Part shown: piece after piece, positions 1 to 33,673 of the stretch
Position numbering within the stretch: position 1 is the first letter of the stretch
Layout of the letters: each line of letters starts with the position of its first letter
Assembly: GCA_028718635.1 (NCBI GenBank)
Contig: JAQULK010000003.1
Location: 1 to 33,673, forward strand
DNA length: 33,673 nt
Reading direction: 5' to 3'
From: Candidatus Paceibacterota bacterium
GTDB lineage: Bacteria > Patescibacteriota > Minisyncoccia > Phycocordibacterales > UBA9973
Translations under genes and position numbers: made by a program
Notes under the pieces: generated by a model
Told to the model about the DNA's origin: nothing
The model's database searches: none
What the model saw: the letters and a program-made list of their open reading frames with translations, nothing else

Positions 1-303
1 AGAGGGAGATGACCCCTTGAGCTGAGTTGGGGTAGCCGGTGGTGTTGGAGTAGAGGGAGTAGGTACCTTGAGCGGAGTTGCGGTAGCCCGTGGTGTTGGA
101 GAAGAGGGAGTTGACGCCTTGAGCTGAGTTGTAGTAGCCAGTGGTGTTGGAGTAGAGGGAGTAGGTACCCTGAGCGGAGTTGTTGTACCCCGTGGTGTTG
201 GAGTAGAGGGAGTTGACGCCTTGAGCTGAGTTGTTGTAGCCCGTGGTGTTGGAGAAGAGGGAGTTGTAGCCTTGAGCGGAGTTGCGGTAGCCCGTGGTGT
301 TGT
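1..303 (-). repeat. 51-bp coding tandem repeat, about six copies
   Basis: Units are spaced exactly 51 bp apart: the gta that ends each TTGY codon block begins at 32, 83, 134, 185, 236 and 287. Each encodes a 17-residue unit of the form NTTGYxNSAQGxxSLxS, with variable positions R/N/Y/P after GY and YN/VN/TY/VI before SL. The array continues past the left edge. Near-identical short tandem copies would explain why the assembly stops here, so the true copy number is unknown. Confidence 0.93.
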
Positions 304-3300
304 ACCTCCCAGCGCCAACTCCGACGAAGTTGTTGTATAGCGAAGCTAGAGTATTTCTAATTTCAAAAGCATTCGTCCCTGTACTGTCTTGGATAGCATA
401 AGTCGCAGCATAAGTTCCTGTTATCTGCTTGATAGAGATGACGATAGTGCCATCGAAGTCTGTAGTTGGGGTGAATGAAAGGGTACCAGTGCTTCCGGCT
501 TTCACGCCCCATGCTGATGTGGCTGAGAAGGATTCGTTAGACGTAACCCCACCGAACGTGATTGTGAACGTACCTGCCGTTCTGCCTGTTACGGTGAAGG
601 CGATTTGATAAAGATTATTCGTAACCGCCGCCAAAGTATTCGTCAAAGCCGTGGTATTGCCTGTAGTGTGAGTGAAACCCGTAGCAAAATCACCAGTCCA
701 ATCTGTAGTAGTCCAGTTGGAAGAAGTAAGGAGTTCCTCTCCGAGCGTGGCACTCTCTAGAGATGTAGTAGATTTTTGAGTGAGTTGATTTGAAGGATTT
801 GTTAGACCGATGCCTACGTTGCCGGAGGATGTGTCTATGGTCAACTTTTCAGAAGCGGCACTATCAGAAAAAAATATCTTTCTATTTTGTTGGCTTTGGA
901 TATAGAAATTAAAATTATCATCGACGACGGCTGTTTTAGCATACATTATTGTCGAAGCCGAACCATTGCTATTAGCAAATCTTATTCCAGTTTGTGCTCC
1001 TGTTGAATTTGAAGTATTTGTAAAACTTAAAAGATACAACACACTGCCTCCGCCCGCTCCTTGAACATCCAACTTATACCCTGGACTCGCCGTCCCGATG
1101 CCGACATTGCCTGTTGTATCTATTCTTATCGCCTCTGTCAACACCCCTGCCGCTGGTCTTGTTCTAAAAACAAGTGAGCCACCTGTTGCAGTTGAAGCAT
1201 TACCCAGACCATAAATATCGGCCATAACACCATTGGTAGTTTGAGCAAATTCTAAATTACCAAGTGTCGTACCGCTAGTATTTCTATTTAGTTTCAGCTC
1301 TGAACCTGCTCCATTGATAAATAAATTCCCTACTACATCCAAAGCCGCCCCCGGATTCGTCGTTCCGATGCCGACGTTGCCGGATGAATCAATTCGTAAT
1401 CTTTCTGTTCCTCCCGTAGATATAGCCAACATATCAGTAGTCGGTCTGAAAATTCCTGTGTCAGCATCGTTAATTCTGATAGCAGGAGTTGCCGCACTTC
1501 CATTAACCAATGTAATCAATCCACCAGAATTAAAACCGGCACTCCCATTAACTTCTAATAAATAACCCGGCCCCGTCGTCCCGATGCCGACGTTGCCGGC
1601 AAAATATCCCTGGCCGGTGTTGTTAACACTAAACTTCGTAGTTGTTGTTCCTCCATAATATGCCAAACTGCCCGTTCCAACATTCGTATTGTAATTTAAT
1701 ACTATCCCGCTAGTCCCCTTCGATGATAACCTTAGTTCGATATTACTATCCGTCCCATAGGACATAATTTCTGAATTTACATTCGGAAAGCCAAGCCTCA
1801 GTCCACTAGCGGCTGTCGGCATAATCATTGTTTGGCCAACAACGTGCAAAGCTACTGTCGGACTTGTCGTCCCGATGCCGACGTTGCCAGAAGAATTTAT
1901 CAGTAATCTCGTTATACCTGCGGTAACATCTCTGATTCCAAAAGAGTTTTCCGCGTCTCTTCCTAATTCAAGATTGTAGTATTGACCACCGCCCCCAGAT
2001 TGAGGACGTTTTAAGGAAAACGCTGTGATATTCGAGCCTGCCGCACCACCCGCAGAGCTTTCGCTCAAAATGGTTGGAGCTGCTCCATAAACATTAAGTA
2101 ATTGACTTGGATTCGTCGTCCCGATGCCGACGTTGCCGGCAAGATAGGCATCGCCAGTTTGACCGTTCAAATCATACTTCAAGGTCGAGGCCGTATCACT
2201 ATAGCCATGCAAATGGACTCCATTCATCAAGCGCATTTCCCGGCCATGGGGTGCTGTTCCGGATCCTGTATAAAGCTCAAATATTACCGTTCCAGCGGCA
2301 TCTATAGCGGTCCATCCATAATCACCGCGAATAGTTGTTCTCCACAAACTTCCCGAGGGCGCGCCGCCAAAGGCAACCTGGCCACTTTGGACTTGCAAAG
2401 CACCGATGGGATTTGCCGTCCCGATGCCGACGTTGCCGGCGAAATAAGATTGTCCTCCATTTGAATAAATAGAATAATTATTTGTTGCAGCTCCAGACTG
2501 AGCACCTATGTATAAACCGTATTTATTTGTTCCAACAGCTCCAGTATTAGCGGCAATATTAATACCTTTCATTGTCGTCGGAGTGTTATATGAACCTAAG
2601 TTTCCAACATTAAGTCCGGTTATATTGGTTATAACCCCAGAACCTGTTCCATAAGAATCAGCTTCAAGAGCTATTGCATTTGTTATGTTTCCCCCATTAA
2701 TAATACTTCCGACAGAATACAACGCACCATATAAACTTGAAACTACACCTGTTCCCTGATTATACGCAGAAAATTCAGCACCTTCAGTAACACCAGTAAA
2801 GTTCTGAGATCCAGCCAAAGTTAATGATAACATTGAACCTCTATGAATCTGACTGTTTGTGCCAGAGCTAGCCGTAATAGTTAAGTTACTAGTTAGTCCA
2901 ATTTTGCCAACTCCCGGATCTGTGAATGCAGAATTGACTTCCAGCTTCGCCCCCGGTGTCGTCGTCCCGATGCCGACGTTGCCGTTTAAAAGTGTATACC
3001 CTGTACCATTTGGGGTAAGAACGACATTTCTATTTGTTCCTTGAGCAATTATATTAAAATCACTATTCGCAGTGCTAAGCGAACCGACATAAGTAGCGCC
3101 TCTGTATATTCTTAACACATCCAGACCGTTAGCATAGCTTTTTAAGTCTAAAGTACCCCCACCATCGGTTCCTGAAGAATCAATAGTTGAAAAACCGATA
3201 ACATGCAAAGCTTTGGCCGGCGCCGTCGTCCCGATGCCGACGTTGCCGCCGGTTGGATTTAAAAGAATATATCCTTTTGTAGTATTGCTAGTGCTATCTA

Positions 3301-4831
3301 ATGTTAAATTTCCGGAAGCAGTAGAATTGCCATTTATTGTATTTCCATTCATTATAAAATTTCGATAAAATGTAATATTTGGATTTCCCCAATAAGCCGC
3401 CGCTGAACCGCTCGTATAAAAAGAGAAATTTCCATTAGCTTCTATCGTTCCCTCGCCGTTACTATTTACATACGTTTTGACGAATTTTGTATTTTGGTCA
3501 TCATATCCATAAACGCTAACGCCATTTGAATCAGCACTTTGCGCAATTGTAAGTTTTTCCCCGGGATTCGTCGTCCCAATTCCAACGTTGCCGCTGAAAT
3601 ATGTGTATCCGCTTGTTCCACCAGCTATAGTCAAATATGCTGCCGTATCGTTAGCAATGGTGCCACGAAAATTTGCGGTATTCGCAACATAAAGCGATGT
3701 GCCAGTCCCAAGCAAATCTAAATATCCACCACTTACGCCTATCCCACCCGTTCCATCTTTGGAAATATAAGTGTTTGTATTACCTCCGGTATAATACCTT
3801 GTGGAATTTATATAACCTGTATCTACATCAAGCCTTTGTATCGGACTCGTCGTCCCAATGCCGACGTTGCCCCCTCTTTCTATTACAAGTGACGCTGTGG
3901 AAGCATCAGACCCAAAAATTAAATCATTGCCTGTATTGCCAGCTCCAGAAAAAGCACCTTTTATAAAATGAACCTCTGTCCCATCATCGTAAAATTTTAT
4001 TAACTTATTATCCGAATTATTACTTGTTAATCTAATGGCTCCACTATTAACTATTTCTAACTTATCTAGGGGACTCGTCGTCCCGATGCCGACGTTGCCG
4101 GTCGTATCAAAAACCATTCGCACAGCGTTTGATGCCCCGCCATCAGCAATAGCAAGATACCCCGTTGTTGCAAATCCTCCAGAACTCCCAGCAGAAACTA
4201 ATTTCCAAGAACGAGAGCCCACTAACTCCATAACAGCATTCTCGGGACGAGTAAACTGCATTCCACCCAAAGCGGAATCTACAATAACTTGAGTTGTTCC
4301 GCTTAATATCTTAGCCGCACCAGCAACATCCAAAGTCCTGCCCGGACTCGTCGTCCCGATGCCGACATTGCCGCCTTTAAAATAAATACCAGTTGTCGAG
4401 CTTGGTCCAATCCAAGATTCAGCTAATGTGGTAAGAGGGTTAATAAGGGACATTGAGTTGGCGGCGTTGGTATATACCCCATTAGTAACAGTTCCCGCGT
4501 TGCCGGTAGTATCTTGATTCAGAGTTGGGAAAGAAGTGAGAGCAGCAGCTGATCCATTTGGAGCAAGATAGTTTGTGCCAGCGACAAAGTTCCCTGCTCG
4601 ATAGTCGGAAGCGTAATTGGAATTCTCCGCATTGTCGCCAGTATTCACGCCAGAAACAACTGGAACTAAAACATCGCAGTTTGGATCTGACGGCAAACAT
4701 TCCGGATTAAGTGTCTGTCCCTGATTATAAAAATTGCCATTCCAGACGGCAAAAACTATTTTTGAAAAAAATAAAATAGAAACAACCGAAGCGAACAGGA
4801 TAATCTTTTTTTTATTCAAAATAAGTTTCAT
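1..4831 (-). CDS. Giant secreted repeat protein, N-terminal part (runs off the left edge)
   Basis: One open frame of 1610 codons runs from ATG at 4831 to the window edge; I read the frame from about 3,840 down to 1 without a stop, and all repeats keep the same phase. The N-terminus MKLILNKKK plus a hydrophobic stretch ending in VFA is a signal peptide. Then comes TLNPECLPSDPNCDVL, a motif I associate with Patescibacteria surface proteins. The body has 13 modules, each bearing GNVGIGTTSP or a close variant, the signature seen in tail-fibre-like and bacterial surface proteins. The last visible part is a run of 17-residue NTTGY-NSAQG-SL-SN units resembling YadA-type adhesin head repeats. I infer an exported, probably fibrous cell-surface protein involved in attachment. 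The C-terminus, where an anchor or S74-type chaperone peptidase domain might lie, is missing. No close functional assignment is possible. Confidence 0.85.
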   Translation of the reverse strand, partial: MKLILNKKKIILFASVVSILFFSKIVFAVWNGNFYNQGQTLNPECLPSDPNCDVLVPVVSGVNTGDNAENSNYASDYRAGNFVAGTNYLAPNGSAAALTSFPTLNQDTTGNAGTVTNGVYTNAANSMSLINPLTTLAESWIGPSSTTGIYFKGGNVGIGTTSPGRTLDVAGAAKILSGTTQVIVDSALGGMQFTRPENAVMELVGSRSWKLVSAGSSGGFATTGYLAIADGGASNAVRMVFDTTGNVGIGTTSPLDKLEIVNSGAIRLTSNNSDNKLIKFYDDGTEVHFIKGAFSGAGNTGNDLIFGSDASTASLVIERGGNVGIGTTSPIQRLDVDTGYINSTRYYTGGNTNTYISKDGTGGIGVSGGYLDLLGTGTSLYVANTANFRGTIANDTAAYLTIAGGTSGYTYFSGNVGIGTTNPGEKLTIAQSADSNGVSVYGYDDQNTKFVKTYVNSNGEGTIEANGNFSFYTSGSAAAYWGNPNITFYRNFIMNGNTINGNSTASGNLTLDSTSNTTKGYILLNPTGGNVGIGTTAPAKALHVIGFSTIDSSGTDGGGTLDLKSYANGLDVLRIYRGATYVGSLSTANSDFNIIAQGTNRNVVLTPNGTGYTLLNGNVGIGTTTPGAKLEVNSAFTDPGVGKIGLTSNLTITASSGTNSQIHRGSMLSLTLAGSQNFTGVTEGAEFSAYNQGTGVVSSLYGALYSVGSIINGGNITNAIALEADSYGTGSGVITNITGLNVGNLGSYNTPTTMKGINIAANTGAVGTNKYGLYIGAQSGAATNNYSIYSNGGQSYFAGNVGIGTANPIGALQVQSGQVAFGGAPSGSLWRTTIRGDYGWTAIDAAGTVIFELYTGSGTAPHGREMRLMNGVHLHGYSDTASTLKYDLNGQTGDAYLAGNVGIGTTNPSQLLNVYGAAPTILSESSAGGAAGSNITAFSLKRPQSGGGGQYYNLELGRDAENSFGIRDVTAGITRLLINSSGNVGIGTTSPTVALHVVGQTMIMPTAASGLRLGFPNVNSEIMSYGTDSNIELRLSSKGTSGIVLNYNTNVGTGSLAYYGGTTTTKFSVNNTGQGYFAGNVGIGTTGPGYLLEVNGSAGFNSGGLITLVNGSAATPAIRINDADTGIFRPTTDMLAISTGGTERLRIDSSGNVGIGTTNPGAALDVVGNLFINGAGSELKLNRNTSGTTLGNLEFAQTTNGVMADIYGLGNASTATGGSLVFRTRPAAGVLTEAIRIDTTGNVGIGTASPGYKLDVQGAGGGSVLYLLSFTNTSNSTGAQTGIRFANSNGSASTIMYAKTAVVDDNFNFYIQSQQNRKIFFSDSAASEKLTIDTSSGNVGIGLTNPSNQLTQKSTTSLESATLGEELLTSSNWTTTDWTGDFATGFTHTTGNTTALTNTLAAVTNNLYQIAFTVTGRTAGTFTITFGGVTSNESFSATSAWGVKAGSTGTLSFTPTTDFDGTIVISIKQITGTYAATYAIQDSTGTNAFEIRNTLASLYNNFVGVGAGRYNTTGYRNSAQGYNSLFSNTTGYNNSAQGVNSLYSNTTGYNNSAQGTYSLYSNTTGYYNSAQGVNSLFSNTTGYRNSAQGTYSLYSNTTGYPNSAQGVISL
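794..4372 (-). repeat. Thirteen dispersed GNVGIGTT coding repeats
   Basis: The codons for GNVGIGTT(S/N/A)P recur with their first base at 4372, 4099, 3871, 3592, 3247, 2983, 2437, 2137, 1888, 1597, 1381, 1111 and 823 (minus strand). All are in the same frame, and spacing is 216 to 546 bp. The DNA of the motif is far more conserved than the module sequences between copies, many reading GTCGTCCCGATGCCGACGTT on the plus strand. This suggests module duplication or gene conversion across the motif. One interval (2983 to 2437) is about twice the usual length, perhaps a module that lost its motif. Confidence 0.93.
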
Positions 4832-4901
4832 TCTTAATACATATTAAGCCTAAAAATACCATTTAACCATTTATATTATACAACAACTGAGCCATAAAAT
4901 T

Positions 4902-4932
4902 AAAAAAGGTGTGGATAACCCTCACACCTTTT
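4902..4932 (-). terminator. Rho-independent terminator after the hicBA remnant
   Basis: Perfect 10-bp stem AAAAGGTGTG / CACACCTTTT around a 9-nt loop. Read on the minus strand it is followed by a run of six T. It lies a few bases after the stop codon of the hicA remnant, so it most likely ends the minus-strand transcript of the 122-aa protein and hicB genes. The loop contains TTATCCACA, an isolated DnaA-box-like match. Confidence 0.75.
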
Positions 4933-4935
4933 ATT

Positions 4936-5022
4936 TTATTTAAAATTAATTCCAGCGTCTTTTAAAATACGGGCGGTAAGCCCTTTTTTTAGATCTTTTC
5001 CATGACAAGGCACGGAAATCGG
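4936..5022 (-). pseudogene. HicA mRNA-interferase C-terminal remnant
   Basis: In the frame offset from the end of hicB, the minus strand reads PISVPCHGKDLKKGLTARI and continues LKDAGINFK before TAA. The VPCHGK-LKKGL-ILKDAGI pattern is the C-terminal half of HicA toxins (YcfA family dsRBD-like fold). There is no start codon: a stop (TAA) lies just upstream in this frame, and the catalytic-histidine half of the toxin is absent. The remnant overlaps the 3' end of hicB, so a deletion probably joined the hicB C-terminus to the hicA tail. It should be non-functional. Confidence 0.7.
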
Positions 5023-5201
5023 AGGAAATCCTTAATTTCCTCCAAATATAACTTAACAGCCTCGGAAATATTTTTCTCAGCTTCTTCTAGCGTTTCTCCC
5101 TGCGTATTGCAACCTGGTAGGCTTGGCGCATAAGCAACGTAACCACCTTCTTCTGCTGGTTCGTAAATTACGGTAATAAGTTTTGTTTTTGATTTATCCA
5201 T
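4989..5201 (-). CDS. hicB: HicB-like antitoxin, orphan, altered C-terminus
   Basis: About 70 residues from MDKSKTKL; an ATG 36 bp upstream (5237) would add 12 unlikely residues. The sequence ITVIYEPAEEGGYVAYAPSLPGCNTQGETLEEAEKNI is the typical single HicB partial-RNase-H-fold domain, with the GYVA-x-PSLPGC motif near its start. HicB normally neutralises the HicA toxin and autoregulates the operon. The last 11 residues (LRFPCLVMEKI) are read from hicA-derived DNA in a shifted frame, which indicates that a deletion removed most of hicA. It follows the 122-aa gene at 5240 with a short gap. With no intact toxin, this is an orphan or decaying antitoxin. Confidence 0.8.
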   Translation of the reverse strand: MDKSKTKLITVIYEPAEEGGYVAYAPSLPGCNTQGETLEEAEKNISEAVKLYLEEIKDFLRFPCLVMEKI

Positions 5202-5239
5202 TGAACGTAATGTACCACAAAAATGCTTCACAAGCAACT

Positions 5240-5608
5240 CTACGTTTGTATTTTGCTAATCAAAATGCCCAAGAGCTTCTTGACGCTAGCCTGCGCGTCA
5301 GCTTCCGTCTTGCTCCCGGTAAAATTCTGCCATTCAGTCATTATTTCCGGATCTTTTAAATCACGGACTGCGTTTTCCAAAGAAAGTCGAGTTTCAAAAT
5401 CGACTTCTGTATTGGCTTGCAATACTTTCCTGATAAAAAGCGAAGAAAAATTAATAACTTTTGTGTTTAATTCCGTCTTAGCGGCTGAAGCTTCCACTGT
5501 CTGCAAATCTTGTTTTACCGAAAAATAATTAAAGGCAAAAAATACATCACTGACAACCAAGAATCCGATAACTATGATAATAGCGATATGCTCTCTATGT
5601 TCTATCAT
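5240..5608 (-). CDS. Small single-pass membrane protein, function unknown
   Basis: 122 residues. A short charged start (MIEHREH) is followed by one hydrophobic segment (about residues 8-28), so the protein is probably anchored by its N-terminus with the remainder outside. The rest is predicted mostly helical and charged (KTELNTKVINFSSLFIRKVLQANTEV), without a motif I recognise. It lies between the 667-aa surface-protein gene and hicB, all on the minus strand. The structured element at 5650-5707 lies just upstream, in what would be its 5' leader. I cannot assign a function. Confidence 0.65.
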   Translation of the reverse strand: MIEHREHIAIIIVIGFLVVSDVFFAFNYFSVKQDLQTVEASAAKTELNTKVINFSSLFIRKVLQANTEVDFETRLSLENAVRDLKDPEIMTEWQNFTGSKTEADAQASVKKLLGILISKIQT

Positions 5609-5649
5609 AAATGATTTTTAATGAATGTAATGAATATAAAAATCTTTAT

Positions 5650-5707
5650 CCTGTTAAATAAAATCTTTCAGATTTTAACTTTTGCTTTGCAAAAGTCATT
5701 TAACAGG
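5650..5707. repeat. Palindromic element able to fold as a three-way junction
   Basis: An outer 10-bp stem (CCTGTTAAAT at 5650-5659 with ATTTAACAGG at 5698-5707) encloses two perfect hairpins. These are AAAATCT/AGATTTT (5660-5676, 3-nt loop) and ACTTTTGC/GCAAAAGT (5678-5696, 3-nt loop), with one unpaired base after each. Nearly every base is paired. It lies between the 667-aa gene's stop (5735) and the 122-aa gene's start (5608), and could be a mobile palindromic element, a terminator or a leader structure. There is no long U run on either strand, so a plain intrinsic terminator is less likely. Confidence 0.7.
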
Positions 5708-5734
5708 GTTATTAAAATATATTCGCTTTACTCA

Positions 5735-7738
5735 TTATTTTACTAAAAATTTTAATAATTTATCCTTCAATAAATTATATACTAATAATAAGAAAACAAC
5801 AATTAAAAGAACTGTTTTCCAGTCTAAATCTGAATACCATCCTCGACCAGACTGCAGCTCTATATTTTGATGGATGCCGCCACCAGCTGCGGCCACAAAA
5901 ACTTTTCCCGTATAGGAATTGTAACCGGGCGCTTCTACTTGGAAATAATAAGAACCTTCCGGCACCAGGAATGAATAGGTGCCTCGGATGTCCGTTATTT
6001 GCGGATTTTCTTGCTGGTAATCTTTGGCGTTCCATAATTCATAACTTTTTTTGGCTGTATTTAATTTGTAGAGAGAAACAATAGCGCTTGGAATACGAGT
6101 TTCCTTGCCATTATTTTTCTCAAAGACATACCCTTCCGGATCAATAACCGTAGTCATAGTCATCCTGCGAGTGCCCAAGCTAGGATCGACATAATCAATC
6201 ACGGTAACAATTTGATATTCACCAGCCACGCTAGGAGAAACAACATCAGCCGTATAGATTCCGTCATGGTTTGGGTCAGTATATTCAAAGGAGGAAAGCA
6301 CTAGCTTTTGTTCCACCTCACCCGAACTCTGGCCACCCTCTCCTTTCAGGAGAGGGGCTGGGGGTGAGGTTTTTGCAGGCACTTTTTCAACCAACCCATT
6401 CATAGAAAAAAGAGCTGAGGCGGAAAGCGAGGCGCGAGAAATTTGATTTTGAGCTCGCGAAATTCTCGGCGTGGCTGCTTGAAAAATAAAGTAGCCGGTA
6501 ACACTTTTCGCTTTGCTTACAGGCTTTACTACCAACTTTAATGTTTTTCCAGGAAGAGTATTTATCGTTTGCGCCACTTGACCTCGATCACCGATAGATA
6601 AAGCAACATTCAAATCAACCAACTCGCCGGCTGTTCGGGCAAAGACAAATTCTGACGGCAAATTTTTCTTATCGGCAAGCGAAAAATTGGCCAGCGGCAA
6701 CCCTTCAATCAGAGCAATTTTCCCGGTGCCAACGCTATTAATCATTTTTCCATTTATGCCAGAGACACCGGGAACACCCAGGGTCACACCGTTTAGGCTA
6801 TTTATATTGGTTAGATTCTCCACTCCGACATTTTGGATTGTTTTATTAAGAGTATCCGCTAGGCCAGGAACATTTAAAGTCGCGCCAGTCAATTTACCCA
6901 CATCGGTAAATCTGGTAACTCCGACCTCTTTCAACGTATTGCCAAGCTCGGGGAATTTAGAAGCGAGAATATTTATTTCATACGGCAACGGCGCAAAAAC
7001 GAAAGACTTGATTTCTTTTGCCGGCAAAAGATCCCAGTGCGCGCTGAGCGCCAAAGGCGCAATTTTAGGAACTTGAACAATAACCTTCGGCAGATTATTT
7101 TTAGGTCTAAAGAAATTCAAAAAAAAATTTGAGGCGGAGTTAATGGCTCCTCCAACATTATAGAGTGCGCTCACGACAGGATTTTGAATAATGGGATTCG
7201 GGACAACAATAGGCGGTAAAACTGGTCGGATATAACCCCCTCCGCCACCTCCATGATGCCGAACACTCGCTCTCCTCCAATCCGTCTTTACCTTGAAGTC
7301 TGCGCTACTGCAAGAATTAGCATTGATACAATTAAAATTAATTCGACTGTTATCAGATTTAATCGTGGCATAGCCTAGAAATTCCCCATTTGAATTTATA
7401 GTAACTCCGGTAAAATCAATCCAGCCGATATTTGAACCCCAAGCGTAACCGTAGAGGATGCCTGTGCCGTTATTTTTCACTCCTCCATTATTCGGGCTTA
7501 AATTTATCCAACCATATTGCTTGCTCCAGGCGTATCCTGAAATACCGCTGTCAGTGATTTGCGCGTTGCAATTATCGCAAGCGAAATTTAACCAGCCGAT
7601 ATTTTCTCCCCAAGCGTATTTGTAAGTCACGTCAATTGTTCCGTTGGTTGCTGAAGCAAAAACATTAGACACAGAAAAAATTATGAAAAATAGACTCCCT
7701 AAAAGAAACAACTTCACTTTGGCGGAATTATTCAACAT
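5735..7738 (-). CDS. Surface protein with GWINF-type repeats and C-terminal membrane anchor
   Basis: 667 residues. A signal peptide (VKLFLLGSLFF to VFA, about residues 8-28) is followed by three repeats of the YAWGENIGWLNF / GYAWSKQYGWINL / GYAWGSNIGWIDF type, common in Parcubacteria surface proteins, with paired cysteines (CDNC). A glycine- and proline-rich linker (HHGGGGGGYIRPVLPP) follows, then a long middle region with repeated GVTxFTDVxxLxGxTLxVPG-like units. A carboxypeptidase-regulatory-like beta domain lies near residues 535-630 (GTYSFLVPEGSYYFQVEAPG). A C-terminal hydrophobic segment (TVLLIVVFLLLVY) ends in lysines, so the protein is probably held in the membrane with its bulk outside. 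Residues 457-475 (SPPAPLLKGEG...) are encoded by a palindromic element. The specific role is unknown; adhesion or cell-envelope structure is plausible. Confidence 0.8.
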   Translation of the reverse strand: MLNNSAKVKLFLLGSLFFIIFSVSNVFASATNGTIDVTYKYAWGENIGWLNFACDNCNAQITDSGISGYAWSKQYGWINLSPNNGGVKNNGTGILYGYAWGSNIGWIDFTGVTINSNGEFLGYATIKSDNSRINFNCINANSCSSADFKVKTDWRRASVRHHGGGGGGYIRPVLPPIVVPNPIIQNPVVSALYNVGGAINSASNFFLNFFRPKNNLPKVIVQVPKIAPLALSAHWDLLPAKEIKSFVFAPLPYEINILASKFPELGNTLKEVGVTRFTDVGKLTGATLNVPGLADTLNKTIQNVGVENLTNINSLNGVTLGVPGVSGINGKMINSVGTGKIALIEGLPLANFSLADKKNLPSEFVFARTAGELVDLNVALSIGDRGQVAQTINTLPGKTLKLVVKPVSKAKSVTGYFIFQAATPRISRAQNQISRASLSASALFSMNGLVEKVPAKTSPPAPLLKGEGGQSSGEVEQKLVLSSFEYTDPNHDGIYTADVVSPSVAGEYQIVTVIDYVDPSLGTRRMTMTTVIDPEGYVFEKNNGKETRIPSAIVSLYKLNTAKKSYELWNAKDYQQENPQITDIRGTYSFLVPEGSYYFQVEAPGYNSYTGKVFVAAAGGGIHQNIELQSGRGWYSDLDWKTVLLIVVFLLLVYNLLKDKLLKFLVK
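6315..6370 (-). repeat. In-frame palindromic element in the surface-protein gene
   Basis: Outer arms ACCTCACCC (6315-6323) and GGGTGAGGT (6362-6370) enclose an inner hairpin CCCTCTCC/GGAGAGGG. On the minus strand it adds SPPAPLLKGEGG-type residues without breaking the frame. This is the same general class as the G/C-rich CACC...CCCC elements at 16071, 21879 and 22594. Confidence 0.75.
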
Positions 7739-7757
7739 AAATAAATATTAAAATAAC

Positions 7758-10700
7758 TTAAGCTAATACGACAATATTGACGAGCCTGTTCTTTACGTAA
7801 ATAACTTTTTTTACTTCTTTTGAGCCTATATATTTTAGCACAGTTTCATTGGATAAAGCTTGTTTTTTAATTTGTTCTTCTTCGTCATCCGCTTTTATCA
7901 TCATCTCCGTTTTGACTTTTCCGTTTATCTGCACTGCGATTTTTATTTCTTCATCTTGGATTTTTGAAGGATCGTATTTTGGCCACCCAGAAAGATGAAT
8001 AGATTTTCCAAGAATGGTTCTTGGGGAAACTTCTTTAAGAACCGTTCTTTGCCAGAGTTCCTCTGTGATGTGCGGCGCAAATGGCGCAAGAATCTTTAAA
8101 AACTTTTCATAAGCCGTTTGAGAGATGGATTCAAGCTTCCCCATTTCATTAATGAAAATCATTAAAGTCGAAACAGCTGTATTGAATTTCATCTCCTCGA
8201 TATCCTCTCCGACTTTTTTTATTGTTTTGTTGAGTAAAGTGTCAAAGGCGGCCTTTGACATATTTGGGCTCATGTCAAAGACCGTCTTTGACACTTTTAT
8301 TTGAAGATTCCAAACTCTTTCTAAAAATCTTCTCGGACCAATAATAGCCTCCTCGCTCCAAGCGACGGATTGATTGAAAGGCCCCATAAACATCTCATAA
8401 AGTCGCAATGTATCCGCCCCATATGTTTTTACTATATCGTCTGGATTTATCACGTTACCCCACCTTTTACTCATTTTCCTATTATCACTACCTAAAATCA
8501 TCCCTTGATTTCTGAGTGTTTTAAAAGGCTCTTCAGTTATAACAAGACCATAATCCTTTAGAAATTTGTGCCAAAAACGAGAATATAGTAAGTGCCCAGT
8601 AGCATGTTCTGCTCCACCTACATACATATCCACATTTTTCCAATACTTTATGGCTTTTTTATCAGCAAAAACTTTTTTATTTTTAGGATCCATATAACGA
8701 AGGAAATACCAAGAACTTCCCGCCCAGCCAGGCATTGTATTCGTTTCGTATCCTTTTTTTGCCCAAGTTGAAACACTAGCAAGAGGTGACTCTCCTGTAC
8801 CAGTAGGCTGGTATGATTTCACCGGCGGGAGCTTGAGTGGTAAATCCTTTTCTTTAAGTTCATTTATTATGCCCTCTTTATCATGCCAAAGTGGAATAGG
8901 CTCACCCCAGTATCTCTGACGAGCAAAAATAGCATCTCGCATTTTGTAATTTACTTTTTTCTCTCCCCAACCATTTTTAACAATATAATTAATCACATCT
9001 TCTCGTACTTCTCCCCATTCTCTGCCTTTAAACTCAAGTGGCTCTAAAAGAATACCATTTTTTACGATAGGCTTTTCTATGCCTCGCAGGATATTCCAAT
9101 CATTTAGCATTCCGTCAATTTTCATGATTTTTTCAATATCTCCAGAAGAAACCCATTTCAATTCATGATTGCTTTTTTCTTTCTCTGATAATTCTTTTTG
9201 TTCACCATTTTCTAATTGGAAATAAAAACTAGAAAAATGCACAGAACGATTTTCGTTTTTGGGTATATGATAAAAAATACTATGGGAACGTGGTAATTCT
9301 CTTATAAGTTTTAAATTTTGATATCCTGTTTCTTCTCTTACTTCTCGAATAGCTGCTTCTTTTGGGTCTTCTCCTTTTTCAACTCCACCAGTAACAAAAG
9401 TTACCCAATCAGCTTTTTTCCATAATAAAACTAAATATTTATCTTCAGACCAATGCTTCACAATTGCATGTATAGCATTTCTTTCAACCAAAGGAAGACC
9501 CGGTTTTAGTTCATCAGTAAATAATGGCTCAACAACAGAATGTAAAGGGATATTAAATTTTTTAGCAAAAGCAAAATCACGCGTATCGTGAGCACTAGCA
9601 TTTACTATCCCTGTTCCATAACCAGCCACCACATAGGATGCTACCCATATCGGCAAATCTCTACCACTGCCTGCAAAATTTTCTATATAGCGACCAGTAA
9701 AAATACCCTCCATTTCTTTATTTTCATCATAATCTTTTGCAGATCTTTTCTTTTTTAATTTCTCGACAAAATCTAGTACTGGTTTTTCATATTTAGTACC
9801 TGCGACAAGAGTCGGCACAAGATCGTGTTCTGGCGCGATAACTGTAAAAGTTTCAGCTCGAAACGTTTGAGGTACAGAGTTGTACATTTCAACAGCAATA
9901 TTTAAATCTTTTATTTTACATTTAAAATTTACACCCTCACTTCTCCCTATCCAATTTTTTTGAATTTCTTTTATGTGGGTAGACCAATCAAGACCCTCAA
10001 GACCGGAAAGCAAACGATCAGCATACGCGGTAATACGCATAAACCACTGACGCATATTTTTCTTTACCACGGGATAATTCCCACGCTCGGAAACCAAGCC
10101 ATCTTTAGTGTCTAATATTTCATCATTTGCCAAAACGGTGCCGAGTTTTGGACACCAATTGACCTCGCTATATCCCTCGTAAGCCAAACGATATTTCATT
10201 AAAATATTTTGTTTTTCTTTTTTTGTTTTTGTTTTCCATTCTGTTGCAGAAAATTTTTCAACTTCACTAGAAATAGCGTTAACTTTTTTATTTCCAAATT
10301 TTTCAAAAATTTTAACTAATTTATCTATTGGCTCTGCTTTATTTGCGTCTTTGTTGTACCAAGAATTATAAATTTTCAAAAAAATCCATTGAGTCCAGTG
10401 GTAAAAATCAGGATCTGTGGTGTTTACTCTTCTACTCCAATCATATGAAAGTCCTATAATAGAAAGTTGTTTTTCAAATGTTTTTACATTTTTTTCTACT
10501 GCCTGTTTTGGATTGATGTTATGCTCAATGGCATATTGTTCTGCCGGCAAACCAAAAGCATCATAACCCATGGGGTGAAGCACATTGAAGCCCTGCATTC
10601 TTTTAAGACGAGCAAAAACATCTGAACCGATATAGCCTTTCGGGTGTCCAACATGCAGTCCTACTCCGGATGGATATGGAAACATATCCAATACATAGTA

Positions 10701-10799
10701 TTTTTTCTTTTTAGAATTGTTTAAGGTTTTATAAACTCCTTTTTTCTCCCAAATAGTTTGCCATTTTTTTTCAATTTTCTTATGATCGTATTCTTTCAT
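7758..10799 (-). CDS. leuS: Leucyl-tRNA synthetase with inserted Nudix hydrolase domain
   Basis: 1013 residues, longer than the usual 800-870. LeuRS charges tRNA-Leu with leucine in the cytoplasm. The catalytic HIGH motif is HVGH (residues 49-52) after FPYPSG, and the KMSKS motif reads KMSKR (775-779) in SDNRKMSKRWGNVINPDDIV. The CP1 editing domain is present (AHDTRDFAFAKKF, 403-415), but the usual TTRPDT threonine-rich peptide is not seen; the equivalent reads VPQTFRAETFTVIAPEH. Between CP1 and RQRYWGEPIP (628-637) lies a complete Nudix fold, about residues 438-572. Its box fits G-x5-E-x7-REVREETGY exactly (471-493). A palindromic insert encodes residues 835-854 before the anticodon-binding helices (NKTIKKVGEDIEEMKFNTA). 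The start ATG abuts a stem-loop element upstream. Synthetase function is near certain; Nudix activity is inferred. Confidence 0.95.
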   Translation of the reverse strand: MKEYDHKKIEKKWQTIWEKKGVYKTLNNSKKKKYYVLDMFPYPSGVGLHVGHPKGYIGSDVFARLKRMQGFNVLHPMGYDAFGLPAEQYAIEHNINPKQAVEKNVKTFEKQLSIIGLSYDWSRRVNTTDPDFYHWTQWIFLKIYNSWYNKDANKAEPIDKLVKIFEKFGNKKVNAISSEVEKFSATEWKTKTKKEKQNILMKYRLAYEGYSEVNWCPKLGTVLANDEILDTKDGLVSERGNYPVVKKNMRQWFMRITAYADRLLSGLEGLDWSTHIKEIQKNWIGRSEGVNFKCKIKDLNIAVEMYNSVPQTFRAETFTVIAPEHDLVPTLVAGTKYEKPVLDFVEKLKKKRSAKDYDENKEMEGIFTGRYIENFAGSGRDLPIWVASYVVAGYGTGIVNASAHDTRDFAFAKKFNIPLHSVVEPLFTDELKPGLPLVERNAIHAIVKHWSEDKYLVLLWKKADWVTFVTGGVEKGEDPKEAAIREVREETGYQNLKLIRELPRSHSIFYHIPKNENRSVHFSSFYFQLENGEQKELSEKEKSNHELKWVSSGDIEKIMKIDGMLNDWNILRGIEKPIVKNGILLEPLEFKGREWGEVREDVINYIVKNGWGEKKVNYKMRDAIFARQRYWGEPIPLWHDKEGIINELKEKDLPLKLPPVKSYQPTGTGESPLASVSTWAKKGYETNTMPGWAGSSWYFLRYMDPKNKKVFADKKAIKYWKNVDMYVGGAEHATGHLLYSRFWHKFLKDYGLVITEEPFKTLRNQGMILGSDNRKMSKRWGNVINPDDIVKTYGADTLRLYEMFMGPFNQSVAWSEEAIIGPRRFLERVWNLQIKVSKTVFDMSPNMSKAAFDTLLNKTIKKVGEDIEEMKFNTAVSTLMIFINEMGKLESISQTAYEKFLKILAPFAPHITEELWQRTVLKEVSPRTILGKSIHLSGWPKYDPSKIQDEEIKIAVQINGKVKTEMMIKADDEEEQIKKQALSNETVLKYIGSKEVKKVIYVKNRLVNIVVLA
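8236..8297 (-). repeat. Double palindromic element inside leuS
   Basis: There are two 21-nt palindromes: 8240-8260 with arms TGTCAAAGGC/GCCTTTGACA and 8273-8293 with arms TGTCAAAGAC/GTCTTTGACA, each around a single central base. The pair is itself an inverted repeat bounded by AAAGTGTC and GACACTTT. It is translated in frame as VSKTVFDM...NMSKAAFDT at LeuRS residues 836-854, at a junction where other LeuRS proteins have a shorter link. The same unit occurs at 12768-12788. Confidence 0.88.
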
Positions 10800-10916
10800 C
10801 CCGTTTAGAAGCAGGTCGCGGTCATTAAACCGAGATTAACCCTTATTATATTATTAAGTATTGTATTTTTTATAAACATATTTGTTTCAAACTGCGACCG
10901 CGGCTTCTAACGGGAT
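10798..10916 (-). promoter_or_regulatory. Leader stem element A, directly upstream of leuS
   Basis: A 119-nt element closed by a 21-bp stem in three blocks: ATCCCGTT/AACGGGAT, AGAAGC/GCTTCT and CGCGGTC/GACCGCG. One side carries a 1-nt (T) and a 4-nt (AGGT) bulge. The 72-nt loop is AT-rich. In the transcript of leuS the 3' arm ends ...CGGGAT, and this terminal AT is the first two bases of the start codon. Element B (28562) has identical stems except for one compensatory pair change, and element C (11871) is a diverged relative. It fills almost the whole gap between the DUF5671 gene and leuS. Confidence 0.75.
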
Positions 10917-10927
10917 TCATTCATTTT

Positions 10928-11872
10928 TTATCTTACAGGCACTGGCATTGGCTTTGAATATAAATTAGGATTTATAGTTTTATTAAAACAAAACCTACCT
11001 GCCCCATGAATCCAAGTATTTCCACCATATACCATAAGTTGTCCACCCTTAATGTCAGTCTTGGTTATTTCTCTGTTAAATTCTGCGCATAAATTATATG
11101 TAACTTTATTCGTCTTTTCATACTCATATGGTTTTTGGGTCTGAGAATCTATAGTATTTATATAATAATTTTCAGCCAACAATTCATCAAAATTATTTGG
11201 TAAAACACCCTTGGTGGCGTAAAAATTACCAATAGACCCTTCTATATTTTGTAAATCATTTACTTTTTGTTCATCATATTTCAAAAGCTGTTGCGTTCGA
11301 GGTGAACCAAGTACAGCGAAACCCCAAATTATACAAACTACAATTACTATAGCTGAACCAATCGCCCATCTTTTTTGCAAACTGCTGTTCATCTTTCCAC
11401 GCACTTCAGAAATGTAATAAAAGAAAATTGAAAGGGAAATTATTAAGACAGATAAAGCTTTTAGAATAAACCCTGAGGTAATATCCCTGCCATCAATAAA
11501 ATAAAATAAAACCGTAACTAAATCCCCCGCCAAAGCAAACCCGGACACGAACAGTGTTATGTAGGTCAGCCATTTGCGTATGCCAATGTTTCTCTTCCCA
11601 GGCTCCAAAACATAATCTTTTTCCAACAACCACATGAGTAAAATATAAACGGGGAAAAAGATAATAAGCGAAGCCACGGGAAAACTGATAGAAGAGCTCT
11701 CGCTAAAGTTAGAACCAGTAGTGAGGGGAAAAGCTTTATTTATTATTGTGAACAAAAGATTGATAAGATTGCCCACAAAAAAAGCAAGAGCGACAATAGC
11801 GCCTAAATTTATGAAAAAATCTTTAGCGCTTGTCTTTGAACTAACTTGATTTTGTATTTGATTTGGTTCCAT
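10928..11872 (-). CDS. DUF5671-like multi-pass membrane protein with pilin-like tail
   Basis: 314 residues. The N-terminal half has about five membrane segments (AKDFFINLGAIVALAFFVGNL, IIFFPVYILLMWLL, LTYITLFVSGFALAG and following). Together with the W-LLEKDYVLEPGKRNIGIRKWLTY loop, this matches the DUF5671 family frequent in Patescibacteria. The C-terminal part, after a further membrane helix (IVIVVCIIWGFAVLG), reads RTQQLLKYDEQKVNDLQNIEGSIGNFYATKGVLPNNFDELL. That resembles the soluble part of type II secretion/pilin-like proteins (helix then LP-x-x-L). The function is unknown; an envelope role is likely. Its start codon overlaps leader element C, as leuS overlaps element A. Confidence 0.75.
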   Translation of the reverse strand: MEPNQIQNQVSSKTSAKDFFINLGAIVALAFFVGNLINLLFTIINKAFPLTTGSNFSESSSISFPVASLIIFFPVYILLMWLLEKDYVLEPGKRNIGIRKWLTYITLFVSGFALAGDLVTVLFYFIDGRDITSGFILKALSVLIISLSIFFYYISEVRGKMNSSLQKRWAIGSAIVIVVCIIWGFAVLGSPRTQQLLKYDEQKVNDLQNIEGSIGNFYATKGVLPNNFDELLAENYYINTIDSQTQKPYEYEKTNKVTYNLCAEFNREITKTDIKGGQLMVYGGNTWIHGAGRFCFNKTINPNLYSKPMPVPVR

Positions 11873-11972
11873 CCCGTACGAAGTAAAGAGTATTTTTTAT
11901 CTTTACTTTAGTTAAATAATAATAAAAATTCTTTTTCCCGGAAGAACATATAACATGGACTTCGTTCGGGAT
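11871..11972 (-). promoter_or_regulatory. Leader stem element C, directly upstream of the DUF5671 gene
   Basis: Arms ATCCCGTACGAAGT (11871-11884) and ACTTCGTTCGGGAT (11959-11972) pair over 13 of 14 positions and enclose 74 nt. An internal hairpin, AAGTAAAGA/TCTTTACTT (11881-11889 / 11900-11908), shares bases with the left arm and could compete with it. As in elements A and B, the arm ending CGGGAT runs into the start codon of the downstream gene. The shared consensus is (G/A)CTTC-N2/3-ACGGGATG. Confidence 0.65.
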
Positions 11973-12018
11973 CCATATTGTTTAATGTTGCGATTTATAA
12001 AAACGACTATACATGCAA

Positions 12019-13047
12019 TTATACGCTCCACACAGTCGTATTGGCAAGCGGAATAATACGATTATTGGATTTTTCCAAAATACAAAGCTCCCCTTGTTCA
12101 ATATTCCCTTTAAAGTCTTGCATTGTTTCTTCAAGAGCATATCCCAAAGAAAGCGAAGAAGAATCAATTGCATAAGAAGTCAGTATCACAAAAAGTGGTT
12201 TTTCGCTCAAAACTTTCCTTACCGCAAGAAGAAGCTTCGGCAACATTTCTTCTAGCTTCCAAACTTCTCCTTTGGGACCTCTGCCGAATTTCGGCGGGTC
12301 CATTATCACGGCATCATATTTATTGCCTCTTTTTTCTTCTCTTTCTAAAAACTTCAGGGCATCATCTTCGATCACTCGCATAGACGCTTCAGCTAGCTCT
12401 GCATTTAATTTTTGATTTTCTTTTGCCCAATTTAAAATTTGTTTTGAAGCATCGACGTGGGTCACTTCTGCACCAGCACGAAGAGCAAACAAACTCGCGA
12501 CTCCCGTGTAGCCAAATAGATTTAAGAATTTTACAGGAGAATTCGGGAAAGAATTTTTAAGAAACGTGTGGGTTCCCTGCCCTTTTGACTCCGAGGGCGC
12601 AGTTTCAAGAAAATTCTTTTCCGAATTCTCCTTCTGTGCTCCTTTTATTTTCTCTTCTATAAAATCCCAATGACTCGCTTGTTCAGGGAAAAATCCTAAA
12701 TGCCTAAATGGTGTCGGCATCACAAGAAATTTTATTCCTTTATATTCCATCTCCCATTTGGACTTCATGTCAAAGGTTCCCTTTGACATCTTCCAACCAG
12801 CTTTAGCTCCTACTTTTGAACTCCAAAATTTTCCATCAGCTTTTGCCCACTCCTTACTTCCTAAAGTTTTTTTCCAAACTGCATCTTCATACGGCCGTAC
12901 AAAAGTATATTTGCCAAACCTCTCCAGCTTCTCCCCTTCGCCCGTATCTAGGAGTTCATATCCTGTCTTGTCTCGAGCAGAGCCGAGGGGCCAGTCTTTT
13001 GAATAAAAAATTTTAATTTCTTTTTCCATTTGGTTTTGGTTTTTCAT
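12019..13047 (-). CDS. Class I SAM-dependent rRNA methyltransferase-like protein (COG1092 type)
   Basis: About 343 residues from MKNQNQMEKE; this start follows the MFS gene's stop, while an upstream ATG (13071) would overlap that gene. The N-terminal part (GYELLDTGEGEKLERFGKYTFVRPYEDAVWKK) and the Rossmann methyltransferase core resemble RlmI/RlmK-type 23S rRNA cytosine/guanine methyltransferases. SAM motif I is FLNLFGYTG (174-182), an acidic residue follows strand 2 (HVDAS, D199), and motif IV is DPPKFGRG (250-257). I infer methylation of a nucleic-acid base from SAM; the exact target is unknown. Two palindromic elements are translated within it: residues 87-94 (MSKGTFDM) and residues 139-172, just before motif I, where relatives have a short link. 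It is last in a minus-strand run with the MFS gene. Confidence 0.82.
   Translation of the reverse strand: MKNQNQMEKEIKIFYSKDWPLGSARDKTGYELLDTGEGEKLERFGKYTFVRPYEDAVWKKTLGSKEWAKADGKFWSSKVGAKAGWKMSKGTFDMKSKWEMEYKGIKFLVMPTPFRHLGFFPEQASHWDFIEEKIKGAQKENSEKNFLETAPSESKGQGTHTFLKNSFPNSPVKFLNLFGYTGVASLFALRAGAEVTHVDASKQILNWAKENQKLNAELAEASMRVIEDDALKFLEREEKRGNKYDAVIMDPPKFGRGPKGEVWKLEEMLPKLLLAVRKVLSEKPLFVILTSYAIDSSSLSLGYALEETMQDFKGNIEQGELCILEKSNNRIIPLANTTVWSV
12535..12632 (-). repeat. Large in-frame palindrome in the methyltransferase gene
   Basis: The 31-nt arms at 12535-12565 and 12602-12632 match as an inverted repeat at 27 of 31 positions (shared core AGGAGAATTCGG...AAAGAATTTT). The 36-nt centre carries GGG/CCC-rich smaller repeats. 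The element encodes about 33 residues (ENSEKNFLETAPSESKGQG and onwards to SFPNSPVK) immediately before the SAM-binding FLNLFGYTG motif, keeping the frame. Confidence 0.85.
12768..12788 (-). repeat. 21-nt palindrome, third copy of the TGTCAAAG unit
   Basis: Arms TGTCAAAGG and CCTTTGACA flank TTC. It is translated as MSKGTFDM, the same reading phase used by the leuS copies (MSKAAFDT, VSKTVFDM), so the element family is tolerated in one preferred frame. Confidence 0.85.
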
Positions 13048-13057
13048 ATTATCTATT

Positions 13058-14164
13058 CTATATAGTATCACGATAAATACCTTGGAAATAAGAAGCGACG
13101 GGAAGAAGAAGGCATATAGCTGAAACTATTATCAAGCTTGTTTTTGGAGAAGACGTAAAATAAAAAACTAATAAACAGATAAAAAGAGTTGCGATATATC
13201 CCATATTTAAAAACACCTCTCTTAGGACCATAGTTTTTTCCACTCCTATATTTTTATAATAATCTAAATTAAAAGTAAGCCAAAAAGGACTAGCTAAAGA
13301 CACGCATAGGCTTCCAATCCCAGCAAAAATACTCCAATAATAAATATTATCCACAAAAGCTAAAGGCAAAAAACTAATTACTGCTAAAAAACTAAAAAAA
13401 TAAAAAAATATTTTTCTTTTTCTTAATTTATCTGAGATGTGACCATTTATTACAGAAGCAATCGCAGTCATTATGGCTAAATATCCAAAGAAATTCCCGA
13501 ATTGCCTAGGTGTCTTGATAAAAAATAATGTAAATATCGGGATAAGAGAAAAATTTACTCTTGACGTCATCCCTTGGAAAAAAGTGGACCAATTAAAACG
13601 ATGTTCTAAGAAATATTTCCTGACATTTATTTCGTAATTAAAAGAAGGTAAAAATTTGAGCAAAATTAGGGGAATAATATAAGCGAAAATTCCAATTAAA
13701 AATAACGTTTCAAAACCAAACCTCTCTGCCACTACACCGGCAAACGGTTGAAGAGTTATTCCAATAATCGGTGTAATTAAAAAATACATCCCGCTATGAA
13801 GCCCTCTACTATCTTCTTGGCTAAATTTAAAATGCATGATGTTGTAAGGAATCCAGAAAAATAATATATTCAAGCCGCTAAATAATGCAGATAAATAAAG
13901 CTGGTATGAACTGAAAAATTTAATTAAAACAAAAACCTGTAAAACACTGAACAGTAGGCCAAATAAAATACAACGCTTGGCGCTCATTTGAACTTTAGGA
14001 AAGAAAAATATACCCGCCAAGGCGACGGCATAAGCAACAGCGAAATATATCAACAATTGCGAAAAACTATAACCGTTTTGAGAAAGCCAAAATACGATAA
14101 ACGTCTGCGCGAAATACATGGACGCCATATAAGCAAAATAAAAAAAATAAATTCGTTTAAGCAT
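13058..14164 (-). CDS. MFS transporter, substrate unknown
   Basis: 368 residues with ten or more hydrophobic segments, starting MLKRIYFFYFAYMASMYFAQTF. Features fit a major facilitator protein: two halves, a basic cytoplasmic loop between helices (FPKVQMSAKRCILFG), a second one in the C-terminal half (GHISDKLRKRKIFFYF, an MFS loop-type GxxSDKxxRR/K motif), and a proline-rich segment (ITPIIGITLQPFAG). It should act in the cytoplasmic membrane as a secondary transporter. Nothing in the sequence or neighbours fixes a substrate. It sits between the EEP hydrolase gene (9 bp upstream) and the methyltransferase gene (11 bp downstream). A second MFS gene lies at 20728. Confidence 0.82.
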   Translation of the reverse strand: MLKRIYFFYFAYMASMYFAQTFIVFWLSQNGYSFSQLLIYFAVAYAVALAGIFFFPKVQMSAKRCILFGLLFSVLQVFVLIKFFSSYQLYLSALFSGLNILFFWIPYNIMHFKFSQEDSRGLHSGMYFLITPIIGITLQPFAGVVAERFGFETLFLIGIFAYIIPLILLKFLPSFNYEINVRKYFLEHRFNWSTFFQGMTSRVNFSLIPIFTLFFIKTPRQFGNFFGYLAIMTAIASVINGHISDKLRKRKIFFYFFSFLAVISFLPLAFVDNIYYWSIFAGIGSLCVSLASPFWLTFNLDYYKNIGVEKTMVLREVFLNMGYIATLFICLLVFYFTSSPKTSLIIVSAICLLLPVASYFQGIYRDTI

Positions 14165-14173
14165 AAAATTTTT

Positions 14174-14962
14174 TTACAGCGGTTGAACCGCTGGGATTAA
14201 TTCCAGATCTGCGATTAATGGATAATGATCAGAAATATTTACAATATCTACAATCAGGCTATTTGCTTTGAATGAGTCATTAATAAAAACATAATCGATA
14301 TTTTGCCCCTTTAGACGCGTAGCAGAAATATTAAATTCTTGATTTAGATTTTTGTAGACCTTGTTGATTTTTGAAATACTTTCTGTTTCAGGGAGCGCAT
14401 TAAAATCTCCAAGCAATATTGTCGGCAATTTTTTTTCTTTAAGTTTTTTGACTATAAAATCACTCTGAGCTAGAGATCTTTCATTGTCCATTTTGTTCTT
14501 GGAATAAGACCCATGCACATTACCAAGCTGGATTGTCTTTCCATTTACATCAATTTCGCAAACCTGCAAGGAACGGCCATGATCATCTCCTTCCCAAAAA
14601 TGAGTTCTATCTCGCTCAAATTCATACACCTTATAATAAAAATAATTATCGCCATGAATGATTGGGAATTTTGATAATATTAATTTCCCTTGTTCGGCCA
14701 TTCCACCCAAATTCCTATCCACCTTGCCTTCTTTTAAAAAGCAATCCGCCACCCACTCCGGCGCAAAAAAATAATGCGGATATTCTTTTTCAAAATATTC
14801 CCTAATAAATTCTTCGGATCGATATGTGTGAAAAACATTCTTATCAAGCGGACGCACTGCTTCTTGCAAGCAAACGATGTCAGCATTTTGCGATTTTAAA
14901 TATTCTGCAATCGTCTTTGCGTTATCAATTCTTATTCCAATGTTAAAAGAAATTATCTTCAT
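14174..14962 (-). CDS. Endonuclease/exonuclease/phosphatase (EEP) family hydrolase
   Basis: About 263 residues from MKIISFNIGIRIDN; the upstream ATG at 15010 is rejected because it would translate a REP palindrome. EEP hallmarks are in order: N-terminal ISFNIG, metal-binding Glu in IVCLQEA, GNVHG, ILLGDFNALPETE (the GDFN motif), and C-terminal SDHYPLIADLEL with the catalytic His. The family includes DNase I-like nucleases, AP endonucleases and phosphodiesterases. The large insert with WVADCFLKEGKVDRNLGG is not diagnostic to me. Palindromes at 14177 and 14970 flank the gene. The last residues, AVQPL, and the stop codon come from the first palindrome, so the original C-terminus may have been modified. 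Confidence 0.82.
   Translation of the reverse strand: MKIISFNIGIRIDNAKTIAEYLKSQNADIVCLQEAVRPLDKNVFHTYRSEEFIREYFEKEYPHYFFAPEWVADCFLKEGKVDRNLGGMAEQGKLILSKFPIIHGDNYFYYKVYEFERDRTHFWEGDDHGRSLQVCEIDVNGKTIQLGNVHGSYSKNKMDNERSLAQSDFIVKKLKEKKLPTILLGDFNALPETESISKINKVYKNLNQEFNISATRLKGQNIDYVFINDSFKANSLIVDIVNISDHYPLIADLELIPAVQPL
14177..14193. repeat. REP-like palindrome, copy 1
   Basis: CAGCGGTT/AACCGCTG around one base, preceded by TTA and followed by GGATT. It overlaps the 3' end of the EEP gene and supplies its stop-codon context (TTACAG). Confidence 0.88.
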
Positions 14963-14969
14963 ATTCTTA

Positions 14970-14986
14970 CAGCGGTTGAACCGCTG
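14970..14986. repeat. REP-like palindrome, copy 2
   Basis: Same 17-nt unit in the same orientation, with flanks CTTA before and GAATT after. It lies in the 28-bp gap between the transposase gene's stop and the EEP gene's start. Confidence 0.88.
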
Positions 14987-14990
14987 GAAT

Positions 14991-15653
14991 TTAATAGAAA
15001 TGTTTACCAATAATCATTTCTTCTCCTTTCTTATCATTTTTCGCTTTTAAAATTTCTTTCAAAGAAGACTCAGCAAAAATCTTATAATCTTTTTTTGATC
15101 TAAACTGTCCTAATATTACGTCTTTCGAGCAAATATTTCTACTGGCCTTTCCTATATATTCATCCCAACTTGATCTAACTCTCTCAGCGGTTGAACCGCT
15201 GATATTATGGACTTTCCAATTTAAATTCACATACGCGCTATCATGCAACAACTGTTCATTGGATTTTATATGGACTGACTTAAATCTTCCTTGGAAAAGG
15301 GCGCCTGATCTTTTATGTTTGTTGTTAAAATACCATGTGTATCCTCCTCCAAGTCTTTTCATAAATTCGCTTATGCCTCCTTCGTAAATTTCTCTCAGCA
15401 AAAGGTGGTAATGATTTGGATTTAAGCAGTAACAAACAATTTCCACCAAGGGCTCTTTAGATTTTATATTTTTGTCATTTTCACTAGAAACAACTTCACG
15501 CAAACTTATTATAGGATCTTTTGAATTAAAAAATTCTAGACTTTGCATGAATCTTTCGGCATCTACTTTATCTTTGGTAATTGATCTTTTATCAACCCCG
15601 CGATTGTAGACATGGTAACACTCTCCTAATGCTATTTTTTCTCTGTTTGCCAT
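14991..15653 (-). CDS. REP-associated tyrosine transposase (IS200-like Y1 family)
   Basis: 220 residues. The start MANREKIALGECYHVYNRGVDKR is the typical opening of IS200-like/RAYT proteins. The HUH metal-binding motif is HYH (81-83) in CYCLNPNHYHLLLR. ALFQGRFKSVHIK and the AYVNLNWKVHN helix follow, and Y190 (KKDYKIF) is a candidate catalytic tyrosine. The family cuts and joins single-stranded DNA at hairpins. Four copies of one 17-bp palindrome surround the gene (14177, 14970, 15674) or lie in it (15185), as expected for a transposase that acts on REP elements. The internal copy encodes ISGSTAER, where homologues have a variable loop before WSS-Y. The protein looks intact. Confidence 0.88.
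   Translation of the reverse strand: MANREKIALGECYHVYNRGVDKRSITKDKVDAERFMQSLEFFNSKDPIISLREVVSSENDKNIKSKEPLVEIVCYCLNPNHYHLLLREIYEGGISEFMKRLGGGYTWYFNNKHKRSGALFQGRFKSVHIKSNEQLLHDSAYVNLNWKVHNISGSTAERVRSSWDEYIGKASRNICSKDVILGQFRSKKDYKIFAESSLKEILKAKNDKKGEEMIIGKHFY
15185..15201. repeat. REP-like palindrome, copy 3, inside the transposase gene
   Basis: Identical 17-nt CAGCGGTTG/AACCGCTG unit with different flanks (CTCT before, ATATT after). It is translated in frame as part of ISGSTAERV near residues 151-158, so it did not break the gene. Confidence 0.88.
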
Positions 15654-15673
15654 AATTATTAATTATACACTTA

Positions 15674-15690
15674 CAGCGGTTCAACCGCTG
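15674..15690. repeat. REP-like palindrome, copy 4
   Basis: The same unit with the central base changed to C, flanked by CTTA and GGGAT. It lies in the 48-bp gap between the ychF stop and the transposase start. With copy 2 it brackets the transposase gene. Confidence 0.88.
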
Positions 15691-15701
15691 GGGATAAATA
15701 T

Positions 15702-16568
15702 CTAGATTAAAAATTCGATTACATCCCCGTCTTGGACAATATATTCTTTGCCTTCAGTGCGGACCCAGCCTCGCTCACGAGCCTTGGCAAAACTTCCAGC
15801 TTCAATGAGTTGATCATATGATACTACCTCTGCGCGAATAAATTTCTGTTGAAAATCAGTGTGAATAGACCTGCCAGCAAAAGGCGCCGTCGCTCCGCGA
15901 AGAGTGGTCCAGGCTCGAGACTCATCTTCTCCGGTGGTAAAAAAAGTAATCAAATTTAATAAATCATAACTTGCCTTTATGAGAGTATCTAATCCAGTAC
16001 CAAAAATAGGGTCTACGACTATATGTGGCCCGGGGATTTTTGACAAAAAATCCCCGGGCATTCCTTCAATCTCCCCCTGCGAAGGGGGAGTGCCCTTTTG
16101 GGTGAGGGGGTCTGCAAGGGCGGAAGTATTCAATACATATAGTGTAGGCTTTTTAATCCCAGCTTGTTCAAGTTCAAAATTAATAACCTCTATATCAAAA
16201 AGCGGATCTATTTTGTCGTGAACATGGATCATATTTTTGTCTTCAAAAATTCGCACCACTTCGATAATCGCGTCTACTTCGCGGATATGTGAGAGAAATT
16301 TATTACCTAGTCCGGCGCCGGTACTCGCGCCTTTGACTAATCCTGCAATATCTACGAATTCCACCACGGCCGGAATAGTTTTTTTAGATTTAGATATTTC
16401 TGAAAGCTTCATTAGGCGTTCATTTGGTACCGGCACAATCCCGACAGAGGGATCAATTGTACAAAAAGGATAATTTTCTGCCGGCACGCCTTTCTTGGTC
16501 AGCGCATTAAAAAGCGTAGATTTCCCCACGTTTGGCAGACCGACAATGCCGATTTGAAGCTTGGACAT
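15702..16568 (-). CDS. ychF: YchF/OLA1-type GTPase-family ATPase lacking its helical domain
   Basis: 288 residues from MSKLQIGIVG, against about 363 in typical YchF. The P-loop is GLPNVGKST (10-18), followed by PFCTIDPSVGIVPVP (switch I) and DIAGLVKGAS (switch II). The C-terminal TGS domain is complete (SRAWTTLRGATAPFAGRSIHTDFQQKFIRAEVVSYD to YIVQDGDVIEF). YchF binds ATP and ribosomes and acts in translation/stress control. The coiled-coil arm that normally follows DIEVINFEL is absent: the text goes straight to KKPTLYVLN. The nucleotide-specificity NxxE motif reads NTSA. Residues 156-180 are encoded by two strong hairpins. The ancestral helical domain may have been lost and patched by palindromic DNA. 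Whether it still functions is uncertain. Confidence 0.88.
   Translation of the reverse strand: MSKLQIGIVGLPNVGKSTLFNALTKKGVPAENYPFCTIDPSVGIVPVPNERLMKLSEISKSKKTIPAVVEFVDIAGLVKGASTGAGLGNKFLSHIREVDAIIEVVRIFEDKNMIHVHDKIDPLFDIEVINFELEQAGIKKPTLYVLNTSALADPLTQKGTPPSQGEIEGMPGDFLSKIPGPHIVVDPIFGTGLDTLIKASYDLLNLITFFTTGEDESRAWTTLRGATAPFAGRSIHTDFQQKFIRAEVVSYDQLIEAGSFAKARERGWVRTEGKEYIVQDGDVIEFLI
16028..16059 (-). repeat. Perfect 14-bp hairpin inside ychF
   Basis: Arms GCCCGGGGATTTTT (16028-16041) and AAAAATCCCCGGGC (16046-16059) with a 4-nt loop, inside the coding sequence, encoding MPGDFLSKIPG. Few coding regions carry so stable a perfect hairpin, which suggests an inserted palindromic element. Confidence 0.85.
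16071..16108 (-). repeat. G/C-rich palindromic element inside ychF
   Basis: CTCCCCCT/AGGGGGAG with a GCGA loop (16071-16090), followed by CCC-TTTT-GGG and TGAGG. It encodes PLTQKGTPPSQGE, the kind of in-frame product also seen from the elements at 6315 and 21879. Confidence 0.72.
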
Positions 16569-16585
16569 ATTAAAAATATACCCCA

Positions 16586-16620
16586 ACACCTATTATTTTA
16601 CAAATATAAATAATAGGTGT
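16586..16620. repeat. 13-bp inverted repeat between ychF and secG
   Basis: Perfect arms ACACCTATTATTT (16586-16598) and AAATAATAGGTGT (16608-16620) with a 9-nt loop. It lies in the divergent intergenic region, 18 bp from the ychF start codon. It may be an operator for divergent promoters or a 5'-leader hairpin; there is no adjacent U run to make it a terminator. Confidence 0.65.
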
Positions 16621-16692
16621 ACGGGTATAGCAGAAATAAGTGAAAAAGTCAGCGCATTTGCCTTTTGAGCAATGTTATGCAATAATCATCCT

Positions 16693-16935
16693 ATGAATTT
16701 AGTAGTGAAGATTTTGCCTTATGTGCAAATCATTCTTTCAGTAATACTAGTAACAGCCATCTTATTACAGCAATCCGCTGCTGGTTTGGGAGGCGCTTTG
16801 GGTGGAGGAGACACTGAGTCTTTTCACCACACCCGCCGAGGCTTTGAAAAGTTTCTTTTTTACTTGTCCCTTGTTTGCGGAATTCTTTTTGCTTTATTTG
16901 CCTTACTCAGTATAATAATAAAAGCTAATAGCTAA
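16693..16935 (+). CDS. secG: SecG, protein-export translocase subunit
   Basis: About 80 residues starting MNLVVKILPYVQ; the ATG 21 bp upstream adds an atypical MLCNNHP. There are two membrane helices (ILPYVQIILSVILVTAILLQ and FLFYLSLVCGILFALFALLSIII). The intervening cytoplasmic loop is SAAGLGGALGGGDTESFHHTRRGFEKFL, the usual SecG signature (glycine-rich loop, then RRG-EK at the second helix). SecG forms the SecYEG channel in the cytoplasmic membrane and helps SecA-driven export. It is the first gene of a plus-strand run with the binding protein and RNase J genes. Confidence 0.92.
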   Translation: MNLVVKILPYVQIILSVILVTAILLQQSAAGLGGALGGGDTESFHHTRRGFEKFLFYLSLVCGILFALFALLSIIIKANS

Positions 16936-16992
16936 TCCGAATTGATTTGAGTCAATTTAACTTTGTTTATCTTTGTGTTTTATATCTAAAAT

Positions 16993-18762
16993 ATGCAAAA
17001 TTTATATAGCCGTATTCGCCAGTTGAAAGTTACTGGTAAATTGCCTAAAAAAGACGAAATTAATTCAATTTTTAACACGTTCTCAAAAAAGGAACGAGTA
17101 GTTTTTATTGTATTGTTATTCACATTCTTTATTAGCACCATAATAATTCTCGAAAATATTAATAAATCTCTGATGGTGAGCGTCCCCTTGCATGGTGGCT
17201 CTATTTCTGAAGGCATTATCGGCACCCCCCGTTTTATAAACCCTGTACTAGCCAACTCCCCTACTGACCTCGACCTCGTTTCGCTCATCTACTCTGGGCT
17301 AATGAGGAAAAATCAGGACGGTACTCTATCCCCAGATTTGGCAGAAAAATATGAAATGTCTAATGACGGTTTAACTTATAAATTTACTTTGAAAGATAAA
17401 ATATATTTCCAAGACGGGAAACCTGTTACTGTGGACGATATTATCTTTACCATAAATGAGATAAAAGATCCGATCATAAAAAGTCCGAAAAAAGTGGACT
17501 TTGATGGAGTAAGTGCGACAAGGATAGACGACAAAACTATAGAATTTTCTCTTAAAAAACCCTATCCGTCCTTTTTAGAAAGTTTAACCCTTGGAATAAT
17601 GCCTCAGCATTTATGGGATAATTCTTCCATAGAACTAAACGACGCGAATATTTTCCCTATTGGTTCCGGACCCTATTCGGTTAAAAACGTAGCCAAACAA
17701 TCTTCCGGAGTTATAGATTCTTACGAATTGGAATCATTTAATAAATTTATATTGGGCGAACCGTATATCGAAGACGTTAATTTGTATTTTTATTTAAACG
17801 AAAACGACCTCATTCGCGCACTCGAAGATGGGAAGGTGGAACAGATAAGCTCCATCACCCCTTTGAATGCAGATATCTTAAAAGAAAGAAACTATCAAAT
17901 AGAGTCTGCGGTGCTTCCGAGGGTATTCGGGCTTTTCTTTAATCAGAATAAAAACATTCTTTTTACTGATAATGTTATCACTAAAGCAATCGACAAAACT
18001 ATAGATAAAGACAAAATAGTTCGAGAAGTTCTTTTTGGATACGGAGTCGCCACAGACGACCCCATCCCGCCGAACATGATCGCCTATCAAAAATTGTCCG
18101 CAGAGAACAATCTTTCTCGTGATCTCATATTGCAAAATGTGCAAAATAGCCTGGCGAAAGACGGATGGTCAAAAGGTCCGGATGGATTTTTACAAAAAAC
18201 TATCGTTGGTAAAAATAAAAAGAAAACCACTACCACTTTAGAATTTTCTATTTCGACAGGCAATGCAGAAGAACTTACAAAAACTGCCGAGATAATTAAA
18301 CAAGATTTATCGAAAATCGGAATGAAGGTAGATATTAAAACTTTTGAAATCGGCAATTTGAACCAAAGCGTTATACGCCCGAGAGATTATGACACACTTT
18401 TATTTGGACAGATTATAAATCATGAATCTGATCTATTTGCCTTTTGGCACTCATCTCAGCGAAAAGATCCTGGTCTCAATGTCGCCTTGTATGCTAATGC
18501 GAAAGTAGATAAAATCCTAGAAGACGCAGCTATCACCGTAAATGAAAAAAATAGAATTAAAAAATATGCGCAATTCGAAGACGAAATCAAAAAAGATATG
18601 CCAGCAGTTTTCTTATATAGCCCCAATTTTATTTATGTAATATCAAAAGACTTGAAGGGTTTTTCTATTAATCACCTAATTTCTCCCGCTGATCGTTTTT
18701 TAAATATATATTCATGGTATATTAAGACAGAAAATGTCTGGGAAATATTCACTAAAAAATAA
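16993..18762 (+). CDS. Membrane-anchored family 5 solute-binding protein (peptide ABC transporter type)
   Basis: 589 residues. A basic cytoplasmic stretch of about 35 residues is followed by one membrane helix (VVFIVLLFTFFISTIIIL, about 36-53); there is no lipobox, so the protein is anchored by this helix. The exported domain matches the SBP_bac_5 family: GGSISEGIIGTPRFINPVLA, DLVSLIYSGLMRKNQDGTLSPDLAEKYE, YKFTLKDKIYFQDGKPVTVDDIIFTI and GSGPYSVK. Such proteins bind oligopeptides or similar solutes for an ABC importer. No permease or ATPase gene is nearby. In Patescibacteria this gene is often found by itself next to secG and RNase J genes, so its role may differ from classical uptake. Its stop lies one base before the RNase J ATG. 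Confidence 0.88.
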   Translation: MQNLYSRIRQLKVTGKLPKKDEINSIFNTFSKKERVVFIVLLFTFFISTIIILENINKSLMVSVPLHGGSISEGIIGTPRFINPVLANSPTDLDLVSLIYSGLMRKNQDGTLSPDLAEKYEMSNDGLTYKFTLKDKIYFQDGKPVTVDDIIFTINEIKDPIIKSPKKVDFDGVSATRIDDKTIEFSLKKPYPSFLESLTLGIMPQHLWDNSSIELNDANIFPIGSGPYSVKNVAKQSSGVIDSYELESFNKFILGEPYIEDVNLYFYLNENDLIRALEDGKVEQISSITPLNADILKERNYQIESAVLPRVFGLFFNQNKNILFTDNVITKAIDKTIDKDKIVREVLFGYGVATDDPIPPNMIAYQKLSAENNLSRDLILQNVQNSLAKDGWSKGPDGFLQKTIVGKNKKKTTTTLEFSISTGNAEELTKTAEIIKQDLSKIGMKVDIKTFEIGNLNQSVIRPRDYDTLLFGQIINHESDLFAFWHSSQRKDPGLNVALYANAKVDKILEDAAITVNEKNRIKKYAQFEDEIKKDMPAVFLYSPNFIYVISKDLKGFSINHLISPADRFLNIYSWYIKTENVWEIFTKK

Positions 18763-18763
18763 A

Positions 18764-20722
18764 ATGGTTAAAAAAACAAGACTTTCTTTCTCCTCATTAA
18801 AGATTGAAGAAAAAGATGAAAATAAAACACCTACTCACAGTAATACCTCTAATTATGGGAATGGCCCCGCTCGCCTACCGGCAGAAAGAGGACATAGAAA
18901 AAAAATAACAAAAAGTTCTACCTATCAATACACCCAAAAGAAATTCGGTAAAAGCTCCAGACCTGCGCAATTTGGATCAAAAAACAAAAATTTTAATGAA
19001 AAAATTCCACCTATAGAAAAAAATGTAATTCGTATTATTCCGCTTGGTGGGGTGGAAGAGATAGGCAAAAATATGACTGCCATAGAAATAGGCGATGATA
19101 TCATCGTCATAGATGCAGGTATGCATTTTTCAAATGAATTAACTCCTGGAGTTGATTATGCTATTCCGAATACAACCTATTTAGAAGAACGCAAAGAAAA
19201 AATACGAGCCTTGATAATCACTCACGGGCACTTGGACCATATCGGGGGCGTGCCGCTAGTACTTTCACGCATTGGAAATCCTCCTGTATATTCCAGAAAA
19301 CTTTCAATGCTAATGATGAAAAAAAGACAAGCGGAATTCCCTCATTTGCCTCCGATAAAAGAGAATATTGTCGAGAAAGATTCTGTGATAACCTGCGGAA
19401 AAATAAAAGTTAGATTCTTCGGCGTTACGCATACTATTCCTGATTCAATGGGAATAATCATAGAAACAGAACATGGATGGATCGTGACTCCTGGAGACTA
19501 TAAGCTCGATCAAATAGACGGAATCGTTACCAAAGAAGAAGAAAAAGAATATTCGATCTTTGATAAAGCAAAAGTGCTCCTCTTGATGACAGATTCGACC
19601 AATATTGAAAACGAGGGGTTTTCTCTTCCGGAAATAAAAGTGCATCAAGGGTTGGAAAATTTAATTAAAAAAATTCAAGGAAGAATAATTATCGCGGCTT
19701 TTTCTTCGCATATCACACGTTTGGCACATATCGTCAAAGTAGCTGAATCATTGGGCAAAAAAATAGCAATAGATGGGCGCTCAATGAAAACGAACATCGA
19801 GGTAGCAATAGAAGCCGGATTCTTTGCTCCTAAAAAAGGTACCATTATTCCCCTTGAAGAAGCGAATAATTACCCACCAAATAAAATTGTCGTCTTGATG
19901 ACCGGCGCACAGGGAGAAGAATTTGCCGCGCTCAATCGTGCTGCCAATAAATCCAACACAAAATTCTCTTTACACAAAGGAGACACTATAATTCTCTCAG
20001 CTTCTATTGTACCCGGCAATGAATTGGCTGTGGTAAAAATGAGAGACGCCCTATCTAGGCAAGGAGTCCGGGTCATCAGCTACCGAACAGCTGGCGAGGA
20101 TTTCGTCCATGCGACAGGACACGGAAATCAAGAAGACGTAAAATGGCTACATAAAAAGACTCATCCAAAATTCTTTATTCCAATTCATGGCAACCATTAC
20201 CGCCTAGTGCTTCACAAAGAACTCGCAATGGATATGGGAACGCCGGAGGAAAATATTATTGTTCCGGATAATGGCTCAATAATTGAAATATCCGCCGACG
20301 GGCAAAAGATGATAATGCGAAAAGAGCGCGCGCCAAGCGGAGCGATGTTGGTAGATGGAACTTCTATTAGCGATACTCAAGACATAGTCATCCGCGATAG
20401 AGTCATGCTTGCCCAAGACGGGATGTTTGTTATTATTGCGCTTATTGACCAAAAAACCGGAAAATTAAAAAAATCTCCGGATTTGATTTCGCGAGGATTC
20501 GTATATCTAAAAGAAAATCAAGAGCTTCTGCGCCAAGTAAGAATAATCATTAAAAATGGGATAGAAAGCATGACCGCAAAGATGCCTCCGCCATCTTTCC
20601 GTGAAGGAAATGCGATAAATTTTGATATAATCAAGGCAAACTTGGGAGAAAGCATCTCAAAATTCTTGTATCAAAAAACAGCCAAGAGACCATTGGTTAT
20701 ACCTGTGATTTTGAGCGTATAA
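18764..20722 (+). CDS. rnj: Ribonuclease J
   Basis: About 652 residues from MVKKTRLSFSSL; an upstream ATG (18734) lies inside the previous gene. A basic, low-complexity N-terminal extension of about 85 residues precedes the metallo-beta-lactamase core (IRIIPLGGVEEIGKNMT). The zinc-binding motif is HGHLDH (154-159). TPGDYKLDQ, the beta-CASP region (IIIAAFSSHITRLAHI, MTGAQGEE), HATGHGNQEDV and IPIHGNHYRLVLH follow, all typical of RNase J. The enzyme degrades and processes RNA by 5'-exo and endonuclease action in the cytoplasm. It is the likely main RNA-decay nuclease here. The extension is positively charged and may contact RNA. The next gene (MFS) follows 5 bp downstream. Confidence 0.95.
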   Translation: MVKKTRLSFSSLKIEEKDENKTPTHSNTSNYGNGPARLPAERGHRKKITKSSTYQYTQKKFGKSSRPAQFGSKNKNFNEKIPPIEKNVIRIIPLGGVEEIGKNMTAIEIGDDIIVIDAGMHFSNELTPGVDYAIPNTTYLEERKEKIRALIITHGHLDHIGGVPLVLSRIGNPPVYSRKLSMLMMKKRQAEFPHLPPIKENIVEKDSVITCGKIKVRFFGVTHTIPDSMGIIIETEHGWIVTPGDYKLDQIDGIVTKEEEKEYSIFDKAKVLLLMTDSTNIENEGFSLPEIKVHQGLENLIKKIQGRIIIAAFSSHITRLAHIVKVAESLGKKIAIDGRSMKTNIEVAIEAGFFAPKKGTIIPLEEANNYPPNKIVVLMTGAQGEEFAALNRAANKSNTKFSLHKGDTIILSASIVPGNELAVVKMRDALSRQGVRVISYRTAGEDFVHATGHGNQEDVKWLHKKTHPKFFIPIHGNHYRLVLHKELAMDMGTPEENIIVPDNGSIIEISADGQKMIMRKERAPSGAMLVDGTSISDTQDIVIRDRVMLAQDGMFVIIALIDQKTGKLKKSPDLISRGFVYLKENQELLRQVRIIIKNGIESMTAKMPPPSFREGNAINFDIIKANLGESISKFLYQKTAKRPLVIPVILSV

Positions 20723-20727
20723 AAAAA

Positions 20728-21879
20728 ATGATTCAAGAAAGAAAAATAATATATTTAGAGGGTTTCTTGTTTTCAATACCTATTGCTCTAGCTTCCTATA
20801 TAAATTCAAGCTTTATTTCCTCTTTTATTAGTGAAAAATTTGTTGGTATTATTTATGTTCTTGGTTCGATTAGTTCTATTCTTGCTCTTTTATTAGCTCC
20901 TAAGTTGTTCAAAAAAATAGGTGGATACAAATTCTTGATTTTAATCGCCACCTTAGATGCTTTCTCTTTTTTGACATTGGCTCTTACTAAAAATGCCTTG
21001 GGCATAATAGCTGTATTTATTTTGGCCTTTTCTCTAAACGCTTTAGTATTTTTTTCACTAGATGAATTTTTAAAAATACTCTCTGAAAATTCCGTTACCG
21101 GAAAAGTTAGGGGTATTTATTTAATGGTGTGTAACCTAGCTTGGATTTTAGCGCAATTAATATCTGGAACAATTTTAGAAGATTTTTCCTTGAGAGTAGT
21201 TTATTTTACAAGTTTCTTGGTAATGATATTATTTTTAATAATATCTATATTAAAACTTAAAAATCTACCTGAACCAAAATATGATAAAATAAATTCTTTT
21301 AAATATGTAAATAAATTTTTTCAAAATAAAAATTTATTTCGAGCTTACGGCATAAATTTCCTGCTTCAATTTTTTTACTGCTGGATGGTTATTTACACTC
21401 CGATATATTTACACGCACATCTTGGTTTTAACTGGAAAGAAATATTCCTAATTTTCGCTTTAATGCTTTCCCCTTTTATTTTTATCCCATTTTATGTTGG
21501 AGAAATCGCTGACAAAATCGGTGAAAGAAAAATATTAATGCTTGGATTTACAATAGCATCTTTCACTACTCTTTCTCTTTTTTTTATTCACCAACATTCG
21601 ATCTGGCTTTGGGCCCTTTTATTGTTCGCGACCCGAATCGGCGCCTCAAGCATAGATGGCACCAGTGATACCTATTTTTTTAAGCATATTAAATGCGAAA
21701 ACGAAGAGCTTGTCGGAATTTACCGTAGCGCTTCACCTGTTTCTTATATCTTAGGACCAATTGTCGCTTTTATTATTCTTTCCTTAGTCCCATCTCTTAA
21801 TTATATTTTTCTTATCTTAGGAGCAATTATGCTCTATGGAATTTATCTATCTTCCACGATACGAAAGAGCGATATCTAA
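20728..21879 (+). CDS. MFS transporter, substrate unknown
   Basis: 383 residues with about twelve hydrophobic segments (IYLEGFLFSIPIALASYINS, IIYVLGSISSILALLLAPKLF and so on). The central loop FKYVNKFFQNKNLFRAYG separates two halves, and EIADKIGERKILMLG fits the MFS loop motif. DGTSDTYFFKH is a conserved-looking segment in the second half. It should sit in the cytoplasmic membrane as a secondary transporter; nothing indicates the substrate. It starts 5 bp after RNase J and probably shares its transcript. The stop codon is next to a palindromic element (21879-21926). Confidence 0.82.
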   Translation: MIQERKIIYLEGFLFSIPIALASYINSSFISSFISEKFVGIIYVLGSISSILALLLAPKLFKKIGGYKFLILIATLDAFSFLTLALTKNALGIIAVFILAFSLNALVFFSLDEFLKILSENSVTGKVRGIYLMVCNLAWILAQLISGTILEDFSLRVVYFTSFLVMILFLIISILKLKNLPEPKYDKINSFKYVNKFFQNKNLFRAYGINFLLQFFYCWMVIYTPIYLHAHLGFNWKEIFLIFALMLSPFIFIPFYVGEIADKIGERKILMLGFTIASFTTLSLFFIHQHSIWLWALLLFATRIGASSIDGTSDTYFFKHIKCENEELVGIYRSASPVSYILGPIVAFIILSLVPSLNYIFLILGAIMLYGIYLSSTIRKSDI

Positions 21880-21926
21880 ATCACCACCCCGCCTAAAGGC
21901 ACCCCTCCTCCACAAGGAGGGGAGGA
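21879..21926. repeat. CACC-type palindromic repeat, left member of an inverted pair
   Basis: It begins AATCACCACCCC, then a GCC-TAAA-GGC mini hairpin, then CCCCTCCT/AGGAGGGG around CCACA. The same two blocks appear in reverse orientation at 22594-22655. Together they bracket the DUF559 and SemiSWEET genes. Confidence 0.8.
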
Positions 21927-21940
21927 TTAAAAAATCCACA

Positions 21941-22294
21941 ATGAAAATTGTTCACAATATAACAAAACTGCTTGAAAGAAGAAAAAAACTCAGGAATGAA
22001 AGTACGCCGGAAGAAATTTTACTATGGCTGCAACTTAAAAATTCAAAAACTAGTTTTAAATTTAGAAGACAGCATAGTATTGGAGGATATATCGCTGATT
22101 TTTATTGCCCATCAAAAAAGTTAGTTGTTGAAATTGATGGTTCTCAACACTTCACAAAAGAAAATCGGGAATATGATAAGATACGGACTAATTTTTTTAA
22201 AGGTCTTAAAATAAAAGTTTTACGTTTTACTAATACAGAAGTAAGCACTGAAACAGCATCAGTCATAAATAAAATAAAAAAAGCACTCAAGTAA
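21941..22294 (+). CDS. DUF559 (Vsr-like) endonuclease-fold protein
   Basis: About 117 residues from MKIVHNITKLLERR; the open frame begins upstream (21836), but that part overlaps the MFS gene and the repeat. The sequence (R-NESTPEEILLWLQLKN, FKFRRQHSIGGYIADFYCPSKKLVVEIDGSQH) is the DUF559 pattern. It carries the PD-(D/E)XK-like core: D in ADFYC, E-x-D in VEIDG, then QH. The family is related to very-short-patch-repair endonucleases; its biological role is not firmly known and its genes are often carried with short repeats. It is bracketed by an inverted pair of palindromic repeats, which suggests recent transfer. Confidence 0.88.
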   Translation: MKIVHNITKLLERRKKLRNESTPEEILLWLQLKNSKTSFKFRRQHSIGGYIADFYCPSKKLVVEIDGSQHFTKENREYDKIRTNFFKGLKIKVLRFTNTEVSTETASVINKIKKALK

Positions 22295-22303
22295 CGTATT
22301 TCT

Positions 22304-22558
22304 TTATTTATATTTAATCTTTAAGCCAAGTATAATCAAAGCAAGAATAAGTCCAATGGAATTAGTAACAGCCACTGGACCATTTTTTGTTATAACAGCG
22401 TACGTGACCCAAAGGATTAATCCAATAATATAAATAATGTAACGCCATAAAGAAATATCGCGAGTAAGTTTTGTGCGCCAAGCTTTAATTGTTTGTGGAA
22501 GGAGCGAAATGACAACCAAAAATCCGGCCATATAACCAAGAAAAGTAACTGAATTCAT
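22304..22558 (-). CDS. SemiSWEET-like small transporter (PQ-loop/MtN3 family)
   Basis: 84 residues from MNSVTFLGYMAG; a longer frame starting at 22630 would translate the palindromic repeat. There are three membrane helices with the PQ motif at the end of the first (VVISLLPQTIKAWRTKLTRDIS), then LWRYIIYIIGLILWVTYAV and AVTNSIGLILALIILGLKIKYK with the conserved Asn. SemiSWEETs dimerise to form a sugar facilitator in the membrane. Substrate here is inferred only from the family. It is convergent with the DUF559 gene (9 bp between stops). Confidence 0.85.
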   Translation of the reverse strand: MNSVTFLGYMAGFLVVISLLPQTIKAWRTKLTRDISLWRYIIYIIGLILWVTYAVITKNGPVAVTNSIGLILALIILGLKIKYK

Positions 22559-22593
22559 AAATAAAGTATAGCATATAGATAACAAAAAGTTCA

Positions 22594-22655
22594 GGCTCCC
22601 TCCCCTCCTTGTGGAGGAGGGGAGCCTCAACTAAAATCGAAGTGGGGTGGTGATT
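22594..22655. repeat. CACC-type palindromic repeat, right member of the inverted pair
   Basis: The reverse complement reads AATCACCACCCC, 18 bases of new sequence, then CCCCTCCTCCACAAGG and AGGGG, matching the left member block for block. The GGCTCC...GGAGCC arms make it a longer hairpin than the left copy. It lies between the SemiSWEET start and the protease stop. Confidence 0.8.
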
Positions 22656-22660
22656 ATTTT

Positions 22661-23962
22661 CTATTTATTTGGAGCGGCAGAAAGAGTGACGAAGACGGTT
22701 TTTTCGGCGCCTTTATGAAGAATTTTTAGATTAATTGTCTGGCCTATGCTTTTCTCGCGAATAATGGAGGCGAGATTGTTTTTGTCGTCTAATTTTACCC
22801 CGTCAATTTCTAAAATAATATCGTTTTCCACAATCCCAGCTTTGTCTGCAGGAGAACCTGGAACGACAGCCAGATCACTCGCAGTCGATCCAGCTTTCAC
22901 CAACACTCCATAATCCACTGTTAAATTATTTTTATCTTTTAATTCCGCATCTATCTCCACATAACGAATGCCTAAATAAGGACGAATAATTTTGCCAGTT
23001 GCTTTTACTGACTCAATAGAACCCTTGATGCTATTGATAGGTAAAGCAAAACCAATACTTTGAGAACCTTGCGCCATGGCGACATTCACCCCTATGGCTT
23101 CCCCGCTCAAATTCAAGAGCGGCCCTCCAGAATTCCCTAGGTTGATCGCTGCATCTGTCTGAATTACATGGTCAAGAACTTCTGAATTACCGGAATTGTC
23201 GCCCGCTGTGATAGACCTTGCCAAACCGGAAACCACCCCCACTGAAACAGTATTTCTATATTCTCCCAAAGCGTTTCCAATGGCAATGACGCTCTGCCCT
23301 ACTTCTATGGTGCTGGAATCTCCTAGGGTAAGATATGGATAACTCCCGCCAACTAATGGGTCAATTTTTATAAGTGCGATATCCAAGGTAGGATCAACCG
23401 CAGTAATTTTCGCTGTATGTTTTTTACCATCATTAGTAAAAACTGTATACTCTACATTTTTTTGATCAACTACATGTTTATTAGTAACTATTAAACCATT
23501 ACTCGAAACAAAGAATCCAGATCCTCCGCCAATTTCTTTTTTTTCTGTCCCGTTCTGACACAATTGATATTGAGGAATATTAAAGCTAAAACCTGGAAAC
23601 AAATCGCCGAATGGATTTTGAGGCAGGATTTGATTTTGATTAACACAGGTTTCGTATTTTGGAACATTTTTAGAAATAATGATAGAGACAACAGCGGGAT
23701 TGGTTTTTTTAACTGCATTTATCACAAAAGAATCCTGTGACAGAGTTGTAATTTTTTCATTTAATTTAATGTTTCCATTCTGCATTTCTGTCAAATATTC
23801 CTTGGCAAAGTATCCAAAAATATTTGCCCTATAATGCCAGATTATGCCCACCCCAATTAAAATTACAACTAAAAAAGACAGCAGACTAGTCAAAAAAACA
23901 GAAATAAAATTTTTATTTAAAAAAAATTTATTAAAAAATTTCTTTATATTTTCCTCTAACAT
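22661..23962 (-). CDS. HtrA/DegP-like serine protease with one PDZ domain
   Basis: 433 residues. An N-terminal membrane helix (ISVFLTSLLSFLVVILIGVGII, about 20-41) anchors an extracytoplasmic protease. The catalytic triad is visible: His163 in VTNKHVV, Asp194 in PTLDIALIKI, and Ser278 in GNSGGPLL. A C-terminal PDZ domain (YLGIRYVEI, VVPGSPADKAGIVENDIILEIDG) follows. An insert between the helix and the core has two cysteines (ETCVNQ, QLCQNG) that could form a disulfide. These proteases degrade or refold damaged envelope proteins. It lies downstream of the nucleotidyltransferase gene across a 16-bp inverted repeat. Confidence 0.93.
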   Translation of the reverse strand: MLEENIKKFFNKFFLNKNFISVFLTSLLSFLVVILIGVGIIWHYRANIFGYFAKEYLTEMQNGNIKLNEKITTLSQDSFVINAVKKTNPAVVSIIISKNVPKYETCVNQNQILPQNPFGDLFPGFSFNIPQYQLCQNGTEKKEIGGGSGFFVSSNGLIVTNKHVVDQKNVEYTVFTNDGKKHTAKITAVDPTLDIALIKIDPLVGGSYPYLTLGDSSTIEVGQSVIAIGNALGEYRNTVSVGVVSGLARSITAGDNSGNSEVLDHVIQTDAAINLGNSGGPLLNLSGEAIGVNVAMAQGSQSIGFALPINSIKGSIESVKATGKIIRPYLGIRYVEIDAELKDKNNLTVDYGVLVKAGSTASDLAVVPGSPADKAGIVENDIILEIDGVKLDDKNNLASIIREKSIGQTINLKILHKGAEKTVFVTLSAAPNK

Positions 23963-23979
23963 AATAATTTATTATATTT

Positions 23980-24062
23980 ACCCACACACTAACTTCAATA
24001 TTCTATTTTATCGAAAAAAGAGTGTCAAGTAAAAAATAATTTCTCTAAGTTAGTGTGTGGGT
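23980..24062. repeat. 16-bp inverted repeat with 51-nt loop
   Basis: Perfect arms ACCCACACACTAACTT (23980-23995) and AAGTTAGTGTGTGGGT (24047-24062). The right arm touches the stop codon of the nucleotidyltransferase gene, and the left arm ends 17 bases before the protease ATG. The architecture (strong stem, AT-rich loop, just upstream of a start codon) recalls elements A-C, but the sequence differs. Confidence 0.8.
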
Positions 24063-24521
24063 TTATCTTCTAATTTTTAACAAGTGATTTTTATAAACCT
24101 TCGCTTTATAAGGTTTTAAGCGCACGATTTTTATAGGAATACCTTTATCTTTTAGGTCCTTTCTAAGTTCTTGTACATAAGCCTTTTGGTCATAACCCAG
24201 AGCAACAATATCTACTTTTTCTCTTAGTATATGCGGTAAATATTTTTCTTTACCTGCTAAAATTACTTTATCTGCTAAACCACTTTTTTTTACCAAAAAC
24301 ATTCTTTCCTTTTCATTTTTTATCGGGTACTTTCCTTTAATTCTTTTCACATTTTTATCTCTAGCAATTGAAACAATTAAAAATGAATTCTTCATGAAGC
24401 TTTTCGCTTGTTTAAAAAAATTGACGTGTCCGGAGTGCAGTCCATCAAAAGTCCCAAAAACCATTATTTTTATTCGTGCATTTATTGCTTTTTTTTTAAT
24501 ATCCACATTTGTCTTTGACAT
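24063..24521 (-). CDS. Cytidylyltransferase-like nucleotidyltransferase (RibL/TagD type)
   Basis: 152 residues. The nucleotide-binding signature GTFDGLHSGH (23-32) with HxGH is followed by the VSIARDKNVKRIKGKYPIKNEKERMFLVKK region and later LGYDQKAYV. This is the single-domain adenylyl/cytidylyltransferase family, which includes glycerol-3-phosphate cytidylyltransferase and archaeal FAD synthase RibL. The sequence does not decide the substrate. Its start codon region overlaps the -35 box of the divergent riboswitch promoter (TTGACAT is the complement of ATGTCAA), so the two transcripts may interfere. Confidence 0.82.
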   Translation of the reverse strand: MSKTNVDIKKKAINARIKIMVFGTFDGLHSGHVNFFKQAKSFMKNSFLIVSIARDKNVKRIKGKYPIKNEKERMFLVKKSGLADKVILAGKEKYLPHILREKVDIVALGYDQKAYVQELRKDLKDKGIPIKIVRLKPYKAKVYKNHLLKIRR

Positions 24522-24542
24522 AATATAAAGTAAGTATATACT
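24515..24542 (+). promoter_or_regulatory. Sigma-70-type promoter of the cobalamin riboswitch transcript
   Basis: TTGACA (24515-24520), 16-bp spacer, TATACT (24537-24542). This predicts a transcript start near 24549, about 20 nt before the aptamer. It is the best promoter match I see in the window and supports the riboswitch reading. Confidence 0.75.
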
Positions 24543-24569
24543 AAAAGAGTTCGCTTGAAAATTAAAAGA

Positions 24570-24706
24570 ATTGATTGGGGAAACTGGTGACCCGCCTGTG
24601 CAGGCAGGGATTCCAGTACAGTGCCGCTACGGTAAGCTCTGACTTAGGTCAGAGACAAGTCCGAATACCAATCATTTTGCTCCGCCAGTTGGCGGATCCC
24701 GAGCAG
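24570..24706 (+). promoter_or_regulatory. Cobalamin (vitamin B12) riboswitch
   Basis: Conserved blocks occur in order: GGGGAAACTGGTGA, a hairpin (GCCTG/CAGGC), ATTCCAGT, ACAGTGCCGCTACGGTAA, a hairpin (CTCTGAC/GTCAGAG), then AAGTCCGAATACCAATCA. ACTGG pairs with CCAGT, and TGATTGG (24572-24578) pairs with CCAATCA to close the core. The TACGGTAA and TCCGAATACC blocks resemble the short class II (hydroxocobalamin-type) aptamers, and the peripheral P8-P12 arm of class I is absent. After the core, TGCTC/GAGCA encloses another hairpin (CCGCC/GGCGG). A terminator follows at 24739 and the gene at 24782. Ligand class and the off-switch mode are inferred. Confidence 0.8.
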
Positions 24707-24738
24707 GAATTATCAAGACCTAATAGCTTGATATGTCG

Positions 24739-24762
24739 ACTCCTCTCGGTAGGAGTTTTTTT
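24739..24762 (+). terminator. Intrinsic terminator of the riboswitch expression platform
   Basis: ACTCCT/AGGAGT stem with a 6-nt loop and a run of seven T (24756-24762), 19 bp before the ATG of the DUF4430 gene. A 7-bp hairpin, TATCAAG/CTTGATA (24711-24733), lies between aptamer and terminator. The arrangement fits transcriptional attenuation when cobalamin binds. Confidence 0.78.
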
Positions 24763-24781
24763 ATTTATAAATTAAAAATAT

Positions 24782-25648
24782 ATGAAAAAAAGTCTATTAA
24801 GTTTTTTGTTTACGTTAGTATTATTGTCTGCAGTAAGTAATTTTGCATTGGCTGAAGGAGTAAATGTAAATTTAACAGTAAAAAATAACGGCGAAGTTGT
24901 TTATGTTGGAAGTGTAGCTTTGCTTCCTGCCGGAACCATCAGTATAAATGATTCGAGTGGAAATCCTCACGATACAAATGCAGACAGTGTACTCTCAATA
25001 GTTAATATTGCTGATGCTTCGAGTGGGGAATTTAATATTTCCAATTTGATTTATTACGACATGTTCAGCGCTTTTTATTTGAAGTGTATTAACGTCTCTG
25101 GATCTGAATTGTGTGATAATTGGCAATACAAAGTAGATGGCGACAGTCCAGCTATGGGAATGGATTCAAAAATTTTATCCGGGGGAGAAAATGTTGTCCT
25201 ATATTTTGGAGACGAAAACAAGACACCAGCCCCAACACCAGAACCAGAGCCAGAGCCAGAAACCCCGCCAGTTCATAGGAGCAGTGGAGGAGGAGGATAT
25301 ATTGTTTTAAATACTGTCTGCGAAGAAGGAACAAAATTTAGTGCTACCACAGGCCGACCCTGCACATCTTTTATTCCTTCCTCTATACCCGTTTCTCCAA
25401 CAGTCACCCCTCCTTTACTAAATGTAAATCTTGAAGAAAAACTCCTCGGACATAGTCCTACGGACGAGTCAAAATCTGTTTTTCTTCCAACCACAGAAAA
25501 ACTAAGCAAAAAAACAAACGAAGCTGTAAAACAAAATACTGCCACAGTTATAAATGCTGTCTCTCAAACTCCTTCTATTCCTCAAACAGAAACTCCAAAG
25601 AAAAGCTGGTGGAATAGATTTTGGGATAATATTTTTAGTATTTTTTAA
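24782..25648 (+). CDS. Exported DUF4430 (transcobalamin-like) surface protein under B12 riboswitch control
   Basis: 288 residues. A signal peptide (MKKSLLSFLFTLVLLSAV, probable cleavage after FALA near residue 24) leads into a domain of about 115 residues. Its pattern NADSVLSIVNIAD...SNLIYYDMFSAFYLKCI...DNWQYKVDGDSPAMGMDSKILSGGENVVLYF fits DUF4430, the fold of the C-terminal domain of transcobalamin and intrinsic factor. A proline/glutamate linker, a GGGG segment, and a CEEGTKFSATTGRPC motif follow. The C-terminus is KKSWWNRFWDNIFSIF, an amphipathic aromatic tail. I infer a cell-surface cobalamin binder made when B12 is scarce; the riboswitch upstream supports this independently. Binding itself is not shown. 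The stop overlaps the convergent neighbour by 14 bp. Confidence 0.8.
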   Translation: MKKSLLSFLFTLVLLSAVSNFALAEGVNVNLTVKNNGEVVYVGSVALLPAGTISINDSSGNPHDTNADSVLSIVNIADASSGEFNISNLIYYDMFSAFYLKCINVSGSELCDNWQYKVDGDSPAMGMDSKILSGGENVVLYFGDENKTPAPTPEPEPEPETPPVHRSSGGGGYIVLNTVCEEGTKFSATTGRPCTSFIPSSIPVSPTVTPPLLNVNLEEKLLGHSPTDESKSVFLPTTEKLSKKTNEAVKQNTATVINAVSQTPSIPQTETPKKSWWNRFWDNIFSIF

Positions 25649-26267
25649 AATCTACTAACTTGGTGGCTTTTATTTCAATTTTGTCTGCTTTTCTTAGTTT
25701 TTTCAGATAAGACTTTGGAATAATATCGTAATGTTTTATTCTGTCTAATTTTTTATCAATATACCAAAGATCTTCAGTCGAAGTTACCCAACTCCCGCTA
25801 CGACTATCGGACTTATTTTTTAACGTATTTAAATTAAAAATCGCGGAATATTGCCTTAAAGTTTTTTTACCATCACTCAAAAAATATTCGTGAAAATAAG
25901 ACATCGCCAGCTCTCTAATATTCTTATATACTGGTTCTCGGTAACGCAGAACCATATGATTAGTTTTAGATAAAGCTCCCCAGTATCCATTGACTTTGAA
26001 AGGAACAACAATGTGGTCATAATCCTCTTTTGTTACTTTAAAATGCATCAGATACGGAGTAAATCCATGCAAAGATAAAATATAAGCGCCGAGCAAGGCA
26101 CCTTCGAAACAATGCGCATTACGCGCTCTTAAAGTTAAAATAGGAGACTTTAGTGTTTCTCCGTTTTTTTCAAAATTAAACTTAAAACCATTCAAAAGAT
26201 CTTGCACCTTAGACGGGGTGTTTAACTTTTCTAATATTTTTTTTTCTTTTTTAGTAAAACAGAGCAC
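25635..26267 (-). CDS. Transglutaminase-like cysteine hydrolase-fold protein, uncharacterised
   Basis: 210 residues with a GTG start just after the stop of the 21-codon gene. It contains RARNAHCFEGALLGAYILSLHGF (Cys53), EDYDHIVVPFKVNGYWGALSKTNH (His85) and LRYREPVYKNIRELAMSYFHEYF. This matches a widely distributed uncharacterised family with the transglutaminase/cysteine-peptidase layout (Cys at a helix start, later His and an acidic residue). No signal peptide is visible, so it is cytoplasmic. The substrate and reaction are unknown. It is the last gene in a long minus-strand run. Confidence 0.75.
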   Translation of the reverse strand: MLCFTKKEKKILEKLNTPSKVQDLLNGFKFNFEKNGETLKSPILTLRARNAHCFEGALLGAYILSLHGFTPYLMHFKVTKEDYDHIVVPFKVNGYWGALSKTNHMVLRYREPVYKNIRELAMSYFHEYFLSDGKKTLRQYSAIFNLNTLKNKSDSRSGSWVTSTEDLWYIDKKLDRIKHYDIIPKSYLKKLRKADKIEIKATKLVDFKKY

Positions 26268-26269
26268 GT

Positions 26270-26335
26270 TTATTTCTTTTTTGCTTTTTTAGGCTTTTTC
26301 ACGTCTTTTCGATATGCGTTGTTTCCTTTTCCCAT
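26270..26335 (-). CDS. 21-codon lysine-rich peptide gene
   Basis: ATG at 26335, then MGKGNNAYRKDVKKPKK and four more residues, then TAA. The MGKGN-----KK-KKPKK layout resembles a small basic protein of unknown function that recurs in many bacteria, as I recall it. It sits in the gap between the thioredoxin-fold gene and the transglutaminase-like gene, whose GTG start lies 2 bp after this stop, so the two are probably translated from one message. With such a length, chance is possible, but composition and context favour a real gene. Confidence 0.55.
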   Translation of the reverse strand: MGKGNNAYRKDVKKPKKAKKK

Positions 26336-26377
26336 ATAATTAATTAAATTAATAATAATATAATACTTACTTATACA

Positions 26378-26770
26378 CTATTGAGGCAGTACACAAGAAG
26401 TTTTATCAGCTAATTGTTGTAGGGAAATCTCTCCACTTAGGCTTGTTCCATCGGCAAATGTCCAAGTGGGATAGCTGGTTATTTTATTATCTGCACAAAT
26501 CTGCGTCTGTCCTTGCCCATCAGGAGTAGAACACTCAACATATGGTAATAATTTTTGAGATACGCCAAAAAGTTTCTTCTCTGCTTGGCAATGAGGACAC
26601 CAAAAAGTTCCATAAAAAACTGCGCCCTTATCTTTTAAACAAGTAGCAAATGAATCATATTTGCCAGGACCTGCAGTCGGAAGAACGGTTGGCTGAAGCA
26701 ATACAGCGGTGATCACTCCTAGAACTAAAAGACAGATTATTAAAATGAAAATTTTAGCATTATTACTCAT
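26378..26770 (-). CDS. Membrane-anchored thioredoxin-fold protein with CPHC motif
   Basis: 130 residues. An N-terminal membrane helix (IFILIICLLVLGVITAVLL, about 7-25) puts the domain outside the cell. The redox motif CPHC (58-61, FWCPHCQAEKKLFG) and the tail YVECSTPDGQGQTQICADNKITSYPTWTFADG match the thioredoxin-like domain usually fused to the C-terminus of bacterial VKOR enzymes. It probably takes part in disulfide formation in exported proteins, several of which in this window carry cysteine pairs. No VKOR gene is in the window. It lies 18 bp after dgkA. Confidence 0.85.
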   Translation of the reverse strand: MSNNAKIFILIICLLVLGVITAVLLQPTVLPTAGPGKYDSFATCLKDKGAVFYGTFWCPHCQAEKKLFGVSQKLLPYVECSTPDGQGQTQICADNKITSYPTWTFADGTSLSGEISLQQLADKTSCVLPQ

Positions 26771-26788
26771 GAGTTGTATTTTACCAAT

Positions 26789-27181
26789 TTAAAAAATTTT
26801 AGGCAAGAAAATGGTAAACCCGACGATAACAGAAACAAATACAGACAATAATACAGCTGCAGCTGCGGCGTCTTTCGTGTCTCTAGCGTACGGATGATAT
26901 TCCGGAGAAGTTAAATCTATGTCTATCTCGATGGCAGTATTGAAGGCTTCCGAAACTAAAACAAAACCGATCGCAAAAATTAAATCCATCCATTCGGAAC
27001 AGGAAACTTTAAAATAAAAACCTAAAATTACCACAATAAGAATTGATATAGAAGATACATATCTGAATAAATTACTGGTCGTCATCCAAAAAACTCGCAT
27101 TCCCCGAAAAGCGTCAAAAAATCTCTGCCTATTTCTATTCCTCACTTCTCGCCATGCCTTTTTTTCTTTTTTAGTGTCCAT
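26789..27181 (-). CDS. dgkA: Diacylglycerol/undecaprenol kinase family protein
   Basis: About 130 residues from MDTKKEKKAWREVRNR, whose ATG overlaps the end of the preceding gene; a longer start at 27226 is less likely. There are three membrane helices. The family signature is EAFNTAIEIDIDLTSPEYHPYARDTKDAAAAAVLL, with the catalytic Glu in ExxNTAIE and the KDxAAAAV segment. These small integral-membrane kinases phosphorylate diacylglycerol or undecaprenol, recycling lipid carriers for cell-wall synthesis. The exact substrate is not decided by sequence. Confidence 0.88.
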   Translation of the reverse strand: MDTKKEKKAWREVRNRNRQRFFDAFRGMRVFWMTTSNLFRYVSSISILIVVILGFYFKVSCSEWMDLIFAIGFVLVSEAFNTAIEIDIDLTSPEYHPYARDTKDAAAAAVLLSVFVSVIVGFTIFLPKIF

Positions 27182-27389
27182 ATCGGGGGTTAGCATCCTC
27201 TTTCTCCTCCTTAGTAATTCTATCAAACATAGCCTGTTCTGCTTCAGTAAGCTTATTATAAAAGAAAGTGCCTGCTAGTTTTTGTGCCAGAATTTTTTTT
27301 CGAAAAGCTTCTTCTACTTCTACTTCAGTTCTTGAATCAAGCTTCTTTTCCAGTTTACCCCCTGGTATTGGTTCTTTATCCATTCTCAT
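27171..27389 (-). CDS. Small charged protein, unknown, coupled to dgkA
   Basis: 72 residues, strongly charged (PGGKLEKKLDSRTEVEVEEAFRKKILAQKLAGTFFYNKLTEAEQAMFDRITKEEKEDANPRYGH), probably helical and soluble. The stop codon lies inside ATGGACACTAA, so it overlaps the dgkA start by 11 bp. This indicates translational coupling and supports its being a real gene. I do not recognise a family. Confidence 0.55.
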   Translation of the reverse strand: MRMDKEPIPGGKLEKKLDSRTEVEVEEAFRKKILAQKLAGTFFYNKLTEAEQAMFDRITKEEKEDANPRYGH

Positions 27390-27411
27390 ATTCTAAATTA
27401 TATAACATATT

Positions 27412-28563
27412 TTACTGGTATTGTATATATACCGGTCTTGGATTCAATTTTAGAAGAGTGGCTGGCGTCATGAGCGTCGTTCCTTTGGTCAAAAGATCAT
27501 TTTTGTAAAATAATTTAAAGCCGGTAAATTGCACGGGCTCTTTGTACACAAACTGCTGATAGGTATTTATCTTTTTCGCCTGTACTCCCCAACCATCCAT
27601 ATTCATGATAATCTGCACTTCCGGCATGGTCTTGATCTGCTTGTAATTGGTAACCATTTTTTGCGTATAACGATGCACAATGAGGATTTTTGGAGTGAGC
27701 TTATTTTCTTTTACGAGCTTTGCTAAATAATTTGAAGCAAAATTTATGTCGGTGGCGTCCAAAGTGCCGACAACTTTCCCCGGCCGGATGCCGCTCTTCA
27801 TAGAAAATTCTGGATCGAGGGCGAGATGGACTTGCGGCATTTTTAAATACTTTTCTAAAAGCGGGATTTCTGTCTGAACATTGGAAAAACCAACTTGTAG
27901 ATCAAGAAAGACAATCGCATTTATTTTCGCTGCCATAGCTAGCACTTTTTCTATTTCAGAATCCGGCATACGAAATCTGTATTTACCATCAGCCCCAGCA
28001 CTGCCCTGCGCAACCACCACAATATAATGAAGAGCAGGAATCACCGGAGTAGAAGGATCAGCAGTATTCCATTTTTCTACTTCAGACTTTAGTTTTGCGA
28101 GCATCGTAGCCTCAGGATACTGCCCCAACACTCCCATCTTTGTGGAATATAAATTTCCGTAATAAGCGACAATACGGTTAAACGGCAAAATAGCGCCGGC
28201 ATTCGGATAAACAGTCTTTACTGGCCAAAGATGTGTTATGGTCGGTTGGGGTGAGGCGGGAACCTTGGTGATTTTGGTCACAGGCTTGCCATTCTTATCT
28301 TTTTCAATGGTTTTGATGGTGTTGTAAACAGTAGGATCGGGAGGGTTATTTGCTATTTCATGTAATTTTTTATTATAAGCCTCAATATCAAGAGGCTGAA
28401 GCTTAAACGTCTCTAGTTTATTTTTAATTTTCTCGATACTTGGATTTAATGCTTGTTCGTTTTTACTATAAGACAAAGTGCTGCTGAAAAATTCTGAAAA
28501 CACAAACGTTAGGACAAATAAAGATATGACAGCTATAAAAAAAATCCAAGGTTTTTTGTTCAT
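27412..28563 (-). CDS. Exported protein of unknown function, possibly TIM-barrel-like
   Basis: About 383 residues from MNKKPWIFFIAVISL; the frame extends to 28578, but those codons (MLLNG) come from leader element B. An N-terminal hydrophobic segment (about 5-25) acts as signal or anchor. The mature part has RIVAYYGNLYSTKMGVLGQYPE, LHYIVVVAQGSAGADGKYRFRMPD, AIVFLDLQVGF, MPQVHLALDPEFSM, ILIVHRYTQKMV and VQIIMNMDGWG. This alternation of strands and helices looks like a glycosidase-type barrel and resembles a family of uncharacterised secreted proteins or lipoproteins. The conserved D/E and H residues at strand ends suggest an enzyme, but no reaction is assigned. It follows zwf across element B. 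Confidence 0.7.
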   Translation of the reverse strand: MNKKPWIFFIAVISLFVLTFVFSEFFSSTLSYSKNEQALNPSIEKIKNKLETFKLQPLDIEAYNKKLHEIANNPPDPTVYNTIKTIEKDKNGKPVTKITKVPASPQPTITHLWPVKTVYPNAGAILPFNRIVAYYGNLYSTKMGVLGQYPEATMLAKLKSEVEKWNTADPSTPVIPALHYIVVVAQGSAGADGKYRFRMPDSEIEKVLAMAAKINAIVFLDLQVGFSNVQTEIPLLEKYLKMPQVHLALDPEFSMKSGIRPGKVVGTLDATDINFASNYLAKLVKENKLTPKILIVHRYTQKMVTNYKQIKTMPEVQIIMNMDGWGVQAKKINTYQQFVYKEPVQFTGFKLFYKNDLLTKGTTLMTPATLLKLNPRPVYIQYQ

Positions 28564-28684
28564 CCCGTTTAGAAGCAAATCGCGATCAACTCACGCCTCT
28601 GATATTTAATATTATTAATATTTATAATATTTAGTTTCATATTTTTATTTGTTTTTAAATTGCGATCGCGGCTTCTAACGGGAT
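28562..28684 (-). promoter_or_regulatory. Leader stem element B, upstream of the 383-aa exported-protein gene
   Basis: 123 nt closed by ATCCCGTT/AACGGGAT, AGAAGC/GCTTCT and CGCGATC/GATCGCG, with bulges T and AAAT at the same places as in element A. Compared with A, the third block has G-C replaced by A-T on both strands, a compensatory change. The loop (76 nt) is mostly diverged, apart from ATTTGTTT---AA-TGC before the right arm. The last two stem bases are again the first two of a start codon. Confidence 0.75.
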
Positions 28685-28743
28685 TCATTAGGGCTTAATT
28701 ATAAAGAAAAAAATAAGATATTGCAATTTCAATTAAAAACAAG

Positions 28744-29787
28744 CTAAAGATCCAAGATCTCTTCTATGGCGCTTCCCTTGGGGTAAATTATTAAATCACT
28801 TCCGGATTTTTCCCACGTTTTTTGGATCGCTTCCAAAATCCTCCAGCTTTCGATCACCTCTTTGCTTGAGGTAAACAAATTATGATTGTTTGCCAAGGTG
28901 GCTTTGATAATGCGCCCATATGTTTCCGGTTCATGTTCGATATGAAAAATCTTTTCCTTGCCGTCTTTATATTCTATTTTTATTTGCGTCAGTTTTTCTT
29001 TGAAAGCCTTACCGGTCGCAAGAATTATCGGCACTCCACGCCACTTTGGATCGTTTGATACCATATTGATGGAAACAAATGTTTCTATCAGGCTATTTGG
29101 ATTATTCACTTCTTTGCGGTAACCCTCATATTGCCCCCTCTTTACGCACTCATGTTTATTGATATCACAAACAATTTGTAAATTCTTTAATACTCCTTCC
29201 CGACGGCTCACTTCAAAGCTTCCAGCGAGAACTATGGCCGCCATCTCGAGAAGATGGCTTTGCACAAAATCTTTCAACGCTCCGGTTTTTTCATAAAAAT
29301 TAACGCGCCCTTCTATGTCTATCTTTTCGCTCGCAATTATTTTAATGCTGGCGATGTTGCTTTTGTCCCATTCTTCTTCGACTACCGTCCGCAAAGATTC
29401 CTTCGCCAAATAATGATCGACTCGATAAATCTGATCCTCGGAAAAATATCTGTCGATGTGCTTTACCAAATCCTGCGCAGACTGCAAGTCATTGCCGAAA
29501 GGTTTTTCAAGCATTATTTTTATATTATCTTCGTCGAAGTTTTCGCTGATTAATTCGACAATATCTGCTACCGCTTCTGGAGGAACCGCTAGATGAAATA
29601 TTTTCTTTGCTGCACTTTCTCCCACTAGATTTCTTAAATTGCCATAATCTTTTCGCGAAACAGGAATTACCTTTCCTGCGTACTTCATATTCTTCTGTAA
29701 ATTTTCAATAGCCGGCATCAAATAACGCCTTGATAGGTCTCCGGAAGCGCCAAAAATTACATAAGTTGTTTTATCGTTTTCCATCAT
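28744..29787 (-). CDS. zwf: Glucose-6-phosphate dehydrogenase, short form
   Basis: 347 residues, against about 490 for usual G6PD. It has the NADP-binding IFGASGDLSRRYLMPA (11-26), EKPFG (94-98), the substrate-site motif RVDHYLAKE (122-130, usual RIDHYLGKE), and GALKDFVQSHLLEMAAIVL with the catalytic His178 (usual QNHLLQ). The enzyme oxidises glucose 6-phosphate to 6-phosphogluconolactone, making NADPH. Both the region between the Rossmann start and EKPFG and the C-terminal domain are cut down, but all catalytic residues I can place are present. Its start overlaps the pgl stop by 17 bp, so the two consecutive pathway steps are translationally coupled. Confidence 0.88.
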   Translation of the reverse strand: MMENDKTTYVIFGASGDLSRRYLMPAIENLQKNMKYAGKVIPVSRKDYGNLRNLVGESAAKKIFHLAVPPEAVADIVELISENFDEDNIKIMLEKPFGNDLQSAQDLVKHIDRYFSEDQIYRVDHYLAKESLRTVVEEEWDKSNIASIKIIASEKIDIEGRVNFYEKTGALKDFVQSHLLEMAAIVLAGSFEVSRREGVLKNLQIVCDINKHECVKRGQYEGYRKEVNNPNSLIETFVSINMVSNDPKWRGVPIILATGKAFKEKLTQIKIEYKDGKEKIFHIEHEPETYGRIIKATLANNHNLFTSSKEVIESWRILEAIQKTWEKSGSDLIIYPKGSAIEEILDL

Positions 29788-30463
29788 AGTCAGAAAATAT
29801 TGTCAGTATTGGCACTTTTTTCAAAATTTGCGCTGGTTGTTTTAAAATTTCTATGTCCTTCTCCAATAAATCTTTTACCACTCCCCATTTTTCTTTCCCT
29901 TGCACCCAGACCACAACCTCATCCAATTTTTCTATAACCTTGGGAGTAATGGTGACACGGGAAAATGTGGGAGTGTCATAGCCATAAGCTAGATCTTCAG
30001 AATTTACCGCTTCGCTTCCCGGCAATATTCCGGATGTATGCCCATCTGCTCCTATGCCAAACAAACCAATTTTATATCTTTTTTCTTTGTCGTCCATTAA
30101 TTCTCGGGAGAGATTTGCATTGAATTTAAGAGTGGTGCTGGCGCGATCGCTTCCGTCTAAAATAGGGATAAGTTTCGCTCCGGGAAGACTAAAGCCTTTT
30201 TGCATCTGTTGATACCAATTTGAATCCGGGTGGTCGAGCGGTCCGTACCTTTCGTCAGTCATCATGACAGTGATATTTTTGATTAAATTCCGCTCCGGGC
30301 TATTTCTTAGAAGCTCTGAGACCTTCGCGCCAACAGCAATAGAAGACCCTCCGGTCACAAAAAACAAAACCTGTCTGCCTGTTTTCAATTGGCTTAAAAT
30401 AGAATCAGCCATAAACCCCGCAGCCTCTTCCACTTTTGTTGTCATCTTTAAATTTATGTTCAT
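29771..30463 (-). CDS. pgl: 6-phosphogluconolactonase
   Basis: About 230 residues from MNINLKMTTK. I chose this ATG because TATAAT (30471-30476, minus strand) ends 7 bp before it, which fits a leaderless message; an ATG 9 bp upstream is possible. Family motifs are VTGGSSIAVGAKVSELLR, MTDERYGPLDHPDSNW and GIGADGHTSGILPGS. Pgl hydrolyses the lactone made by G6PD, the next gene in the operon. Together they give the oxidative start of the pentose phosphate pathway, a useful NADPH source in a reduced genome. No gnd gene is in the window. Confidence 0.93.
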   Translation of the reverse strand: MNINLKMTTKVEEAAGFMADSILSQLKTGRQVLFFVTGGSSIAVGAKVSELLRNSPERNLIKNITVMMTDERYGPLDHPDSNWYQQMQKGFSLPGAKLIPILDGSDRASTTLKFNANLSRELMDDKEKRYKIGLFGIGADGHTSGILPGSEAVNSEDLAYGYDTPTFSRVTITPKVIEKLDEVVVWVQGKEKWGVVKDLLEKDIEILKQPAQILKKVPILTIFSDYDGKR

Positions 30464-30483
30464 AATGTACATTATACAACAGT

Positions 30484-30512
30484 TTGATAAAAACGTAATT
30501 TTGTTCTATTGT
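30484..30512 (+). promoter_or_regulatory. Probable promoter of tRNA-Gln
   Basis: TTGATA (30484-30489), 17-bp spacer, TATTGT (30507-30512), about 22 bp before the tRNA 5' end. It lies in the divergent gap next to the pgl -10 box. Confidence 0.5.
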
Positions 30513-30534
30513 AGGGGTAACGATTAATAATCAT

Positions 30535-30608
30535 TACGGGATCGTCTAATGGTAGGACCCATCCCTCTGGAGGATGTGATCTTGGTTCGAGTCCAAGTCC
30601 CGTAGCCA
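30535..30608 (+). tRNA. tRNA-Gln (anticodon CUG)
   Basis: 74 nt with a full cloverleaf. Acceptor TACGGGA/TCCCGTA is perfectly paired, the D-arm is GTCT/GGAC, the anticodon stem CATCC/GGATG has loop CTCTGGA, and the T-arm is CTTGG/CCAAG with loop TTCGAGT. The anticodon CTG reads CAG. U1-A72 and discriminator G73 are bacterial tRNA-Gln identity features, and the CCA end is encoded. It lies upstream of glnA, which makes glutamine. Confidence 0.93.
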
Positions 30609-30668
30609 GTGCTTTTGGCTTATAATTAAGGTTATCCACATATGTTTTTTTGGTTAATTATTGTATAA

Positions 30669-30700
30669 TTGACTTAATTTAGTATATTTTTATACTAAAT
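30669..30700 (+). promoter_or_regulatory. glnA promoter with overlapping palindrome
   Basis: TTGACT (30669-30674), 16-bp spacer, TATACT (30691-30696). A perfect palindrome ATTTAGTATA/TATACTAAAT (30677-30686 / 30691-30700, 4-nt centre) fills the spacer and covers the -10 box, so a repressor bound there would block the promoter. The predicted 5' leader is about 24 nt with no Shine-Dalgarno sequence. Confidence 0.62.
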
Positions 30701-30726
30701 AATTAATATTTTAATATAAAAAATGT

Positions 30727-32163
30727 ATGGAAAAAGATAACGAGTTAAAAAAGTTCTTGGAAATATCTTATAATGATCTCGAAGTGATGAATCTTCGAGC
30801 CAAGGAACAGGCAGAAAAGATGGACGAAAATGAACTAGAAAAAGAGTGGAAAACATATTTACAAAAAGAAAAAGGAATAAAAGCAATAACGATTTGTTTT
30901 TCAGATATCGAAGGTCGTTTCCATATGCTTGATTATGATAAAAAGTTTTTATTGGATTTTGTGGATAATTTAACTTTTGATGGTTCTTCCATCCGTGGTT
31001 TTAGTCAACAAAATGAATCGGACTTACGCCTGTCTGTTGATTGGAGCAGTATTCGTTTTTTGCCATCCGATATTTTTGGTCCCGGAAAAGTTATCCTTTT
31101 TGCCGATGTGCTTGATCAAGATCATAAGCCATACATTTCCGATTTTCGTGGACAACTCAAATATTATGCAAATGAATTAAAAAAGAAAAACGGTATTACT
31201 ATAAATGTTTCAGCTGAAATAGAAGGATTTTTAGTTGATGGAATTAATTCTGAACAAAGATATGAAGAAATGGGTTCTTTCCAATTTATTTCAACTGGCG
31301 GCTATTATCATTCATTGCCATTAGGCAGATTGCGCAAATTTATCGATAAGGCGGCAGAAGCACAGCGTGCCATGGGATTTAAAAATGAAAAAGATCACCC
31401 AGAAGTGGCTCCTTCACAATTCGAAATGAATTTTTCTTATAGCGAGGTGATACGAGCTTGCGATAATATCCAGCTTTATAAACTTATCTGCCGCCAAGTA
31501 GCAAATAATATGGAAATGACAGCCACTTTCTTGCCTAAGCCTTTTGTCGGTATCAATGGCTCAGGAATGCATACAAATTTTTCTCTAGCCAAAAATGGAA
31601 AAAATATTTTTTATAACGCAAAAGGAAAAGATGGTCTGTCGGATATTGCTTGGGATTTTATTTCTCGCATATTAAATCATGCATCAGAAATTTGCTTAGT
31701 TTTAAATCCTAGTGTAAATGCCTATCGTCGATTGGATCCTCATTTTGAAGCGCCAAACCAGATCAAGGTTTCAGCTCTTGATCGAGGTTCAATGATTCGT
31801 ATTCCAATAGGCAATGAACGTTCTGCGCGCATTGAAATACGTTCGGTAGCACCTGATGCAAATCCATATTTGGTTCTTTATACAATTGTGAAAACAGGAT
31901 TCGAAGGAATGCCGTTAAAAAAAGATAAGGAAAAGCGCGATCGATTGCGTATTTTGCCCGACAATATATATGACGCCATTAAGTTTTTCAAAAGCAGCGA
32001 TTTTATTACTAAAATTCTAAGTAAAACCAATCAAGAAAAATATACTGAATCCAAACAAATGGTAGCTGTCCGCAGTCCAAAAGCTTTGGGCACCATCATC
32101 AAGCCTTCTGAAATTACATACCACCATGAGGTGACCAATCAAGTGCTTTGGAATAAATTTTAA
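30727..32163 (+). CDS. glnA: Glutamine synthetase, type I
   Basis: 478 residues, normal length for GSI. An N-terminal helical stretch of about 45 residues precedes the beta-grasp domain (ITICFSDIEGRFHML, FDGSSIRGF). Active-site segments are SAEIEGFLV, PSQFEMNFSYSEVIRACDNI, PFVGINGSGMHTNFSL (ATP/ammonia site), NPSVNAYRRLDPHFEAP and RSARIEIRSVAPDANPYL. It makes glutamine from glutamate, ammonia and ATP. The C-terminal ILPDNIYDAIKFFKSSDFI lacks the adenylylation-site signature NLYDLP, so it resembles the non-adenylylated alpha type. A tRNA-Gln gene precedes it, and a palindrome overlaps its promoter. The stop is followed after 55 bp by the next gene, which has its own -10 box. Confidence 0.95.
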   Translation: MEKDNELKKFLEISYNDLEVMNLRAKEQAEKMDENELEKEWKTYLQKEKGIKAITICFSDIEGRFHMLDYDKKFLLDFVDNLTFDGSSIRGFSQQNESDLRLSVDWSSIRFLPSDIFGPGKVILFADVLDQDHKPYISDFRGQLKYYANELKKKNGITINVSAEIEGFLVDGINSEQRYEEMGSFQFISTGGYYHSLPLGRLRKFIDKAAEAQRAMGFKNEKDHPEVAPSQFEMNFSYSEVIRACDNIQLYKLICRQVANNMEMTATFLPKPFVGINGSGMHTNFSLAKNGKNIFYNAKGKDGLSDIAWDFISRILNHASEICLVLNPSVNAYRRLDPHFEAPNQIKVSALDRGSMIRIPIGNERSARIEIRSVAPDANPYLVLYTIVKTGFEGMPLKKDKEKRDRLRILPDNIYDAIKFFKSSDFITKILSKTNQEKYTESKQMVAVRSPKALGTIIKPSEITYHHEVTNQVLWNKF

Positions 32164-32206
32164 AAAGGTTCCTGCATCATTCTATGCTCCGAATAGATAA
32201 ATTTGA

Positions 32207-32212
32207 TACAAT
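32207..32212 (+). promoter_or_regulatory. -10 box for a leaderless transcript
   Basis: TACAAT ends six bases before the ATG at 32219, so transcription would begin at or next to the start codon. No clear -35 box is seen. Confidence 0.4.
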
Positions 32213-32218
32213 AGCGAT

Positions 32219-32821
32219 ATGCCAAACATAATAAAATACATTAGAATTTTTTTGCTTATTTTAATAGTAATTGGAATTGCTTTATTGGTTACCCAAGGAA
32301 TTTGGGTTCCAAAATTGGTTGATAAAATCATCTCGTCCGAAAATACCAATCAACCTCTCCCCGCCTCCGTAAAAAATAACCCTAACTCTATCGACATAAG
32401 CGCTTGGAAAACATTTACGGACCCGGCGAATAATTTTTCATTCAAGTATCCTGAAAAATTATCCACGACCTTTATCAGCACTGTCGACTGGCCTCCAAAA
32501 GTGCAAATCCAAAATGGATCATTCACCTGCACCCCTGCCGGCTCAGAAATAGCCAGAGCCGGACAAACCTCCCTCAAGGTAATTGATGGAAAAAATTATT
32601 GCGTAACCATAGAGACCGAGGGAGCTGCTGGGAGCATTTATTCCAATTACGCTTACGAAACTGCAATGCTAGGCAAATTGTATTTTTTTACTTTCAGTCT
32701 GCGTTATGTCCAATGCGCAAACTATCCCGAACCCAATAAAACTGCCTGCGAAAAAGAAAGAACAGAATTTACGATTGACCCGATAATCAGCCAAGTCATC
32801 CAGTCAGTCCAACCTCTTTAA
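32219..32821 (+). CDS. Membrane-anchored exported protein, unknown
   Basis: 200 residues. An N-terminal helix (IFLLILIVIGIALLVTQGIWV, about 10-30) anchors the protein. The outer domain begins WKTFTDPANNFSFKYPEKL, a pattern seen in PsbP-like/unknown lipoprotein domains common in Patescibacteria. It contains four cysteines (SFTCTP, NYCVTI, VQCANY, TACEKE) that could form two disulfides, which fits the exported thioredoxin-like protein encoded at 26378. The function is unknown. It lies downstream of glnA but probably has its own leaderless promoter. Confidence 0.7.
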   Translation: MPNIIKYIRIFLLILIVIGIALLVTQGIWVPKLVDKIISSENTNQPLPASVKNNPNSIDISAWKTFTDPANNFSFKYPEKLSTTFISTVDWPPKVQIQNGSFTCTPAGSEIARAGQTSLKVIDGKNYCVTIETEGAAGSIYSNYAYETAMLGKLYFFTFSLRYVQCANYPEPNKTACEKERTEFTIDPIISQVIQSVQPL

Positions 32822-32841
32822 TAAGCGCAAGATAATTCCGA

Positions 32842-33657
32842 TTATTTTCTTTTCATTGAAGCGGCTCTTTTGATGGTATCATCGCCATATTTCTGGCGGA
32901 GCTTGTCGGCTGTTTCTTCTATAATAATATTATTGAGTTCTTTGTCTTGCTTTCCAAACAAATCTCGAGGAACGCTTTCCTCCCGCACGAGATTGTGGAG
33001 GATCACTCCGGTCGAGCGAATCTTCTCTTTGCTTTTTAACAGCTTAGGAAACTTTGGCTCGATTACGTTTAAAATCACCCCGGGGTCGGAAGTGTAAAAA
33101 GCTAATTTAATTTCACCGGTATAGTGCTTAAAATCACTCGTTTTCACAAAGAATGCAATTTTGTTACTGAGAAGACGAATAGCTCTCGCATTCTCGCACG
33201 CGTGTTCTGCGTTTTTGGATAATTCCCTAAAGATTATTTTGGGATCGGTCGAAGAAGGACGAAAAGTGGAAGTCGCTTGGATGGATTTCTGGTCTCGCGG
33301 GTCAACATTGCCTTCCACTTCAAAGATCTGCTCTCCCGAGAGTTCTCTTTTTAAATTTAATACCGGCTCAGAAAAATATTTCTCTATTTCTTTTGAAGAA
33401 TAATTTACAAAATCATAAGCGGTTTTTATTCCAAAATTGCGAAGCCTTGGAACAGTCTGCCGGCCAATGCCCCAGATGTCGTCTATAGGAGTCGCCTTCA
33501 AGGCGCGGACTTCGGCTTCTTTTGAAAGCAATATGACTAGTCCACCCGGTTTCTCGAGCTTGGAAGCTTGTTTGGCCAAGGCTTTTGTTCGAGCCAGACC
33601 GAGCGAATAGGTGACCCCGAGCCTCTTTTCTATTTCATTTTTTAATTCCGTCATCAA
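32842..33657 (-). CDS. Y-family DNA polymerase (DinB/UmuC type), 5' end missing
   Basis: 271 residues visible, starting at LMTELKNEIEKRLGVTYSLGLARTKALAKQASKLEKPGG. This is the second half of the palm domain (usual SIGIGxxKxLAKxASxxxKPxG). The helix-hairpin-helix thumb follows (IDDIWGIGRQTVPRLRNFGIKTAYDF), then the little-finger domain (STFRPSSTDPKIIFREL to RSTGVILHNL), ending ADKLRQKYGDDTIKRAASM. Translesion polymerases copy damaged DNA. The N-terminal catalytic Asp/Glu residues lie beyond the contig end. The open frame appears to continue to a GTG at 33672, but those codons (MLFRS) are adapter sequence, so I end the gene at 33657. Confidence 0.88.
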   Translation of the reverse strand: MMTELKNEIEKRLGVTYSLGLARTKALAKQASKLEKPGGLVILLSKEAEVRALKATPIDDIWGIGRQTVPRLRNFGIKTAYDFVNYSSKEIEKYFSEPVLNLKRELSGEQIFEVEGNVDPRDQKSIQATSTFRPSSTDPKIIFRELSKNAEHACENARAIRLLSNKIAFFVKTSDFKHYTGEIKLAFYTSDPGVILNVIEPKFPKLLKSKEKIRSTGVILHNLVREESVPRDLFGKQDKELNNIIIEETADKLRQKYGDDTIKRAASMKRK

Positions 33658-33673
33658 AGATCGGAAGAGCACA
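33658..33673. other. Illumina TruSeq adapter remnant at the contig end
   Basis: AGATCGGAAGAGCACA is identical over 16 bases to the start of the Illumina TruSeq read-1 adapter. It lies exactly at the window end and interrupts a conserved gene, so it is library contamination, not genomic DNA. Confidence 0.95.

Follow-up and report, generated by a model that had tools for sequence, protein, structure and literature searches.

Described transcobalamin-like and B12-uptake systems

Bacterial transcobalamin-like proteins of the SLBB superfamily were predicted in 2007 to act as B12 scavengers (Burroughs et al., PMC1796856). These proteins are exported, may carry a toroid, on one side or the other, and often occur as two paralogues per operon in hosts without B12 synthesis, comprising Firmicutes, planctomycetes and euryarchaea, with CbiO/CbiQ operons among the gene contexts; the ligands of the SLBB superfamily are diverse, and the main text mentions neither a riboswitch nor a ribonucleotide reductase (PMC1796856). 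Human transcobalamin beta expressed alone binds cobalamin, the apo form requiring extensive washing (PMC5599065). The best-known parallel for the associated genes is the nrdJ-cbrS-cbrT-pduO cluster of Lactobacillus delbrueckii (PMC5997447).

Organization of the locus

The locus analysed here lies in a stretch of 33,673 nucleotides from a Candidatus Paceibacterota bacterium (the window), whose genome (G000; 761 kb, 98.7% complete, 4 contigs) was searched for named families. The preliminary description had proposed a near-consensus promoter, a cobalamin aptamer of the short class, a terminator and a gene for an exported DUF4430 protein, and these parts follow one another in that order within about 290 bp. 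The sigma-70-like promoter, TTGACA-16-TATACT (24515-24542, + strand), agrees with the consensus at 11 of 12 positions, and of 44 homologous loci, 32 have an upstream site that matches at 10 or more of the 12 positions, compared with 4.5% of shuffles; the TTGACA of the window promoter also overlaps the start codon of a divergent gene.

Elsewhere in the window, a class I tRNA synthetase with a leucyl-type editing domain carries a NUDIX domain inserted at residues 454-555 (7758-10799, - strand), and an IS200-like Y1 transposase ORF (PF01797) occupies 14991-15653 (- strand). Rfam matches in the window to miR-430, mir-2, mir-7359 and SNORD22, all eukaryotic families and all below their cut-offs, were set aside as chance.

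The predicted cobalamin aptamer

The predicted aptamer extends over 24569-24677 (+), with closing arms at 24569-24578 and 24668-24677, inside a covariance-model match to RF00174 at 24529-24690 (+) that scores 31.5 bits, exactly equal to the gathering cut-off (E 1.7e-4 when the window is searched with all families), and is the single match in the 761-kb genome (E 9e-7). The short-class assignment holds, the RNA having 11 nt where the model has 59. Homologues score up to 45.9 bits, many of them above the gathering cut-off, and RF00174 matches occur in 52 of 149 genomes and, within the genus, in 46 of the 80 species searched. In an alignment of 36 copies, 13 of 25 aptamer pairs display changes on both sides and 94.3% of cells are paired, compared with 23-53% when the partners are slid by 1-3 columns; none of 500 shuffles reaches the observed score. 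The short periphery and the L5 hairpin are a likelier cause of the borderline RF00174 score than chance is. Cobalamin is the predicted ligand.

Three hairpins characterize the window copy: (i) an extra hairpin in loop L5 (24591-24609, +), visible in the alignment and the sequence and missing in most homologues; (ii) the peripheral hairpin of the short aptamer, CTCTGAC-TTAG-GTCAGAG (24637-24654, +), an inverted repeat that corresponds to the strongly covarying helix 6; and (iii) a perfect hairpin, TCCGCCA/TGGCGGA (24681-24696, +), in the gap between aptamer and antiterminator, not found at this place in aligned homologues. The hairpins at 24591-24609 and 24681-24696 are GC-rich insertions in and just after the aptamer, and several relatives carry different hairpins at the L5 position, as if small palindromes inserted repeatedly. 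Inspection by eye disclosed no conserved complementary loop for an L5-L13 kissing interaction, the window L5 being replaced by a hairpin; a loop complementarity TTAGGTC/GACCTAA, by eye not kept in relatives, was treated as chance. In one relative (L076, genome G019; aptamer around 7669-7900), an insertion of ~100 nt inside the peripheral hairpin holds a hairpin with a T-run.

The putative expression platform

Downstream of the aptamer, the putative antiterminator strand CCCGAGCAGGA (24698-24708, +) is identical in 36 of 36 aligned copies, and its invariant part CCGAGCAGGA (24699-24708) can pair with the terminator at its 5' arm and loop. An accessory hairpin, TATCAAG...CTTGATA (24711-24733, +), separates this strand from the intrinsic terminator, which consists of a stem at 24738-24757 plus a U-run (24738-24762 in all, +), lies between aptamer and gene as had been described, and has an equivalent in all 42 platform copies. 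An intrinsic terminator begins 30-69 nt downstream of the element in 42 of 42 loci having it. In 39 of 42 copies the pairing of element with terminator 5' arm and loop beats composition shuffles (p<=0.05); the duplex energy averages -11.2 kcal/mol, compared with -7.8 kcal/mol for the terminator, and is -13.1 kcal/mol in the window. Two unrelated terminator stems, UUCUGC... and CUCCUCUCGG..., are both complementary to the same element. Since the invariant CCGAGCAGGA can pair with the terminator 5' arm, B12-OFF transcriptional control is likely, as judged from the antiterminator anatomy and general knowledge of cobalamin riboswitches.

The exported protein

The gene (24782-25648, +) encodes an exported 288-aa protein, which its translation and alignment with long homologues suggest to be a shortened transcobalamin-like protein. 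It comprises (i) a signal peptide recognized by eye and in the alignment (residues 1-24; 24782-24853, +); (ii) a transcobalamin beta-like (DUF4430/SLBB) domain as modelled by AlphaFold and fold comparison (residues 25-148; 24854-25225, +); (iii) a Pro/Glu/Gly-rich stalk, which in the alignment takes the place of the relatives' alpha/alpha barrel (25226-25597, +); and (iv) a C-terminal tail, KKSWWNRFWDNIFSIF (25598-25645, +), a conserved end common to the long homologues and a possible membrane-associating segment.

The Pfam DUF4430 (PF14478) match covers residues 112-143 only, at 18.3 bits in the protein scan and 21.7 in the genome search against a cut-off of 23.8, and being partial and below the cut-off it makes the protein claim weak by sequence alone; the compact siblings in G023, G044 and G079 score 26.2, 25.2 and 24.7, respectively, all passing 23.8. 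No solved transcobalamin homologue was retrieved by sequence-profile search, and it is fold comparison that finds the likeness. The AlphaFold model of residues 25-148, built with 51 homologues, reaches a pLDDT of 94.7, and animal B12 carriers fill its first 17 Foldseek matches as well as the first 14 VIA rows, with Z scores of 10.6-12.9 over 95-98 aligned residues (best values: haptocorrin 12.9, intrinsic factor 12.0, transcobalamin 11.5), followed by the Ruminococcus gnavus protein 3u7z (9.6) and then by sulfur-carrier/ubiquitin-like folds. In the model, helix 46-57 precedes five strands, not three, corresponding to a beta-hairpin insert after the helix (DSSP compared with PMC1796856). The DUF4430 assignment of the preliminary description is retained for the predicted fold, that of a transcobalamin beta domain and of the animal B12 carriers named there. 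The two checks on which that description had made its reading depend, covariance search and predicted fold, returned a cobalamin aptamer and a transcobalamin beta fold.

Cobalamin binding by the window protein is suggested by the model. A binder consisting of the beta domain only is plausible because the isolated human beta domain binds cobalamin, and its affinity would probably be reduced by the lack of the alpha/alpha barrel, which completes the cobalamin site in animal carriers.

Relatives and loss of the barrel

Behind the switch, most species encode a small DUF4430 protein (~150 aa) and a protein of ~500-880 aa, in which a beta domain precedes a squalene-cyclase-like alpha/alpha barrel. 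The model of the relatives' barrel superimposes on intrinsic factor with a Z of 20.6 over 235 residues; squalene-hopene cyclases score higher, 24. Alignment with the long proteins covers both ends of the window protein, which lacks the barrel, and its locus has neither the barrel nor the small DUF4430 paralogue; at E<=1e-5 the rest of the genome gave no alpha/alpha barrel. The barrel-less proteins of G000, G023, G044 and G079 compose one clade (support 99/99), so a single loss explains them all. This clade, of at least four species, keeps the signal peptide, both cysteines, the invariant Trp, the stalk and the tail, together with the promoter, aptamer and terminator. By alignment, the window protein is best described as a shortened descendant of a two-domain transcobalamin-like protein. 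No relatives were found on viral contigs, and the beta domain gave no tblastn match to plasmids.

Coupling of the switch to transcobalamin-like genes

Scanning the long-protein alignment against the genomes of 84,980 species returned 124 relatives, and the loci of the best 80 of these were chosen by the barrel protein alone, the aptamer then being located by a covariance model built in this analysis. Of these best 80 loci of 124, 69 have an aptamer on the same strand, upstream at a median distance of 510 nt. This count is not wholly independent because some loci come from genomes used in training the model or in seeding the alignment; the aptamer matches in other lineages are independent. At least four of the 11 misses among the best 80 begin too near a contig end. 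All of the best 80 of 124 are titled as Patescibacteria lineages or unclassified bacteria, including Nomura-, Kaiser-, Magasanik-, Adler-, Doudna-, Lipton-, Taylor- and Wildermuthbacteria, among others. Where relatives carry the switch, transcobalamin-like genes are almost always coupled to it.

In L101, L103, L072 and L083 (G034, G057, G064 and G120), the aptamer precedes another operon, which encodes a Glu-rich protein of 640-714 aa, a ClpB-D2-like AAA ATPase, a small protein and a VirD4/TraG-like ATPase.

Probable B12 requirement and candidate uptake genes

A survey of B12-dependent enzymes in the window's own genome disclosed a putative AdoCbl-type ribonucleotide reductase (RTPR), a PduO-type adenosyltransferase and an ECF-S-like protein, encoded side by side at G000:C1:256347-259970 (L091); the riboswitch of at least eight relatives has the same trio immediately upstream. 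The reductase scores 281.7 with TIGR02505, below the NCBI cut-off of 340, and its PF21995 B12-dependent insertion domain scores 30.9, over the cut-off of 27. The ECF-S assignment is weak, the protein scoring 23.1 with PF07155 (cut-off 26.7) and having CbrT 6fnp as its sole PDB match (E 0.54). The genome has no EcfT match (PF02361, E<=1), and the absence of BtuBFCD-like genes noted for the window extends, for the BtuC-type (FecCD) permease, to the whole genome. From these salvage genes, the organism presumably lacks B12 synthesis.

Class II reductases were counted with TIGR02505, since TIGR02504 mixes class I and class II enzymes; class I was confirmed by PF00268 beside one example. The switch is present in 41 of 53 RTPR-only genomes of the genus versus 0 of 14 class-I-only genomes, counts that are not independent of phylogeny owing to the close relatedness of the genomes. 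In another relative (L093:7797-11004, G092), the aptamer directly precedes a class I ribonucleotide reductase, comprising a small subunit with ATP-cone and then NrdE-prime; this is the classic arrangement for switching to a B12-independent enzyme. A weak match to a B12-binding domain in the window's genome (G000:C1:512300-512509, L189; 19.8 versus 32.1 bits), within a 526-aa frame, perhaps marks a B12-binding radical SAM protein.

Proposed mechanism and alternative explanations

The locus is read, with good confidence, as a riboswitch-controlled B12-scavenging module, for which we infer the ligand, the OFF direction, binding by the protein, surface attachment and hand-over; aptamer conservation and covariation, the platform, the predicted fold, gene context and co-occurrence support this reading. 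When cobalamin is scarce, CCGAGCAGGA would pair with the terminator 5' arm and loop, allowing transcription of the 288-aa gene, and cobalamin on the aptamer would disfavour this antiterminator pairing, leaving the terminator at 24738-24762 free to form and end transcription. The gene product would be exported, and a stalk at the cell surface would carry its transcobalamin-type beta-grasp domain, which may there bind cobalamin or a related corrinoid and pass the ligand to the membrane; the recipient is probably the ECF-S-like protein, whose gene neighbours that of the ribonucleotide reductase. AdoCbl, which the class II enzyme needs, would then be made by the PduO-type adenosyltransferase.

That the barrel-less protein might instead be a decaying remnant, the switch working without useful capture and uptake proceeding via the ECF-S-like protein alone, appears unlikely. 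In favour of decay are the absence of the barrel and of the small DUF4430 paralogue from the locus, the lack of any other barrel in the genome at E<=1e-5, and the dependence of the animal site on both domains for sub-picomolar affinity (PMC5599065); nevertheless, the 99/99 clade of at least four species has kept the protein features along with promoter, aptamer and terminator, and the isolated human beta domain still binds cobalamin (PMC5599065). The B12-capture role proposed in the preliminary description is upheld as to aptamer, fold, coupling and B12 need, and is qualified in that the window protein represents the beta half only.

It is more improbable still that the protein binds another ligand, such as another corrinoid, a polysaccharide or a partner protein, and is merely co-regulated by B12. 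SLBB proteins bind diverse ligands (PMC1796856), the ligand cannot be read from the sequence by itself, and profile searches matched none of the solved transcobalamins. Against this, all of the best-scoring structural neighbours are cobalamin carriers, well ahead of other beta-grasp proteins, and the relatives add a matching alpha/alpha barrel (intrinsic factor Z 20.6; squalene-hopene cyclases 24). A chance match of the RNA, at which a score equal to the gathering cut-off might hint, has a negligible probability given homologues at up to 45.9 bits, strong covariation and the recovery of the aptamer by its own model upstream of 69 of 80 protein-selected loci (best 80 of 124).

Beyond the B12-scavenging module itself, a broader and distinctly tentative proposal is that reduced-genome Patescibacteria might acquire B12 in intact form, from host cells or the environment, via riboswitch-tuned surface transcobalamins that deliver it to a motor-less S-component, adenosylation acting as the trap, with one lineage having pared the carrier down to a single working beta domain. 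For cofactors that ultra-small Patescibacteria apparently cannot make, the locus offers, in the case of B12, a concrete, testable route tied to an essential step of DNA-precursor synthesis. In addition, the 2007 proposal of bacterial transcobalamin-like B12 scavengers gains regulatory and genomic support, and comparing the two-domain with the barrel-less forms that occur in nature would be a way to ask what each transcobalamin half contributes.

Comparison with known systems

In the open-licence literature nothing was found joining cobalamin riboswitches or transcobalamin-like proteins with CPR/Patescibacteria, and as far as that literature goes, the Patescibacteria, the riboswitch and the barrel-less form are new. 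The window RNA shares with RF00174 the common core helices, the CCGCTACGGTA hairpin and the place before B12 genes, but differs in its short periphery and extra L5 hairpin; its platform is built on the invariant CCGAGCAGGA as putative antiterminator strand.

The gene neighbourhood resembles the L. delbrueckii nrdJ-cbrS-cbrT-pduO cluster in bringing together a putative class II reductase, an ECF-S-like protein and PduO, and differs in gene order, in the attached DUF4430/transcobalamin-like genes and riboswitch, and in that no EcfT was found in the genome. As with BtuM, a solitary cobalamin S-component (PMC6072759), an S-component-like protein stands beside a cobalamin adenosyltransferase in a genome where no EcfT was found; the protein here resembles CbrT/PF07155 weakly, by sequence, and recalls BtuM by its context.

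Human transcobalamin, intrinsic factor and haptocorrin share their fold with both domains of the relatives and with the beta domain of the window protein. Unlike in the human carriers, the order in the relatives is reversed, with beta first, the window protein has no alpha domain, and the proteins are bacterial, with a putative surface stalk as opposed to receptor-mediated endocytosis. The proteins of PMC1796856 are of the same predicted kind: there as here, an exported beta-grasp domain occurs alone or fused to a toroid, often with a second paralogue, whereas Patescibacteria, the cobalamin riboswitch, the class II reductase context, the barrel-less form and a genome in which no EcfT was found set the present loci apart. 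Given the 2007 prediction, the locus is thus of a known predicted kind; what it adds is a new group of organisms, evidence from regulation and a variant lacking the barrel.
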